In this document: positions 1 to 64,000 of the stretch, piece after piece | How positions within the stretch are numbered: the first letter of the stretch is position 1 | Layout: every line of letters starts with the position of its first letter | Assembly: GCF_003967355.1 (NCBI RefSeq) | Contig: NZ_BIFH01000027.1 | Location: forward strand, 186,001-250,000 | Source of the DNA: Embleya hyalina | GTDB lineage: Bacteria; Actinomycetota; Actinomycetes; Streptomycetales; Streptomycetaceae | Direction of reading: 5' to 3' | Length of the DNA stretch: 64,000 bases | Translations under genes and position numbers: made by a program | Notes under the pieces: model-generated | The model's database searches: none | Told to the model about the DNA's origin: nothing | What the model saw: the letters and a program-made list of their open reading frames with translations, nothing else

Positions 1-1
1 C

Positions 2-655
2 TCCACCGCGCTCGGGGTGGACCATCACGCCGGCACGCCGTCGATCTACGAGGTGCTGGTCGAGGGCCGCGACCTGGCCGAGGTCGTGCAGCCGGTGCGC
101 GACGTCGAGGGACTGTTCTGTGCCCCGGCCACGATCGACCTCGCCGGGGCCGAGATCGAACTCGTCTCGCTGGTCGCCCGGGAGAGTCGGCTGCAACGTG
201 CGATCGCCGCCTACGAGCAGCCGCTGGACTACATCCTGATCGACTGCCCGCCCTCGCTCGGTCTGTTGACGGTGAACGCGCTCGTCGCGGGCGCCGAGGT
301 GGTCATCCCGATCCAGTGCGAGTACTACGCGCTGGAGGGGCTGGGCCAGTTGTTGCGCAACGTGGAACTGGTCCGCGCACACCTGAACCCGAACCTCGGC
401 GTCTCGACGATTTTGCTGACGATGTACGACGCCCGGACCCGGTTGGCCTCGCAGGTGGCGCAGGAGGTGCGCGACCACTTCCCGGACGAGGTGTTGCCCA
501 CCGCGATCCCGCGTTCGGTCCGCATCTCCGAGGCGCCCAGCTACGGGCAGACCGTGATGACCTACGACCCGGGGTCCACCGGGGCGTTGTCGTATCTTGA
601 AGCGGCTCGGGAGATGGCGCTGCGCGGTGTGGCGAAGGCGAAGGAGGAAGTATGA
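2..655 (+). CDS. parA: ParA chromosome-partitioning ATPase (5' truncated by window edge)
   Basis: This is the C-terminal part of a ParA/Soj ATPase, which works with ParB on parS to segregate newly replicated origins. The reading frame is open from base 2 (S-T-A-L-G-V-D...), so the start and the deviant Walker A loop lie outside the window. The Walker B segment ILIDCPPSLGL and the following NALVAGAEVVIPIQCEYYAL stretch are typical of the family. The GTG at 17 is internal, not a start. The stop codon overlaps the parB start (ATGA at 652-655), which implies translational coupling. No frameshift is visible. Confidence 0.96.
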   Translation, partial: STALGVDHHAGTPSIYEVLVEGRDLAEVVQPVRDVEGLFCAPATIDLAGAEIELVSLVARESRLQRAIAAYEQPLDYILIDCPPSLGLLTVNALVAGAEVVIPIQCEYYALEGLGQLLRNVELVRAHLNPNLGVSTILLTMYDARTRLASQVAQEVRDHFPDEVLPTAIPRSVRISEAPSYGQTVMTYDPGSTGALSYLEAAREMALRGVAKAKEEV

Positions 656-1830
656 GCGGACAACGCAGGGGATTGGGCAAGGGGCTCGAATCGCTCATCC
701 CGGCCCGGCCGTTGAAGCCGTCCTCCTCCGCCGCGGCGACCTTGCGGAAGATGGCGGAGATAGCGACGGACGAGTCGGCCCTGTCGCCGACGTCGGTGCC
801 GTTGCAGGATGCGCCGAAGACCGAGCCGGCTCCGCCGGCGGCGCTGTACGCCGAACTGCTCGTCGATCTGATCGAGCCGAATCCGCGGCAGCCGCGCGAG
901 GTGTTCGACGAGGACGCGCTGGCCGAACTGGTGCAGTCGATCCGGGAGGTGGGCGTCCTCCAGCCGGTCGTGGTGCGTTCGACCAACGAGGGCAGCTACG
1001 AACTGGTGATGGGCGAGCGTCGGTTGCGGGCCTCCCGCATCGCCGGGTTGACCCGCATCCCGGCGATCGTGCGGGTGACCAACGACGACAAGCTGCTGCT
1101 CGACGCGCTCCTGGAGAACCTGCACCGCGCCGAGCTGAACCCGCTCGAAGAGGCGTTGGCCTACCAGCAGTTGCTGGAGGAGTTCCAGTGCAAGCAGGAG
1201 GAGCTCGCGGATCGTATCGGTCGCTCGCGTCCGCATCTGAGCAACACGATGCGGTTGTTGCGGCTGCCGATGGAGGTGCGCACGAGGGTCGCGGCGGGCA
1301 CGTTGCTCGCCGGGCACGCGCGTGCGTTGCTCGCCCTGCTGGATCGGCCCGACGAGCTGATCAAGCTGTCGAAGCGGATCATCGCCGAGGGCATGACGGT
1401 GCGTACGGTCGAAGAGATCGCGCGCACGATCAACAACCAGGAGCCGGTGGCGAAGCCGAAGCCGCAGAAGCCGCGTCCGGGTGCGATCGTGGCACCCGCG
1501 CTGAACCATCTCGCGGATCGGCTGAAGGACCGGTTCGAGACCGAGGTGAAGGTGGTGCTCGGTCCGAAGAAGGGCAAGATCGTCGTCGAGTTCGCCTCGG
1601 TCGAGGACCTGGAGCGCATTCTCGCCTCGATGGCGCCCGGCGAGGGCGATCAGTTCGCCAAGCAGCTCGCCGAGCGGGAGGTGCCGGGCCAGGCCGGGCG
1701 GGCTCGCGGCGCGGCGGCGTCCGGTGTCACGGCGTCGGCGGAGGAGGCGGGAGTCGAGGCGGGAGTCGAGGCGACGTCGACCACCGCGAACGACGCGGAC
1801 GACGCGGAGACTTCGGTGCTCGTTCCGTAG
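652..1830 (+). CDS. parB: ParB chromosome-partitioning CTPase/DNA-binding protein
   Basis: ParB (392 aa) binds parS, spreads as a CTP-dependent clamp and is acted on by ParA. Visible parts: a basic N-terminal ParA-interacting segment (RRGLGKGLESLIP, residues 5-17); the CTP-binding box GERRLRAS at 121-128; the second box ENLHRAELNP at 155-164; a helix-turn-helix at about 180-205; a C-terminal dimerisation region at about 280-345; and an Ala/Glu/Thr-rich tail to 392 that is longer than in many ParBs. The ATG overlaps the parA stop. Two perfect parS sites lie about 90 and 135 bases downstream. Confidence 0.97.
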   Translation: MSGQRRGLGKGLESLIPARPLKPSSSAAATLRKMAEIATDESALSPTSVPLQDAPKTEPAPPAALYAELLVDLIEPNPRQPREVFDEDALAELVQSIREVGVLQPVVVRSTNEGSYELVMGERRLRASRIAGLTRIPAIVRVTNDDKLLLDALLENLHRAELNPLEEALAYQQLLEEFQCKQEELADRIGRSRPHLSNTMRLLRLPMEVRTRVAAGTLLAGHARALLALLDRPDELIKLSKRIIAEGMTVRTVEEIARTINNQEPVAKPKPQKPRPGAIVAPALNHLADRLKDRFETEVKVVLGPKKGKIVVEFASVEDLERILASMAPGEGDQFAKQLAEREVPGQAGRARGAAASGVTASAEEAGVEAGVEATSTTANDADDAETSVLVP

Positions 1831-1873
1831 GCGGCGTCGCCATGGACCCGTAGCGGGTCGGCAAAGAAACGTG

Positions 1874-1910
1874 GGAAGGGGCCCGCGGTCGTTGACCGCG
1901 GGCCCCTTCC
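1874..1910 (+). terminator. Rho-independent-type hairpin after parB
   Basis: Perfect 17-bp inverted repeat (arms 1874-1890 and 1894-1910, GTT loop) 43 bases after the parB stop and just before the first parS. A T-rich stretch follows the stem (ttgcttgtgttt). It probably ends the parAB transcript. Confidence 0.8.
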
Positions 1911-1918
1911 TTGCTTGT

Positions 1919-1932
1919 GTTTCACGTGAAAC
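1919..1932. promoter_or_regulatory. parS site 1
   Basis: Perfect match to the actinobacterial/Bacillus parS core GTTTCACGTGAAAC. It lies directly downstream of parB and is a binding site for ParB clamp loading. Confidence 0.96.
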
Positions 1933-1963
1933 GCGCCGCCGCCGGAGATCGCGGCATGCCGAT

Positions 1964-1977
1964 GTTTCACGTGAAAC
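1964..1977. promoter_or_regulatory. parS site 2
   Basis: Second perfect GTTTCACGTGAAAC palindrome, 31 bases after the end of the first. Two or more parS copies near parAB are usual close to oriC in Streptomyces. Confidence 0.96.
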
Positions 1978-2000
1978 CTGTCCTCACCCCTGGAGGGACG

Positions 2001-2225
2001 ATGAGGTCGAAGCGCTGGATCCTGGCGGGTCTGGGCGTGGGCGTCGTCGGCGGCTTCGTCGGCGGCCTGCTCGGTGGCTCGCGGCGGCCCAGGGTGCCCG
2101 GCCCGCCGCCGTGGGCGCCCGCGGGTCCCGCGATCCCGGTCCATGCGCTGCCGCGGGGCTCACGGTGGCCGGTGGATCGGGACACTCCGGCGGAACGGTC
2201 CGCCCGGGCGCGGCCGGGCGGGTAG
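2001..2225 (+). CDS. Small membrane-anchored protein of unknown function
   Basis: Seventy-four residues. I chose the ATG at 2001 because GGAGGG (1992-1997) sits at the right distance; a longer reading would run through the parS sites. The N-terminus has two Arg/Lys, then one Gly/Val/Leu-rich hydrophobic stretch (about residues 6-25, with GxxxG spacing), then a Pro/Arg-rich polar tail. It looks like a single-pass membrane protein or an uncleaved signal anchor. I recognise no family. It is convergent with the CwlM-like amidase gene. Confidence 0.6.
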   Translation: MRSKRWILAGLGVGVVGGFVGGLLGGSRRPRVPGPPPWAPAGPAIPVHALPRGSRWPVDRDTPAERSARARPGG

Positions 2226-2313
2226 TCGCGATCGATGGGAGCGCGGGAGCAGGCCGGGGAAGGGATCGATCCGGTGTGTGGTGATCGTCCGCCGCCCGCT
2301 CCGGCGCGGACGG

Positions 2314-3492
2314 TCAGGTGAAGACGGGCAGCCGCAGCATCCCCGTGGGCACGTCCTCGTCCGGCGGCAGGTAGAGCCGCTGGAGGGCCACGACGACCGA
2401 TTCGGCGGCGTGGTCGCGGAATTCCGAGGAGGCCAGCCGGGCCGCGTCGTCCACGTTGGTGAGGTAGCCCATCTCGATGCGCACGGCGGGCATCCGGGTG
2501 CGCCGCAGCAGTGTCCACGCCTTGCCGTGGGTGCGGCCGTCCACCATGCCGGTACGCGCCACGAGTTCGCGCTGGACCAGGCTCGCGAAGTGCTCCCCGG
2601 TGGGCGAGCGTCGCCCGTACCGGTCGCTGCCGCTGCCGTAGTAGTAGCACGAGACCCCGGCGGCACGCGGGCTGTCGTTGCGGTCCGCGTGCAGGGATAT
2701 CACGAGGTCGGCGTCGGTGGCGTTGGCGAAGGCCGCCCGCTCCTCCTCGCCGATGCCGTCCTCGGCCGGCCCCCGGGTGAGGTAGGCGCGCACGCCCAGG
2801 GCGGACAGGCGGCCCTCCAGGCGCCGGGCCAGGTCCCACATCACCTCGGCCTCGGTCAGGCCGTGTGCGACCACACCGAAGTCCGCGCCGCCGTGGCCCG
2901 GGTCGATCACCACGGTCTTGCCGGCCAGCGACGGGCCGGAGCGGTGCAGCAGTTCGGACTCGCGCATCGCGTGCGGTTGGCCGCCGACGACCGTGCGCGC
3001 GAGCCGGTCGAGGGCTCGGAACGTGGCCGGTCCGCACGTACCGTCCGCGCCGAGTCCGTAGTTGCGTTGGAATTCGCGCAGGGCGCGTTCGGTGGCCGGG
3101 CCCAGGATGCCGTCCACCCGGCCGCAGTCGAAGCCCATGTCGAGCAACCGCTGCTGGAGGGTGGCCACATCGTCCCCGACGGTGGGGTGGCCGGCCGAGT
3201 AGGACAACATGCGGTCGCCGAGGCGCCACCGTGCCTCGTCGAGGTGACGGTAGGTCTCCGGGCCGACGACGCCGTCCACGGTCATCGCGCGCTGCTGCTG
3301 GAAGTGCCGGACGGCGAGGTCCACGGAGTGGTCGAACACCGCGTCCGCGTAGCCGCCGAGGCCGTCCGGACCGCCGGTGTCGGTCGGCCTGGGGGCACCG
3401 GCGGGCAGGAGGCCGAGCAGCACCAGTTTGGACCTGATCTCGGCCACTGCGGGGCCGGTGTCACCGCGTCGGTACCGCCGCTGCATGGTCAT
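2314..3492 (-). CDS. cwlM: N-acetylmuramoyl-L-alanine amidase, CwlM-like
   Basis: A 392-aa protein with two peptidoglycan-binding (PGB1) repeats (about 8-85 and 100-165) and a C-terminal Amidase_3 domain (about 192-370). The expected zinc and catalytic residues are present: His200 (DPGHGG), Glu214 (LTEAE), His268 (SLHAD) and Glu340 (RIEMGYLTN). No signal peptide is visible, which fits mycobacterial CwlM, a cytoplasmic regulator of MurA rather than a secreted hydrolase. The position next to trxA-trxB and parAB also matches CwlM. The start at 3492 has GGAGGA upstream with a 9-base gap; the ATG at 3486 is an alternative. Whether it cuts peptidoglycan or only regulates cannot be read from sequence. 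Confidence 0.85.
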   Translation of the reverse strand: MTMQRRYRRGDTGPAVAEIRSKLVLLGLLPAGAPRPTDTGGPDGLGGYADAVFDHSVDLAVRHFQQQRAMTVDGVVGPETYRHLDEARWRLGDRMLSYSAGHPTVGDDVATLQQRLLDMGFDCGRVDGILGPATERALREFQRNYGLGADGTCGPATFRALDRLARTVVGGQPHAMRESELLHRSGPSLAGKTVVIDPGHGGADFGVVAHGLTEAEVMWDLARRLEGRLSALGVRAYLTRGPAEDGIGEEERAAFANATDADLVISLHADRNDSPRAAGVSCYYYGSGSDRYGRRSPTGEHFASLVQRELVARTGMVDGRTHGKAWTLLRRTRMPAVRIEMGYLTNVDDAARLASSEFRDHAAESVVVALQRLYLPPDEDVPTGMLRLPVFT

Positions 3493-3684
3493 GGAAAGAA
3501 GTCCTCCCGAGTTTTGACGCAACACTCGATCGTACGCGCGCATCCGGTCGTTCCCGTACCGGAGCGGGGGTCCGGGGGCCTCGATTCCGCACCGCGCGCC
3601 GCGGCGGGTCGGGCGCGCGGTGCGGCGGTGCGCGGCCCGTGGCGCACGGCCCGGTCGTCGCCGTCGGCCGGTACGCCCTGACAC

Positions 3685-3726
3685 GCGCGAGGGGCGCTCC
3701 CCGGTTCCGGGAAGCGCCCCTCGCGC
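3685..3726 (-). terminator. Terminator hairpin downstream of trxA
   Basis: Perfect 14-bp stem (3685-3698 with 3713-3726) with a 14-base loop, 19 bases past the trxA stop on the minus strand. It separates trxBA from the cwlM-like gene. Confidence 0.75.
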
Positions 3727-3745
3727 ACGGCCGATGTGATCGGAC

Positions 3746-4072
3746 TCAGATGAGCCCGTCGAGCTCCCGCAGGAGAGCCGCCTTCGGCTTGGCGCCGACG
3801 ATCGTCTTGACGATCTCGCCGCCCTGGAACACGTGCAGGGTCGGGATCGACAGCACGCCGTAGCGGGTGGTGATCTCCGGGTTCTCGTCGATGTTCAGCT
3901 TCGCCACGGCGAGCTTGTCGCCGTTCTCCGCCGCGATCTGCTCGAGCGCCGGGGCGATCTGGCGGCAGGGGCCGCACCACTCCGCCCAGAAGTCGACGAG
4001 CACGGGCTTGTCGCTCATCAGGACGTCGGTGTCGAAGGTCTTGTCGGTGACTGTGTGGGTGGCCCCGGCCAT
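3746..4072 (-). CDS. trxA: Thioredoxin
   Basis: A 108-aa classical thioredoxin that reduces protein disulfides in the cytoplasm. The active site WCGPC has Cys33 and Cys36, and the cis-proline loop SIPTLH is at about 75-80. The start at 4072 is preceded by GAGGAG. It lies 59 bases downstream of trxB on the same strand, so the two probably share the SigR-type promoter upstream of trxB. Confidence 0.96.
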   Translation of the reverse strand: MAGATHTVTDKTFDTDVLMSDKPVLVDFWAEWCGPCRQIAPALEQIAAENGDKLAVAKLNIDENPEITTRYGVLSIPTLHVFQGGEIVKTIVGAKPKAALLRELDGLI

Positions 4073-4131
4073 GGGTTGCTCCTCGGTGTGCTGGGGGTGG
4101 GACGAACGAAGGACGGACGACGGGGTACGGG

Positions 4132-5079
4132 TCAGGCGCTCGCGCCGTCGGCGAGCGAGGCGAGGTAGTGCTCCGCGTCGAGGGCGGCCGCGCAGCCGGT
4201 GCCGGCCGCGGTGATCGCCTGGCGGTAGGTGTGGTCCACGACGTCGCCCGCGGCGAAGACGCCGGTGAGGTTGGTCCGCGTGGTCGGCGCGTCGACCTTG
4301 ATGTAGCCCTCGTCGTCCAGGTCGATCTGGCCGCGCACCAGCTCGGTGCGCGGGTCGTGGCCGACCGCGATGAACAGGCCGGTGACCGCCAGGTCGCGCA
4401 GCTCGCCGGTGACGGTGTCGCGCAACCCGACGCCGCTGAGCTTGCCGTCGCCCCGGATCTCGGCGACCTCGCTGTTCCAGGCGAACGAGATCTTCTCGTT
4501 CGCGAACGCCCGATGCTGCATCGCCTTGCTCGCGCGCAGCTCGTCGCGGCGGTGGATCACCGTCACCGAGCGGGCGAAGCGGGACAGGAACGTGGCCTCC
4601 TCGATCGCCGAGTCGCCGCCGCCGACCACCGCGATGTCCTGGTCGCGGAAGAAGAAGCCGTCGCAGGTGGCGCACCAGGACACCCCGCGGCCGGACAGCG
4701 CGTCCTCGTTGGGGAGGGAGAGCTTGCGGTAGGCCGACCCGGTCGCCAGGATCACCGCGCGCGCCTTGTGCACGGTGCCCGCGCTGTCGGTGACCGTCTT
4801 GACGTCGCCCGCGAGGTCGACGGCGACGATGTCGTCCGGAACCAGCTCGGCGCCGAAGCGCTCGGCCTGCTTGCGCATGTTGTCCATCAGGTCCGGACCC
4901 ATGATGCCGTCCGGCCAGCCGGGGAAGTTCTCGACCTCGGTGGTGTTCATCAGCGCCCCGCCCGCGGTGACGGCGCCCTCGAAGACCAGCGGCTTCAGGT
5001 CCGCGCGTGCTGCGTAGACGGCGGCCGTGTACCCGGTCGGACCGGATCCGATGATGATCACGTTGCGGACGTCGCTCAC
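4132..5079 (-). CDS. trxB: Thioredoxin reductase
   Basis: A 315-aa NADPH-dependent flavoprotein that recycles thioredoxin. Landmarks are the FAD-binding GSGPTG at 11-16, the redox pair in WCATC (Cys136, Cys139), the NADPH loop GGGDSA at 153-158, and the C-terminal FAD motif TGVFAAGDV. The chosen GTG start (VSDVRNVII) has AGGGAAGG upstream and matches the usual family N-terminus. Longer in-frame readings add only Arg-rich sequence. Confidence 0.96.
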
Positions 5080-5183
5080 GCTGAGCCTTCCCTGGTTCCT
5101 TGTCGAGCCTCGTGCCGGTGGTCGGCGTCGGCTGTGCGGGTCTGCGAAACCCGCGCCCCGAGAGATGCGGTGTCTCGTTCGAC

Positions 5184-5210
5184 AACGGATCCTAGGCGCG
5201 CACCATTCCC
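5184..5210 (-). promoter_or_regulatory. SigR-type (thiol-stress) promoter of trxBA
   Basis: Read on the minus strand: GGGAAT (5210-5205), an 18-base spacer, then GTT (5186-5184), about 105 bases upstream of trxB. This is the GGAAT-N18-GTT pattern of SigR promoters, and trxBA is a classical SigR target in S. coelicolor. Confidence 0.8.
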
Positions 5211-5244
5211 GGGTCACAACGCCGCGGGTGCGGCGTGCCGGGGA

Positions 5245-6192
5245 TCACCTTCTCGGTACCTCGGTGCTCAGCAGGAGCGAGCCGGCGAACCCGGTCGAGG
5301 GGGGTACGGCGGGCGGCGGGCTCGCCGAGGTGTCGGTGGTGGAGCGCGGGGCGCACGACGCGTCCACGATGTACACGCGGACCCGGTCGGTGTTCGGACC
5401 GGGCAGGACCACCACCCACGCGGGCTTGCCGGTATAGCTGCCGGCGTCGGCGGCCAGCGCCCGCGGCGCGTCGGGACCGACCGCGGCGGCCACGCACGCG
5501 GGCAGCTCGCGCGGCGCGCGGTCGGCGCGACGCAGCAGCAGCGAGACCTGGTCGGTCAGTCCGCCGACGGTGTACACCGTCGGCGCGGCGGTGGACGCCG
5601 ACAGCGGGGTCTGCGGGGTGTGCTCCTCCGCGTTCGCCCCGGGGCGCTCGCCCGACTTGCCGGGCGGGGCGGCGGCCTTGGGCGCGGACGCGTCGGCGTT
5701 GCTCCGGACCGCGCTCGACCGGTGGTCCGAGTCGCCGTCGTCGCCGGTGCCGACCACGATCGTGACGCCCAGGGCCACCGCGGCCGCGGCCGCGGCGAGC
5801 AGGAGCAGCGGACCGCGCCGCCGACGGCGGGCCCGGTCGAGCGGGACGACGACGTGCTCGGCCGGCGGCGCGCCCGGCTCGGGCGGCGGGGTCACGACCG
5901 ACACCGGCACGGGCAGCGGCAGCGGCAGCGGCTTCGGCGTGGGCGGCTCGGCGGGGCGCGGCGGCGGCAGCGCGGCCAGGGCCAGCGCGTCGTCGATCCG
6001 GGCGATCACGTCGGCGGGCATCGGCTCGGGCGGTTGTCCGCCGAGCAGTTCGCGCACCTCCGCGAGCGCGTCGCGGGTGTCGCGGCACTCGGCGCACTCG
6101 GCGAGGTGGGCGTCGAGCGCGGCCGCCTCGGCCGCGGTGAGCAGTCCCTCGACGAGGTCGGACAGCACCTCGACGTCGATGTGTTCGTTCAT
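5245..6192 (-). CDS. Probable zinc-finger anti-sigma factor of SigM, single-pass membrane protein
   Basis: A 315-aa protein. The N-terminus carries a ZAS-type motif His29-x3-Cys33-x2-Cys36 (AHLAECAEC), as in zinc anti-sigma factors that hold ECF sigma factors. A Pro-rich linker (about 75-115) and a basic patch precede one transmembrane helix (about 127-148). A Ser/Ala-rich stretch and a folded C-terminal region (about 205-310) would lie outside the membrane. The ATG overlaps the sigM stop (ATGA), and GGAGGGAGG lies upstream, so the pair is translationally coupled. The outer domain is not one I recognise; it may sense an envelope signal. Confidence 0.8.
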   Translation of the reverse strand: MNEHIDVEVLSDLVEGLLTAAEAAALDAHLAECAECRDTRDALAEVRELLGGQPPEPMPADVIARIDDALALAALPPPRPAEPPTPKPLPLPLPVPVSVVTPPPEPGAPPAEHVVVPLDRARRRRRGPLLLLAAAAAAVALGVTIVVGTGDDGDSDHRSSAVRSNADASAPKAAAPPGKSGERPGANAEEHTPQTPLSASTAAPTVYTVGGLTDQVSLLLRRADRAPRELPACVAAAVGPDAPRALAADAGSYTGKPAWVVVLPGPNTDRVRVYIVDASCAPRSTTDTSASPPPAVPPSTGFAGSLLLSTEVPRR

Positions 6193-6902
6193 CGTGTGCC
6201 ACCTCCCTCCATGCTCGTGCCGCCCGTGTCCGGGGTCGGACCGCCGGCTCGTGGGCGGTCGTCCGTCGATGGGACGGATTGTCCGGCCGAGGGGTTCCCC
6301 GGTGACCCGGCCGGGCCCGGTGGCCCGCTCTCGCGCAGGTGCCGCACCAGGGGCAGGAGCTTGGCCCGACCGCGGGCGCAGCGACTCTTGATGGTGCCGG
6401 ACGCGACGTCGAGGATCCTGGCCGCCTCGTCGACGGGATAACCCTCCATGTCCACCAGGACGAGCGCGGCACGCTGTTCGGCGGGGAGGGTGGCCAACGC
6501 GGCGAGCAGCGCCTCGCGGGTCTCGCCCCGGACCGCCGGATCCTCCTGCGCGGGCGCGGGCAGCCGCTGGTCCAGATCCTCGGGCAGCGGTACGGCCGGC
6601 CGGGCGGCGCGGCGGCGGGCCCGGTCCAGGCAGGCGTTGACCACGATCCGGTGCAGCCACGTCGTGACGGCCGCGCGGCCCTCGAACCGTCCCGCAGCTC
6701 GGTAGGCGGAAACCAGGGCGTCCTGGAGGGCGTCAGCGGCTTCCTCGCGGTCCCCCAGGGTGCGCAGGGCCACCGCCCACAGCCGATCGCGGTGCCGGCG
6801 TACGACTTCGCCGAACGCGTCGGGGTCGCCGTGGCCGTGTCGGGCGAGCAGATCGGCGTCGGTGACGTCCGCGTACGCCGATCCGTTGCGCTCGGTGCTC
6901 AC
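6189..6902 (-). CDS. sigM: ECF RNA polymerase sigma factor, SigM-like
   Basis: A 237-aa extracytoplasmic-function sigma factor. Region 2 (about 26-100) includes DAFGEVVRRHRDRLW and the DALQDALVSAY -10 recognition segment. Region 4 (about 133-185) includes LPAEQRAALVLVDMEGYPV and the helix-turn-helix DEAARILDVASGTIKSR. A Pro/Gly/Ser-rich tail of about 45 residues follows and is unusual. The GTG start has GGGAGG upstream. Operon position ahead of an overlapping zinc anti-sigma gene and beside murJ matches sigM loci of Streptomyces and mycobacteria. Confidence 0.9.
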   Translation of the reverse strand: MSTERNGSAYADVTDADLLARHGHGDPDAFGEVVRRHRDRLWAVALRTLGDREEAADALQDALVSAYRAAGRFEGRAAVTTWLHRIVVNACLDRARRRAARPAVPLPEDLDQRLPAPAQEDPAVRGETREALLAALATLPAEQRAALVLVDMEGYPVDEAARILDVASGTIKSRCARGRAKLLPLVRHLRESGPPGPAGSPGNPSAGQSVPSTDDRPRAGGPTPDTGGTSMEGGGTR

Positions 6903-7030
6903 CGCCTACCTCCCCTGGGCCCGGGGTCATCCTGGCATGGGGCCCGCGTGGGACGCAGAGGGGATCGCCTCGTTCGTGACATCGGTATCGGGCTCGGGAT
7001 CGGTCCGGGGTCGGCGTGGTGGATCCGGGC

Positions 7031-8995
7031 TCAGGGCAGCGTGGAGAACGTGACCTCGCGCCACGCGTTCTGATATCCGGCGTTGTAGATCTGGTAGTCG
7101 CCGATGTTCGAGTCGACCTTGGGCATCGCGGTCATGACCAGGAGGACGAACTGTGCCCGTACCGGTTTGCCGGTCGCCTCGATCCTCAGGTCGGTGCCCT
7201 TGTTGGTGCCCTCGCCGACCGTGGTCTTGAAGGCGTCCTCGGAGGTCGGCATGGTCTTCGCGTCGGGCGCCGCCATCAGCTTGATGTTGGTGTACGCCCC
7301 ACCCGAGCCGAGGGTGATCTGCGCGTCGCGCAGTTCGTGGACCGCGCCGAGGTCGTAGACGATGCCGTAGCCCTTGCGGCTGAACGTGATCTCCGGGCCG
7401 TCGACCATGTAGTTCGTGCGCCAGTAGGTCGACGGGTTCTCGTCGTAGGTCTTGTACACATCCTGCGGCGAGATCGGTGTACCGCCGCCGATGGAGATCT
7501 CCTTGCCGTTCTTCGGGCGCGTGGTGCTCGGCTTCGGGGGGACCGTGCTCGGCGGCGCGGTCGGCGACTGCACGTCCTGCGTCTTCAGCGGTGGTTCCTT
7601 CTTCTCGCCGTCGCCCACGTGGCTGGCCACCTGCCACGTCACCAGCACGATGGCGAGCACCACCAGGACCGCGACCGCGCCCTTGACCGCGGCGCCGAAC
7701 CGGCCGCCCAGCGGCGGCGGCGGGGTGACCGGCGGTCGGGCCGGGCCGGTCGGGCCGCCGCCGGAGTAGCCCGCCGAGGCGTAGACCGTCCGGTTCGGCG
7801 TCGGGGTGTAGATCGGGTATTCGTCCGGCTCCGGGCCGCCGACGATGGCGTTCTGCTCCGGCGGGTGCATCTCCGGGATGGCGGTGATCGCCGCGGACAA
7901 CTCCCCCGGTGTCTCGAACACCGGTTCGTGCTTGACCTCGTGGCCGAGCGCGCGCATCGCCAGGGCGGCGAGCGTGTCGTCCACGCCGGCCCGGATCTGG
8001 CCGGGCGCGCACAGCCTGCCGCCGGTGAACGGCGCGGCCTGCAAACCGTATTCGGTGCCCTCGACCCAGCGTCGGGTCAGCGCGGCGTACATCAGCCGGC
8101 CGACCGCGTGCGTGTCGTCGCGGGCCGCGTCGGTGGTGTCGTGCCCGTACAGCGCCGCCTCGACCGCCAGGCCGACGATCTTGTACTGGCCGGTGTGCAT
8201 GCGCAGCACGTTCTCCGGCGTGAGCCGCAGGTGCGACAGGCCGGCGCGGTGTGCGACGGACATCGCCTGGGCGAGCGCGCGGGTGAGTTCGTAGACCTCG
8301 TGCGGCGGCAGCGGGGCGCTCTCGAAGACCTTGGTGAGGTTGTCGGCGTCGGGCAGCCACTCCTTCACCACATAGATCAGGCCGTCCTGTTCGGCGCAGT
8401 CGAGGACCTGGACGAAGCGGGGGTCGCCCATCAGCGCGGCGGCGCGGGCGGCTGCGATCACCGCCCGACCGTGTTCACCGCCGGCGGGGACGATGTGTAC
8501 GCCCACCGCGCGCCGCAACTTCTCGTCCACCGCGCGCCAGGTCTCGCTGCGGCCGTTCTGGGACAGGCGGTGCTCGAGCCGGTAGCGCTCGGCGAGTCGG
8601 GTGCCTCGGCTGACCCGGGGGGCCGGGGGCTCCGGGGCCGGTGCGGGCTCGGCCGGCGCGGCGTCGGCGTCCGTGTCGCCCTTGCCGCCGTCGCCGTCGG
8701 CCGTCGGCTTCCGCACGACCGGTTCGACCGCCGCTTCGGCGCTTCCCGCGGTCGCGGTCGGCTCGGCGGTCTCGGCCGCCGCCTCTTCGTCGGACGGGGA
8801 AGCGGAAGGCGCCCCGGGTTCGGAGCCGGCATCGGGTTCGGGCTCGGAACCGATGGGCAAAACCGTGGTGGTGGTTCCGGAGGTCTTCTCGTCCGAACCG
8901 ACACGTTTGTCCAACGATGTGTCAGAAGCCTTTGTCGGTACGGGGTTTGCCTCACCCGTCGCTAGGTCGACGGATCCTGCGGTTCGGTCCGTCAC
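7031..8995 (-). CDS. Membrane pseudokinase with discoidin-like extracellular domain (MviN C-terminal counterpart)
   Basis: About 654 aa from the chosen GTG at 8995, which has a GAGGAGG upstream; longer reading to 9208 has poor third-position GC. Order: acidic low-complexity N-terminus (1-125), protein-kinase-like fold (about 131-370), Pro-rich linker, one transmembrane helix (about 437-457), Thr/Pro spacer, and a C-terminal region (about 500-640) that resembles F5/8 type C carbohydrate-binding folds. The kinase is very likely dead: the HRDLKPEN loop reads SHLRLTPEN, the DFG position reads VGLAVE, and the ATP-anchoring lysine is not seen in AVGVHIVP. In Mycobacterium the same parts are fused to the C-terminus of MurJ/MviN; here they are a separate gene directly downstream of murJ. 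Likely a phospho-signalling scaffold for peptidoglycan synthesis (inference). Confidence 0.8.
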   Translation of the reverse strand: MTDRTAGSVDLATGEANPVPTKASDTSLDKRVGSDEKTSGTTTTVLPIGSEPEPDAGSEPGAPSASPSDEEAAAETAEPTATAGSAEAAVEPVVRKPTADGDGGKGDTDADAAPAEPAPAPEPPAPRVSRGTRLAERYRLEHRLSQNGRSETWRAVDEKLRRAVGVHIVPAGGEHGRAVIAAARAAALMGDPRFVQVLDCAEQDGLIYVVKEWLPDADNLTKVFESAPLPPHEVYELTRALAQAMSVAHRAGLSHLRLTPENVLRMHTGQYKIVGLAVEAALYGHDTTDAARDDTHAVGRLMYAALTRRWVEGTEYGLQAAPFTGGRLCAPGQIRAGVDDTLAALAMRALGHEVKHEPVFETPGELSAAITAIPEMHPPEQNAIVGGPEPDEYPIYTPTPNRTVYASAGYSGGGPTGPARPPVTPPPPLGGRFGAAVKGAVAVLVVLAIVLVTWQVASHVGDGEKKEPPLKTQDVQSPTAPPSTVPPKPSTTRPKNGKEISIGGGTPISPQDVYKTYDENPSTYWRTNYMVDGPEITFSRKGYGIVYDLGAVHELRDAQITLGSGGAYTNIKLMAAPDAKTMPTSEDAFKTTVGEGTNKGTDLRIEATGKPVRAQFVLLVMTAMPKVDSNIGDYQIYNAGYQNAWREVTFSTLP

Positions 8996-9220
8996 CTCGG
9001 CCTCATCCTCCTCGTCGGCACACTCATCGTAGAGGTGAGGCTTCTCGGGCCGTTGGTCAGGGACGACCTCTACATGTCTTGAGACTCCCGGACCCCGTCT
9101 CGGGTTGCCTCCTCGCAAGATCCGAAAAGGAATCCGAGACCGGCGTATCGGGAGCATTACCCCCGTTTCGCCGAGGGTCACACCCTCACTCGCCCCATGG
9201 TGGTGCATCCCACACCGTTC

Positions 9221-9255
9221 CGCCCGCCGAATTCCCGGTGGGAATCCGGCGGGCG
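9221..9255 (-). terminator. Hairpin downstream of murJ
   Basis: Sixteen-bp inverted repeat (9221-9236 with 9240-9255) with one G-T mismatch and a 3-base loop, 29 bases past the murJ stop. It may limit read-through into the pseudokinase gene. The rest of the gap (8996-9220) shows no conserved feature I can name. Confidence 0.6.
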
Positions 9256-9283
9256 GGGTCGTACGGTCGTCCGCGCGAGCCGC

Positions 9284-11926
9284 TCAGCGGCCGAGTCGGC
9301 CCTTGATCATCCCGGTCATCGCGCTCATCTCCTCGACGCGCATGCGGTTCGCCGCGATGAAGAACACCACGAACATGGTCACGATCCCGGCGCCCACCGC
9401 GATCGCCGAGCCGCCCATGGCCGAGCCGAAGTGGCCGGTGCACAACCGGGCCACGAAGAACGCCGCGGCGCCGCCGATCCCGGCGGCGATCAGCAACCGG
9501 GTGTAGGTCCGGGTCACCCGGCGGCCGTCCAGGTCGCCGAGCCGCTTCTTCAGCCGTTGCGCGGCCAGCAGCACGCCGACGAGGTAGGCGAGGCTGTAGC
9601 CGCCCGCGATGCCGACACCGGCCCACTTGGTGGGCAGCGCGACATAGGCCAGGCCCGCGAAGGCCGCCTGGGCGCCCGCGATCCACACGGTGTTCAGGAA
9701 CGGTGTTCGGGTGTCCTCGTACACGTAGAACCCGCGCAGCAGCACGTACTGCGCCGAGTACGGGATCAGGCCCAGGCCGAGCGCCATCAGCATGTAGCCG
9801 ATCCAGTGCGCGCTCTGCTCGCCGGTGGGCGCGAAGATGAAGCCGCCGATGTCCCGGCCGAGGGCCACGAAGATCACCGCGCACGGGATCATCGCCACCG
9901 CCGACAGGCGCAACCCGGAAGAGATGTCGCCGCGCACGCTGGCCTCGTCGCCGTCGGCGGCGGCGCGACTCATCCGGGGCAACATCGCGGTCATCACCGA
10001 CACGGTGATCACCGCCTGGGGCAGCTGCCAGATCAACAGCGCGCTGCTGTAGGCGGTGAAGCCGACGCCGAACTGGATGTTCTGGTCCCGTGCGTCGACG
10101 TCGATCGCGGTGGCGAGCTGGGTCACCACCAGGTAGCCGGCCTGGTTGGCCAGCACGAACAGGAACGTCCACTTGGCCAGCCCGAGCGCCTTGCCCATCC
10201 CCGAGCCGCGCCAGTCGAAGCGCGGCCGGAAGCGGAACCGGGCCGACTTGAGGTACGGGATCATCGCCATCGACTGCACGACCATGCCGAGCAGCGTGCC
10301 CAGACCCAGCAGCCGGATCTCGTCCGGGGTGATGGTGTCCGAGTTCTGCCCGGTGTTCTTCTGGGTGCCGGCCACCCAGATGTACAGGCCGAACGTCGCG
10401 ATGATGACGATGTTGTTCAGGACCGGGGTCCACATCATCGGGCCGTAGCGCTCGCGCGCGTTGAGGATCTGCCCGAACAGCACGTGCAGACCCATGAAGA
10501 AGATGATCGGCAGGCAGTAGCGCGCGAAGGTGATCGCGAGCTCGTAGTCCTGATGATGTTTGGCCAGCGAGTTCGCGAACGCCCGGATCAGCAGCGGCGC
10601 GCCGAACCAGGCCAGCATCACCAACCCCGCCAGCACCGTCATCACCAGCGTGAGCAGGCGGTTCGCGTACGCTTCGCCGCCGTCGTCGTCCTGGCGCATG
10701 GCCCGCACCAGTTGCGGTACGAACACCGCGTTCAGCGCGCCGCCGCCGACCAGGATGTACAACAGCGTCGGCATCGTGTTGGCGACGTTGTAGGTGTTCG
10801 CCAGGATCGCGGTGCCCAGCGCCGCCGCGGCGACCAGGTTGCGCACGAAGCCGGTCATCCGGGACACGATCGTGCCCGCCGCCATCACGGCGGAGGACCG
10901 CATTATCCCGCCGAGCTTGCTGCCCTTCCTGCCGCCGCCGCCGACCGGGATGCCGGCCATGCGCTCCTCGGCACCCGAGCCGGGCATCCGATAGACGGGC
11001 GACGTGGACGGATTCACCGGTACCGGCGGGGCGTCGAGGACGGCGCTCGCCGACATCGACGCGGCGGCGGCCTCGGCCCGGTGCTGGGTCTCGTAGCGCT
11101 GGTACGCCTCGGTGTACGAGGGCATGCCCGCGATGTCGCCGGCGAGGCCGAGGTTGATGCCGGTCAGCGTCTGGTCCATCAGCCAGCCGCCGGGGCGGTC
11201 GTAGTCGCCCCAGCCGCCCTGGCCCTGCTGCGGGCTCGGCTGCTGCGGGACGTACGACTGCTGTTGGTACGACTGCTGCTGCTGGTGCTGCTGCGGCTGT
11301 GGCTGCTGCGGTTGCTGCGCGTAGTTCTGCGCCTGCGGCTGCTGCAGGTACGGGTCGCCGGAGCCGTATCCGCCGTTGTCGCCGTACTGCTGCGGCGCGC
11401 CGGACGGGTCGTAGTGCCGCGAGGGGTCGTACTGCCGGGAAGGGTCGTACGGCGGCGCCGGTTCGGGGGTGAAGATCTCGTCCACGCCCACGTACGGGTC
11501 GTTGCCGGGCGGGTCGCTCAACTCGTCCCGGAACCACGCCCCGCCGTCCTGTGCGGGCTGCTGCTGTTGCTGCTGCTGCCCGTACGGGTCGTAGCCGCCG
11601 CCCGACTGCGCGCCGTAGGGATCCCCGTAGGCCGGTTCGGGGCCCGCGCCGTAGCCGCCCTGGCTCGAATAGCCCTGCTGCGGGTACTCGGGCTCGCCGT
11701 ATCCCGGGTGCGCGTTGGGGTCGGGATAGCCCTGCTCCCCGGGGCGCGCGTACGGATCGGGCGGCTGCGCGGCGTAGGGATCGGCCGGCTGCCCGTACGG
11801 ATCGACGTACTGCTGCAGGTATGGGTCGGCGGGCGGCCGACCCCGGTAGGGATCGTCGTGCGCGCCGTCGTCCGGCTCGGCGGAGCCGCCGGTGTACGGC
11901 TGACGTTCGTCGCTCCGGTCGCTCAT
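9284..11926 (-). CDS. murJ: MurJ lipid II flippase with long Gln/Tyr/Pro-rich N-terminal extension
   Basis: An 880-aa protein. Residues about 338-880 form the MurJ/MviN membrane core of about 14 helices, starting GGIMRSSAVMAAGTIVSRM and including FVRNLVAAAALG. It flips lipid II across the membrane for peptidoglycan synthesis. Residues 1-337 are a cytoplasmic low-complexity region made of DPY repeats and Gln runs, then a semi-ordered stretch. The core is normally about 510-550 aa, so the extension is the unusual part; long disordered N-termini do occur in actinobacterial MurJ. The gene follows the DUF6049 gene by 52 bases and precedes the pseudokinase. Confidence 0.94.
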   Translation of the reverse strand: MSDRSDERQPYTGGSAEPDDGAHDDPYRGRPPADPYLQQYVDPYGQPADPYAAQPPDPYARPGEQGYPDPNAHPGYGEPEYPQQGYSSQGGYGAGPEPAYGDPYGAQSGGGYDPYGQQQQQQQPAQDGGAWFRDELSDPPGNDPYVGVDEIFTPEPAPPYDPSRQYDPSRHYDPSGAPQQYGDNGGYGSGDPYLQQPQAQNYAQQPQQPQPQQHQQQQSYQQQSYVPQQPSPQQGQGGWGDYDRPGGWLMDQTLTGINLGLAGDIAGMPSYTEAYQRYETQHRAEAAAASMSASAVLDAPPVPVNPSTSPVYRMPGSGAEERMAGIPVGGGGRKGSKLGGIMRSSAVMAAGTIVSRMTGFVRNLVAAAALGTAILANTYNVANTMPTLLYILVGGGALNAVFVPQLVRAMRQDDDGGEAYANRLLTLVMTVLAGLVMLAWFGAPLLIRAFANSLAKHHQDYELAITFARYCLPIIFFMGLHVLFGQILNARERYGPMMWTPVLNNIVIIATFGLYIWVAGTQKNTGQNSDTITPDEIRLLGLGTLLGMVVQSMAMIPYLKSARFRFRPRFDWRGSGMGKALGLAKWTFLFVLANQAGYLVVTQLATAIDVDARDQNIQFGVGFTAYSSALLIWQLPQAVITVSVMTAMLPRMSRAAADGDEASVRGDISSGLRLSAVAMIPCAVIFVALGRDIGGFIFAPTGEQSAHWIGYMLMALGLGLIPYSAQYVLLRGFYVYEDTRTPFLNTVWIAGAQAAFAGLAYVALPTKWAGVGIAGGYSLAYLVGVLLAAQRLKKRLGDLDGRRVTRTYTRLLIAAGIGGAAAFFVARLCTGHFGSAMGGSAIAVGAGIVTMFVVFFIAANRMRVEEMSAMTGMIKGRLGR

Positions 11927-11978
11927 GCGGGCGGGCCCTCGTCTTCTCGGTCAGGTTGAGTGTCCGGTGCCCACTTTC

Positions 11979-14399
11979 TCATTCGGGGCGGTCGGTCGTG
12001 GATCCCAACGGTGTGTGTCCGTGCGGGTCGGCCGGATCGGGCGGTCGGTTCCCGCCGGCGTGCGGGTGCGTCGCACGCGCCGGCGACCACCCCGATATCG
12101 GCCGGATCCGGTCCCCGGCGGCGTCGTCCGGGGGATCGGATTCCGCCGGCGGGTCGACGTCGTCCTCACCATCCTCGCCGTGCGCGTCCCGGGCAAGGGC
12201 CGCCTCCCGGCGCTTGCGCAGGAACGCGCGAAGCGAGAAGACCGCGAGCAGGAAGGCGAGGCCGCCGATGATCCAGCGGGTCAGCGCGTCGATCGTGGTG
12301 GTGTTCACGAAGAACGACTGCGCCGGATTCACCGCCCGCCCGTCCGGGGTGAGCAGCGCCACGTCGACCATGACCTTGCCGTTCGCGGCCGATTTCGCCG
12401 AGATCGGCACCTCCAGCCGGCGGCCGTCGGGCACCGTCACGGTGGCCGGGTCGCCCAGCTTGAGCCGGTTGGGCTGGTGCGAGGTGACGACCACCCGCAC
12501 GTTGATCGGCTGCTGGAGGTTGTTCACGACGGTGACCGGGATGTTGCCCTCGTCGCCGGACAGGGTCACCCCGGTTCTGCGGATGATGTAGACGAGCGAT
12601 TCCAGCTCGCGCAGTCCCCGGGTCACGCCCAGCCGGTAGCGGTCCGCCCCCTGCGTGTCGCCGCGCCACGCGGTGGACAACATGCGCAGGAGCGCGGGGT
12701 TGAACGGGCCGGTCACCCGCTCGGGCCGGGTCAGGATCGAGGCGAAGGTCTGCATCGACCCGGCCAGGTTGTCGGTCTCCGCCAGGTATTGCGCGCTCGG
12801 CTCGGAGGCGCGGACGTTCTTGGGGTAGGCGGCCGCCTTGCGTGCGGGCAACGGGGCGGGCTCGGCGGCCAACTCGGTCAGGCCGGTCGGTTGCGCCCAC
12901 TCGGCCGACGCGGCCATCACGTCGCGCAGCACGCCCGCCAGCGCGGTGTCCATCAGCCGCGGCGGGGCGATCAGCACGCTGCGGGTGGGCTTGAGCGTGG
13001 GCTCCTGCAGCACGATGGTCAGGAACTCGGCGAGCAACTGCTGGGTGGTCAGCACCGCCTGGCCCGGCGCCCTGGTGTCCGCGGCCAGCAGCGTGTCGAT
13101 GTCCGGGTCGGTGACCAGCGCGGTGCCCTTGTCGGCGCCCGGCAGGGACGCGGTGGCCAGCGGTGTGACGTTGAGGTCCTTGGTCGGCGGCAGGCTCGCG
13201 CCGGCGGTGATCACCGTGCCGGCCCCGCTGCCGCCGGCCAACGAGACGATCGACGGGTCCAGCGCGCCGGAGACGGGCCAGGCGACGTCGGCGCGCGCGG
13301 GCCTGCCCAGGACGCGCTGGAAGACGGCGGCGGATTCGAGCTGGGCCTCGGCCAGCTGCGGGCGCAGGTCCGCCTTGCTGGCGTCGAGCGAGTGCGCCAC
13401 GGCGGCGATGTCGGTGTCGCCGTACGGGAGGCCGATCACGGGCTGGGGGCCGATGGCGCCCTTGAGCCGGTCCAGCCATCCCGCGGCGGTCTGGCCGCCG
13501 CCGCCGGCCAGGGTGTTCGAGATCTGGTTCGGCGTCGCCTTGGCCGTGTCCTCCTCGGGCGGCGGCTTGCCGTCCTTGGTCTTCCTCGGCTTGCCCGGCT
13601 CCAGGCTGCCGGGCGGCGCGACCCGGTAGCCGCCGGCCATCTCGGCGGCGGAGTCGAGCAGTTCGGGGTCGATCGCCCAGTCGACCTTCATCCCGCCGCC
13701 GATGGCCATCAGTTCGTACAACCGCCCGCCCGGGGCGAACAGCGCGGCCAGCTCGTCGTCGCGAAACACCGGCGTCTGGCCCTCGTCGCCCAGCGTGGTG
13801 CCGTCGCGGTGCGGCCGGTCGACCAGCGGCCAGACCATGCCGACCCGCAGTTTCGGTACGTTCTTCAGGCCGTTCTTGCCGACCCACGGCAGGAAGGTGC
13901 GGGTGGAGCCGACGACCCGGCCGCCGACCCGCGCCTCGATCGCGAGCGGGTACGCGCCGGCCTCGCCCAGGTTGAGCGCGTCGGCGCGAATGCCGAACGA
14001 CCACGGCCGGCCCGGTCCCGAGGGCGGCACACTCACGGTCACCGGCTTGACCTCGCGCACCAGGGAGCCGTTCGACTGGCCCTCCTCGGGCGAGGAGATG
14101 CCGCTGCGGAAGAGCGGTTCCGAGGTGCGCATCCGCACCGCCAGCTCCACCGCGTCGAGCGGCTTGGAGCCGTTGCCCAGGACCTGGCCCTCGATGGTGA
14201 TGGTGCCGCCGGGCTTGGCGATCGGGGTCATCTTGGTGATCAGGATTTGCACCCCGTCGCCGTCGGCGGCGCGTACGACGGTCGGCGGCAGCGCCCCGAG
14301 CAGCGTGACGGCGAGCAGCAGGGCCGACAGCAGCACACCGGCCACTCGGCCGCGTCGCGGCGGTATCCCGGTCTCGGAGCGGATCCGGCGATGGCTCAC
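11979..14399 (-). CDS. Large secreted/membrane-anchored DUF6049 family protein
   Basis: An 806-aa protein with a signal peptide (basic N-region, hydrophobic core about 19-40, cleavage near VVRAADG), a long extracellular region and a C-terminal helix ([15 protein letters not shown]) followed by a basic/acidic cytoplasmic tail. The extracellular part alternates beta-rich segments with a region resembling glycoside-hydrolase-like or deacetylase-like folds ([26 protein letters not shown]). The function is unknown; the conserved place between the NUDIX gene and murJ suggests an envelope role. The GTG start overlaps the NUDIX stop (GTGA), and the signal peptide begins there, which supports this start. 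Confidence 0.8.
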
Positions 14400-14857
14400 G
14401 CGCTGTCCGCCAACAGCTCCGGGGCGAGTGTCGCCAACCGTCGTTCGTCGGGGTAGGCGAGGCGCGCGGTGAGCGCGCCGAGCGGAACCCAAGCCACCGC
14501 TTCGACCTCGATGTCGTCGTCCGACAGATCCCCGCCCGCCGCCTCCATGAGGTAGTGGTGGACGGTCTTGTGCACCCGCCGGTCCGGCGCGGTGAACCAA
14601 TAGTCGATCACGCCGAGCGGAGCCAGCACCCGACCCACGATGCCGGTCTCCTCCTCGACCTCGCGCAGCGCGGCGTCCACCACGCTCTCGCCGTCCTCGA
14701 TGTGCCCCTTGGGCAGCGACCACAGCAGCCGGCCGCGTCGGTCCCGGCGGGCGATCAACGCCGCGCGCAACGTGAGCCGATCGATCACCAGACCGCCCGC
14801 CGAGGTCTCCTCGACCACCTGCAGCCGACGGCGCGGCGGCGTGGTCTCGGAAGGCAT
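14396..14857 (-). CDS. NUDIX hydrolase
   Basis: A 153-aa protein with a complete Nudix box: GHIEDGE, seven residues, then REVEEETGI (about 51-73), as needed to hydrolyse nucleoside diphosphate-X compounds. The substrate is unknown. The preceding LLWSLPKG is typical of the MutT-like family found beside pcnA and murJ in actinobacteria. It is translationally coupled to the DUF6049 gene and divergent from pcnA across 129 bases. Confidence 0.9.
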
Positions 14858-14972
14858 CCGCCAAGCTTAGTGCGACATGCGCCACGCCATCACGCCATGA
14901 TCACGCCGGCACGCCGACCGCGCGCGAGGGCGGCCCCGGCATAATGCGCGCGAGAGCCGCGGCCTCGACCCG

Positions 14973-14987
14973 TAACCTTGTCTCCCG
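14973..14987 (+). promoter_or_regulatory. -10 element of a leaderless pcnA transcript
   Basis: TAACCT (14973-14978) ends 8 bases before the GTG at 14987, so transcription should begin at or near the start codon. No ribosome-binding site is visible, which fits a leaderless mRNA. Confidence 0.55.
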
Positions 14988-16474
14988 TGCCGAACGCCAA
15001 GAACACACCCCTCCCGGACGACTCGCCGGCCGGCGGCGAGCTGAGCGCCGTCCAGCGCCGCGCCGTCACCGAACTGTTGCGCGTCGCCCCCGTCGCCGAC
15101 GACCTCGCCCGCCGCTTCGAAGCGGCCGGGCACACGCTCGCGCTGGTCGGCGGCTCGGTGCGGGACGCGCTGCTCGGCCGGTTGGGCAACGACCTCGACT
15201 TCACCACCGACGCGCGCCCCGAACAGGTGCTGGCGATCGTGCGCCCCTGGGCGGACGCGGTGTGGGACGTGGGCATCGCGTTCGGCACGGTCGGCTGCCG
15301 CAAGCGGCTCGCCGGTTCGCCCGACTACCAGATCGAGATCACCACCTACCGCTCCGAGGCGTACGACCGCACCTCGCGCAAGCCGGAGGTCTCCTACGGC
15401 GACTCGATCGAGGACGACCTGGTCCGGCGCGACTTCACGGTCAACGCGATGGCGGTCGCGCTGCCGGGGATCACGTTCGTGGACCCGCACGGCGGGTTGG
15501 CCGACCTGGCCGCGCGCGTGTTGCGCACCCCGGGTACGCCCGAGGCGTCCTTCGGCGACGATCCGCTGCGGATGATGCGGGCCGCGCGCTTCGCCGCGCA
15601 GCTCGACTTCGAGGTCGCGCCCGAGGTGGTCGCGGCGATGACGGACATGGCCGAGCGGATCGAGATCGTCTCCGCCGAGCGGGTCCGCGACGAGCTGAAC
15701 AAGCTGATCGTGTCCGACCACCCGCGCAAGGGCCTGGAGCTGCTGGTCACCACCGGCCTGGCCGAGCACGTGCTGCCCGAGCTTCCGACGTTGCGCCTGG
15801 AGGTGGACGAGCACCACCGGCACAAGGACGTGTACGAGCACACGCTGATCGTGCTCGAACAGGCGATGGCGCTGGAGCCGCCGGGCGAGCCGGACCTGGT
15901 GCTGCGCCTCGCCGCGCTCCTTCACGACATCGGCAAGCCGCGCACCCGGCGCTTCGAGGCGGACGGCCGGGTCTCGTTCCACCATCACGAGATGGTCGGC
16001 GCGCACATGTCCCGCAAGCGGCTCAAGGCGTTGAAGTATCCGAAGGACGTCACCGACGACATCACCCGCCTGGTCGAGCTGCACCTGCGCTTCCACGGCT
16101 ACGGCACGGGCGAGTGGACCGACTCGGCGGTGCGCCGCTACGTGCGCGACGCGGGCCCGCTGCTCGATCGGCTGCACAAGCTGACCCGCTCGGACTGCAC
16201 CACGCGCAACAAGCGCAAGGCGGCCACGCTGGCCCGGGCCTACGACTCGCTGGAGGAGCGGATCGCGCAGCTCGCCGAGCAGGAGGAGCTGGACTCGATC
16301 CGCCCGGACCTGGACGGCAACGAGATCATGAAGCTCCTGGAGGTGCCGCCGGGCCCGCTGGTGGGCAGGGCCTACCGGCACATGCTGGAGCTGCGCCTCG
16401 AAAACGGCCCGATGGACCACGAGACGGCCGTCGCCGCGCTGCGCGAGTGGTGGACGGCGAACACGCCAGCCTGA
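14987..16474 (+). CDS. pcnA: CCA tRNA nucleotidyltransferase / poly(A) polymerase family
   Basis: A 495-aa enzyme that adds or repairs the CCA end of tRNA (class II) or polyadenylates RNA. The nucleotidyltransferase head shows GGSVRD (about 55-60) with the metal-binding DLDFTT (69-74). RRDFTVNAMA follows near 148. A C-terminal HD phosphohydrolase-type domain carries LLHDIGKPRTRR (HD at about 313-314) and the HHHEMVGAHMS stretch. I chose GTG 14987 (VPNAKN) over the TTG at 14978 because of the -10 spacing. Confidence 0.93.
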   Translation: MPNAKNTPLPDDSPAGGELSAVQRRAVTELLRVAPVADDLARRFEAAGHTLALVGGSVRDALLGRLGNDLDFTTDARPEQVLAIVRPWADAVWDVGIAFGTVGCRKRLAGSPDYQIEITTYRSEAYDRTSRKPEVSYGDSIEDDLVRRDFTVNAMAVALPGITFVDPHGGLADLAARVLRTPGTPEASFGDDPLRMMRAARFAAQLDFEVAPEVVAAMTDMAERIEIVSAERVRDELNKLIVSDHPRKGLELLVTTGLAEHVLPELPTLRLEVDEHHRHKDVYEHTLIVLEQAMALEPPGEPDLVLRLAALLHDIGKPRTRRFEADGRVSFHHHEMVGAHMSRKRLKALKYPKDVTDDITRLVELHLRFHGYGTGEWTDSAVRRYVRDAGPLLDRLHKLTRSDCTTRNKRKAATLARAYDSLEERIAQLAEQEELDSIRPDLDGNEIMKLLEVPPGPLVGRAYRHMLELRLENGPMDHETAVAALREWWTANTPA

Positions 16475-16481
16475 GCACGCA

Positions 16482-16515
16482 CGAAGCCCGCCGGTGGGAC
16501 AGCCGGCGGGCTTCG
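16482..16515. terminator. Bidirectional terminator between pcnA and LppU-like gene
   Basis: Perfect 13-bp stem (16482-16494 with 16503-16515) with an 8-base loop, in the short gap between two convergent genes. Confidence 0.8.
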
Positions 16516-16537
16516 GTGTCGTACGGGTCCGGGGCGC

Positions 16538-17200
16538 CTACTCGAACTTGGCGCCCTTTTCCTCGAGTTCCTTCTTGGTGGCCTGGAAGTCCGCCTCGGT
16601 GGCGCTCATCGTCGAGATCGGGTCCAGCGCCTTGACGTCGGACAGCGTCGTCTTCGAGGTGAAGGCCATGCAGACCACGCCCTTCTTGGAGCCGGTCCAG
16701 TAGAAGGTCGCGAAGTAGCCCGAGCTGTCCGGGAGACCCTCGCACTTGCTCTTGTCCGAGCTGCCGTCGACCTTCTTGAGGACCTTCCACTTGGCGTCGG
16801 GCGAGTCGCACTTGGCGATCTTCGGCATCTTGGACTTGCCGATGCCGCCCTCGATGCGTTCGAGGCAGTCACCCGCCTTGGCGCTGGTGGCGTCGTCCTT
16901 CTTGAACGCGTTGAGCGCGACCGCGGCGACGATGCCCAGCACGATGAGCACACCGATCGGGATCAGGATCTTCTTGAGCTTGCTCTTGCGCGGCGGGGGC
17001 GGCGGCGGGCCGCCGTAGAAGCCCGGCTGGCCGGCGGGCGGGTATCCGCCCGGCTGACCGGGCTGCTGCCCCCAACCCTGCTGCGGCTGGCCCGGCTGCT
17101 GCTGCCACCCGCCCTGCGGCTGCGGCTGACCGGGCTGCTGGTTCCAGCCCTGGTTCGGCTGCTGCGGGCCGTTGGGGTCGGGCGGGAAGGGATTGGACAT
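16538..17200 (-). CDS. LppU/SCO3897-like single-pass membrane protein 1
   Basis: A 220-aa protein. The cytoplasmic N-terminus is a Pro/Gln/Gly-rich repeat region with QQPGQP units (1-70). One transmembrane helix lies at about 75-96. The extracellular domain has four cysteines in the family pattern: Cys112 (AGDC), Cys131, Cys153 and Cys177 (VVC), likely two disulfides. The function is unknown. A paralogue of the same layout is next upstream. In the spacer upstream there is a 12-bp palindrome GTCCGGCCGGAC at 17252-17263. Confidence 0.75.
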   Translation of the reverse strand: MSNPFPPDPNGPQQPNQGWNQQPGQPQPQGGWQQQPGQPQQGWGQQPGQPGGYPPAGQPGFYGGPPPPPPRKSKLKKILIPIGVLIVLGIVAAVALNAFKKDDATSAKAGDCLERIEGGIGKSKMPKIAKCDSPDAKWKVLKKVDGSSDKSKCEGLPDSSGYFATFYWTGSKKGVVCMAFTSKTTLSDVKALDPISTMSATEADFQATKKELEEKGAKFE

Positions 17201-17345
17201 GGGGGCGATCTCCGTTGCAGGGGACTGGTGAGACAGTCCGGAACACTAGGGGTCCGGCCGGACAACGCGCAGCGGGGATTCCCCTTACACCGGTCGAATG
17301 TGAGCGGAATAACGGGCAAAAAACGCTATTCGTGGGTGTCGCGGA

Positions 17346-17846
17346 TTACTTTCGTGCCGCGAGACACAGCACGAAGCGGTCTTTCGCGGAATCCGAGACC
17401 AGCGGGATCGGGTCGCCCGGCAGCGAATCGCAGACGTCGGTGTTCGTTGTGCCCTGGACCCGTTCGACCACGATGAAGCGGGCCCGCGGGTCCTCGCACG
17501 GGACCGGGTCCGCGTCGATGCTCGTCTTGTCGCGCAGGCAGTCGCCCTCGTGGACGCGGACCCCGTCGCCGTCGTCCTTGTGCACGTACCACCAGCCCCC
17601 GGCCGCCGTCCCGCCGCCGATCAGCAGCACGGCCAGGGTCGCGATCAGCACCGCACGGCCGCGCCGCGGACGCTCCGCCGCCCGCCGGCTCGCGCGCCCG
17701 TCGACCCGCGGCCGGCGGGCCGGCGGGACGTGCGGGGCGGCCGGCTCGCGGGCGGCGAGGTCGTGCCCGTGCGGCGGAGTGTTCTCGGTCCATGCCGGTC
17801 TGTACGGCAAAGGATTGTTTTCACCCGGACCGGCGTCGTTGGACAT
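17346..17846 (-). CDS. LppU/SCO3897-like single-pass membrane protein 2
   Basis: A 166-aa protein with the same plan as the next gene downstream: Pro/Arg-rich cytoplasmic N-terminus, one helix (about 65-88), then a short outer domain with four cysteines (Cys103 in EGDC, Cys117, Cys139, Cys161 in VLC). The matching cysteine order marks it as a diverged tandem duplicate. The ATG at 17846 has GGAG upstream. The function is unknown. Confidence 0.7.
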   Translation of the reverse strand: MSNDAGPGENNPLPYRPAWTENTPPHGHDLAAREPAAPHVPPARRPRVDGRASRRAAERPRRGRAVLIATLAVLLIGGGTAAGGWWYVHKDDGDGVRVHEGDCLRDKTSIDADPVPCEDPRARFIVVERVQGTTNTDVCDSLPGDPIPLVSDSAKDRFVLCLAARK

Positions 17847-17979
17847 GGAGTATCTCCACAGGTGCCGAAAATCGCTGGATGTGCAGATTAGAACTTCGGC
17901 CTCGTCATTGCACTACCCACGGGTAATTTCTTGGAGATGCGCGGTGGATCAAATGCCTCGCCCGGTTATGAAAGGGGCA

Positions 17980-19299
17980 TCACGGCCGGCCGTTGCCCGT
18001 CGGAGAGCCCTCGATGATCACCGGAGGGTGGCGGCGTGACGCCAGGCCGTACAGGACTCCGGTCAGCGCATACACCCCCGCGACCCCGAGCAGCACCGCC
18101 GGGGAGCGACCGTCGTCGGGTAGCCCGAGCGCGGCGACCGCGGCGGCGCCGACGAACGCGACGTTGAAGAGCACGTCGTAGACGGAGAACACCCGACCCC
18201 GGTACGCGTCGTCGACGGTGGTCTGCACGATCGTGTCCACCCCGATCTTGGCGCCCTGCGAGGTCACCCCGAGCAGGAAGGCGCCCACCACCATCGGCGC
18301 GAACAGGAACGGCAGCCCGAGCGCCGTCTGGCACACCGCCCCGGCCAGCGCGCACGCGCCGATCCAGGCCGGGACGCCGATTCGCGCGGTGACCCCCGGC
18401 GTGATCACGGCCGCCACGAAGAAGCCGAGCGCGGACACGCTCACCGTGATCCCGAAGGTCGCGAGACCGCCGTCGGTGTCGCTCGGATCGTTGAACGTGT
18501 TGCGGCACAGCAGCACCGTCATCACGGTCAGCACGCCGTAGCAGAACCGCATCGCGGTGATCGCGGCCAACGCGTGCGCGGGCGCCCGGCGGCGCCACAC
18601 GTGCACCGCCCCCTCGCGCAGCCCCCTGGCCACCGAGCGCAGCGCCTCGCGCACATCCGGCAACACCCGGTCGGGATCGGGCCCGAGCAGATCGGTCGGC
18701 ATCGTCGCGGCGACCGCCGCCGAGCCCAGGTAGAGCAGGCCCGACACCACGATCACCAGCGCGGTGGCCCCCGAGCCCTCGGCCAGGAACGCGTGCACGA
18801 GCACCGCGGCCCCGCCGCCGACCGCCGCCGCCACCGTGCCGGCCGTGGGTGACACCGAGTTCGCCGTCACCAGTCGCTCGGCTGGCACCACGCGCGGCAG
18901 CGACGCGGACAACCCGGCGAGCACGAACCGGTTCACCGACAGCACCACCAGGGCCGCCGCGTAGAAGACCGGATCGGGTACCCCGATCAGCACCAGCGCG
19001 GCCGTCACCGCCACCAGCACCGCGCGCAGCAGATTGCACCGCACCAGGACCTGCCGCCGCCGCCACCGGTCGAGCAGCACCCCGGTGAACGGCCCCACCA
19101 GCGAATACGGCAGCAGCAGCACGGCGAACGCGGTCGCGATCGCCGCGGCCGAGGTCTGCTTCTCCGGCGAGAAGAACGCCTGCCCCGCGATCGCGACCTG
19201 GAAGGCGCCGTCGGACAGCTGCGAGGTCAGCCGGGTGGCGAAGAGCCGACGGAAGTCGCGCAGCTTCAGCAACGAGCGCAGATCACGGATGAGGGCCAC
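17980..19299 (-). CDS. MFS-type efflux transporter
   Basis: A 439-aa membrane protein with about 10-12 hydrophobic helices. The N-terminal segment (LLKLRDFRRLFATRLTSQLSD), a loop of LLDRWRRRQVL type after helix 2 and the C-terminal GRVFSVYDVLFNVAFV are typical of the MFS_3 (enterobactin-exporter-like) group. The substrate cannot be inferred. The GTG start at 19299 has TACGGT 7 bases upstream, which suggests a leaderless transcript; another GTG lies three codons earlier. Confidence 0.87.
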   Translation of the reverse strand: MALIRDLRSLLKLRDFRRLFATRLTSQLSDGAFQVAIAGQAFFSPEKQTSAAAIATAFAVLLLPYSLVGPFTGVLLDRWRRRQVLVRCNLLRAVLVAVTAALVLIGVPDPVFYAAALVVLSVNRFVLAGLSASLPRVVPAERLVTANSVSPTAGTVAAAVGGGAAVLVHAFLAEGSGATALVIVVSGLLYLGSAAVAATMPTDLLGPDPDRVLPDVREALRSVARGLREGAVHVWRRRAPAHALAAITAMRFCYGVLTVMTVLLCRNTFNDPSDTDGGLATFGITVSVSALGFFVAAVITPGVTARIGVPAWIGACALAGAVCQTALGLPFLFAPMVVGAFLLGVTSQGAKIGVDTIVQTTVDDAYRGRVFSVYDVLFNVAFVGAAAVAALGLPDDGRSPAVLLGVAGVYALTGVLYGLASRRHPPVIIEGSPTGNGRP

Positions 19300-19362
19300 G
19301 GCGCCCACCGTAGCCGGCGGCGGGCGCCGCACCCGAAACGGGCACCGCCGCGCGCGGATACG

Positions 19363-19400
19363 CCGAAGGCCCGGCTCCTGGAGGGGAGCCGGGCCTTCGG
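19363..19400 (-). terminator. Terminator after inositol-3-phosphate synthase gene
   Basis: Perfect 16-bp stem (19363-19378 with 19385-19400) with a 6-base loop, 42 bases beyond the stop codon on the minus strand. Confidence 0.82.
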
Positions 19401-19442
19401 TCACTCGGACGCACCGCGGGGGTGCGGGTCGAGCGGAGCGGG

Positions 19443-20522
19443 TCAGCGCTCGATGTCGCCCTTGATGAAGGACTCGACGGCGTTGCGGGCCTCGTCGTCG
19501 AAGTACTGCACCGGCGGCGACTTCATGAAGTAGGAGGAAGCCGACAGGATCGGGCCACCGATGCCGCGGTCCTTGGCGATCTTCGCGGCGCGCACGGCGT
19601 CGATGATGACGCCGGCCGAGTTCGGCGAGTCCCAGACCTCGAGCTTGTACTCCAGGTTCAGCGGCACGTCGCCGAAGGCGCGACCCTCGAGGCGCACGTA
19701 CGCCCACTTGCGGTCGTCGAGCCACGCGACGTAGTCCGACGGGCCGATGTGCACGTTGTCCGAGCCGAGGTCGCGGTCCACCTGCGAGGTGACCGACTGC
19801 GTCTTGGAGATCTTCTTCGACTCCAGGCGGTCGCGCTCCAACATGTTCTTGAAGTCCATGTTGCCGCCGACGTTCAGCTGCATGGTGCGCTCGAGCAGGA
19901 CACCGCGGTCCTCGAAGAGCTTCGCCATCACGCGGTGCGTGATGGTGGCGCCCACCTGCGACTTGATGTCGTCGCCGACGATCGGCACGCCCGCCTCGGT
20001 GAACTTGTCCGCCCACTCCTTGGTGCCGGCGATGAAGACCGGGAGGGCGTTGACGAACGCGACCTTGGCGTCGATGGCGCACTGGGCGTAGAACTTCGCC
20101 GCGTCCTCGGAGCCCACCGGGAGGTAGCAGACGAGGACGTCGACGGCCTGGTCCTTGAGGACCTTGACCACGTCGACGGGGGCGTCGGTCGACTCCTCGA
20201 TGGTCTCGCGGTAGTACTTGCCGAGACCGTCCAGGGTGTGCCCACGCTGCACGGTGACGCCCGACGGCGGCACGTCGCAGATCTTGATCGTGTTGTTCTC
20301 GCTGGCACCGATGGCGTCGGAGAGGTCGAAGCCGACCTTCTTGGCGTCCACATCGAAAGCGGCCACGAACTCGACGTCACGCACGTGATACTCGCCGAAC
20401 TGCACGTGCATCAGGCCGGGGACGCGGCTGTTCGGGTCGGCGTCCTTGTAGTACTCGACGCCCTGCACCAGCGAAGCGGCGCAGTTGCCCACGCCGACGA
20501 TGGCTACGCGAACCGAACCCAT
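19443..20522 (-). CDS. ino1: Inositol-3-phosphate synthase
   Basis: A 359-aa NAD-dependent enzyme converting glucose-6-phosphate to inositol-3-phosphate, the first step to phosphatidylinositol and mycothiol in actinobacteria. The NAD-binding loop GVGNCAASL is at about 10-18. The family core [12 protein letters not shown] and a later [13 protein letters not shown] segment match the short actinobacterial type. The ATG at 20522 has AGGGAG upstream. It lies 48 bases downstream of the PadR regulator, probably co-transcribed. Confidence 0.93.
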
Positions 20523-20570
20523 TCCGGTTGCTCCCTGTGATCTCGACGAAGCCGCCACGAACCGGCGACC

Positions 20571-21230
20571 TCAGTTGTTGGATGCGGACGGGTCCGAGGC
20601 CACGTCCTGGGTGGGGGTCCGAAGCCGGTCGGCGTCCTTCGACGGGTCGACCGGGGTTTCGGGGCCGGCGGCGTCCGGAGTCGCTCCGGCGTGCCGCTCG
20701 GCGGTGATGAGCTCGTTCAGCCAGCGCACTTCGCGCTCGACCGACTCCAAGCCGTGTCGCTGCAACTCGAGGGTGTAACCGTCGAGCTTCTCCCGTGTCC
20801 GGGTCAGCGACCCGCGCACCCGGTCGAGGCGCTCCTCGAGCCGGCTGCGCCGACCCTCGAGGATACGCATGCGCACCTCGTGGTCGGTTCGACCGAAGAA
20901 GGCGAAGTGCACGCCGAAGTTCTCGTCCTCCCAGGCCGAGGGCCCGGACTCGGACAGCAGTTCTTGGAAGTGCTCCTTGCCCTGTGCCGTCAGCTGGTAG
21001 ACGATCCGGGACCGCTTGCTGCCGGCGAGTGCCGTCACCTCCGGAACCTCCTCCGCGAGCAGACCCCGTTCCAGCAGGGACTTCAGGCACGGATAGAGGG
21101 TGCCGTAGGCGATGGCACGGAACGAACCGAGCACGGTGTTGAGCCGCTTGCGCAACTCGTAGCCGTGCATGGGGGAGTCGTGCAGCAGACCGAGGATCGC
21201 GAATTCGAGGACGCCACCGCGCCTGCTCAT
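20571..21230 (-). CDS. PadR family transcriptional regulator
   Basis: A 219-aa regulator. The N-terminal winged helix (about 4-90) has the PadR hallmarks EFAILGLLHDSPMHGYELRK and GTLYPCLKSLLERGLL. A C-terminal Vir_C-like helical dimerisation region follows (about 105-190), then a polar tail. The ATG at 21230 has GGAGG upstream. A perfect palindrome of the PadR type lies about 120 bases upstream, so it probably represses itself and perhaps ino1 and the divergent penicillin-binding protein gene. Confidence 0.9.
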   Translation of the reverse strand: MSRRGGVLEFAILGLLHDSPMHGYELRKRLNTVLGSFRAIAYGTLYPCLKSLLERGLLAEEVPEVTALAGSKRSRIVYQLTAQGKEHFQELLSESGPSAWEDENFGVHFAFFGRTDHEVRMRILEGRRSRLEERLDRVRGSLTRTREKLDGYTLELQRHGLESVEREVRWLNELITAERHAGATPDAAGPETPVDPSKDADRLRTPTQDVASDPSASNN

Positions 21231-21350
21231 CGCCTTCCTCCATCCACTGCGGACCGGGCCGGACATGGGCACGGACGCGACCGTGGGATACGGTCACAGC
21301 CGACCTTCGTCCGGCCGGGGCTCCTGCGCCCCCGGCTCGATGTACCGGCC

Positions 21351-21373
21351 CGATGTATCGAACCGATACATCG
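21351..21373. promoter_or_regulatory. Putative PadR operator
   Basis: Perfect 10-bp inverted repeat CGATGTATCG / CGATACATCG with a 3-base spacer (arms 21351-21360 and 21364-21373). It contains the ATGT...ACAT core of PadR operators. A further half-site (CGATGTACCG, 21338-21347) precedes it. Confidence 0.7.
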
Positions 21374-21416
21374 AGACGATAGGTCTCCTTGCCGTGTGGT
21401 GGCAAGGCGGCCGCCG

Positions 21417-21473
21417 GTGACTCGGGTCACAGGCAGGTCACAGTGAGGTCGCGAAAGCGGATCCGCGTAGTCT
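21417..21473 (+). promoter_or_regulatory. Promoter region of the penicillin-binding protein gene with Crp-like site
   Basis: GTGACTCGGGTCAC (21417-21430) fits the Streptomyces Crp pattern GTG-N6-GNCAC on both strands. A -10-like TAGTCT is at 21468-21473, which would give a leader of about 120 bases before the chosen start. The rest of the 373-base PadR-PBP spacer is otherwise unremarkable. Confidence 0.4.
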
Positions 21474-21603
21474 GTTCCGCCGTGTGGTACCTCAAGCCCC
21501 GCTTCCTGCGGAACCGCTTCCCGCGCGCTCGCGTCCTGGGGAGCGGAGAGCCACGACCCGTGCGTCCGACCTCCGCGTCGTACGGCCGAGGAGTAGCGAA
21601 CGC

Positions 21604-24168
21604 ATGAGTGAACATCGCCGTAGATCACCGCAGCCGCGTCCCGAGGGGCGCGGTGGCTCGCATTCGGGGGGCGCGGGAGGGTCCGGGGGCGGCGGAACGC
21701 CACCCGGCGGCTCGTCGTTGCCCGACGGGCCCGGAGAGGGCGACGAGGAACGCCCGCTTTCGCGCGTGGAGGCCCGAGCGGCCGCCCGCGCCGGTGGCCG
21801 GCGGGCCGCCAACGGCGGGGCGGCCGGCGGCCGTTCCCGATCCGAGGCCGGTCCGCCCCGGAAGAAGCGGTTCATCGACTACCCGAGGTTCGGCAAGACC
21901 GGCATTCGTCGCTGGTTGCCGTCCATCAAGCAGATCCTGGCGATGATCCTGTTCTTCCTCGCGTCGCTGATGGGGCTCGCGGCCCTGGCGTACGCGATGG
22001 TCAAGGTGCCCGACCCGAACGCGAACACGACCTATCAGTCGAACATCTACTACTACGCCGACGGCGTCACCGAGATCGGCCGCACCGGGCAGGTCAACCG
22101 GCAGAACGTGACGGTGGACCAGATCCCCAAGCACGTGCAGAAGGCCGTGATCGCGGCGGAGAACCGCTCGTTCTACAGCGACTCCGGCGTCTCGCCGAAG
22201 GGTCTGCTGCGGGCCGGGGTCACCATGGTCAAGGGCGGCGACACGCAGGGTGGATCGACGATCACCCAGCAGTACGTCAAGAACACCTACCTGACCCAGG
22301 AGCGCACCTTCAAGCGCAAGTTCAGCGAGATCTTCATCGCGCTGAAGGTCGACCGGCAGATGCGCAAGGACGACATCCTGGTCGGCTACCTCAACACCGC
22401 CTTCTACGGCCGCAACGCCTACGGCATCCAGGCCGCCGCGCAGGCCTACTACAACAAGAACGTCGGCGACCTGAACGTGGCCGAGGGCGCCTACCTGGCC
22501 ACCCTGCTCAACGCGCCGGGCATCTACGACGTGATCGAGTTCCCGGGCCAGCTGGAGAAGGTCAAGGGCCGCTGGGCGTACGCGCTGGACGGCATGGTCA
22601 AGGAGGGCTGGCTGCCCAAGGCGGAACGCGACGCGCTCCAGTTCCCGATGCCGATCAAGCCCAAGCCGGCCGCGAACAAGGCCGGGCAGGCCGGGTACCT
22701 GATGAAGGTGACCGACCAGTACCTCAAGGCCAACAACGTGATCCCCGAGGCGAATCTGGCCCGGGGCGGCTACAAGATCGTCACCACGTTCGAGAAGCCG
22801 AAGCAGGACGCGGCGGTCGCGGCGGTCAAGGACCAGCTGACCTCCGAGCTGAAACCGGACAAGATCGAGGCGGACCGCTACATCCGCACCGGGCTGGCCT
22901 CGGTGGTCCCCGGGGACGGGGCGGTGGTCGCCCTGTACGGCGGTCCGGACTTCATCCAGCAGGAGTACAACGACGCGGTCCGGCGGGACATCCAGGCGGG
23001 TTCGACGTTCAAGCTCTTCGTCCTCGCGGCGGCGTTGCGCGACGGCGGCGGCAAGGACGGCAAACCCATCGGCCCGGACAGCATCTACAACGGTGACAGC
23101 AAGATCCCGATCAAGCTGCAGAACGGTCAGACGTTCAAGAGGGACGAGAAGACCAACGAGGACTATCGGGCGCCCAACGAGGGCGACGTCGACTACGGTC
23201 CGATCCCGATCACCAGAGCCATGGAGAAGTCGGTCAACACCGTCTTCCTCCAACTGGCCGCCGACGTCGGGCCGGAGAAGGTGAAGAAGGCCGCGATCGA
23301 CGCCGGTCTGCCGCCGGACCTCGGCTCGTTCGAGCCGACGCCGACGATGGCGCTCGGTGTCGCGCCGCCGAGCGCGCTGGACATGGCCGAGGCCTACGCC
23401 ACGTTCGCGGCACGCGGTCTGCACGCCGATCCGTACTTCGTCAAGGAAGTCACCCACGACGGCTCGAAGGTCGAACTGCCCAAGCGCGAGCCGAAGCAAC
23501 TCTTCGACAAGAACGTCGCGGACACGGTCAACCAGGTCATGCAGCGGGTCGTGGACAACCCGCCGCTGAACGACGGCACCGGCCGCGCGGCCAAGGCGCT
23601 GGCTCGGCCCGTGGCCGGCAAGACCGGTACCACCGACGGCAACAACTCCGCGTGGTTCGTGGGCTACACGCCCAACCTGGCCACCTCGGTGGCGCTGTTC
23701 CGGGAGGACCCGAACACGCACGCCCGCCTGTCGCTCAAGGGCCTGGGCGGTCGCGACGCCGTGCACGGTGGTGACATCCCCACGCTGGTGTGGACCGCGT
23801 ACATGAAGGGCGCGATGCAGGGGATGCCCACCGCCGACTTCGCGGTGCCGGGCGAGAAGTTCGAGGACCGGGACCGGGTGACCCTCCCGCCGACGACCGC
23901 GCCGCCGACCACGAAGGCGCCCACCACCCCGCCGCCGACGACCAGCGCACCGCCGACCACGCCGCCGCAGACGTCGACCGCCCCCGGTGGCGGCTCGCAC
24001 GGCAGCAGCGGTGACCCGGGAGGCGGCGGGAACACCGGCAAACCGACGAACACCGGCAGACCGACGAACACCGAAACCGGCGGGCCCGGCGGGCCGGGCG
24101 GTGGCCCGAACGGCAGCCGGGGCGGCGCCAACGGCTTCATCATCGGCGGCCGAGCCGGCAGCGGCTAG
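21604..24168 (+). CDS. Class A penicillin-binding protein (glycosyltransferase plus transpeptidase)
   Basis: An 854-aa bifunctional peptidoglycan synthase. Order: Gly/Arg/Pro-rich cytoplasmic region (1-108); one transmembrane helix (about 110-133); GT51 glycosyltransferase (about 145-320) with catalytic Glu186 in AAENRSF and GGSTITQQYVKN; transpeptidase (about 425-730) with STFK (Ser467), SVN (543-545) and KTGT (from 673); then a Thr/Pro repeat tail and a Gly-rich end (about 760-854). I chose ATG 21604 because GAGGAG precedes it; an in-frame GTG at 21484 would add 40 Arg/Pro-rich residues. It is divergent from PadR. Confidence 0.94.
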   Translation: MSEHRRRSPQPRPEGRGGSHSGGAGGSGGGGTPPGGSSLPDGPGEGDEERPLSRVEARAAARAGGRRAANGGAAGGRSRSEAGPPRKKRFIDYPRFGKTGIRRWLPSIKQILAMILFFLASLMGLAALAYAMVKVPDPNANTTYQSNIYYYADGVTEIGRTGQVNRQNVTVDQIPKHVQKAVIAAENRSFYSDSGVSPKGLLRAGVTMVKGGDTQGGSTITQQYVKNTYLTQERTFKRKFSEIFIALKVDRQMRKDDILVGYLNTAFYGRNAYGIQAAAQAYYNKNVGDLNVAEGAYLATLLNAPGIYDVIEFPGQLEKVKGRWAYALDGMVKEGWLPKAERDALQFPMPIKPKPAANKAGQAGYLMKVTDQYLKANNVIPEANLARGGYKIVTTFEKPKQDAAVAAVKDQLTSELKPDKIEADRYIRTGLASVVPGDGAVVALYGGPDFIQQEYNDAVRRDIQAGSTFKLFVLAAALRDGGGKDGKPIGPDSIYNGDSKIPIKLQNGQTFKRDEKTNEDYRAPNEGDVDYGPIPITRAMEKSVNTVFLQLAADVGPEKVKKAAIDAGLPPDLGSFEPTPTMALGVAPPSALDMAEAYATFAARGLHADPYFVKEVTHDGSKVELPKREPKQLFDKNVADTVNQVMQRVVDNPPLNDGTGRAAKALARPVAGKTGTTDGNNSAWFVGYTPNLATSVALFREDPNTHARLSLKGLGGRDAVHGGDIPTLVWTAYMKGAMQGMPTADFAVPGEKFEDRDRVTLPPTTAPPTTKAPTTPPPTTSAPPTTPPQTSTAPGGGSHGSSGDPGGGGNTGKPTNTGRPTNTETGGPGGPGGGPNGSRGGANGFIIGGRAGSG

Positions 24169-24220
24169 GCCACCGGACAGGACCTGATCCACCAGGATCC
24201 GCCGGACAGGCCCTAGCCTT

Positions 24221-24256
24221 ACGCGTGCCCCATCGCAATGGCGGTGGGGCACGCGT
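24221..24256 (+). terminator. Terminator after the penicillin-binding protein gene
   Basis: Sixteen-bp stem (24221-24236 with 24241-24256; one G-T pair) with a 4-base loop, followed by a T-rich run. It lies 52 bases past the stop. Confidence 0.75.
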
Positions 24257-24315
24257 TGTCGTTTTATCCGGCCGGCGAGGGCCGGCTCCTCGTGGAGCGC
24301 GAGAGGATGGGCGCC

Positions 24316-25746
24316 ATGACGCCGACATCGACCGAACCCGTCCTGCCGAGCCTCGACGATCCGGTGGTCCGGGCGGGCAGCGAGGTCGTCGGTGGGCCGG
24401 CCGGGCGCCGGATCCGGTTCGGGGGCAACCGCTGGTGGAGCCCCGTGCGGGTGCTCGTCCTGCTCGCGGTGGCCTGCTTCGCGCTCGGGATCGTGCAGAA
24501 GAAGCCCTGCTACGACGGCGGTTGGTTCGCCGGCAGCACGCAGTACTCGCACGCCTGCTACAGCGACATGCCGCACCTGTACGTCAATCGTGGTCTCGCG
24601 GACGGGAAGATCCCGTACTTCCAGGAGACCGGCGACAAGGACATGAAGTTCCTGGAGTATCCGGTGATCACCGGCGGGGTGATGGCCTTCGCGGGCACCC
24701 TGGCCCGGGCCGCCGGGGATCTCACCGACGGTGATCTCCGGGACGAACAGCTGTGGTTCGTGATGATCAACGCGTTGATCATGATGGCCTGCGCGGTGGT
24801 CACCGTGATCGCGGTCAAGGGCACGTCGGGGCGCCGGCCCTGGGACGCCGCGATGGTGGCGTGCGCGCCGGCGCTGGCGCTGAACGGGTTGATCAACTGG
24901 GACCTGGTCGCGGTCGCGCTGACCGCGGTGGCCATGTGGTCGTGGGCGCGGCGCAACGTGGTGGTCGCCGGCGTGATGATCGGCCTGGCGACCGCGGCGA
25001 AGCTGTATCCCGTGCTGCTGCTCGCGCCGCTGTTCCTGCTGTGCCTGCGCTCGGGACGGCTGGTCGCGTTCGCCAGGACGGCCGCCGCCGCGCTGGTGTC
25101 CTGGCTGGTGGTCAACCTGCCGGTGATGCTCGACTTCGACGGCGGGTTGCACATCCGCGAGGGCTGGAAGCTGTTCTACACGTTCAGCCAGGACCGACCC
25201 GCCGACTACGGATCGATCTGGTTGATCATCCAGCAACGCGACGGCAAGACCCTGGAGGATCTGAACACCTACGTCACGCTGAGCCTGGTGCTGTGCTGCC
25301 TCGCGATCGCCGCGCTGGTGATGTTCGCGCCGCGCCGACCGCGCTTCGCCCAGGTGGCGTTCCTGATCGTGGCCGCGTTCATCCTGACCAACAAGGTCTA
25401 CTCGCCGCAGTACGTGTTGTGGCTGATCCCGCTGGTGGTGCTGGCCCGACCGCGCTGGCGGGACTTCCTGATCTGGCAGGCCTGCGAGGTGACCTACTTC
25501 CTGGGCGTGTGGATGTACATCGCCTCGTTCTCCGGCAAGGGCCTGTCGCAGAACGCGTACCACGTGGTGATCCTGCTGCACCTGCTCGGCACCGCGTACA
25601 TCTGCATGGTGGTGGTGCGCGACATCCTGCGCCCGGAGCGGGACCCGGTGCGCGCCGACGGCGGCGACGACCCCTCGGGCGGCGTGCTGGATCGGGCGCC
25701 CGACGTGTTCGTGCCCGGCGCGATCCCGGCGCGGGCGGGCCACTGA
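24316..25746 (+). CDS. GT87-family polyprenyl-linked glycosyltransferase (membrane)
   Basis: A 476-aa polytopic membrane protein with about 10-12 helices and an acidic first external loop (YFQETGDKDMKFLEYPV). The FLEYPVITGG and INWDLVAVALTA segments are typical of DUF2029/GT87 transferases, which use polyprenyl-phospho-mannose to build mannolipids or lipoglycans. The ATG at 24316 has GAGAGG upstream. Its exact acceptor is unknown. Downstream of the PBP gene, it fits an envelope-building neighbourhood. Confidence 0.8.
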   Translation: MTPTSTEPVLPSLDDPVVRAGSEVVGGPAGRRIRFGGNRWWSPVRVLVLLAVACFALGIVQKKPCYDGGWFAGSTQYSHACYSDMPHLYVNRGLADGKIPYFQETGDKDMKFLEYPVITGGVMAFAGTLARAAGDLTDGDLRDEQLWFVMINALIMMACAVVTVIAVKGTSGRRPWDAAMVACAPALALNGLINWDLVAVALTAVAMWSWARRNVVVAGVMIGLATAAKLYPVLLLAPLFLLCLRSGRLVAFARTAAAALVSWLVVNLPVMLDFDGGLHIREGWKLFYTFSQDRPADYGSIWLIIQQRDGKTLEDLNTYVTLSLVLCCLAIAALVMFAPRRPRFAQVAFLIVAAFILTNKVYSPQYVLWLIPLVVLARPRWRDFLIWQACEVTYFLGVWMYIASFSGKGLSQNAYHVVILLHLLGTAYICMVVVRDILRPERDPVRADGGDDPSGGVLDRAPDVFVPGAIPARAGH

Positions 25747-25761
25747 GCGACGGCGAGACGG

Positions 25762-25808
25762 CGAACGGCCTCGGGGCGGCGGTGGGATCGCCGCCCCGAG
25801 GCCGTTCG
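25762..25808. terminator. Bidirectional terminator between convergent genes
   Basis: Perfect 19-bp stem (25762-25780 with 25790-25808) with a 9-base loop, between the GT87 gene and the alanine-racemase-like gene. Confidence 0.85.
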
Positions 25809-25837
25809 GCCGGTCGGGTCCTTCGGGTCCTGCCGGG

Positions 25838-26869
25838 TCAGCGGATCGCGATCCGGTCGAAGTGCGTCGTGGTGTGCCGCAGCGCCGCCTCCAGCTCGTC
25901 GCCGGGCTTGGGCGGGGCCACGTCGTTGGCCAGGAACAGCAGGCTGACCTGCATGTGCGGCGGCTCGGCGAACCAGCGCTGCTTGCCCGCCCAGGTGAAC
26001 GGCGACAACGAGCGGTTGACGGTGGCCAGCCCGGCGCGCGCGACGCCCTTGGCCCTCGGCATCACCCCGCGCACCGTCTTGGGCGCCTCCAGGCCGACCC
26101 CCTGCGCGGTGCCGCCGCTGACCACGACCAGGTGCCCGTCGCTCGGCGCCTTGCGCTGGCGGTAGCCGAACCGCTCGCCGCGCGCGATCCGCACCACGTC
26201 GAGCACCGTGCCCCGACTGGCCAGCGCGTCGTGGTCGCCCAGCCACAGGTCGGTGCCGATCCGCGGCCGGAACTCGGTGTCCGGGTACCGCTCGCGCAGC
26301 ACCCCCAACTCGGCCGCGGTCAGGTGGCTGACGTACATCGTCCGCACCGGCAGGCGCGCCGCGCGCAGCCGCTCCACCCAGCCCACCACCTCGACGACCG
26401 GGTCGTAGCCGTCCGGGTGGTCCAGCGGCAGGTGCAGCGAGAACCCCTCCAGCCGGACGTCGTCCATCCCGGTGCGGAGCTTGACCAACTCCTCCTCGGT
26501 GACCCCGTCGCGCTTCATCGTCGTCATGCACGCGACCACGATCCGGCAGCCCACCAGGTCCCGGGCGGCCTGCACGGAGGAGACCGTGCGGATGGTGCGA
26601 TCCGGCAGCGGTACCGCCTCCTCGCCGCGCAGATACGGCGTGAGCACCAGGACCTTGCCGTCGAAGTGGTCCTTGACCAGCGCGGCCTCGTAGGTGGTCC
26701 CCACGGCCACGGTGTCCACGCACATCCGGGTGGCCTCCTCGGCCAGCCTCGGATTGGTGAACCCGTACCCGTTGCCCTTCATCACCGGCACCAGGCCGGG
26801 GAACGTGTCGCGGACCTCGTCCTGGTGCTTGCGCCACCGGGCGGCATCGACGTAGAGCGTGAGCGACAT
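25838..26869 (-). CDS. Alanine-racemase-like PLP protein (divergent)
   Basis: A 343-aa protein with an alanine racemase N-terminal barrel. The PLP lysine is Lys31 in VPVMKGNGYGF. SHLTAAELGVL and FRPRIGTDLWLGD fit the barrel. The C-terminal domain is shortened, and the segment that normally carries the catalytic tyrosine (VGYADGY type) reads VVVSGGTAQGVGLE without a tyrosine. A second racemization base is therefore doubtful, and the activity may not be ordinary alanine racemization. It lies 128 bases downstream of femX across a strong hairpin. No clear ribosome-binding site precedes the ATG. Confidence 0.72.
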   Translation of the reverse strand: MSLTLYVDAARWRKHQDEVRDTFPGLVPVMKGNGYGFTNPRLAEEATRMCVDTVAVGTTYEAALVKDHFDGKVLVLTPYLRGEEAVPLPDRTIRTVSSVQAARDLVGCRIVVACMTTMKRDGVTEEELVKLRTGMDDVRLEGFSLHLPLDHPDGYDPVVEVVGWVERLRAARLPVRTMYVSHLTAAELGVLRERYPDTEFRPRIGTDLWLGDHDALASRGTVLDVVRIARGERFGYRQRKAPSDGHLVVVSGGTAQGVGLEAPKTVRGVMPRAKGVARAGLATVNRSLSPFTWAGKQRWFAEPPHMQVSLLFLANDVAPPKPGDELEAALRHTTTHFDRIAIR

Positions 26870-26959
26870 GGGCGTTTCGGGGCCTTCCGGGTGTGGGGCG
26901 TGCCTTGGGGGACGCGAGGCGAAGGCGGAGCACGCGACGTGGACCGCGTCGCGGTGATC

Positions 26960-26998
26960 ACGCGCGGCCGGCGACTCGGGGTGTCGCCGGCCGCGCGT
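26960..26998 (-). terminator. Terminator at the end of femX
   Basis: Perfect 15-bp stem (26960-26974 with 26984-26998) with a 9-base loop. The arm touches the femX stop codon, so the hairpin begins right where translation ends. Confidence 0.75.
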
Positions 26999-28116
26999 CA
27001 GCGGCGTGACATGTACATGTCGAGTGCCTTGTGCAGCATCTTGTTGAGCGGGAAGTCCCACTCGCCGAGGTATTCGACGGCCTGGCCGCCGGTGCCGAGC
27101 TTGAACTGGATCAGCCCGAAGAGGTGGTCGTTCTCGTCCAGGGTGTCACTGATGCCGCGCAGGTCGTAGGCCGAGGCGCCGAGCGCGTACGCGTCCCGCA
27201 ACATCCGCCACTGGATCGCGTTCGAGGGCCGGACCTCGCGCTTGTGGTTGGCGGACGCGCCGTACGAGTACCAGACGTGGTCGCCCACGGTGACCATCGT
27301 GGTGGAGGCGAGCACCTCCCCCTCGTGCTTGGCCAGGTACAGCCGCATGCGCTCGGGGTCCTCGGCGTTGAGCGCCTTCCACATGCCCTGGAAGTAGGCC
27401 AGCGGGCGCGGGGTGAAGTGGTCGCGCACGGCGGTGACCTTGTAGACCTCGTGGAACACCGGCAGGTCGTCGTAGCCGCCCTGGACCACGTCGACGCCGG
27501 CCTTCGTGGCCTTCTTGATGTTGCGCCGCCACAGCTGGTTGAAGCCCGCGTGCACGTCGTCGAGGCTGCGTCGGACCAGCGGCACCTGGAAGACGTAGCG
27601 CGGCTGCACGTCGCCGAAGCCGGCCCCGCCCGAGGCGTCCTGCTGCCAGCCCAGGCCGCGCAGTTGCCGCTCCAACTCGGAGCCGCGCTCGTCGGTCCAG
27701 TCGGGGGTCAGGTCGCGCAGCCGGTTCGCCGACTTGGCCGCGATCGCCTTCTTGATCGTCTCCGCCTCCCAGCGGGCGATCACCACGGGCGGGCCCATCT
27801 TGACCGAGAACGAGCCCCGGCTCTTCAGGTGCGCGAGCATCGGGTCGAGCCATCGCCGCAGGTCGCCGTCGAACCAGTCGATGACCGGACCCTCGGGCAT
27901 GTAGGCGAGGTAGCGCTTTATCTTCGGCAACTGCCGGTACAACACGAGTGCCGCGCCCACGACGGCGCCCGACTCGTCGATCCAACCGATGCTCTCGGAT
28001 CGCCACTCACTCTTCACCGCACCCCAGGAGGGGCACTGAAGAAAGCTCACGGAGGGCCTGCCCTTGATGAAGGCCAGGTGCTCCTCGGCGGTGAGCGTCC
28101 TCAGGCGCAAAGACAT
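26998..28116 (-). CDS. femX: FemX-like FemABX peptidyltransferase
   Basis: A 372-aa protein with two GNAT-like lobes of the FemABX family, which transfer an amino acid from tRNA to lipid [20 protein letters not shown] and the lobe 2 segments [17 protein letters not shown] and [18 protein letters not shown] are diagnostic. In S. coelicolor FemX adds the first glycine of the interpeptide bridge. The ATG at 28116 is preceded by GAGGAG with a 7-base gap. Confidence 0.92.
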
Positions 28117-28281
28117 GTAAGAGCTCCTCGATATCGGTTCGGCCGTGACAGAGGTTACTGCGCCTGCGGGCGCCATGGATCGTGTCGGGCGTCGCAGGCG
28201 GGACGGTACGGGGGCGATGCGGACCTTCACCGGCGAAGCGGGCGCCCGGATCGGCGGTGCGCGACGGGATCGCAAACCGCG

Positions 28282-28315
28282 AGCGGCCCGCCGGATCCCG
28301 GTCCGGCGGGCCGCT
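28282..28315 (-). terminator. Terminator after small membrane protein gene
   Basis: Perfect 14-bp stem (28282-28295 with 28302-28315) with a 6-base loop, 20 bases past the stop at 28336. The rest of the gap to femX shows nothing notable. Confidence 0.78.
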
Positions 28316-28335
28316 TCGGGCGTCGGCGTGGCAGG

Positions 28336-28671
28336 TCAGTACAGGCCGCCGTGGAACATGTTCATGAACAGTGCGACGGCACTGACGCCGAGCGCGAGCA
28401 CGGTGACCGCCCGCTCCTCGGTGGTCGCCGAGAACATCTGGCTGATCAGCCCGGTCACGACACCGGCCAGCGCGGTCCACGCGCCCAGGATGTGCATGTC
28501 CTTGAAGAACGCGCAGATGCCGGCCACCAGCGCGAACAGCACGACGGCGGCGACCAGCGCGTTCTCGCGCGGATGGGCACGGCCGTCGGAGTTGAGGGTC
28601 AGCCGGGGCCGGTGCGCCCCGGCGGGCGCCGCGGGCGCGGCGGACGCTGTGCGGCGGATCGTATGTGCCAT
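28336..28671 (-). CDS. Small multi-pass membrane protein of unknown function
   Basis: A 111-aa protein. A polar N-terminus (about 1-36) is followed by three hydrophobic stretches: [41 protein letters not shown] and [29 protein letters not shown] gives a strong ribosome-binding site for the ATG at 28671. I recognise no function. It is divergent from rpsF. Confidence 0.72.
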
Positions 28672-28776
28672 CACACACCTCCGGTGAGTGACTGCGGGAC
28701 GGACCAATTTGTCCATATATCCATCCCCTGGCGTGACCGGCGTCATGCTCGGATTTCGAGACTGTCTGCCGGTCCG

Positions 28777-28908
28777 GGTACGCTGTACCGTCCGCTGCAC
28801 TCTCGGCACCCCCGAGCGCTTTGTTCGAGGGGCCGCCTTGGCGTGGCGGCGATTACGCAAGCCCTCCTGCCACGGAGATCCCGTGGCCGATCCAGTCCAC
28901 AGGAGGTG
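28777..28908 (+). promoter_or_regulatory. rpsF leader with stem-loops (possible S6:S18 autoregulatory RNA)
   Basis: The 246-base spacer before rpsF holds several stems: GGTAC/GTACC (28777-28789), a C-rich/G-rich stem near 28809-28832, and GCCACGG/CCGTGGC (28869-28887) followed by CCGATCC just before the AGGAGGTGGG ribosome-binding site. S6:S18 leaders carry a CCG in a bulge near such a stem. This is a resemblance only. Confidence 0.3.
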
Positions 28909-28917
28909 GGTGTTCAC

Positions 28918-29208
28918 ATGCGTAGCTACGAACTCATGGTCATCCTCGACGCGGACCTCGAAGAGCGCGCGGTCACGCCGCTGCTCGAGCAGTTCCTCAA
29001 TGTCATCCGCAACGACGGTGGCAAGGTCGAGAAGATCGACACGTGGGGCCGTCGTCGGCTCTCGTACGAGATCAAGAAGAAGTCCGAGGGCATCTACGCC
29101 GTCGTGGACCTGGCCGCGGAGCCCGCGACCGTCAAGGAACTCGACCGTCAGATGAACCTCAACGAGTCGGTGCTGCGGACCAAGGTCCTGCGTCCCGACC
29201 AGCGCTAG
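28918..29208 (+). CDS. rpsF: 30S ribosomal protein S6
   Basis: A 96-aa protein of the S6 family: N-terminal [16 protein letters not shown], central [17 protein letters not shown], and C-terminal [20 protein letters not shown]. It pairs with S18 on the platform of the 30S subunit. AGGAGGTGGG lies at 28901-28910. It is first gene of the rpsF-ssb-rpsR-rplI operon. Confidence 0.98.
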
Positions 29209-29282
29209 TCCGAGCTCGCGCACCACCAACCGCACCGCACGACGAAACGCAGCACTGCGCTGAAATCAGCGAAGGGGTCAGC

Positions 29283-29885
29283 ATGGCAGGCGAGACCATC
29301 ATCACTGTTGTCGGGAACCTGACTGCCGACCCGGAACTGCGCTTCACGCCCAGCGGTGCCGCCGTCGCGAACTTCACCGTGGCGTCCACGCCGCGCACGT
29401 TCGACCGTCAGACGAACGAGTGGAAGGACGGCGAAGCGCTGTTCCTCCGCTGTTCGGCCTGGAAGCAGCTGGCCGAGAACGTGGCGGAATCCCTCCAGCG
29501 CGGCACGGGCGTCATCGTCCAGGGCCGGCTGAAGCAGCGGTCCTACGAGACCAAAGAGGGCGAGAAGCGCACCGTCGTGGAGCTCGAGGTCGACGAGATC
29601 GGCCCGACCCTGAAGTGGGCGACCGCCAAGGTCACCAAGGCGAGCCGCGGAGGCGGCGGCCAGGGTGGCTACGGCGGCGGTCAGCAGGGTGGCGGCTACG
29701 GCGGTCAGCAGGGCGGCGGTCAGCAGGGAGGCGGCGGCTACGGCGGTCGTCCCCAGCAGGGCGGTGGCGCACCCGCCGACGACCCGTGGGCCACTCCCGC
29801 AGGGGGCGGTCAGCAGCAGGGCGGCGGCGGCGCGGGGGGCTGGGGTCCCCCGCCGGGCGGCTACTCGGACGAACCCCCCTTCTAG
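29283..29885 (+). CDS. ssb: Single-stranded DNA-binding protein
   Basis: A 200-aa SSB with an OB fold (about 1-118: [22 protein letters not shown] to [22 protein letters not shown]). A Gly/Gln-rich disordered linker (about 122-190) with repeated [10 protein letters not shown] units follows. The acidic tip YSDEPPF binds replication partners. GAAGGGG precedes the ATG at 29283. The position between rpsF and rpsR marks it as the main replication SSB, not the sporulation paralogue. Confidence 0.97.
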
Positions 29886-29953
29886 GCCGGAGACGGCACA
29901 AGGGGCGGGTCGCGACCCGAGCTGAAGACTTCTGAAACGATCTGGAGAGCACA

Positions 29954-30190
29954 ATGGCGAAGGCGCCTGCGCGCAAGCCTAAGAAGAAGGTCTGCGTGTT
30001 CTGCAAGGAGAAGATCTCCTATGTGGACTACAAGGACACCAACCTGCTGCGGAAGTTCATTTCCGACCGTGGCAAGATCCGCGCTCGTCGCGTGACCGGT
30101 AACTGCACGCAGCACCAGCGTGACGTCGCCGTGGCCGTCAAGAACAGCCGCGAGATGGCGCTGCTGCCGTACACCAGCACTGCTCGCTGA
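29954..30190 (+). CDS. rpsR: 30S ribosomal protein S18 (cysteine-containing form)
   Basis: A 78-aa S18. KVCVFCKEK and TGNCTQHQR supply Cys and His residues of the zinc-binding (C+) type, in contrast to the Zur-controlled C- paralogues found elsewhere in actinobacterial genomes. [18 protein letters not shown] and [10 protein letters not shown] are standard. Confidence 0.97.
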
Positions 30191-30207
30191 GAAAGGGTGA
30201 TCTTGTC

Positions 30208-30654
30208 ATGAAGCTCATCCTCACCCACGAGGTGACCGGTCTCGGTGAGCCCGGCGACATCATCGAGGTCAAGGACGGCTACGGCCGCAACTACCTCATC
30301 CCGCGCGGCTACGCGATCCGCTGGAGCCGCGGCGGGGAGAAGGACGTGGCGGCCATCCGTCGCGCCCGCAAGGTTCGCGAGATCCGCACGCTCGACCAGG
30401 CCACCGAGGTCAAGGGTCGGCTCGCGGGTCTCAAGGTGACGCTCCAGACGCGCGCCGGCGACACGGGCCGCCTGTTCGGCTCGGTCACCGTCGCGGACGT
30501 CGTGGCGGCCATCAAGGCCGCCGGCGGTCCGGACATCGACAAGCGGCGCGTCGAGATCGGTACTCCGATCAAGACCGTCGGGTCGCACCGCATCACGGTT
30601 CGCCTCCACCAGGAGGTGTCGGCCGCGCTCGACCTCGACGTCGTGCCCGCCTGA
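30208..30654 (+). CDS. rplI: 50S ribosomal protein L9
   Basis: A 148-aa protein with the L9 N-terminal domain ([34 protein letters not shown]) and the C-terminal domain ([18 protein letters not shown]). It is 17 bases downstream of rpsR and is the last gene of the operon before a terminator. Confidence 0.98.
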
Positions 30655-30664
30655 CCCGAATCAC

Positions 30665-30703
30665 CCGAACGGCCCGACCCCCTTGCGGGATCGGGCCGTT
30701 CGG
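30665..30703 (+). terminator. Terminator of the rpsF-rplI operon
   Basis: Perfect 13-bp stem (30665-30677 with 30691-30703), a 13-base loop and a following CGTTTTC. Confidence 0.85.
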
Positions 30704-30711
30704 CGTTTTCC

Positions 30712-30738
30712 GAGTACCGAATGAGTAGTGGTACTCAT
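30712..30738. promoter_or_regulatory. Overlapping dyads upstream of the adenylating-enzyme operon (putative operator)
   Basis: A perfect dyad ATGAGTA-GTGG-TACTCAT (30721-30738) overlaps a second inverted pair GAGTACC (30712-30718) / GGTACTC (30730-30736). The start codon is 75 bases downstream. This looks like the operator of a dimeric repressor, but no regulator gene is adjacent. Confidence 0.5.
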
Positions 30739-30812
30739 GTCCCGCCCACCCCCCGAGGCCCAGTCTGGGAGCACACGCCGGGCGGACCGGCCGGGCAAAG
30801 GGGCGGGCGGTC

Positions 30813-32384
30813 ATGGCCAGATTCATCCGACAGTGGTTGCTGCGCGTGGTCAGCTTCGCGCTGACCGGGCTGTATCAGCTCTACCGGGTCCATCCGGTGG
30901 TGTGGCGCTGGACCGCCACCCACTATCGGCCGTGGATGCAGCGGTTCGCCCGCCGACACGCGTGGATGACCTGCCAGTTCGCCGCGCTCGACGTGCCCGC
31001 CTACCGCGACTTCCTGCGCCGACACCGGTGGCGCTTCCGCTGGTTCGACCTCGCTTCGTATCCGGAGACGTCCAAGGAGAACTACGTCAAGGCGTATCCC
31101 GAGGACAGCCGCTGCTGGTTGGGCGCCCTGGAGGTGGCCGGGACGGTGGTGGACGAGTCGTCGGGCTCCTCCGGGACGCCGCACAACTGGCTGCGCTCGC
31201 GCCGCGAACTCAAGTCGGTGCACCGCAACGTGGCCGGCTACACGTCGATGGTCTTTCCCCGGCGCAAGCTGTTCGTGATCAACGCCTACTCGATGGGCGC
31301 GTGGGCGACCGGCACCAACACCGGCATCGCGATGGCGCGGGTGGCGATGGTGAAGAACACCGGCCCCGACATCGACAAGATCGTGGACACGCTGCGCCAC
31401 TTCGGGCCGCGCTTCACCTACCTGGTCACCGCGTACCCGCCGTTCCTCAAGCACCTGCGCGACCGGCTGGACGCGGACGGCTTCGACTGGACCCGGCACC
31501 GGATGTACGGCTTCGTCGGCGGCGAGGGCATGACCGAGGCGCTGCGCGACTACCTGGAGGAGCGCTTCGTCAAGGTGCGCTCCGGCTACGGTGCCTCCGA
31601 CCTGACGATAGGGATGGCCGGCGAGAGCGACGCGACGGTGTGGCTGCGCAAGCGGCTGCTGACCGACGAGCGGCTGCGCACCCGGATGCTGGGGCCGGAC
31701 GAGGGCCGGGTGCCGATGGTGTTCCAGTACAACCCGCTGGAGACCTACCTGGAGACCAACGCCGAGGACGAGGTGATCTGCACGATCAACTCGACCGCGG
31801 TGATGAGTCCGAAGGTGCGCTACAACATCGGCGACGAGGGCCGGTTGCTGACCTTCCCGGAGGTCGAGGAGATGATCCGGCCGGACCGCGAGGCGTGGGC
31901 CGACTGGGAGCGCGCGGCGCGAGTGGAGGGCATGCGGCTGCCGCTGCTGCTGCTGTTCGGTCGCAAGGACAGCACGATCTCCTACATGGGCGCGAACATC
32001 TATCCGCAGGACGTCGAGTACGGGCTCTACCGGGACAACCCGATGGCGGCGCACCTGGAGGGGTTCTGCCTGACCGTCGACGAGTACGCCGACCTGGAGA
32101 GCCGTCCGGTGGTCAACCTGCAACTGCGCGACGGGGCCTCGCTGGACGAGGCGGATCGGGAAAGGCTCGCCCTGGTGTGCCGGGAGGGCGTGGTGCGGCA
32201 CCTGGCCCGGGTCAGCCGGGACTTCGCGCAGTCGCTCGCGGAGGATCCGACGGCGGCCGATGTACGGGTGCTGGTGCACGACTTCCGGACCGGGCCGTTC
32301 CTGCGCGGCACCACCCGGATCAAGAACGTCTATCTCGTCGAACCCGGGGAAACCGTGGAATCCGTGGAAGGGAAGCAGCGATGA
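30813..32384 (+). CDS. CapK/PaaK-like adenylate-forming enzyme
   Basis: A 523-aa member of the ANL superfamily nearest to phenylacetate-CoA ligase/CapK proteins. Phosphate loop SSGSSGTP at 116-123, VGGEGM near 236, YGASD at 259-263 (where AMP-binding enzymes have Y-G-x-T/S-E/D), GRKDS at 383-387 and NIYPQDVEYGLY at about 395-406. It should activate a carboxylic acid as an adenylate, perhaps then a thioester; the substrate is unknown. The N-terminus has a hydrophobic amphipathic start (FIRQWLLRVVSFALTGLYQLY). It is first of four overlapping genes; the stop overlaps the next ATG. Confidence 0.78.
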   Translation: MARFIRQWLLRVVSFALTGLYQLYRVHPVVWRWTATHYRPWMQRFARRHAWMTCQFAALDVPAYRDFLRRHRWRFRWFDLASYPETSKENYVKAYPEDSRCWLGALEVAGTVVDESSGSSGTPHNWLRSRRELKSVHRNVAGYTSMVFPRRKLFVINAYSMGAWATGTNTGIAMARVAMVKNTGPDIDKIVDTLRHFGPRFTYLVTAYPPFLKHLRDRLDADGFDWTRHRMYGFVGGEGMTEALRDYLEERFVKVRSGYGASDLTIGMAGESDATVWLRKRLLTDERLRTRMLGPDEGRVPMVFQYNPLETYLETNAEDEVICTINSTAVMSPKVRYNIGDEGRLLTFPEVEEMIRPDREAWADWERAARVEGMRLPLLLLFGRKDSTISYMGANIYPQDVEYGLYRDNPMAAHLEGFCLTVDEYADLESRPVVNLQLRDGASLDEADRERLALVCREGVVRHLARVSRDFAQSLAEDPTAADVRVLVHDFRTGPFLRGTTRIKNVYLVEPGETVESVEGKQR

Positions 32385-32839
32385 GGACCACCGATTTCTC
32401 GGCGGCGCCGCCGCAGGCGCGAGGCGAGGCGATGTTCATCGGGGCCACGCACTACAGCGGTCCGCGTTCGCTGCTCTCGCTGGCCCGGCCGTGGTTGCGG
32501 ATGGTGCGCACGATGAAGCGCATGGACGGCTACCGCTGGCACAAGGTCTATCTACAGGGGCCGTTCACGCTGGGCACCATCGCGGTGTTCGCCGACCGCG
32601 AGGCGCTGATGCGGTTCGCCCGCACGAGCGCGCACCGCGATCTGATGTGCTGGATGACCGACCGGGGCGAGCGCAACGGCACGGCGGGGTTCATCCGGAT
32701 CTTCGACGCGCAGCCCGGCGGGTACAGCAACGGCGAGTGGCGGGCCGAGGGGCGCGAGATGGCGCACATCGAGGAGTTCACCCCGATCGGCCGCGAGGAG
32801 AGCGGCCCGCCGGTGCACCGGAAGGCGAAGAGGTCGTGA
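32381..32839 (+). CDS. Dimeric alpha/beta-barrel (ABM/CrtA-like) protein
   Basis: A 152-aa protein. The middle (about 17-110) resembles antibiotic-biosynthesis-monooxygenase-like and CrtA-like folds: PFTLGTIAVFADREALMRFA followed by SAHRDLMCWM. Such proteins act as cofactor-free or haem monooxygenases or as non-catalytic partners; I cannot tell which. It overlaps both neighbours (ATGA at 32381, GTGA at 32836), so it is made together with the adenylating enzyme and the acetyltransferase. Confidence 0.55.
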   Translation: MRTTDFSAAPPQARGEAMFIGATHYSGPRSLLSLARPWLRMVRTMKRMDGYRWHKVYLQGPFTLGTIAVFADREALMRFARTSAHRDLMCWMTDRGERNGTAGFIRIFDAQPGGYSNGEWRAEGREMAHIEEFTPIGREESGPPVHRKAKRS

Positions 32840-33948
32840 CGCTCACCGTGGAGCGGGTCGGGTCCCGGCGCGCGCTGCGCGACTTCTGCGCGTTGCCGAT
32901 GCGGCTGCACCCGAGGGAGCGCTATGTGCCGGTGCCGCGCGATCAGGTGCGGCGGTGGGCGCGGGCGGGGATCGAGCTGTATCTGGTGCGTGATCGGGCC
33001 GGGCGGGTGGTGGGGCGCACCTGTACGCACACCGAGGCGCGGTTCGACGCCAAGCTGGGCGGGCGGCATCAGCTGTTCGGGCTCACCGAGTTCGCCGAGG
33101 ACCCGGCGGTGTTCGCCCGGCTGGTCGAGCTGATCGAGGAGCGCGCCGCGCGGGCGGGGGCGGACAGCCTGTTCGGGCCGGTGGCGCTGTTGCCGAACCA
33201 GACCGGCGGGGTGATCACGTCGGGGTTCACCGAGCGCGGCTTCGTGGACTCGGCGTGGAATCCGGCGCGGTATCCGGAGACCTACGAACGGGCCGGATTC
33301 GCCCGGAGGTTCTCGGCGTCGACGTGGATCTGTCCGGGGTTGACCGAGCGGGTGGACGATCCGGCGGCGACGTACGTGTTCGACGACGCGCGGATCGCCG
33401 CCGAGCAACTGGTGATCCGGCGCGGATCGCGGCGTCGGTTGGCCGAGCAACTGCCGATCCTGCACACGATGTTGAACGCGAGCTTCGCGCAGCTGGGCTA
33501 CTACACGCCGATCACCCTGGACGAACTGCGGGCGCAGACCGATGGGTTGGCGTATCTGCTGGACGAGTCGCTGCTGTTGTGGCTGGAGCGGGCCGGCGAA
33601 CCGGTCGCGTTCACCCTCGCGGTGCCGGACATCTCGGAGTTCCTGATCCGGATCCGCGGCGATCTGCACCCGGGCAACCGGGTGCGGCTGCTGGCGACGC
33701 GGGGGCGGTATCGCCGGGAGGCGGTGTTGATCATCAAGGGCACGGTGCCCGGGGCCCAGGGGCGCGGTTATCTCACCCTGCTCGCGCGGGAGCAGTATCG
33801 GGCGCTGCGCGCGGGCGGCTACGACACGTTGCGCAGCACGTGGGTCGAGGACGACAACGGGGCGTCGGCGGCGCAGTATCGCCGGATCGGCGGGCGGGAG
33901 CTGCACGGGCACACCTTCTACGCGAAGCCGGTCGGGAGCGCCCGATGA
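32836..33948 (+). CDS. YghO-like GNAT-family protein
   Basis: A 370-aa protein. The start (RRALRDFCALPMRLH...YVPVPRDQVRRW), RTCTHTEARFD, the GPVALLPNQTGGVITSGF segment and YPETYERAGFARRFS match the YghO-like N-acetyltransferase family. The C-terminal half (about 220-365) is a second GNAT-like lobe with LTLLAREQYRALRAGGYDTL. It could transfer an acyl or acetyl group to a small molecule. The GTG start overlaps the previous stop. Third gene of the operon. Confidence 0.65.
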   Translation: MTLTVERVGSRRALRDFCALPMRLHPRERYVPVPRDQVRRWARAGIELYLVRDRAGRVVGRTCTHTEARFDAKLGGRHQLFGLTEFAEDPAVFARLVELIEERAARAGADSLFGPVALLPNQTGGVITSGFTERGFVDSAWNPARYPETYERAGFARRFSASTWICPGLTERVDDPAATYVFDDARIAAEQLVIRRGSRRRLAEQLPILHTMLNASFAQLGYYTPITLDELRAQTDGLAYLLDESLLLWLERAGEPVAFTLAVPDISEFLIRIRGDLHPGNRVRLLATRGRYRREAVLIIKGTVPGAQGRGYLTLLAREQYRALRAGGYDTLRSTWVEDDNGASAAQYRRIGGRELHGHTFYAKPVGSAR

Positions 33949-34907
33949 GCACCGAACTCGCGGATCTGCTCCGGCTGGCCGGGCGGGCGCCGAGCGCGCA
34001 CAACACCCAGCCGTGGACGGTGGCGCCGAGTGGAGCCCTGGGCTACGCGCTGTCCTGGGATCCGGCGCGGGCGTTGCCGGTCGGCGATCCCGGGCGGCGG
34101 GACCTGTTCCTGGGGCTGGGGGCGTTCGTGGAGGCGTTCTCGATCGCCTCGGCGGCGCTGGGGGTGCCGTTGCGGGTGGAGTACGCGGGGACGCCGGAGC
34201 GGGGGCGCGGGGTGGTGGCCCGGTTCGTCCGGGCGGACGAGTGTTATCGCACGTCGTTCACGGCGGCGGAGTTGACCGGGCGGCGCAGTGCGCGGGGGGC
34301 GTACGAGCCGGGGGTGTTGCCGGACGCGGTGTTCGCGGAGGCGGCGGGAGCGTTCGCCGGGTCGGCGGGTCTGTGGCGGGGCGGGACCCGGACGCTGGCG
34401 CCGCTGCTCGACGAGGCGGATCGCTGGATGTTCGCGGATCCGGCGCTGGTCGGCGAGTTGCGCCGGTGGTTGCGGTTGCGGGCGGGGCGGGCGCCGGCGC
34501 GGGACGGGTTGACCGGGCGGGCGTTGGCGTTGTCCGGGGTGGAGGCGCGGGCGCTGCACGCGGTGTTGCGGCCGGGGGCGTATCGGGTGTTGCGGCCGGT
34601 CGGGTTGGCGCGGGTGCTGGCGGCGTCCTCGCGGGGGGTGTTGCGCTACGACGGGAGTGTGCTGGTGGTGACGGCGCCGGCCGCGCCCGGGGATCCGGCC
34701 GAGCTGCTGGAGTCGGGGCGGGGGTTGTTCCGGTGTTGGCTGACCCTGGCCCGGCACGGCTACGCGACGCATCCGCTCAGTCAGCTGATCGACTGCGCGC
34801 GGACGGCCGAGGAGGTGGCGGGTCTGGTGGGGGCGGTGCCGTTGGCGGTGTTCCGGGTGGGGCGGCCGGTGGGCGAGCCGGTGCGGTCGGGGCGGTTGAC
34901 GGACTGA
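33945..34907 (+). CDS. Acg-like nitroreductase family protein
   Basis: A 320-aa protein starting with the family signature RAPSAHNTQPW (residues 13-23), FMN-related, as in Acg-type nitroreductases; LTLARHGYATHPLSQLID near the C-terminus also fits. Its role in the operon could be oxidation or reduction of the activated product. Codon use is odd: third positions are dominated by G (runs of gtg, ggg, gcg, ttg), whereas neighbours favour C. It is last of four genes and overlaps the GNAT stop (ATGA). Confidence 0.7.
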   Translation: MSTELADLLRLAGRAPSAHNTQPWTVAPSGALGYALSWDPARALPVGDPGRRDLFLGLGAFVEAFSIASAALGVPLRVEYAGTPERGRGVVARFVRADECYRTSFTAAELTGRRSARGAYEPGVLPDAVFAEAAGAFAGSAGLWRGGTRTLAPLLDEADRWMFADPALVGELRRWLRLRAGRAPARDGLTGRALALSGVEARALHAVLRPGAYRVLRPVGLARVLAASSRGVLRYDGSVLVVTAPAAPGDPAELLESGRGLFRCWLTLARHGYATHPLSQLIDCARTAEEVAGLVGAVPLAVFRVGRPVGEPVRSGRLTD

Positions 34908-34979
34908 GCGGGCGGGGGCGGGCAGGTTCGGGCGGGTCGTGACATCGCCCGGCGAGAGTGGTGGCGTCGGCTTGCCTTG

Positions 34980-34996
34980 ATACCCCCTAGGGGTAT
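34980..34996. promoter_or_regulatory. CsoR-type copper operator
   Basis: ATACCCCCTAGGGGTAT is a palindrome of the G/C-tract type recognised by CsoR copper repressors. It lies 57 bases upstream of the copper-chaperone start, so the gene should be induced by copper. Confidence 0.8.
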
Positions 34997-35052
34997 AACT
35001 TCGTGATCGTGGAGCCGACGATGGTCTCCGCGTCGAGGAAAGGATCACCGTC

Positions 35053-35262
35053 ATGAGCACCGCCACCTTCACCGTCAGCGGGATGACCTGCGGTCACTGC
35101 GTGTCCTCCGTCACCGAGGAGGTCTCCGAGGTGGCGGGCGTGACCGACGTCGCGGTCGAACTGGCCTCGGGTCTGGTCACCGTGACCTCGGCGCAGCCGG
35201 TGGACCCCGACGCGGTGCGCGCGGCCGTCGTCGAGGCGGGCTACGAGGTCGTCGGAGCGTGA
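35053..35262 (+). CDS. copZ: CopZ-like copper chaperone (HMA domain)
   Basis: A 69-aa single heavy-metal-associated domain with the copper-binding motif GMTCGHC (about 10-16). It binds Cu(I) in the cytoplasm and would pass it to a P-type ATPase, which is not next to it here. The ATG has AAAGGA upstream. Confidence 0.9.
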   Translation: MSTATFTVSGMTCGHCVSSVTEEVSEVAGVTDVAVELASGLVTVTSAQPVDPDAVRAAVVEAGYEVVGA

Positions 35263-35269
35263 GGCGAGG

Positions 35270-35298
35270 CCGTCCCGTCGGTCGAACCGGCGGGACGG
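35270..35298. terminator. Terminator between copZ and the MATE gene
   Basis: Thirteen-bp stem (35270-35282 with 35286-35298; one G-T pair) with a CGA loop between two convergent genes. Confidence 0.7.
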
Positions 35299-35325
35299 CG
35301 GGATCGCCTTCGTGGATCGGCGCGC

Positions 35326-36726
35326 TCAGCGGCGGCCGGTCACCAGCCACGCGTCGGCGCGGACCCGATGGCCGAGCAGGATCACGCGGGCGAGCATGAA
35401 GGTGCCGATCGCCCACCACCACATCGCGATCAGGCCGCCGCCGAGGGCGAGCACCGTGCCCAGGACCGCGCCGAACGCGGCCAGCACGAGGGGCATGGTG
35501 AGCGCCAGATAGCGCCCGTCGCCCGCGCCGATCAGCACCCCGTCCAGGACGAACACCGCGGCGGCCACCGGCTGGAGCGCCGCGACCGCGAGCAGCGTGC
35601 CGGCCAGCAGGTGGCGCACCGCCGGGTCGGCCGTGAACAGCGGGATGTACAGCGGACGCGCGGCGATCACCACGATCGCGAACAGCGCCCCCGTCCACAC
35701 CCCCCACACCAGCATCCGGCGGGTGGCGGCGCGGGCGCCGGTCGCGTCGCCCGCGCCCAGGGCCCGGCCGACGATGGCCTGGGCGGCGATCGCGAGGGCG
35801 TCGAGGGCGAAGGCGAGGAAGGTCCACACCTGCCAGGCGACCTGGTGGGTGGCGATCGAGGTGTCGCCCATCCGGGTCGCCGCGACGGTGGCGCCGATCA
35901 GGATCGCGCGCAGGCTCACGGTGCGCACGAACAGCGGTGCGCCGGCGCCGGCGGACGCGCGGATGCCGGCGAGGTCGGGGCGCAGCGAGGCGCCGTGCCG
36001 ACGGGCGCCGCGCACGACGGTGACGAGGTAGACCGCGGCCATGCCGGTCTGGGCGATCACCGTGCCCCACGCGGATCCGGCGATCCCCCAGTGCAGGCCG
36101 TACACGAAGCCGAGGTTGAGCAGCAGGTTGGCGGTGAAGCCGAGAACGGCCACCAGGAGCGGGGTGCGGGTGTCCTGGAGGCCGCGCAGCACGCCGGTGG
36201 CGGCCAGCACGATCAGCATCGCCGGCACGCCGAGCGAGCCGATCCGCAGGTAGGTCACCGCGTGCGGGGTCGCGCTGTCGGAGGCGCCGAAGGCGGCGAC
36301 GATCCACGGGGCGGTGACCAGGCCGACCACCGTCAGCGCGAGGCCGAGCAGCGCGGCGAGCCAGACGCCGTCCAGGCCCTGGCGGATCGCGGCACGCGGG
36401 TCGCCGGCGCCGAGCAGCCGGGCGACGGCGGCGGTGGTCGCGTAGGCGAGGAACACGCACAGGTTGACCAGGGTGGTCAGCATCGCGCCCGCGACGCCGA
36501 GTCCGGCCAGCTGCGGGGTGCCAAGGCGGCCGACGATCGCCGAGTCGACGAGCACGAACAGCGGCTCGGCGACGAGGGCGAAGAACGCCGGGACGGCCAG
36601 CCGCAGGATGTCGCGGTCGTGCGCGCGGGGCCGGGGGGCGGGGGTGGGCGCGCTGTCGGGTGCCGGCACGAGCGGCTGTGGATCGGTCGCCGGAGGGTTC
36701 GTCGGCGAGGAGGGGGTGGACGGCAC
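35326..36726 (-). CDS. MATE family efflux transporter (DinF-like)
   Basis: A 466-aa membrane protein with about 12 helices. RLAVPAFFALVAEPLFVLVDSAIVGRLGT at the N-terminal end of the core is typical of DinF-type MATE exporters, which push out cationic compounds in exchange for H+ or Na+. A Pro-rich tail of about 35 residues precedes it. The GTG start has TACCGT 6 bases upstream and TTGTGC 18 bases before that, which suggests a leaderless transcript. Divergent from dnaB. Confidence 0.9.
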   Translation of the reverse strand: MPSTPSSPTNPPATDPQPLVPAPDSAPTPAPRPRAHDRDILRLAVPAFFALVAEPLFVLVDSAIVGRLGTPQLAGLGVAGAMLTTLVNLCVFLAYATTAAVARLLGAGDPRAAIRQGLDGVWLAALLGLALTVVGLVTAPWIVAAFGASDSATPHAVTYLRIGSLGVPAMLIVLAATGVLRGLQDTRTPLLVAVLGFTANLLLNLGFVYGLHWGIAGSAWGTVIAQTGMAAVYLVTVVRGARRHGASLRPDLAGIRASAGAGAPLFVRTVSLRAILIGATVAATRMGDTSIATHQVAWQVWTFLAFALDALAIAAQAIVGRALGAGDATGARAATRRMLVWGVWTGALFAIVVIAARPLYIPLFTADPAVRHLLAGTLLAVAALQPVAAAVFVLDGVLIGAGDGRYLALTMPLVLAAFGAVLGTVLALGGGLIAMWWWAIGTFMLARVILLGHRVRADAWLVTGRR

Positions 36727-36937
36727 CCGTCCACGGTAGTCATCCACAGGTAAGGGGCACAATGCCGTTCTGGTCGTTACCGGCGAGCGCGGGGCGTACG
36801 CGGGTGCACACGTGGGGCGATAGCCGCATGATTCGCCCAACAGTTTTTCACATACACAGCCGGTGGATAGAGAAATTGCAGGTCAGAGCCCGTTTGTGGA
36901 CATGATTGCGAAGCGTTGGCGGCCGACTGCGCACAGC

Positions 36938-36989
36938 TTGTACACAGCTGGACCCGTCCCTCTCCACAGGTTGTCCACAGTTATCCACA
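36938..36989 (+). promoter_or_regulatory. DnaA-box cluster upstream of dnaB
   Basis: TTGTCCACA (36971-36979) and TTATCCACA (36981-36989) are perfect DnaA boxes, 10 bases apart. CTCTCCACA (36960-36968) and TTGTACACA (36938-36946) are weaker copies on the same strand. Further one-mismatch copies are at 36895-36903 (minus) and 36740-36748. No AT-rich unwinding element is visible, so it looks regulatory rather than a replication origin. Confidence 0.7.
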
Positions 36990-37008
36990 GGCCCTGTGTA
37001 TGACCGCC

Positions 37009-37037
37009 TTGGCCGGTCCGGGGTCCACCCGTACGGT
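37009..37037 (+). promoter_or_regulatory. Candidate dnaB promoter
   Basis: TTGGCC (37009-37014), a 17-base spacer and TACGGT (37032-37037), about 20 bases downstream of the DnaA boxes. DnaA bound there would sit just upstream of the -35 element. Confidence 0.4.
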
Positions 37038-37148
37038 GAAGGGCCGCATGCCGCGTCGTGCGGCGATTCTGTCGGCCGTGTGGCGTATGAAGGACACGGT
37101 GATTGCGGTGCGATCTCGCGCGAGCCTCGTCGAAAGGAGACCCCGGGC

Positions 37149-38522
37149 ATGAGCGTCTCCGAGTTCGAAGAGGCCCGACCCGAACCGGCGCGCGAAGGAT
37201 TCGAGCGGACCCCGCCGCAGGACATCGCGGCCGAACAGTCGGTCCTCGGCGGCATGATGTTGTCCAAGGACGCGATCGCCGACGTCGTGGAGAACCTCAA
37301 GCCGGTCGACTTCTACCGGCCCGCCCACGAACTCGTCTACAACGCGATCCTGGACCTGTACGCGCGGGGCGAACCGGCCGACGCGGTCACCGTCGCCGCC
37401 GAGTTGACCAAGCGCACCGAGATCGGCCGGGTGGGCGGTGCCCCGTACCTGCACACCCTGATCTCGTCGGTGCCGACCGCGGCCAACGCCGAGTACTACG
37501 CGCGGATCGTGCGCGAACAGGCGGTGCTGCGCCGCCTGGTCGAGGCGGGCACCCGGATCGTGCAGATGGGATACGCGGCCGACGGCGAGGTCGACGACAT
37601 CGTCAACAACGCCCAGGCCGAGGTCTACAAGGTCACCGAGCAGCGCACCACCGAGGACTACGCCCCGCTGGCCGACATCATGGAGGGCGCCCTCGACGAG
37701 ATCGAGGCGATCGGCTCCCGCGGCGGCCAGATGTCCGGCATCCCCACCGGCTTCACCGACCTGGACTCCCTCACCAACGGCCTCCATGCCGGCCAGATGA
37801 TCGTCATCGCCGCCCGCCCCGCCATGGGCAAGTCGACGCTCGGATTGGACATCGCGCGCGCCTGTTCGATCAGGAACGGACTCTCCAGTGTGATCTTCTC
37901 GCTGGAGATGGGGCGCAACGAGATCATGATGCGTCTGTTGTCGGCGGAGGCGCGGGTCGCGTTGCATCACATGCGGTCGGGGAGCATGACCGACGACGAC
38001 TGGACCCGCCTGTCGCGCAAGATGGGCGAGGTCACCGCCGCGCCGATGTACATCGACGACTCGCCGAACCTGTCGATGATGGAGATCCGGGCCAAGTGCC
38101 GCCGGCTCAAGCAGAAGCACGACCTGCGTCTGGTGATCATCGACTACCTCCAGCTGATGCAGTCGGGCGGCTCGCGCCGGGCCGAGAACCGCCAGCAGGA
38201 GGTCTCCGAGATGTCGCGAAACCTCAAGCTCCTGGCCAAGGAGCTCGAGGTCCCCGTGGTCGCGATGTCCCAGCTCAACCGTGGCCCCGAGCAGCGCACC
38301 GACAAGAAGCCGATGGTGTCGGACCTTCGTGAAAGTGGTTCGATCGAACAGGACGCCGACATGGTCATCCTGTTGCATCGGGAGGACGCGTACGAGAAGG
38401 AGTCGCCTCGGGCCGGGGAGGCGGACCTGATCGTGGCCAAGCACCGCAACGGTCCGACGGCCACGATCACCGTGGCGTTCCAGGGGCACTACTCGCGCTT
38501 CGTGGACATGGCCCAGAGCTGA
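37149..38522 (+). CDS. dnaB: Replicative DNA helicase DnaB
   Basis: A 457-aa hexameric helicase that unwinds DNA at the replication fork. N-terminal DnaB domain (about 20-125: PPQDIAAEQSVLGGMML) and a RecA-like motor with Walker A AARPAMGKST (221-230), Walker B LVIIDYLQLM and RESGSIEQDADMV. No intein interrupts it, unlike some actinobacterial DnaBs. AAAGGAGA (37132-37139) is the ribosome-binding site; the ATG at 37149 fits family length. Convergent with a LysR gene, 12 bases apart. Confidence 0.97.
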   Translation: MSVSEFEEARPEPAREGFERTPPQDIAAEQSVLGGMMLSKDAIADVVENLKPVDFYRPAHELVYNAILDLYARGEPADAVTVAAELTKRTEIGRVGGAPYLHTLISSVPTAANAEYYARIVREQAVLRRLVEAGTRIVQMGYAADGEVDDIVNNAQAEVYKVTEQRTTEDYAPLADIMEGALDEIEAIGSRGGQMSGIPTGFTDLDSLTNGLHAGQMIVIAARPAMGKSTLGLDIARACSIRNGLSSVIFSLEMGRNEIMMRLLSAEARVALHHMRSGSMTDDDWTRLSRKMGEVTAAPMYIDDSPNLSMMEIRAKCRRLKQKHDLRLVIIDYLQLMQSGGSRRAENRQQEVSEMSRNLKLLAKELEVPVVAMSQLNRGPEQRTDKKPMVSDLRESGSIEQDADMVILLHREDAYEKESPRAGEADLIVAKHRNGPTATITVAFQGHYSRFVDMAQS

Positions 38523-38534
38523 GATCCGGGCCGG

Positions 38535-39419
38535 TCACGGCGTTGGGCCGAAGGCCCTGCGGGTGTGGGTGAGGAGTTCCCGGACGGCCGGGTTGTGGGT
38601 GTGCTTCCAGACCAGGGCCAGCAGGGCCGGGATTCGTACGTCGGTGATGGTGCGGGCGAGCAGGCGGTCGGCGTAGCGGGCGGCCATGGATTGGCTGAGC
38701 ACGCCGACCGCCAGGCCGCGGGCGGCGAGGTCGGCGATCGCGTCGGCCGCACTGGCCTCCAGCGCGATCCTGGGGTGCAGGTCGCGGGCCGCGCAGGCCC
38801 GGTCGAGGACGGTGCGCAGGCCGGTGCCCGGGGGCATGCAGGTGATCGGGTGCGCGGTCAGGTCGGACAGGGTGATCCGGGAGCGGGCCGCCAGCGGGTG
38901 GTCGGGCGGGAAGATCGCGACGAGGCGTTCGTTGATGATCGTCATCGCCTCCAGGTCCTCGGGCGTGGAGTCGGCGACTCCGATCAGGGCCAGGTCGGTG
39001 GCCCCGGTGCGGACGTCGTGGGTGAGGGAGTCGGAGTTGTTCTCCTGGAGCGCGATCTCCACCCCGGGATGCGCCCGGTGGAAGGCGGCCAGTGCGTCGA
39101 ACAGCGGGGTGATGGTGCAGCCGATGACCATGCCGACGGTGACCCGGCCCCGGATCAGGTCGGTCACCTCGCCGACCGCCTGACCCACCGACTCGGCGGC
39201 GGCCAGTGCGGCGCGGGCGTATTCGAGTGCGGCCTTGCCCGCGACGCTGAGCGTGACGCCGCGCGCCGAGCGCTCGAACAACTCGGCGCCCAACTCCCGT
39301 TCCAGCTGTCGGATCTGTGCGCTGACCCCCGACTGGCTGATGTGCACCCGCTCCGCCGCCCGGGTGAAGTTGCGTTCCTCGGCGACCGCGACGAAGTATT
39401 CGAGCTGCCTGAGTTCCAT
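38535..39419 (-). CDS. LysR family transcriptional regulator 1
   Basis: A 294-aa LysR regulator. Helix-turn-helix at about 1-60 (MELRQLEYFVAVAEERNFTR, VHISQSGVSAQIRQLERELG) and a substrate-binding domain at about 90-290 (GRVTVGMVIGCTITPLFDALAAF). The ligand is unknown. A palindrome lies just upstream of its start, and the divergent gene encodes a sensor-domain protein. Confidence 0.9.
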   Translation of the reverse strand: MELRQLEYFVAVAEERNFTRAAERVHISQSGVSAQIRQLERELGAELFERSARGVTLSVAGKAALEYARAALAAAESVGQAVGEVTDLIRGRVTVGMVIGCTITPLFDALAAFHRAHPGVEIALQENNSDSLTHDVRTGATDLALIGVADSTPEDLEAMTIINERLVAIFPPDHPLAARSRITLSDLTAHPITCMPPGTGLRTVLDRACAARDLHPRIALEASAADAIADLAARGLAVGVLSQSMAARYADRLLARTITDVRIPALLALVWKHTHNPAVRELLTHTRRAFGPTP

Positions 39420-39434
39420 GACTGTGGATTCTAG

Positions 39435-39444
39435 ATACCGGTAT
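39435..39444. promoter_or_regulatory. Palindrome in the lysR upstream region
   Basis: Perfect 10-bp palindrome ATACCGGTAT, 16 bases upstream of the LysR start. LysR regulators often bind such a site to control themselves and the divergent gene. Confidence 0.4.
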
Positions 39445-39660
39445 TCCGATCTGTTGGATTTCTGCCTGGCCGCCCCGCTCGGTCGGGGTCGGGCGATCGG
39501 TCCGCCACCGGGGACGAGCGGGTCGCGTCGGCCGGGTGGGTCTGGGCCCACCCCGGGTCGGGGGTTCGGCGCAGTGTTTCCGAGGTCGCGCGGAACCAGA
39601 CTCGTGGATGCGGGGCCGAAGGGGCCGCGCGGGGACGGGCGGCGAGAGGACATCGCGATC

Positions 39661-40317
39661 ATGGACGGCACGGGGACGCCGGGTGCGAGGGCAGCGGCAC
39701 CGCTGCGCGGGTTGGCGATGGTGTCGCAGGCGGTGCCGCAGCTCGCGCTGTTCACGGTGACCGCGACGGCGATCGCGGTGATCCCCACCGGGGTGGGCCT
39801 GCTCCTGCTGCCGCCGGCGGTCCACGCCACCCGGCTGCTCGCCCGGCAGGCCCGCGGGCAGGCCGGGCGCTGGTCGGGTGTCGGGATCGAGCAGCCGTAC
39901 CGCGCCGTGCTGGCCGGCCGGGGCATCGTCGGATGGTGGCGGCGCGACATGGCGCTGTTGGCCGACCCGGCCACCTGGCGGGACCTGCTGTGGACGCTGT
40001 TGAACCCGGTGATCGGCACGCTGCTCGCGATCCTGCCGCTCGCGCTGGTCGTGTTCGGCGTCGAGGGCCTGGTGATGCCGTTCATCCGGGAGCCGATCGA
40101 CGATGCCGGCGGCTCGCTCTGGTACGGCTTCATCCACGTCCGGGACGCGACCGACGCGCTGTACGCGGTGCCGCTCGGCGCGGCGGCGCTGGTCGTCGGC
40201 TTCCTGTCCGGCCCGGCACTGCTGCGGGCGCACGCGCGGTGGACCCGGAGCCTGCTCGGCCCGGTGTCCGCGCCGAAGCCGAGCGTGATGCCGGTCGTGT
40301 ACCCCGCCGCCGCGTAG
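39661..40317 (+). CDS. Stand-alone sensor-domain membrane protein (PF13796-like)
   Basis: A 218-aa protein with four hydrophobic segments in two pairs around a loop that contains LLADPATWRDLLWTLLNPVIG. This is the Putative sensor domain usually placed at the N-terminus of Streptomyces histidine kinases. Here no kinase part follows; the protein stops after TRSLLGPVSAPKPSVMP. GAGAGGA lies upstream of the ATG with a 10-base gap. Function unknown. Divergent from the LysR gene. Confidence 0.7.
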   Translation: MDGTGTPGARAAAPLRGLAMVSQAVPQLALFTVTATAIAVIPTGVGLLLLPPAVHATRLLARQARGQAGRWSGVGIEQPYRAVLAGRGIVGWWRRDMALLADPATWRDLLWTLLNPVIGTLLAILPLALVVFGVEGLVMPFIREPIDDAGGSLWYGFIHVRDATDALYAVPLGAAALVVGFLSGPALLRAHARWTRSLLGPVSAPKPSVMPVVYPAAA

Positions 40318-40886
40318 CCTCCGAGCGCGAACCCGCCCCTTCGACAGCCGCCGCCCGCCGGGACGCCCTCCGCTCCGGCGTGCGGCGGCGTGCGTGGCCG
40401 GGCCCTCGACGGGCGGCGGGTGTACCCGGGGAGGCGGCGGTCCGCGGTCTCCCTCCCCCGGAAGGCCGCGAACCGCTCGCTTCCCCCGCGGCGGGTCCCG
40501 GGGCACGGGGTCTGTTCGGGGCCCGCCGCATGGAAGTGATCGTGTCCGGTCGCGCTTGGTGTGCGATGGGTCCGTGCTTGGTCTTCGCGCCGACCCGACC
40601 GTGGGGACGTTCATCCCCCGGCACGAGATGTGTCTACTCCCGCTGGAGTAGGCGGGCGTGCCGGCGTCTGCGAGGGCGGTGCGCCCCTGTAGTCCCCGGG
40701 GCGGAACTTGGGCTCCGGGGCCCGATTTCGTTTGAAGCGTCCGGCGTCGCTGCCTACCGTCGAAGCTGACACCACCAGCGTTCTCTCGGTTCGTGCGGCG
40801 ATCGGCACGCCTTGTGAATCGAATCACAAGGCGTCCTCGGGGGCCGGTCACACCGTGGGATCGCCCACGCGACCGAGGAGAGATCA
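40318..40886. other. 569-base intergenic region upstream of mmpL
   Basis: I see no convincing gene. Contents: a 13-bp hairpin (40488-40500 with 40517-40529; one G-T pair), a likely terminator of the sensor-domain gene; an 18-base dyad CTACTCC-CGCT-GGAGTAG (40634-40651); and a Rex/Crp-type palindrome near the mmpL start, listed separately. The rest is GC-rich and unremarkable. Confidence 0.6.
40812..40829. promoter_or_regulatory. Rex- or Crp-type palindrome upstream of mmpL
   Basis: TTGTGAATCGAATCACAA differs at one base from the Rex pattern TTGTGAA-N4-TTCACAA, and it contains TGTGA-N6-TCACA, the general Crp consensus. The wider dyad (10-bp arms) runs 40808-40833. It ends 57 bases before the ATG. 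Confidence 0.55.
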
Positions 40887-43055
40887 ATGTTCGGACGACT
40901 CGGCAGGCTCGTCGTCCACAACCCCTGGAAGGTGATCGCGGCCTGGTTGATAGCCGCGATCGCCCTCGTCATGTTCGCGCCGAAGCTGAGCGACCTGACC
41001 AACCAGGACCAGTCGAGCTTCCTGCCCGGCAAGTACGAGTCCGTACAGGCGCAGAAGCTCGCCGAGAAGGCGTTCCCGCAGTCCACCGAGCAGACCGCGC
41101 TGCTGGTCTTCAAGCGCGCCGACGGCAAGAACCTGACCGAGGCCGACAAGACCAGGGTCAAGGAGATCACCGGCAGCCTGGGCGCGGCCGGCGTCGAGCA
41201 TGTGAGCAAGGTCGAGGCGGGCGCCGCCAAGGACCGGATCGCCCTGGGCACCGCCTACATCAAGGGCGAACAGCAGGACAAGTTCGTCAACGAGGCGCTG
41301 AAGAAGCTTCGCGACAAGGCGAAGCCGATGGTCGACAAGACCGACCTCAAACTCGGCTTCACCGGCAGCGTGGCGATCAACGTCGACAACGAGGACGCCT
41401 TCAAGAAGGCCGAGGCGATCGTCGGCATCGTCACGATCGTGCTGATCATCGTGCTGCTCCTGGCGATCTACCGCAGTCCGATCGCGGCCCTGCTGCCGGT
41501 GATCATGGTCGCGCTGGTGTCGATGGTCGCCTCGCCCGTGATCGCCATCGTCGGCAAGGCCACCGGCCTGCAGGTGGACCAGTCGCTGAACACGATCCTG
41601 ATCGTGGTGCTGTTCGGCATCGGCACCGACTACATCCTCTTCCTGCTCTTCCGCTACCGGGAACGACTGCGCGCGGGCGACGACAGGAAGGAGGCGATGA
41701 TCGTCTCCGTCGAGCGGGTGGGCGAGGCCATCGCCTCGGCCGCCGGCGCCGTGGTGATCGCCTTCGGCGCGATGTTGCTCGCCACGTTCGGCTCGTTCAA
41801 GTCGATGGGCCCGGGTCTGGCCATCGCGGTGATCGTGATGGCGATCGCCGCGTTGACGCTGGTGCCCGCCGTGGTGTCGCTGATCGGCCCGAAGGTGTTC
41901 TGGCCGTCCAAGACCTGGCAGCACCAGCCCAAGGGCACCGCCTTCCACCGGATCGGCGGCCTGGTCGGGCGCAAGCCGGTCGCGGTGGCCCTGGTCGCCG
42001 GCGTGGTCATGGTGGCCTTCGCCGCCGGCGCGCTGAACTTCAAGGCCGACTACGACCAGCTCGGTCAGCTGCCCGGGGACACCGAGTCGGCCAAGTCGAT
42101 GAAGGACATGCAGCTCGACTTCGCGGCGGGCACGCTCAACCCGACGCAGATCTACCTCAAGAGCACCGACGGCAAGCCGATCGACAAGGGTGCGGCGGAG
42201 CGTTTCGCCCTGTCGTTCAAGGACGTCGCGGGGGTCGGCGACCTGAACGAGGCCGGCGAGGACGCCGGGGGTTCGCACGTCAAGGTCAGCGGCGACGGGA
42301 TGTCCGCCGAGATCGCCATCGTGCTCAAGGAGAGCCCGTTCGCGAACAAGGCGCTGGACACCATCGCCCCGCTGCGCGACTTCGCGCACGCCCACCAGCC
42401 GGAGGGCACCAAGGCGATGGTGGGCGGCCAGACCGCGGCCTTCACCGACATCCGCAAGGCCACCAACCGCGACCTGTCGGTGATCTTCCCGGTCGCCGGT
42501 CTGCTGATCGCGCTGGTGCTCGGCCTGCTGCTGCGCAGCGTGGTGGCCCCGTGGTACCTGATGCTGGCGGTGGTCCTGGGCTTCGTCTCGACGATCGGCG
42601 CGACGGTCCTCGTCTTCCAGACGCTGGCCGGCAACTCCGGCGTGATGTTCATGCTGCCGGTGATGATCTACATGTTCGTGGTCGCCATCGGCACCGACTA
42701 CAACATCCTGATGGTCGCCCGATTGCGGGAGGAGGCGAAGGAGGGACACGAGCCGAGGCAGGCCGCCGCACTGGCCGTCGAGCACGCGGGTCCCTCGATT
42801 GCCGCCGCGGGTGTCATCCTGGCAGGAACGTTCGCGTCGCTCATGATGGCGGGCATCGACATGATGACCCAGATGGGCTTCGCGGTCTCGGTCGGGATCT
42901 GCATCTCGGCGTTCGTGATGTCGATGTTCCTGGTGCCTTCGGTGACCGCCCTGATCGGGCACGCCGCCTGGTGGCCGGGACACGGCGACCGGGCGACCGG
43001 GCCGGTCGGCCGGGGCGACGAGGACAGGAAGCCGGTGTTCGCCGGGGACCGATGA
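40887..43055 (+). CDS. MMPL family RND-type transporter
   Basis: A 722-aa membrane protein with two repeats of transmembrane bundles around extracellular domains, ending in MSMFLVPSVTALIG. FGRLGRLVVHNPWKVIAAWL, FGIGTDYILFLLFRYRERL and AIGTDYNILMVARLREEAKEG are MMPL family motifs; members export lipids or antibiotics by proton motive force. The substrate is unknown. GAGGAG precedes the ATG. It is 23 bases upstream of the kinase gene. Confidence 0.92.
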   Translation: MFGRLGRLVVHNPWKVIAAWLIAAIALVMFAPKLSDLTNQDQSSFLPGKYESVQAQKLAEKAFPQSTEQTALLVFKRADGKNLTEADKTRVKEITGSLGAAGVEHVSKVEAGAAKDRIALGTAYIKGEQQDKFVNEALKKLRDKAKPMVDKTDLKLGFTGSVAINVDNEDAFKKAEAIVGIVTIVLIIVLLLAIYRSPIAALLPVIMVALVSMVASPVIAIVGKATGLQVDQSLNTILIVVLFGIGTDYILFLLFRYRERLRAGDDRKEAMIVSVERVGEAIASAAGAVVIAFGAMLLATFGSFKSMGPGLAIAVIVMAIAALTLVPAVVSLIGPKVFWPSKTWQHQPKGTAFHRIGGLVGRKPVAVALVAGVVMVAFAAGALNFKADYDQLGQLPGDTESAKSMKDMQLDFAAGTLNPTQIYLKSTDGKPIDKGAAERFALSFKDVAGVGDLNEAGEDAGGSHVKVSGDGMSAEIAIVLKESPFANKALDTIAPLRDFAHAHQPEGTKAMVGGQTAAFTDIRKATNRDLSVIFPVAGLLIALVLGLLLRSVVAPWYLMLAVVLGFVSTIGATVLVFQTLAGNSGVMFMLPVMIYMFVVAIGTDYNILMVARLREEAKEGHEPRQAAALAVEHAGPSIAAAGVILAGTFASLMMAGIDMMTQMGFAVSVGICISAFVMSMFLVPSVTALIGHAAWWPGHGDRATGPVGRGDEDRKPVFAGDR

Positions 43056-43078
43056 CCCGGTAGGACCGAGGAGAGCAG

Positions 43079-44422
43079 ATGGTCGCGGAAGGCCCCGCGC
43101 GAGTTGCCGTGCGGGGTCTTCCCGCGTCCGCGTCCGGGGCCGGCACCGGCACCGGCACCACCAAGGCGGTCGAGTCGGTCGAGCCCTGGTTCCTGCCGCT
43201 GCCCAAGTCCTTCGCCCGGCGACTGAGCTGTCGGCCGTGGCTGGGCGAGCTGCTGCTGGTCGCGGTGGTGCTGCTGTGCGTGATCGGCGGCGCGATCGGG
43301 TCGACCCGGCGCCAGGACACCACCGGCAGCCCGGACGCGTTCAACCTGGCCATCGGCGCGCTCACCTGCCTGGTGCTCCTGGGCCGGCTGCGCTGGCCGC
43401 TGACCGTGCTGGTGCTCACCGAGGCGGGCCAGATCTTCTATCTGGCCGCCGACGGCCTCGACGGGCCGATCCTGATGCCGACCATGGTGGCGCTGTACAC
43501 CGTGGCCGCCCGCGGTCAGCTGCGCCGCTCGGTACTGATCGCCTCGGGCGTGGCCCTGCTGCACACCGCCATGCGGATAGGGCTGACCCCCGACGGGTTC
43601 CTGTCCCCGGAGAAGTACCTCTCCGGGATCTGGATGTATCTCCCGGTCGCGATCGGCGAGGCGGTCCGCGCGAAGCGGGCGTACTGGGCGGAGGTACAGG
43701 CCCGCCTCGCCCGCGCCGAGCAGGAGCGCGAGGACGAGGCCCGGCGCCGGGTCACCGCCGAGCGCATGCGGATCGCCCGCGAGCTGCACGACGTGGTCGC
43801 GCACAGCATCGCGATGATCAACATCCAGGCGGGCGTGGCCGCGCACGTCATCGATCGCGACGTACCGCAGGCCAGGGAGGCGCTGGTACACATCAAGGTG
43901 GCCAGCCGCGACGCGCTGGCCGAACTGCGCACCACGCTGGGCGTGCTGCGCCAGGACGGCGACAACGACCTGCCCACCGAGCCGACCCCCGGGGTGGACG
44001 ACGTGGAATCGCTGGTGGCGTCCTACCGCAACGCGGGGCTGCCGGTGCTGCTCGAGGAGTCCGGCCGGGACCGGACCCCGTCCGCGCCGGTCGGCCTGGC
44101 CTTGTACCGGATCGTCCAGGAGTCGCTGACCAACGCGATGAAGCACGCCGGCGACGGGGCCACCGCGATCGTGCGGGTGGTCTACGGGGAACACGCGGTC
44201 GAGGTCGACGTGCTCGACGACGGTCGCGGCACCCCCGAGCCGGGGCGCACGGGCGGCGCCGACGGCACCGGCCACGGTCTGCTCGGCATGCGGGAACGGG
44301 CGGTCGCCGTGGGCGGCTCGCTCGCGGTGGGCCCCGGCCCCAACGGCGGGTTTTCGGTACACGCGGTGCTGCCGCACCACAAGGGCGCGCCGCCGGCGCG
44401 CCGCGAAGGAGGGTCCTCATGA
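43079..44422 (+). CDS. NarL-type sensor histidine kinase
   Basis: A 447-aa kinase. Five or six hydrophobic segments at about 55-195 form a membrane sensor. The HisKA_3 phospho-acceptor is His237 (RIARELHDVVAHS). The ATPase domain holds LYRIVQESLTNAMKHAG and the GHGLLGMRERA G-box. GAGGAG lies 5 bases upstream of the ATG. The stop overlaps the response regulator start (ATGA). Confidence 0.92.
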   Translation: MVAEGPARVAVRGLPASASGAGTGTGTTKAVESVEPWFLPLPKSFARRLSCRPWLGELLLVAVVLLCVIGGAIGSTRRQDTTGSPDAFNLAIGALTCLVLLGRLRWPLTVLVLTEAGQIFYLAADGLDGPILMPTMVALYTVAARGQLRRSVLIASGVALLHTAMRIGLTPDGFLSPEKYLSGIWMYLPVAIGEAVRAKRAYWAEVQARLARAEQEREDEARRRVTAERMRIARELHDVVAHSIAMINIQAGVAAHVIDRDVPQAREALVHIKVASRDALAELRTTLGVLRQDGDNDLPTEPTPGVDDVESLVASYRNAGLPVLLEESGRDRTPSAPVGLALYRIVQESLTNAMKHAGDGATAIVRVVYGEHAVEVDVLDDGRGTPEPGRTGGADGTGHGLLGMRERAVAVGGSLAVGPGPNGGFSVHAVLPHHKGAPPARREGGSS

Positions 44423-45087
44423 CGGTGCGCGTGCTGATCGCGGACGACCAGCTGCTGGTGCGCTCGGGCTTCAAGGTGCTGGTCGGCAGCGACCCCGAGC
44501 TGGTGGTGGTCGGCGAGGCGGCGAACGGCACCGAGGCGCTGGCGCTGGCCCGGGAGACCACCCCGGACGTGGTGCTGATGGACATCCGGATGCCCGGCAT
44601 GGACGGTCTGGAGGCGACCCGGCGGATCGTGCGCGACGACGATCTCGCGGGGGTGCGGGTGCTGGTGCTGACCACGTTCGAGGTCGACGAGTACGTGTTC
44701 GAGGCGCTGCGGGCCGGGGCCAGCGGGTTCCTGGTCAAGGACACCGATCCCGAGGACCTGCTCAAGGCGATCAAGACCGTCGCGTCGGGCGACGCGCTGC
44801 TCTCGCCGGGCGCCACCCGCGCCCTGGTGGCCCGCTTCCTGTCCCAGCCCGAGCCCAAGGTGGCCGCCCCGGACCGACTGGAGGCGCTGACCGACCGCGA
44901 GCGCGAGGTGTTGTCGCTGGTCGCGGCCGGGATGAGCAACGACGAGATCGCGGAGCACCTGTTCGTCTCGCCGCTGACCGCCAAGACCCACGTCAGCCGG
45001 GCGATGGTCAAGCTCGGCGCGCGCGATCGGGCGCAACTCGTGGTGATCGCCTACGAGTCGGGGATGGTTCGACCGGGACGCGGCTGA
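44419..45087 (+). CDS. NarL/LuxR-type response regulator
   Basis: A 222-aa regulator. Receiver domain with Asp9, Asp10 and the phospho-acceptor Asp55 (VVLMDIRMPGMDG), and Lys near 105 (FLVKDTD). The C-terminal LuxR helix-turn-helix reads LTDREREVLSLVAAGMSNDEIA. It is the partner of the kinase before it, and the likely target includes the mmpL operon. Confidence 0.95.
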   Translation: MTVRVLIADDQLLVRSGFKVLVGSDPELVVVGEAANGTEALALARETTPDVVLMDIRMPGMDGLEATRRIVRDDDLAGVRVLVLTTFEVDEYVFEALRAGASGFLVKDTDPEDLLKAIKTVASGDALLSPGATRALVARFLSQPEPKVAAPDRLEALTDREREVLSLVAAGMSNDEIAEHLFVSPLTAKTHVSRAMVKLGARDRAQLVVIAYESGMVRPGRG

Positions 45088-45102
45088 CTTCCCGCGTCCC
45101 GG
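45073..45102. terminator. Terminator between response regulator and NUDIX genes
   Basis: Ten-bp stem (45073-45082 with 45093-45102) overlapping the response-regulator stop; a shorter inverted pair (GGCTGAC/GTCAGCC) lies beside it. It serves two convergent genes. Confidence 0.55.
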
Positions 45103-45108
45103 CGCACG

Positions 45109-45570
45109 TCAGCCCAGATCGCCCGCGAGCAGGGTGTGGATGCCCTCGACGTTGGCCCGCAGATAGGCCGCGAGGCTGGCCGGCACCAGCCCGACCGAGG
45201 CCAGCCCGGACGGCGTGAACGGCACGCGCACGATGTCGTACTCGCCGTTCGGCTCGTCCACCTCGGGCCCGTGCCGCAGCGCGGGGTCCATGGATTCGAG
45301 CCGGCACGCGAAGAAGTGCTGGATCTTGACCCCGCCGGGCTCGGGCACGGTGTCCACGAACGCGGGCACCGGTCGGCCGATCTTGCCGCCCAACTCCTCG
45401 AACACCTCGCGCCGCAGCGCCTCGGTGACCGTGGTGTCCTCGGGCTCGACGCCGCCGCCGGGGGTGATCCAGTACGGGGGACTGCCCGGCTTCGTGCGTT
45501 TGATCAGCACCATCCGATCCTCCTCGTCGAGGAGGATCGCGCGTGCCGTCCGCTTCACCACTGAACGCAT
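45109..45570 (-). CDS. NUDIX hydrolase
   Basis: A 153-aa protein with Nudix box GGGVEPEDTTVTEALRREVF then EELGG (about 38-61). A two-residue difference from the strict box spacing is within family range. WITPGGG precedes it. Substrate unknown. AGAGG lies upstream of the ATG at 45570. Convergent with the response regulator gene. Confidence 0.85.
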   Translation of the reverse strand: MRSVVKRTARAILLDEEDRMVLIKRTKPGSPPYWITPGGGVEPEDTTVTEALRREVFEELGGKIGRPVPAFVDTVPEPGGVKIQHFFACRLESMDPALRHGPEVDEPNGEYDIVRVPFTPSGLASVGLVPASLAAYLRANVEGIHTLLAGDLG

Positions 45571-45669
45571 CGTCGTGCCTCTGCTTTCTCGCCAGGCGTT
45601 GCCCCCCGTCTGAGACTTGCTTTCCGACGGAGCGGCCGGTTTATGCCTGTCTCACCCCACGCGAAGGGA

Positions 45670-46569
45670 TCATGCCCAGCGCGCGGCGCGCGCGATCAGC
45701 TCGCCGTGCAGATGCGCGATGTGCGGTTGACTCAGCGTGCCCTCGCGCACCGCGAGGAACACCGTGTGCAACGGCGGCAGTTCGGGCTCCAGGAGGGCGA
45801 CCACCGCGCGCCGGTCCAGCGCCTCGGCGCACAGGTAGCGCGGCAGCACCGCGATGCCGTGCCCGGCGCGCACACACTCCAGGACGGCGCGCAGGTCGGG
45901 CACCGTCACCGCGGCGGGCGCGGTCGGCTTGGCGTCGAACACGGTGGACCAGTAGCGCCGGATCAGCGGCTGCTCCTCGGCCTCGCCGACCAGCGGCACC
46001 CCCTCCAGGGCGGCCGGGCCCTGCGCCCGGATCCGGCTCTGCGGCAGCCGTGAGGCCCAGCTCGGCGCGCCGACCAGGACGTACTCCTCGTCGGTGAGCG
46101 GTGTACCGACGATCCCCCGGGCACGCGGGCGCACGTCGGAGATGACCAGGTCGTGCCGGGCCGCGGCGAGCCCGGCCAACAGCGTGTCGCCGGGACCCAG
46201 GGTCACCCGTAACCGCAGGCCGCGCCGGACCAGGTCGGCCAGCGACGGCAACACGCGCAGCGCGGTCAGTTCGGTGGGGCCGCCCAGGTGCACCGTGCGG
46301 CGCATCGGGTCGGTGCCGCGCAACTCGCGGGCGGCGATCTCCTCGATCGCGTCCAGGTGCGGGGCGAGTCGGCGGGCCAGTTCGTCGGCGGGTCCGGTGG
46401 GCGCCACCCCGCGCGGCAGCCGTTCGAACAACTGCTTGCCCACCTGCTTTTCCAGGGTACGGATCTGCGCGGTTATCGCCGGTTGCGACAGTCCGAGCGA
46501 CGCGGAGGCCCGGGTGAAGGAGCCCGCGCGGTGCACGGCCAGGAAAGTGCGCAACAGCGTCAGGTCCAC
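45670..46569 (-). CDS. LysR family transcriptional regulator 2
   Basis: A 299-aa LysR. Helix-turn-helix at about 1-60 (VDLTLLRTFLAVHRAGSFTR, LGLSQPAITAQIRTLEKQVG), ligand domain to the C-terminus (RAVLECVRAGHGIAVLPRYL). The GTG start at 46569 has GGGGGA close upstream. It lies 74 bases downstream of the PLP enzyme gene on the same strand. Its target is unknown. Confidence 0.9.
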   Translation of the reverse strand: MDLTLLRTFLAVHRAGSFTRASASLGLSQPAITAQIRTLEKQVGKQLFERLPRGVAPTGPADELARRLAPHLDAIEEIAARELRGTDPMRRTVHLGGPTELTALRVLPSLADLVRRGLRLRVTLGPGDTLLAGLAAARHDLVISDVRPRARGIVGTPLTDEEYVLVGAPSWASRLPQSRIRAQGPAALEGVPLVGEAEEQPLIRRYWSTVFDAKPTAPAAVTVPDLRAVLECVRAGHGIAVLPRYLCAEALDRRAVVALLEPELPPLHTVFLAVREGTLSQPHIAHLHGELIARAARWA

Positions 46570-46643
46570 GGGTCCCCCGTCTCGTGTCCCCCGACCACTC
46601 CCGAGAGCCGGGGACATCACGTGATCTTGCCCGAAGTCGCAGG

Positions 46644-47765
46644 TCAGCCCGGGGAGGCGGCGTCCAGGGCGCGCAGCACGTCGGCGACGAGATCCGCGGT
46701 GTCCTCGCAGCCCGCCGAGAATCTGACGAACCCCTCCGCGACATCGTTCCCGGCCCAGCGCGCACGTCGCTCGGCCATGCTGTGCACGCCGCCGAAACTG
46801 GTGGCGTCGGCGACCAGTTCGAGGGCGCCCAGGAAGCGACGAGCGGTGTCCGCGTCGGCGAGCGTGAAGCCCACCACGCAGCCGAACCGCCGCATCACAC
46901 GGGTGGCCACATCGTAGGACGGATCGCCCTTCAGTGCGGGGTGCCGGACGTCGGCGACCTCGGGGCGACCGAGCAGCGCCTCGGCCACGGCCAGCGCGTT
47001 GGCCCCCTGTCGATCCACCCGCAACTGGAGGGTGGACAACGAGCGATGCGCCAACCAGGCCTCCATCGGCCCGGGCACCGCTCCGGTGAGCGAGCGCCAG
47101 GACCGGACCCGGTCGGCGAGTTCGGCGCTCGCGCAGGCGACGTAGCCGAGCAGCACGTCGCTGTGCCCGGTCAGCGCCTTCGTGCCGCTCGCCGCCGAGA
47201 TGTCCGCACCCAGCGCGAGCGGGAGTTGGCCCAGCGGCGTGGCCAGCGTGTTGTCCACCGCCACCAGGGCGCCCCGGGCATGCGCGAGTTCCGCGATTCG
47301 GCGGATGTCGCACACGTCCAGACCCGGATTGCTCGGGGTCTCCAGCCACACCAGCCGGGCGCCGGGCAGGGCCCGTTCCAGCTCGTCCCCGGCGGTCGGC
47401 ACGGTGCGCACCTCCACCCCGCGTTCGGCCAGGTGCGCGCCGACCGTGCGGGTGGCGGGGTAGCCGTCGGAGGGCAGCACGAGCACGTCGCCCGGCCCGG
47501 TGAGGCCGAGCAGGACGGCCGAGACCGCGGCCATCCCGGACGCGAACGTCACCGTGTCGGCGGCGCCCTCCAACGCGCCGATCGCGGTCTCCAGGCCGGT
47601 CCAGGTGGGGTTGGCGTAGCGCCCGTACTGGTAGGGCCCGGCCGGTTCGCCGGGCAGGTGGTAGGTGCCGGCGAACACCGGTCCGGGCAGGAAGGGGTCG
47701 CCCGGGGCGTGGCCGGGGCCGCCCACGCGGACCGCGCGTGTCCCGTCGCCCCATTCGTCGGTCAT
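46644..47765 (-). CDS. Cystathionine gamma-synthase/lyase-type PLP enzyme
   Basis: A 373-aa Cys/Met-metabolism PLP enzyme. YANPTWTGLETAIGALEG, TFASGMAAVSAVL and the PLP lysine Lys196 (SGTKALTGHSDVLLG) are diagnostic. It may act as cystathionine gamma-lyase, a methionine gamma-lyase or a related enzyme; sequence alone does not decide. GAGGGA lies upstream of the ATG at 47765, and a parS site sits 20 bases before the start codon. Confidence 0.85.
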   Translation of the reverse strand: MTDEWGDGTRAVRVGGPGHAPGDPFLPGPVFAGTYHLPGEPAGPYQYGRYANPTWTGLETAIGALEGAADTVTFASGMAAVSAVLLGLTGPGDVLVLPSDGYPATRTVGAHLAERGVEVRTVPTAGDELERALPGARLVWLETPSNPGLDVCDIRRIAELAHARGALVAVDNTLATPLGQLPLALGADISAASGTKALTGHSDVLLGYVACASAELADRVRSWRSLTGAVPGPMEAWLAHRSLSTLQLRVDRQGANALAVAEALLGRPEVADVRHPALKGDPSYDVATRVMRRFGCVVGFTLADADTARRFLGALELVADATSFGGVHSMAERRARWAGNDVAEGFVRFSAGCEDTADLVADVLRALDAASPG

Positions 47766-47784
47766 CACGACTCCCTCGCTGCCT

Positions 47785-47798
47785 GTTTCACGTGAAAC
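47785..47798. promoter_or_regulatory. parS site 3
   Basis: Perfect GTTTCACGTGAAAC about 45.8 kb from the other two, in the 63-base gap between the holin-like gene and the PLP enzyme gene. Confidence 0.95.
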
Positions 47799-47828
47799 CT
47801 CGTGCCGAGCCATCGTGGCGGGCGGTCG

Positions 47829-48206
47829 TCAGTCGCGGTCCAGGATCATGCTCAGGAACCAGCTGACCAGGCCGATCACCAGGGCGCCGAGCAGGGCCGC
47901 CCCGAAGCCGTCGATGTGGAAGTCGAGATCGAGCTTGTTGGAGATCGCCTCGGTGAGCCACAACATCAGCGCGTTGATCACGAAGGTGATCAGGCCGAGG
48001 GTGAGCACGAACAGCGGTAGGGAGAGCAGCTTCACGATCGGTTTGATAATCGCGTTGACTATGCCGAAGATGAGCGCGACGAAAATGATCGTCTTGGCCC
48101 TGGTGCCGGCCGAGGCACCGTCGGCGAGATCGATTCCGGACACGAACCAGCCGGCGAACCAGATGGCGAGTGCGTTGGCGACAAGTTTGATGAGCAGGCT
48201 TTTCAT
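47829..48206 (-). CDS. Small membrane protein, phage-holin-4_2-like family
   Basis: A 125-aa protein with four transmembrane segments and the family stretch FGIVNAIIKPIVKLLSLPLFVLTLG. The family name comes from similarity only; it is widespread in bacterial chromosomes and does not show prophage origin. Function unknown. The ribosome-binding site is weak. Confidence 0.8.
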   Translation of the reverse strand: MKSLLIKLVANALAIWFAGWFVSGIDLADGASAGTRAKTIIFVALIFGIVNAIIKPIVKLLSLPLFVLTLGLITFVINALMLWLTEAISNKLDLDFHIDGFGAALLGALVIGLVSWFLSMILDRD

Positions 48207-48287
48207 ATCTTGATGCTGGCACCCGGCGGGCCTCTCCCGCTCGTGCCCGGGCAGAAAGTCTGTTCGTGTCGGTAAGGAGTTGGTCAC

Positions 48288-48605
48288 ATGAAGGTCTTCC
48301 GCCTCGACGACCTGGACGCGGAACGCGCCTTCGAGCAGGGCGCGTATCTGCGGTTCCTGCGCGAGCGGAACTTCTCGATGGGCCTGTACGCCCTGGAGCC
48401 GGGCGAGATTGACACCCAGAAGCCGCACGGGCAGGACGAGGCGTACGTGGTGATCAGCGGTCGGGCCACGCTGACCGTGGGCGACGAGTCGACCGCGGTC
48501 GCACGCGGCAGCGTGGTGTACGTGCCGGCGAACGTGCCGCACCACTTCCACCGGATCACCGAACCGCTGCGTGTGCTGGTGTTCTTCTCGCCGCCGGAGG
48601 GGTGA
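48288..48605 (+). CDS. Cupin-fold protein
   Basis: A 105-aa cupin. Motif 1 has PHGQDEAYVVISGRATLTVG with possible metal ligands His and Glu, and motif 2 has VVYVPANVPHHFHRI. AAGGAG precedes the ATG. The function is not decided by the fold. It lies 75 bases upstream of tenA in the same direction. Confidence 0.8.
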   Translation: MKVFRLDDLDAERAFEQGAYLRFLRERNFSMGLYALEPGEIDTQKPHGQDEAYVVISGRATLTVGDESTAVARGSVVYVPANVPHHFHRITEPLRVLVFFSPPEG

Positions 48606-48680
48606 GCGGGCGGGCGGCGACCCGTGGTCGGCGGTGTACGACAATCGCATCTCGGGATCCGACGATGGGGAGTACATCCG

Positions 48681-49346
48681 ATGGCACTGCGCGACGAACT
48701 CTGGGCGTCGATCGAGGACGTCTACGCGGCGATCCTCGACCACCCCTTCATCCACGGGCTCACCGACGGCACACTGCCGCGCGAGGCGTTCCGGTACTAC
48801 GTCGTGCAGGACTCGCACTACCTGCGCGACTACGCCAGGGCGCTCGCGGTGTGCGCGGCCAAGGCGCCGGACGAGGCGACGACCGTACAGTTCGCGCGGG
48901 ACGCGGCCGGGGCGATCGCGGCGGAGCGGTCGCTGCACGAGGGCTTCATGGTCGACTTCGGCAGCTCGGTGGCCGACGCGACGGCGACCGAGCCGGTGCT
49001 GCCCGGCACCCGCGCGTACGTCAGCTACCTGATGGCCACGGTGCACAACGGCTCGTTCGCCGAGGGTGTGGCCGCGGTGCTGCCCTGCTACTGGATCTAC
49101 GCCCGGGTGGGTGACGCGCTGCTCGCCAAGGGTTCGCCCGACGAGCTGTACGGGCGGTGGATCGCCACGTACGGCGCCGAGGAGTTCCAGGAGACGGTGC
49201 GCGCGGTCCTCGATCTGGTGGACCGGATCGGCGAGGACCTGTCGGCGGGCGAACGGGCCCGGATGCTGGAACACTTCGCGACCACCGCGCGCTACGAGTG
49301 GATGTTCTGGGACGCCGCGTGGCGAGGCGAGCGCTGGCCGGTCTGA
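48681..49346 (+). CDS. tenA: TenA family thiamin-salvage aminohydrolase
   Basis: A 221-aa all-helical protein of the TenA/thiaminase II family, which salvages thiamin breakdown pyrimidines. Catalytic Cys136 (AVLPCYWIYARVG) is present; FRYYVVQDSHYLRDY and YEWMFWDAAWRGERWP fit. GGGAG lies upstream of the ATG. It lies 0.5 kb before thiC but has no TPP riboswitch of its own. Confidence 0.9.
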   Translation: MALRDELWASIEDVYAAILDHPFIHGLTDGTLPREAFRYYVVQDSHYLRDYARALAVCAAKAPDEATTVQFARDAAGAIAAERSLHEGFMVDFGSSVADATATEPVLPGTRAYVSYLMATVHNGSFAEGVAAVLPCYWIYARVGDALLAKGSPDELYGRWIATYGAEEFQETVRAVLDLVDRIGEDLSAGERARMLEHFATTARYEWMFWDAAWRGERWPV

Positions 49347-49496
49347 GCACGGGGTACGGCGCAGCGCGGTCGAGCGCGTCGGGCCGGCGTCGCGCGGAGC
49401 GGAACCGGGCTTCCCGGGTAGGGCGTGTCCTCCCGGGGAATGTGCTCCCCTGGCGTGCACGTCTCGCGTGGGTTCGCGTGACTTGGGGGTTGGACG

Positions 49497-49697
49497 ATGG
49501 AGACATGGCCGCGGTGGGCGCGCATCGGCGTTGCGGTGGTGGCGCTGGTGCTGCTGTGCTGGTTGCTGATCTGGCTGTTCTCGGCCTTCCTGATGGTCCT
49601 CGTCAAGGGTGTCGTGGGGTTGTTCGTGGTGATCGGCATGGTCGTGCTCGCGCGTACGGCGGTGGCCGGTCGGGGACCGCGCGATCCGCTGGAGTGA
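49497..49697 (+). CDS. Small membrane protein of unknown function
   Basis: Sixty-six residues with two hydrophobic stretches (about 10-36 and 38-53) and a short polar tail. A GGGGG stretch lies upstream of the ATG. No family recognised. It could be a small membrane peptide; the coding reading is plausible by length and hydrophobic pattern only. Confidence 0.5.
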   Translation: METWPRWARIGVAVVALVLLCWLLIWLFSAFLMVLVKGVVGLFVVIGMVVLARTAVAGRGPRDPLE

Positions 49698-49756
49698 ACC
49701 CGGCGCTGGTCGTGCGGTCGGCGGTGTGCCAGGGTGGGGGCGCACCACACGGAGAT

Positions 49757-51615
<1,859 letters not shown>

Positions 51616-51625
51616 GTCGCGGCGA

Positions 51626-51672
51626 GGGGCCGCGGATCCCGGTTCCCCGGTTTCGGCGGGATCCGCGGCCCC
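51626..51672. terminator. Terminator between thiC and the XRE gene
   Basis: Perfect 15-bp stem (51626-51640 with 51658-51672) with a 17-base loop between convergent genes. Confidence 0.8.
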
Positions 51673-51698
51673 GCCGGCGGACGGTGGCCGAGTCCGGG

Positions 51699-52541
51699 CT
51701 AGGAGATCGCCCGGAGTCGGCCGGTGCCCGGCCGGCGCAGTTGCTCCAGGCTCGTCGCCGTCGCCTCGTCCGCCGGTAGGAAGACGACCAATTGTTGGTC
51801 GTCGCAGGCGAGTTCGAGCGTCTCCCGGTTGAAGTCGAGTCGCCGGCCCGAGGGGTGATCGAGGCGGAGTACGCCGCGTGCGGGCACCACGTGTCGGTTC
51901 AGGCGTTTGGTGAAGTCGGGTCCGGCGAGGGGCCCGAGTTCGCTGGTGATCCACTGGGAGCCCTCGGCCGAGGGGGCGAGCCAGAGGTCGAAGGCCTGCT
52001 CGTCCGCGATGACGTCCCAGTCGACGAAGAAGGTCCGGGCGGCGGGGTCGGTGAACACGTAGCGGGTGAGGTTCGGGGCGTCGGCGTCGAGCAGTCCGCT
52101 CGCGCCCATGACCGACGCGTAGCCGGGGGTGTGGGCGAGCACGTAGCCCAGCCGGTTGCTCACCGCGGCGATGCCCGGTTCCAGGAGGCGAAGGGTCTCC
52201 CGAATGGTCGGGCGCACCTCCCGGGCCGGCGACGTCGGCGCGGGCCGGGGATGGGCCGTGCATTCGCCGCCGGAGATCTTCGCGAGGTAGCGCAGGTGCA
52301 CACGTTCCGCGGGGTCGAGGCTGAGCGCGTCGGCGAGCGCGTTCACGATCGACACCGAGGGGTTGCGGTCCCGGCCCTGTTCGATGCGGGTCAGGTATTC
52401 GACGCTGATGCCGGCCCGCGCGGCGAGATCCAGCCGCCGCAGTCCCGGCGACCTGCGTCGACCGCGCTCGGGCAAGCCCAGTGATTCCGGTTGCACGCTG
52501 TCGCGTTTGGTTCGGATGAAATCCCCCAACGGCGTACTCAT
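51699..52541 (-). CDS. XRE/MmyB-type transcriptional regulator
   Basis: A 280-aa protein. Helix-turn-helix at about 8-80 (RRLDLAARAGISVEYLTRIEQGRDRNP in two parts) and a MmyB-like ligand-binding domain after about 110 (LLEPGIAAVSNRLGYVLAHTPG, LNRHVVPARGVLRLDHPSG). MmyB-type regulators often control a neighbouring redox enzyme and sense a fatty acid or related molecule. It is divergent from the FMN reductase gene. Confidence 0.88.
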   Translation of the reverse strand: MSTPLGDFIRTKRDSVQPESLGLPERGRRRSPGLRRLDLAARAGISVEYLTRIEQGRDRNPSVSIVNALADALSLDPAERVHLRYLAKISGGECTAHPRPAPTSPAREVRPTIRETLRLLEPGIAAVSNRLGYVLAHTPGYASVMGASGLLDADAPNLTRYVFTDPAARTFFVDWDVIADEQAFDLWLAPSAEGSQWITSELGPLAGPDFTKRLNRHVVPARGVLRLDHPSGRRLDFNRETLELACDDQQLVVFLPADEATATSLEQLRRPGTGRLRAIS

Positions 52542-52653
52542 GCCGCGAGCATAGGCCGCCGATCGCCGCCGGTGGAGGGCTCAGCGTGGCTCCCCGGGGG
52601 CCGGCCTGAGCGCGGTCTGGTTGCCCCCGCGGCACGGCCGGATCGTGGTGGAC

Positions 52654-53247
52654 ATGGAGAACAAGCCCAAGCTGCTGATCATTGTCGGAAGTGTTCGCGA
52701 AGGCCGATTCGGCCCGGTCGTGACGTCGTGGTTCACCGAACAGACGAGTGCCCACGGCGGATTCGAGGTGGAGGTCGTCGATCTGGCCGAGATCGACATC
52801 CCGTTGGCGCTGCCCGCGGTATCGCCCAAGGCCACCGCCGACGAGTACCCCCGTCCGGCCGGGATGGCGCCGTTGACGTCGGCCCTCACGAGCGCCGACG
52901 CGATCGTGCTGGTCACACCGGAGTACAACCACAGCTATCCCGCGTCGTTGAAGGCCGCCATCGACTGGCACTTCACCCAGTGGACGGCCAAGCCCGTGGC
53001 GTTCGTCAGCTACGGCGGCGCGGCGGGTGGCCGGCACGCGGCGCTGCACCTGGAGAACGTGCTGACGGAGCTGCACGCGGTGACCATCCGCGACGGCCTG
53101 GCGTTCCCGAACTACTTCCTCACGTGGCGGGACGACCGCCCGATCGACCCCGAGGCCCCGGGCTACGCCAAGGTCCTGCTCGACCAGTTGTCCTGGTGGG
53201 CGCACGCGCTCCGGTCGGCGCGGGAGACGACTCCGTACCCGGCATGA
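52654..53247 (+). CDS. NADPH-dependent FMN reductase
   Basis: A 197-aa flavodoxin-like protein: LLIIVGSVREGRFGPVV (phosphate loop), VTPEYNHSYPASLKAAIDW and SYGGAAGGRHA are signatures of the NAD(P)H-dependent FMN reductase/quinone reductase family. The ATG at 52654 is chosen because MENKPKLLIIVGS matches the family start; earlier GTG/TTG codons are possible. No clear ribosome-binding site. Confidence 0.88.
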   Translation: MENKPKLLIIVGSVREGRFGPVVTSWFTEQTSAHGGFEVEVVDLAEIDIPLALPAVSPKATADEYPRPAGMAPLTSALTSADAIVLVTPEYNHSYPASLKAAIDWHFTQWTAKPVAFVSYGGAAGGRHAALHLENVLTELHAVTIRDGLAFPNYFLTWRDDRPIDPEAPGYAKVLLDQLSWWAHALRSARETTPYPA

Positions 53248-53257
53248 GGCGGGACGG

Positions 53258-53282
53258 CGACGGCCCGGATCCCGGGCCGTCG
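53258..53282. terminator. Terminator after the FMN reductase gene
   Basis: Perfect 11-bp stem (53258-53268 with 53272-53282) with a 3-base loop between convergent genes. Confidence 0.75.
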
Positions 53283-53382
53283 TCAGGCCGGAAGCATCGG
53301 TGCCGCCGATCTCCCGGTCTTCGGTCGAAGGACCGAACCCGACCTGCCGCTTGCGGAGGAGTGGCGGGGCGGGGCTGCGCGA

Positions 53383-54483
53383 TCAGCGGGGGTCCGGGAT
53401 CAGGACGACCTTGCCGGTGATCGTGCCCGACTCGGCCAGCGCCATCGCCTCCGCGGCCCGAGTCAGCGGGATGCGGGCGGCCACCTGGGGGGTGATGGCG
53501 CCCTCGGCGAGCAGGGCGAGGACCTCGGTCAGGTCGGCGCGCAGGCGGGCTCGGAAGGCGGCCGGGCGGCGCTTGCCGGCCCAGATGTTGTAGAAGTGGG
53601 TGCGCCGGCCGTTGGGCAGCAGGTTCCACCACAGCAGGCGGGCGATCAGCCGGAGCACGGGCAGGCGGGACGAGCCGGGCTCGTCCTTGGTGGCCGCCGT
53701 TCCGTAGGAGACCAGCGTGCCGCCCCGGGCGAGCAGTCGGAACGAGTCGACGATGCCGTCCCCACCCACGTGGTCGAACACCGCGTCGACGCCGTCGGGG
53801 GCCGACTCGCGCACCAGGGACGGCAGATCGGGCGCGCGGTAGTCGAGCGGTATGGCGCCGAGCGCGCGTACCGCGTCGTGCCGGCGCGGGGACGCGGTGC
53901 CGATCACCCGGATGCCCGCGTGCGTGGCCAACTGGACCAGGGTCGAGCCCACGCCGCCGTTGGCGCCGTGTACCAGGATCGTTTGTCCCCGGCGCACCTT
54001 CGCCACGCGGTGCAACATCTGCCAGGCGGTGATCCCGTTGACCACCACCGTCTCCGCCTCGGCCGGGTCGATCTCCTCGGGCACCTCGACCAGGTCGGCG
54101 ACCGGGAGCACGATCCGGCTCGACCAGCCGCCGACCTTGGTCAGCGCGGCGAAGCGGCGGCCGACGAGCGAGGCGTTCACCCGGGAGCCCACCCGCGACA
54201 CCGTGCCGACCAGGTCGTAGCCGGGCACGAACGGGAAGGGCGGCTGGTCGTAGTACTTGCCCCGGCGCATCTGCTGCTCGGCGAAGGACACCCCCGACGC
54301 CTCGACCACCAGAAGCACCTCCCCGGGACCCGGCTCGGCCACCGGGCGCTCGCGCACCTGCAGACCCGAGGGGTCGACGACGCCCGGGAGCACGATCTCG
54401 GTCGTGGTCTCGGCGGCGGCCTGGGCTCGGGGGGCGGACCCGGACGTGGTCGTGGTCTCGGTCCCGATCGCGCTGATGGTCAT
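53383..54483 (-). CDS. Zinc-independent quinone oxidoreductase (MDR family)
   Basis: A 366-aa NADPH:quinone-oxidoreductase-like protein. GroES-like N-terminal domain (PFPFVPGYDLVGTVSRVGS) and a nucleotide-binding domain with ILVHGANGGVGSTLVQLAT. The catalytic zinc cysteines of alcohol dehydrogenases are absent, as in quinone reductases. GGGAG lies upstream of the ATG. The promoter is AT-rich (54506-54540, with TTAAGT and TATAAC on the minus strand), unlike its surroundings. Confidence 0.87.
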   Translation of the reverse strand: MTISAIGTETTTTSGSAPRAQAAAETTTEIVLPGVVDPSGLQVRERPVAEPGPGEVLLVVEASGVSFAEQQMRRGKYYDQPPFPFVPGYDLVGTVSRVGSRVNASLVGRRFAALTKVGGWSSRIVLPVADLVEVPEEIDPAEAETVVVNGITAWQMLHRVAKVRRGQTILVHGANGGVGSTLVQLATHAGIRVIGTASPRRHDAVRALGAIPLDYRAPDLPSLVRESAPDGVDAVFDHVGGDGIVDSFRLLARGGTLVSYGTAATKDEPGSSRLPVLRLIARLLWWNLLPNGRRTHFYNIWAGKRRPAAFRARLRADLTEVLALLAEGAITPQVAARIPLTRAAEAMALAESGTITGKVVLIPDPR

Positions 54484-54588
54484 GACATCTCCCGGCCTTG
54501 TGATCCTTAGTAACCTTCGTTATAGCCTCTAACTTAAATGCATGCCTGTAGTCCGTCAAGGGTTCCCGCGAAACCCGCCGGACAGGCT

Positions 54589-56481
<1,893 letters not shown>

Positions 56482-59400
56482 TCAGGCGCCCGCCGCGACC
56501 GGCGCCGCCGCGTGCTCGCGTTCCAGGAGCGTGCGGAACTCCCCGGGAGCGGTGCTCAGTTCCGCCCACGTGCCGCGTTGGCGGATACGCCCCTGGGCCA
56601 GGACCACAATCTCGTCGACCGCGTCCAGACCGGTGAGGCGGTGGGTCACCAGGAGGGTGGTCCGGCCCCGGGTGGCGTCGAGCAGGTCGGCGGTCAGCGC
56701 GTCGGCCGTGGGCAGGTCGAGGTGTTCGGCCGGCTCGTCCAGGAGCAGGATCTCGAAGTCGGCGAGCAGCGCGCGGGCGAGCGCGAGCCGTTGCCGCTGC
56801 CCGCCGGAGAGCCGGGCGCCGTGTTCGCCGACCATCGTGTCCAACCCCTCGGGCAGGCCGTCGACCCAGTCGAGGAGCCGGGCCCGGGCCAGCGCCGCCC
56901 GCATCGCCTCCTCGTCGCAGTCCGGCCGGGCCAGCCGCAGGTTCTCCCGCAGCGAACTGTCGAAGACGTGCGCGTCCTGCGCGCACAACCCGATCACCCG
57001 GCGCACGTCGTCCCCGGCCGCCTCGCCGAGCGGTACACCGCCCAACGTCACCGTGCCCGCCGCCGGCTCCAGGAAGCGCAGCAGCACATTGGCCAGCGTG
57101 GTCTTGCCCGACCCGCTCGGCCCGACCACCGCGAGCCGCTTGCCGGGCGTCAGGTCGAGGTCGACCCCGACCAGGGCCGGCGGGCCGTCGGGGGTCCAGC
57201 GGGCGGACAGGTCGCGCACCCGCAACGGCCGCGGCGCGGCGGGCAGCACGACCGGCGCGGCCGGCTCGCGCACCGGCTCCGGGGCGTCCAGCACCTCGAA
57301 CACCCGGGCCGCGGCCCGTCGGGACGCCTCCAGGTGCCGGCCCGCGGCGGGCAGCACGACGGTGGCCTCGAACGCGGCCAACGGGGTGAGCACCACCAGC
57401 GCGAGCAGCACGCCGTCCAGCCGGTCGGCGTGCACCGCGGCGACGCCGACCAGGGCCGAGGCCCACACGGTCGCGCCGGCCACCAGCGCGGCCAGGCCCG
57501 CGCCGACGCCCGCGCCCCGGGCCTGGCCCGCCTCGGTCGCCCGCAACCGGGCGTCCACCTCGGCCACCTCGGCGAGTCGGGCGGGGGCGCGGCCGGCGGC
57601 GATCAACTCGGGGGTGCCGCGCAGCAGGTCGACCACGGCGGCGGAGAGCTCACCCCGGACGGCCGCGACCCGGCGCTCGGCCCGCCGGGCGACCCGGGCG
57701 GCCGTCCACGGCACCAGCACACCGGCGGCGAGCAGGCCCACCAGCAGCACCGCGCCGGCCTCCGGCAGCACCAGGGCGACGGTGAGTACCGCTCCCGCGC
57801 CGACCACCGCCGCCACACAGGCGGGCAACAGCGCCCGCAGGAAGAAGTCCTGCACCGCGTCCACGTCGGCGACCAACCGGGACAGCAGGTCCCCGCGACG
57901 GAAGGCGGGCAGCCCCGTCGGCGCCAACCGCTCCAGCCGCTCGTACACCCGAACCCGCAGCCGGGCCAGGATCCGAAACGCCGCGTCGTGCCCGATCAGC
58001 CGCTCGGCGTACCGGAACACCGCACGCGAGACGCCGAAGGCCCGGACCCCGGTCACCGCGACCATCAGCGTCAGAACCGGCGGGTGTTCGGACGCCCGCG
58101 AAATCAACCACGCCGAGGTGGCCATGAGCCCGACCGAACTACCGAGCGCGAGCGCCCCGCACACCACCGCCAGCGCGAGCCGCCCCCGCAACGGCCGGGC
58201 CAGCGCGAGCAGCCGCCGCCCGGGACCGGCCGGCGCGGGAGCCGGCGAGCCCGGCGCGGGCGGTACGGCGGACGCGCCGCCCGAGCCCGAGGCCCCCGAC
58301 GAAGTCGGCGAGCCGGCCGAGCCCACCGCCTCCGCGGCCACCTCCGCCGACACCGCCGCGACGTCACCCGCCGCCTCCGCCGCGCGCATCGTGTCCACCC
58401 GGGCCCGGGCCCCGACCGCCGCGTGCGCCCCGATCGGCGCAGCCCCGGCGACCGAGCCCCCCGCCGACGCGCCCCCCACCGTCACCACCCGATCCGCCAA
58501 CGGCAACAGCGCGGGTCGGTGCGCCACCAGGATCACCGTGCGGCCCACCGCCAACCGGCCGACCGCCTCGACGACGGTCGCCTCGCTGTCCCCGTCCAGG
58601 TTCGAGGTCGGCTCGTCGAGCAGCAGGATCGGGCGGTCGGCCAGGAACGCCCGGGCCAGCGCGAGGCGTTGCCGCTGCCCGGCGGACAGGCCCGCCCCGT
58701 CCTCGCCCAGCGGCGCGTCGAGGCCCCCCGCGCGGGCCACGAAGTCGGCCGCCCCCGCGTCGGCCAGCGCCCGGTCCACCTCGGCGTCGTCCGCGTCCGG
58801 CCGGGCCAGTCGTACGTTCGCCCCGATCGTGCCCGCGAACAGGTAGGGCCGCTGCGGCACCCACGCGATGTGCGCCCGCCACGCCCGCGGATCGAGATCG
58901 GCCAGGTCCACCCCGCCGACGGTGACCCGACCCGACGTCGGCCGCACGAAGCCGAGCAGCACCGCGAGCAGGGTGGATTTGCCGCACCCGCTCGGACCGG
59001 TCAGCGCCACCGTCTCGCCGGGCCGCACGGTCAGGTCCACGTCCGCCGGCGCGGCGTCCGCGCGTCCCTCGCGCCGCACCGTCACCCCGTGCAGCACCAG
59101 GTCGGCCGAGCGCGGATCCGGCACCGGCGCGGTCCCGGCGGGAGCGTCCGGCGCGGTCTCCAGCACCTCGAACACCCGTTCCGCGGCGCTGACTCCCTCG
59201 ACGCTCGCGTGATACTCGGCGCCGACCTGACGCAGCGGCAGATACGCCTCGGGCGCCAGGATCAGCACCACGAGCGCGGTCTCCAGACCCAGGTCCCCGT
59301 CGACGAGGCGCAGGCCCACGCCGACCGCGACGAGCGCGACCGAGATGGTGGCGAGCAGCTCCAGGGCGAAGGAGGACAGGAACGCGATCCGCAGGGTCTT

Positions 59401-60105
59401 GAGGGTGGCCCGGCGGTAGTCGTCGGTGATCGTCCGGATCGACGCGGCCTGGGCCCTGGCCCGCCCGAACACCTTCAGCGTCGGCAGCCCGGCGACCACG
59501 TCCAGGAAGTGCCCGGCCAGCCGGTTCAGCACGCTCCACTGCCGGTCCATGTACTTCTGCGTGGCCATCCCGATCAACGCCATGAACAGCGGGATCAGCG
59601 GAAGGGTGACCACGATCGTGACGGCCGAGATCCAGTCGCCGAACACCACTCGCGCGAGCACCGCCACCGGCACCGTGACGGACAGCACCAGCTGCGGCAG
59701 ATACCGCGCGAAGTAGCCGTCGAGCGCGTCCACGCCCCGGATGGCGAGCGTGGTCAGCTCACCCGACCGCTCCCGGTTCAGCCAGGCCGGACCGAGCCGG
59801 ACCACGTGCGCGAGCAGGCGCGCGCGCAACTGCGACTTCACCGCGGCCGAGGTCCGGTGCGCGACCACCTCGGTGAGCCAGGAGATCGCCGAGCGGGCCG
59901 CGATCACGCCGGCCAGCAGGCCCAGCTCCGGCCACAGGTCGCCGACCCCGGCGCCCTCCTCGAAGGCCGCCACGATCACCCGGGCGAGCAGTGCCGCCTG
60001 GACGAGCACGAGGCCCGCGCCCGCTGTGCCCAACACCACCGTCAGGGCCAGAAAGCCGCGGGTGGCCCGGGCGTGGGTCAGCAGGCGCGGGTCGACAGGC
60101 TTCAC
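56482..60105 (-). CDS. cydDC: Fused CydD-CydC ABC exporter
   Basis: A 1207-aa fusion. CydD half at 1-545: membrane domain, Walker A GPSGCGKST (370-378) and signature LSAGQ (473-477). CydC half at about 629-1207: membrane domain, Walker A GPSGSGKTT and signature LSGGQ. An Ala/Gly/Pro/Ser-rich linker (545-628) joins them. The pair exports cysteine or glutathione-type thiols and is needed to assemble cytochrome bd oxidase. The GTG at 60105 follows an AGAGAG stretch. It lies 82 bases downstream of cydB. Confidence 0.96.
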   Translation of the reverse strand: MKPVDPRLLTHARATRGFLALTVVLGTAGAGLVLVQAALLARVIVAAFEEGAGVGDLWPELGLLAGVIAARSAISWLTEVVAHRTSAAVKSQLRARLLAHVVRLGPAWLNRERSGELTTLAIRGVDALDGYFARYLPQLVLSVTVPVAVLARVVFGDWISAVTIVVTLPLIPLFMALIGMATQKYMDRQWSVLNRLAGHFLDVVAGLPTLKVFGRARAQAASIRTITDDYRRATLKTLRIAFLSSFALELLATISVALVAVGVGLRLVDGDLGLETALVVLILAPEAYLPLRQVGAEYHASVEGVSAAERVFEVLETAPDAPAGTAPVPDPRSADLVLHGVTVRREGRADAAPADVDLTVRPGETVALTGPSGCGKSTLLAVLLGFVRPTSGRVTVGGVDLADLDPRAWRAHIAWVPQRPYLFAGTIGANVRLARPDADDAEVDRALADAGAADFVARAGGLDAPLGEDGAGLSAGQRQRLALARAFLADRPILLLDEPTSNLDGDSEATVVEAVGRLAVGRTVILVAHRPALLPLADRVVTVGGASAGGSVAGAAPIGAHAAVGARARVDTMRAAEAAGDVAAVSAEVAAEAVGSAGSPTSSGASGSGGASAVPPAPGSPAPAPAGPGRRLLALARPLRGRLALAVVCGALALGSSVGLMATSAWLISRASEHPPVLTLMVAVTGVRAFGVSRAVFRYAERLIGHDAAFRILARLRVRVYERLERLAPTGLPAFRRGDLLSRLVADVDAVQDFFLRALLPACVAAVVGAGAVLTVALVLPEAGAVLLVGLLAAGVLVPWTAARVARRAERRVAAVRGELSAAVVDLLRGTPELIAAGRAPARLAEVAEVDARLRATEAGQARGAGVGAGLAALVAGATVWASALVGVAAVHADRLDGVLLALVVLTPLAAFEATVVLPAAGRHLEASRRAAARVFEVLDAPEPVREPAAPVVLPAAPRPLRVRDLSARWTPDGPPALVGVDLDLTPGKRLAVVGPSGSGKTTLANVLLRFLEPAAGTVTLGGVPLGEAAGDDVRRVIGLCAQDAHVFDSSLRENLRLARPDCDEEAMRAALARARLLDWVDGLPEGLDTMVGEHGARLSGGQRQRLALARALLADFEILLLDEPAEHLDLPTADALTADLLDATRGRTTLLVTHRLTGLDAVDEIVVLAQGRIRQRGTWAELSTAPGEFRTLLEREHAAAPVAAGA

Positions 60106-60187
60106 GATCGGCTCTCTTCGCTACGTCGTTGCGTCGCCGCACCGGGGCCGGCGGACCCATCGGGCCGCCGGCCCCTGCGCCGAACCC

Positions 60188-61225
60188 CTACTTCCCCACC
60201 AGATCGGCCGCCGCCGCCCCGAACGCCGGCTTGGTCGGGATGCTCTTGGTGCTGATCCGCCTGCGGAACACCCAGTACGTCCACGCCTGGTAGCAGAGCA
60301 CGATCGGGGTCATGAAGGCGGCGACCCAGGTCATGATCTTCAGCGTGTACGGCGTCGAGGACGCGTTGTGGATGGTCAGGTCCCACGCCGAGTCCAGGCT
60401 CGAGGGCATCACGTTCGGGAACAGCGACAGGAACAACATCGCCACCGCCGCGATCACCGTCACGCCCGACATCGCGAACGCCCAGCCCTCGCGCCCGATC
60501 CGGTTCATCGCCAACGCGCCGACCAGGGCCGCGACCGCGACGATCAGCGCGACCAGGGTACGGCCGTTGCCGTGCTCGGCCTGGGTCCAGATCAGGAACG
60601 CCGCCGCGAGCACCGCGGTGACCAGGCCGAGGCGTCCGGCCAGCGCGCGCGCCCGGCCCCGGATGTCGCCGTCGGTCTTGAGCGCGACGAACACCGCGCC
60701 GTGGAAGGTGAACAGCACCGTGGTGACCACGCCGCCGAGCAGGGCGTACGGGTTGAGCAGGTCGAACAGGTCGCCGACGTACTCCTTGTTCCCGTCGATC
60801 TTCACCCCGCGCGTGATGTTCGCGAACGCCACGCCCCACAGGAACGCCGGCACCAGCGAGCCCCAGAAGATCGCCTGCTCCCAGCCGCGCTTCCAGCGGT
60901 CCTCGTCGCGCTTGGCCCGGTACTCGAACGCCACCCCGCGCAGGATCAGCGCCACCAGGATCAGCAGCAGCGGCAGGTAGAAGCCGCTGAACAGGGTCGC
61001 GTACCACTCGGGGAACGCCGCGAAGGTCGCCCCGCCCGCGGTGATCAGCCACACCTCGTTGCCGTCCCAGACCGGACCGATGGTGTTGATCAGCACCCGG
61101 CGCTCGGTCTCGTTCCGGGCCAGCACCTTCGTCAGGATGCCGACGCCGAAGTCGAAGCCCTCGAGGAAGAAGTAGCCGACCCAGAGCACGGCGATCAGCA
61201 GGAACCAGAATTCGTTGAGTCCCAT
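60188..61225 (-). CDS. cydB: Cytochrome bd oxidase subunit II
   Basis: A 345-aa membrane subunit with about nine helices. LNEFWFLLIAVLWVGYFFLE, FGVGILTK, GPVWDGNEVWLITAGGATFAAFP and LFTFHGAVFVALKT are CydB signatures. It is 17 bases downstream of cydA. Confidence 0.97.
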   Translation of the reverse strand: MGLNEFWFLLIAVLWVGYFFLEGFDFGVGILTKVLARNETERRVLINTIGPVWDGNEVWLITAGGATFAAFPEWYATLFSGFYLPLLLILVALILRGVAFEYRAKRDEDRWKRGWEQAIFWGSLVPAFLWGVAFANITRGVKIDGNKEYVGDLFDLLNPYALLGGVVTTVLFTFHGAVFVALKTDGDIRGRARALAGRLGLVTAVLAAAFLIWTQAEHGNGRTLVALIVAVAALVGALAMNRIGREGWAFAMSGVTVIAAVAMLFLSLFPNVMPSSLDSAWDLTIHNASSTPYTLKIMTWVAAFMTPIVLCYQAWTYWVFRRRISTKSIPTKPAFGAAAADLVGK

Positions 61226-61242
61226 GACCCTCTCCCTCTCCC

Positions 61243-62679
61243 CTAGTACGCGAAGGCGAGCGGCCGGTCGGCGTCCTCGCCCCCGCCCGACGGATCGTCG
61301 GGGTGCTTGTCCGCGGTCGGCTTGATCGGTTCGGGGCCGGCCTTGACGTAGCGCCGGATCAGGCCGAGTTCGACCACCGCGAGCGCGCCGTAGAGCAGGG
61401 TGAACACGATCAGCGAGGTGAGCACCTCACCCGTGGACACGCTCGGCGACACTCCCGCCTCGGTCTTGAGCACCCCGAACACCAGCCACGGCTGGCGGCC
61501 CATCTCGGTGAAGATCCAGCCGAACGAGTTGGCCGCGAACGGGAACGCGATGGTCCACAGGCCGACGCGGTACACCCACGGGTTGCTCGGCAGCTCCCGC
61601 TTGCGCCGGGTCAGCCACAGCCCGACCAGGCCGATGCCCGCGGTGACCATGCCCACGCCGATCATCAGCCGGAACGACCAGTAGGTGACGAAGATGTTGG
61701 GCCGGTAGTCGCCGGGGCCGTACTTGACCACCGACTGCTCCTGGAGGTCGTTGATCCCCGGCAACTCGGCGTTGAAGTCGTTCTTGGCCAGGAAGGACAG
61801 CGCGCCCGGGACCTCTATCGCGACCTTGTTGTGACCCTTTTGCACGTCGCCGTAGGAAAAGATCGAGAACGGCGCCGGCTTGGAGGTCTCCCACAGCGCC
61901 TCGGCCGAGGCCATCTTCATCGGCTGCTGGTCGTACATCAGCTTGCCCTGCATGTCGCCGGTGAGCGCGAGGCCGACGCCGGCGAGCACCGAGACCCACA
62001 GGCCGAGCCGGAGCGAGGGGCGAAAGACCGCGACCTCGTTGCGCTTGCGCAGGTGCCAGCAGCTGATCCCGATCAGGAAGCCGCCGGCGACCAGGAACGC
62101 GGCCGGGAGGATGTGCAGGAACGCGGCGATCGCGGTGTTGTTGGTGAGCACCGCCACGAAGTCGGTCAGCTCGGCGCGTCCGGTCTCCGGGTTGATCCGG
62201 TAGCCGACCGGGTGCTGCATCCACGAGTTGGCGGCGAGGATGAAGTAGGCCGACAGGATCGTGCCGATCGCGGCGGCCCAGATGGTGGCCAGATGGATCC
62301 TCTTCGGCAGGCGGTCCCAGCCGAAGATCCACAACCCCAGGAAGGTCGACTCCAGGAAGAACGCGACCAGCGCCTCGATCGCCAGCGGGGCGCCGAAGAT
62401 GTCGCCGACGAAACGCGAGTAGTCGGACCAGTTCATCCCGAACTGGAACTCCTGCACGATGCCGGTCACCAGGCCGAGCGCGAAGTTGATCAGGAAGAGC
62501 TTGCCCCAGAACTTGGTGGCCCGGAGGTAGTGCTCCCTGCCGGTGCGCACCCACGCGGTCTGCAGACAGGCGACGAGGATGGACAAACCCATCGTCAAGG
62601 GCACGAAGAGGAAGTGGTAGACGGTCGTGATGCCGAACTGCCACCGGGCTACGTCGAGTGTTTCGACGGCGAGGTCCAT
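61243..62679 (-). CDS. cydA: Cytochrome bd oxidase subunit I
   Basis: A 478-aa subunit with haems b558, b595 and d that reduces O2 with quinol. DVARWQFGITTVYHFLFVPL carries the early haem ligand His22; later GRQPWLVFGVLKT is typical. The Q-loop is short, as in Gram-positive types. GGAGG lies 12 bases before the ATG at 62679, and GAGGGG just 3. Two Rex sites lie about 160-200 bases upstream. Confidence 0.97.
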   Translation of the reverse strand: MDLAVETLDVARWQFGITTVYHFLFVPLTMGLSILVACLQTAWVRTGREHYLRATKFWGKLFLINFALGLVTGIVQEFQFGMNWSDYSRFVGDIFGAPLAIEALVAFFLESTFLGLWIFGWDRLPKRIHLATIWAAAIGTILSAYFILAANSWMQHPVGYRINPETGRAELTDFVAVLTNNTAIAAFLHILPAAFLVAGGFLIGISCWHLRKRNEVAVFRPSLRLGLWVSVLAGVGLALTGDMQGKLMYDQQPMKMASAEALWETSKPAPFSIFSYGDVQKGHNKVAIEVPGALSFLAKNDFNAELPGINDLQEQSVVKYGPGDYRPNIFVTYWSFRLMIGVGMVTAGIGLVGLWLTRRKRELPSNPWVYRVGLWTIAFPFAANSFGWIFTEMGRQPWLVFGVLKTEAGVSPSVSTGEVLTSLIVFTLLYGALAVVELGLIRRYVKAGPEPIKPTADKHPDDPSGGGEDADRPLAFAY

Positions 62680-62839
62680 GGGCCCCTCATTCCTCCTGAT
62701 CGCCGGTCGCGCCCCGCCCGCGAGCGCGCGAGGCACGTTTGGTTCACGATGCACACGCCGCCCCGCGCCCCTCGCCCGACACTCCGCCGGACGAACCCGG
62801 ATGAACCGGGATGGATGCGCAGGTTCGACAGGCACGACT

Positions 62840-62857
62840 TTGTGAATGGGTTCACAA
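62840..62857. promoter_or_regulatory. Rex operator 1 of cydABCD
   Basis: TTGTGAATGGGTTCACAA is a perfect Rex pattern (TTGTGAA-N4-TTCACAA). The dyad extends to 11-bp arms (62836-62861). Rex represses cyd when NADH/NAD+ is low; S. coelicolor cydABCD is a known Rex target. Confidence 0.93.
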
Positions 62858-62865
62858 AGTCGAGC

Positions 62866-62883
62866 TTGTGCATCCGTTCACAA
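62866..62883. promoter_or_regulatory. Rex operator 2 of cydABCD
   Basis: TTGTGCATCCGTTCACAA matches the Rex pattern with one change (C for A at position 6). It lies 8 bases after the end of operator 1. Confidence 0.75.
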
Positions 62884-62891
62884 ACACTAGC

Positions 62892-62934
62892 GAGCCCCCT
62901 CGGGCACCCTGGAGGGGGGTGCCCGAAGGGGCTC
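62892..62934 (-). terminator. Terminator after the hisC-type gene
   Basis: Eighteen-bp inverted repeat (62892-62909 with 62917-62934; one mismatch) with a 7-base loop, just past the aminotransferase stop and before the Rex sites. Confidence 0.8.
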
Positions 62935-62951
62935 ATTTCGGCTCTCGGGCG

Positions 62952-64000
62952 CTACTTCTCCATGAAACGCGCCGCCTGCTCCAGGAAGATCGTGTTGGCC
63001 TCGGTCTCGCCGATCGTGATCCGGCAACCCTCGCCCTCGAACGGGCGCACCGTGACCCCGGCCGCCTCGCACATCGCGGCGAATTCGCCGGTGCGCTCGC
63101 CGAGCCGCAGCCAGACGAAGTTGGCCTGCGAGTCGAACACCGTCCAGCCCTGGCCGATCAGCGTCTCCAGCACCCGGGTCCGCTCCCGGACCAACGCCTC
63201 GACCCGCTCCAGGAGTTCGGCCTCGGCGCCGACCGAGGCGATCGCCGCCACCTGGGCGAGCCGGTTCACCGCGAACGGCATCCCGGTCTTGCGCAGCTCG
63301 TCGGCCGCCGCCTCGTGCGCGATGGCGAAGCCCACCCGCAGGCCGGCCAGCCCGTAGGCCTTGGAGAACGTGCGCAGCACCACCACGTTCGGCCGCTCGC
63401 GGTACAGCTCGACCCCGTCCGGCACCCGCTCGTCCCGGATGAACTCGCGGTACGCCTCGTCCAGCACGACCACCACGTGGCGCGGCACCCGGTCCAGGAA
63501 CCGCTCCAACTCGGCGCGGTGGATCACCGTGCCGGTCGGGTTGTTCGGGTTGCACACGAAGACCAGCCGGGTCCGCTCGGTGATCGCCGCGGCCATCGCG
63601 TCCAGGTCGTGGCTCTCGTCGGCGAGCAGCGGGACCATCACCGGCGTCGCCCCGGCGAGCAGCACGAGCATCGGGTACGCCTCGAACGAGCGCCACGCGA
63701 AGACGACCTCGTCGCCCTCGCCGGCGGTCGCGTTGACCAACTGCTGGGCCACGGTCACCGAACCGTTGCCCACCACGATGTGCGACGCGGGCACCCCGAA
63801 CCGCTCGGCGAGCGTCTCGGCCAGCTCCGCGTTCGCCGGGTCCGGGTAGCGATTGATCTCGCCGACCGCGTCGGCCACCACCTTGTGCACGCTGGGCAGC
63901 GGCGGGTACGGGTTCTCGTTGGACGAGAGCTTGTACGCCGGTATGCCCTCGGCCACCGCGGGCGGTCGACCCGCCTTGTAGGCGGGCACCGCCGCCAGGG
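62952..64000 (-). CDS. hisC: Histidinol-phosphate/aromatic aminotransferase (5' truncated by window edge)
   Basis: A fold-type I PLP aminotransferase; about 349 residues are visible and the frame is still open at base 64000, where the family's [10 protein letters not shown] start region appears, so only a short N-terminus is missing. [21 protein letters not shown] and the PLP lysine in [15 protein letters not shown] are typical. It could be HisC or the aromatic-acid (Pat) type; sequence here does not decide. GTG 63989 is an internal codon. Confidence 0.88.

Follow-up and report, generated by a model that had tools for sequence, protein, structure and literature searches.

A conserved four-gene operon of Embleya hyalina that combines a CapK-type adenylating enzyme, a YghO-type acyltransferase and an Acg-like flavin oxidase

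The window analysed here, a stretch of 64,000 nucleotides of Embleya hyalina, contains an operon of four overlapping genes, A to D. We give an even chance to the reading that these genes encode an FDO-type lipid pathway which follows N-acyl-oxazolone logic, with a CapK-family enzyme in the place of ThiF. Observed directly are which genes make up the set, how their presence and order are conserved, the fusion of C to D, the enzyme families, and C-D pairs that occur with either CapK or ThiF. The first-pass annotation had proposed that the genes activate an acid, acylate an amine and oxidise, which fits the evidence. Its coordinates and overlaps for the four genes were exact on recheck, and rplI and a MATE gene flank them where it had placed them:

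30208-30654: rplI, upstream flank
30663..30706, plus strand: hairpin after rplI, probable upstream transcript end (-35.6 kcal/mol, z -5.7)
30813..32384, plus strand: gene A, CapK/PaaK-like adenylate-forming (ANL) enzyme, 523 aa
32381-32384, plus strand: overlap A/B, ATGA
32381..32839, plus strand: gene B, ABM-like protein, 152 aa
32836-32839, plus strand: overlap B/C, GTGA
32836..33948, plus strand: gene C, tandem GNAT N-acyltransferase of the YghO/bacterial ceramide synthase family, 370 aa, GTG start
33945-33948, plus strand: overlap C/D, ATGA
33945..34907, plus strand: gene D, Acg-like flavin oxidase (FDO), 320 aa
35053-35262: small HMA-like gene, between D and MATE
35326-36840, minus strand: MATE gene, downstream flank

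A consensus scan found neither a promoter nor a terminator for the operon, and the T-tail terminator scan did not flag the rplI hairpin. Because this hairpin 3′ of rplI is strong, the operon is probably transcribed apart from rplI.

A reservation about the set had been that the same four families might rarely co-occur elsewhere. Among 40 loci fetched with protein A, 34 carry A, B, C and D together and in the same order, and the set is shared by many actinobacteria. Neighbouring genes have a gap of exactly -4 in 17 of these 34 loci at A/B, in 25 at B/C and in 26 at C/D, in counts for which start codons were picked by script and the C start of L014 was mis-picked and scored as a miss. Since the -4 gaps are conserved across loci, the overlaps go beyond chance. 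C and D share a single reading frame in 4/34 four-gene loci, which are 4 of the 12 Brevibacterium loci, and all four genes are under purifying selection (dN/dS 0.13-0.43 against the close relatives L002 and L003). Order, gaps and the single C-D frame thus bear out the earlier view of a coupled set: it is a conserved unit of overlapping genes. C is missing from both of the two named Streptacidiphilus loci. A search of the flanks for a conserved fifth gene found no cluster present in five or more of the 16 genus groups compared, barring A to D themselves and ORFs antisense to D; the clusters present in three or four groups are the Streptomycetaceae rplI neighbourhood and cluster 13, which is found in Micromonosporaceae at varying distances. 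A few other flank clusters recur in two genus groups. Phage records held no match to A at E 1e-5. One weak partial A match, over 23% of the query, is found on a Streptomyces plasmid (H3).

The first-pass annotation regarded the block as inserted between rplI and the MATE/dnaB genes, which it gave as neighbours in S. coelicolor. MATE is indeed directly after rplI in 19 of 30 Streptomycetaceae loci, but the insertion was not supported. At the rplI-MATE site the cassette is found in the Embleya group as well as in Streptomyces SPB162, H39-S7, fildesensis and smaragdinus. These cassettes do not form one clade in the LG+G4 tree, in which L071 sits on a long branch and the group put to the test had been picked after the first D tree was viewed. 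(The concatenated tree omits L033, L034 and L040, and in its alignment fused C proteins were trimmed to their first 395 residues and the L014 C protein to its last 372.) Streptomyces PH10-H1 and G131 have decayed remnants at the site (a broken A, a C fragment), and what remains there in G025 is only D. A recent insertion at rplI was dropped, as two lineages hold the site and decayed remnants are present. Old presence with repeated loss fits better than insertion, two separate insertions at the site being the less fitting account.

The enzyme classes first assigned to the four proteins (CapK-like, ABM-like, YghO-like GNAT and Acg-like) proved right as distant relationships. Protein A had no match in a Pfam search. 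Plain PaaK (phenylacetate) identity was dropped, with a score of 33.8 bits against TIGR02155 and a cut-off of 646.3; coenzyme F390 synthesis was likewise rejected (TIGR03335, 20.6 bits, cut-off 458.7). Compared with PaaK phenylacetate-CoA ligase, A is a distant superfamily homologue whose additional N-terminal part appears hydrophobic on visual inspection, and its nearest named relatives are CoA ligases. A DESSGSSG loop, GASD, RYNxxD, GRxD and a lysine near the C-terminus, K504, are invariant in 16 aligned homologues. We take the SSGSSG nucleotide loop and K504 to play the roles of the ANL signature, and by this loop and lysine A is assigned to the ANL adenylate-forming superfamily. B stays under the cut-offs of PF03992 (14.9 bits, cut-off 23.1) and PF13826 (18.4 bits, cut-off 25). 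Its AlphaFold model (pLDDT 70) matches SnoaB (3kg0, the best match, E 1e-6, TMt 0.78) and other ABM structures, and the predicted fold is clearly the ABM (ferredoxin-like) one.

C aligns over its full length with E. coli YghO at 24% identity (6e-29; profile E 1e-52), with E-values computed against a set of 30 sequences, those of the rhizobial comparison also coming from small local sets. The model of C is a tandem GNAT (pLDDT 93), and on this similarity we class C as truly a member of the YghO/bacterial ceramide-synthase family. PMC9386255 lists yghO and CC_1154, kin of C, as acyl-CoA N-acyltransferase in dihydroceramide synthesis. While C is a full-length homologue of the bacterial ceramide synthase/YghO/Aca proteins of sphingolipid synthesis, the FDO-linked C proteins, whether with CapK or ThiF, are separated by one branch from the remaining YghO-type proteins sampled (21 versus 9 rows, 97/89), and the A-D operon contains no serine palmitoyltransferase-like gene. 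FeeM, which TyzA is described as resembling, is not among the best 50 of 870 structure matches to the C model. Escherichia records are among the 38 records found in the C-family search.

This kinship of C with long-chain N-acyltransferases of lipid synthesis speaks against a route that detoxifies or degrades an aromatic or branched acid, in which A would ligate CoA, B oxygenate, D reduce or oxidise and C acetylate an amine by-product. The nearest named families (phenylacetate-CoA ligase, ABM monooxygenase and nitroreductase) would suit such a route, but no widely shared flank cluster accompanies the set, in flanks whose functions were not systematically annotated, and we consider it improbable.

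D scores 156.5 bits (1.1e-45) against NF047509, the Rv3131/Acg subfamily, under the curated cut-off of 199, and matches NF005901 at 2.5e-16; the profile match to the Acg structure 2YMV (E 7e-20) covers nearly its full length. Judged by its long similarity to Acg, Rv3131 and the FDO domains of Rv1355c, D is a member of the FDO (Acg-like) flavin oxidase family. The FDO trees omit L040 (partial D) and near-copies removed by hand. D falls outside the Acg/Rv3131 group, itself weakly supported (78/56 in the first tree; 87/78 in the later one). In both trees the FDO-A rows cluster in a starred group that excludes D (98/92 and 97/90, respectively), FDO-A being sampled by three rows, one a full Rv1355c-family member, with TyzC and OxzB absent from the trees. 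C-linked D proteins group together with weak support (83/31), and support is also weak for separating CapK- or C-linked D proteins from FDO-A plus FDO-B (83/77). We also weighed an azoline RiPP role for D; no YcaO was named among the proteins submitted to family searches.

Acg has reportedly been suggested to be an FMN-holding protein, and the reductase activity of Acg-type proteins has been doubted. If D were such a protein and not an oxidase, the four genes might be a stress-response set without a shared pathway, in keeping with the membership of mycobacterial Acg-type genes in the DosR regulon, as stated in paper abstracts. The tight order, the overlaps, the C-D fusion and the occurrence of C-D with CapK or ThiF instead point to a pathway, and we regard a mere stress set as very unlikely.

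Among the sampled loci A plus D is the widest unit. Bacteroidota, Saccharibacteria, Gemmatimonadota, Acidobacteriota and other Actinomycetota have a reduced pair of ligase and Acg-like flavoprotein. D adjoins A in 11 of 17 more distant A loci; in a twelfth it comes after a cytochrome gene and C, and in a thirteenth it sits behind a ThiF gene. Other minimal D-A loci have no C. In L076 an Acyl_transf_3 gene is clearly beside D-A, and L075, from the same genus, has a weak partial match to this family there, at a contig end. G046 contains an A-ThiF-D run, in which both activating enzymes are present, so that there A is not simply ThiF's substitute, although the A and D of this run are distant.

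On plasmids of Rhizobium WL3, Shinella and Ensifer PDNC004, homologues of C and D share one operon with ThiF and not with a CapK-like A, and C and D matches abut in 10/10 Rhizobiaceae records. This operon (an unnamed gene, ThiF, a hydrophobic protein, C and D) resembles the Embleya set in its adjacent C and D, but has ThiF and the hydrophobic protein where Embleya has CapK and ABM. An extra gene in it encodes a protein of 313-314 aa that matches no known family and could be the actual amino-acid acyltransferase. ThiF has no match among A to D, and at E 1e-60 no member of the Rv1355c family was matched in the host genome. The Rv1355c-type ThiF loci L088-L098 have neither A nor D within ~1.5 kb on each side, and searches with PRK14852 and PRK14851 returned no member above cut-off (0/21 and 0/99 genomes).

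It is possible, though doubtful, that A supplies the acyl donor: A would convert a free long-chain or aryl acid to acyl-AMP or acyl-CoA, D would desaturate this activated acyl group and C would pass it on to an amine. The product would be an unsaturated N-acyl aminolipid, either an amide or ceramide-like, without an amino-acid-carboxylate ring. The CoA ligases nearest to A fit this account, as do the wide spread of D-A alone, expected of an activate-then-desaturate module, and the Acyl_transf_3 genes beside D-A in the two genomes of one genus. Furthermore, E. coli yghO adjoins, divergently, a fatty acyl-AMP ligase gene, which therefore is a precedent for an ANL enzyme feeding a YghO-type acyltransferase. 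Against it stands the rhizobial C-D pair with ThiF, since in the Tyz/Trz pathways ThiF acts on the N-acyl amino acid and not on the acyl donor.

The N-acyl-oxazolone reading starts from the characterised FDOs TyzC and TrzS, which introduce a double bond into N-acyl amino acids or the cyclised form of these and have an ATP-using, carboxylate-activating ThiF cyclase as partner (PMC10404671, PMC12856293). Oxazolones are hydrolysed by acid, and their ring is opened by alcohols (PMC12856293). In the Embleya operon, C would take a long acyl group from acyl-CoA and attach it to the amine on a small acceptor molecule, in the simplest case an amino acid. A would then adenylate the carboxylate of the acylated molecule, rendering the alpha position acidic, and this adenylation may drive oxazolone ring closure or thioester formation. 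D would remove two hydrogens from the alpha-beta bond, and B would tailor or shape the product. We infer every substrate, the order of the steps, the ring formation and the role of B. In its favour we count the kept order of A to D, the C-D fusion, the wide A-D unit, the rhizobial C and D homologues with ThiF, the separate branch of FDO-linked C proteins and the listed function of C's kin. We count against this reading the G046 run, the D-A and Streptacidiphilus loci lacking C, the position of D outside FDO-A, the weakly supported groupings of D proteins, the YghO-type make-up of C where TyzA is FeeM-like, the extra rhizobial gene, and B, for which the Tyz/Trz pathways have no equivalent. Only tentatively do we go further and suggest a new lipid-synthase family for azlactones or dehydro-N-acyl amino acids, with a D-A core in at least five phyla, in which a CapK-type ANL ligase would perform ThiF's activation and ring closure, a ceramide-synthase-type GNAT would make the amide and an ABM-fold protein would add a step without counterpart.

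FDO flavoproteins are well represented in actinobacteria (PMC10404671), and all characterised ones in the cited literature work beside ThiF. The cassette connects a CapK-type ligase and a ceramide-synthase-type acyltransferase with an FDO branch that seems to be separate. For orphan Acg-like proteins it thereby offers a product class that can be tested, and it may be an instance in which one adenylating fold has taken the place of another while the core stayed the same.

With respect to known systems, the statement that no pathway with this set has been described agrees with our search of a limited open-access collection, in which none with the exact A-B-C-D set was found. The NasY/ThiF/nitroreductase clusters for dehydro-N-acyl tyrosines (stieleriacines, thalassotalic and kyonggic acids) also combine an acyltransferase, an adenylating enzyme and a nitroreductase (PMC12479983), but have ThiF where the Embleya operon has CapK; "CapK", "phenylacetate" and "GNAT" are absent from the main text of PMC12479983. 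TyzACB and TrzAS of mycobacteria and OxzAB of Pseudoalteromonas rubra likewise unite an N-acyltransferase, an ATP-dependent carboxylate activator and an Acg-like flavin oxidase in a small cluster, sometimes with two domains fused. By its gene content the operon is not a Tyz/Trz member, as it lacks ThiF and its D lies outside FDO-A, the group of the oxazolone enzymes. A match to a characterised pathway, which would have spoken against novelty, thus extends to the logic of the Tyz/Trz N-acyl-oxazolone pathways and not to the enzyme set, in which two steps differ: the activator is CapK/ANL instead of ThiF/E1, and the acyltransferase is a YghO-family tandem GNAT, to which the Embleya operon adds the ABM-like B, an extra beyond Tyz/Trz.

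The first-pass annotation had placed a four-gene operon here, and the genes lie on the plus strand exactly where it put them, with a 4-base overlap at each of the junctions A/B, B/C and C/D:

30813-32384, plus strand: A, CapK/PaaK-like ANL enzyme
32381-32839, plus strand: B, ABM-like protein
32836-33948, plus strand: C, YghO-like tandem GNAT
33945-34907, plus strand: D, Acg-like flavin oxidase (FDO)

Judged by sequence, A belongs with the PaaK/CapK-like adenylate-forming enzymes, at a great distance from PaaK proper; its nucleotide loop and C-terminal lysine are invariant in an alignment of 16 homologues. B is predicted to have an ABM-type fold, with SnoaB as top match (model pLDDT 70), and D is an Acg-like flavoprotein. 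The predicted model of C is a tandem GNAT (pLDDT 93). The structures that fit it best are those of a glucosamine N-acetyltransferase region and of GNATs with two domains, mycothiol synthase and a clavulanic-acid GNAT among them, and its sequence places C in the family of E. coli YghO. Another putative relative is CC_1154, which we take to be the bCerS of Caulobacter. PMC9386255 names yghO and CC_1154 as acyl-CoA N-acyltransferase (aca) of dihydroceramide synthesis, and Caulobacter bCerS acylates the long-chain base, as stated in PMC11087976.

A strong hairpin lies 3′ of rplI in the window, which suggests that the operon is transcribed apart from rplI; a consensus scan of the window found neither promoter nor terminator for the operon. 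The source genome (12.05 Mb) has a single match to A, the one in the window's contig, and the closest named relatives of A in a scan of genome contigs are from Embleya scabrispora and Streptomyces sp. SID3343. All four genes have dN/dS values of 0.13-0.43 against two close relatives. Further downstream, the palindrome ATACCCCCTAGGGGTAT (34980-34996) lies 5′ of a small HMA-like gene (35053-35262; heavy-metal-binding, by eye); it resembles a CsoR-type copper operator and is separate from the four-gene operon.

A single scan of genome contigs with A as query gave 40 loci, and A-B-C-D occur together and in order in 34 of them, a figure that tells how often A has its partners and not the converse, because the loci were found via A. 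Also among the 40 are two Streptacidiphilus loci without C, a broken A in Streptomyces PH10-H1, the arrangement D-A in Hymenobacter and one Saccharibacterium, and an Acidobacterium contig that carries A, split between two frames, then a cytochrome gene, C and the first part of D, within which the contig stops. Where all four genes are present, the overlap is exactly 4 nt at A/B in 17/34, at B/C in 25/34 and at C/D in 26/34 loci, and four of the 12 Brevibacterium loci have C and D joined in a single open frame of 750-888 codons. In the stretch 3758-11712 of L038 (Hymenobacter rigui), the D-A pair lies amid what by eye are carotenoid-synthesis-like genes and a MerR-type regulator.

A is rare yet widely spread. 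Its profile at E 1e-40 had matches in 14 of the 200 family genomes sampled and in 12 of 396 sampled across the phylum (source genome counted in both). For the Hymenobacter phylum the figure is 2 of 247 and for the Acidobacterium phylum 2 of 149 (the Hymenobacter and Acidobacterium genomes likewise counted), and at a stricter E of 1e-60 there were matches in 6 of 66 genomes from the class of G284. Twelve of the family matches reach 1e-221 or better; G046 and G161 lie at about 1e-46. Seventeen A loci are of neither ABCD nor ABD type. D adjoins A in 11 of the first twelve (L038, L039, L040, L042, G428, G336, G290, G508, G284, G470, G627 and G960), and in L040 comes after the cytochrome and C rather than beside A. 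As to the last five, D follows a ThiF gene in G046 and was not seen at the A loci of G270, G415, G574 and G161, those of G415 and G574 lying on short or broken stretches. In the loci examined, B is confined to those carrying C or to A-B-D loci of the Streptacidiphilus type (L013, L015, L048, L049, L052). In genus g86 (L066, L078), the match to A crosses two stop codons, with D not nearby, which reflects either decay or a match overrunning gene ends.

A search for rplI in 31 Streptomycetaceae genomes gave 30 with the locus. MATE is directly convergent on rplI in 19 of these, A comes next in three (the source genome and two congeners), a lone D homologue in one (G025; L132, 126-1067), and neither MATE nor A/D lies within ~1.5 kb in seven, one on a short contig. 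Embleya-group loci and Streptomyces SPB162, H39-S7, fildesensis and smaragdinus all carry the cassette in the interval from rplI to MATE, and A follows rplI also in four further sampled family genomes (G054, G078, G093, G114). The Streptacidiphilus cassette lies at another site. In the concatenated cassette tree, Streptomycetaceae cassettes as one group are rejected (p-AU 0.001), and two separate lineages carry the cassette at the rplI-MATE site. Two independent insertions into this one site are possible. The same site also holds cassette remnants: L033, L055 (G131; arranged as in L033, perhaps the same species) and L132, where D alone marks a cassette site in decay. With two lineages and remnants at the same site, we prefer long residence and repeated loss to the inserted block proposed in the first-pass annotation, and read the history as one that also involved some transfer between families.

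C and D also occur with another activating enzyme. In plasmids, tblastn with the window's C gave 38 records and with Ensifer C 43, and the neighbours of C homologues were read at 12 places besides the Nonomuraea ABCD locus L043. At three (Rhizobium WL3, Shinella, Ensifer), C and a D homologue (profile E 6e-54 to 2e-47) overlap by 4 nt. Five have a PLP enzyme close to C, an arrangement like that of sphingolipid synthesis, and the enzyme bears the annotation class I/II aminotransferase-type or 8-amino-7-oxononanoate synthase; three have neither FDO/ThiF nor a PLP enzyme nearby, and one, a second Nonomuraea place, is unannotated. The Rhizobiaceae operon (L146, 4046-9066; L147, 3972-9066; L148, 3825-8967) runs 313-314-aa gene, ThiF, hydrophobic protein, C, D, so that ThiF lies two genes upstream of C in all three loci checked for it; C and D matches abut in 10/10 Rhizobiaceae records, ThiF having been looked for in three. 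The first gene has a GNAT-like motif by eye and gave no convincing Pfam or NCBIfam family match.

When 30 C proteins are placed in a tree, a branch (97/89) separates 21 FDO-linked ones from nine others; the 21 comprise 17 actinobacterial and one acidobacterial with CapK, and three rhizobial with ThiF. In the D tree, C-linked D proteins group weakly (83/31), a single clade not being rejected (p-AU 0.17), and the separation of CapK- or C-linked D (L080 aside) from FDO-A, the subgroup of oxazolone enzymes, plus FDO-B, a second subgroup, is not strong (83/77). The simplest history is that the C-D pair has partnered either activating enzyme, CapK or ThiF.

Further combinations were seen:

L080, 8614-12220 (G046, same family): A-like gene, ThiF (Rv1355c type) and Acg-like D-like gene, 4-nt overlaps
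L076, 6056-9911 (genus g96): Acyl_transf_3 gene (E 2e-26) overlapping D of D-A by 4 nt
L040, 1134-2564 (Acidobacterium) and L146, 9063-10463 (Rhizobium WL3 plasmid): homologous c-type cytochromes beside C-D

L080 thus holds two kinds of carboxylate-activating enzyme within one operon; its ThiF scores 303 bits against an Rv1355c-type cut-off of 476, and neither its A nor its D is close to that of the window. In genus g96 the core D-A pair is adjoined by a different acyltransferase, Acyl_transf_3 (a weak match, E 0.003, in L075, at a contig end). The cytochromes (28%, 2e-35) could possibly serve as electron acceptors.

For the genes so arranged we propose a chemistry drawn wholly from homology: C would N-acylate, A would activate the carboxylate, D would desaturate the alpha-beta bond and B would tailor, giving an N-acyl lipid, perhaps an oxazolone. 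Several points speak against it, namely the placement of D outside FDO-A, the kinship of C to ceramide synthases and the absence of FeeM from the 50 structures listed of 870 matches to C, the co-occurrence of an A-like enzyme with ThiF in G046, the extra gene in the rhizobial operon, the D-A loci that lack C, and B, which has no counterpart in the Tyz and Trz pathways. In the main rival reading, A would instead produce the acyl donor.

N-acyl-oxazolones are the products of the mycobacterial Tyz and Trz enzymes. As PMC10404671 and PMC12856293 describe, an N-acyltransferase works there with an ATP-using ThiF cyclase, either a separate enzyme or a domain, and with an FDO that uses oxygen for the desaturation; in TrzS cyclisation precedes desaturation. 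PMC12479983 ties an acyltransferase-ThiF-FDO trio to dehydro-N-acyl tyrosines. A search of mainly open-access literature found no description of CapK, FDO and a YghO-type acyltransferase together; the novelty of this set is provisional because of that coverage. On a Streptomyces anthocyanicus plasmid (L152, 2614-5936), an FDO of the window's branch shares 4 nt with the gene of an MMPL transporter, which recalls mmpL9 alongside tyz. The window's operon shares three roles with Tyz and Trz (N-acyltransferase, activating enzyme and FDO), whereas its activating enzyme differs and its acyltransferase comes from another branch.
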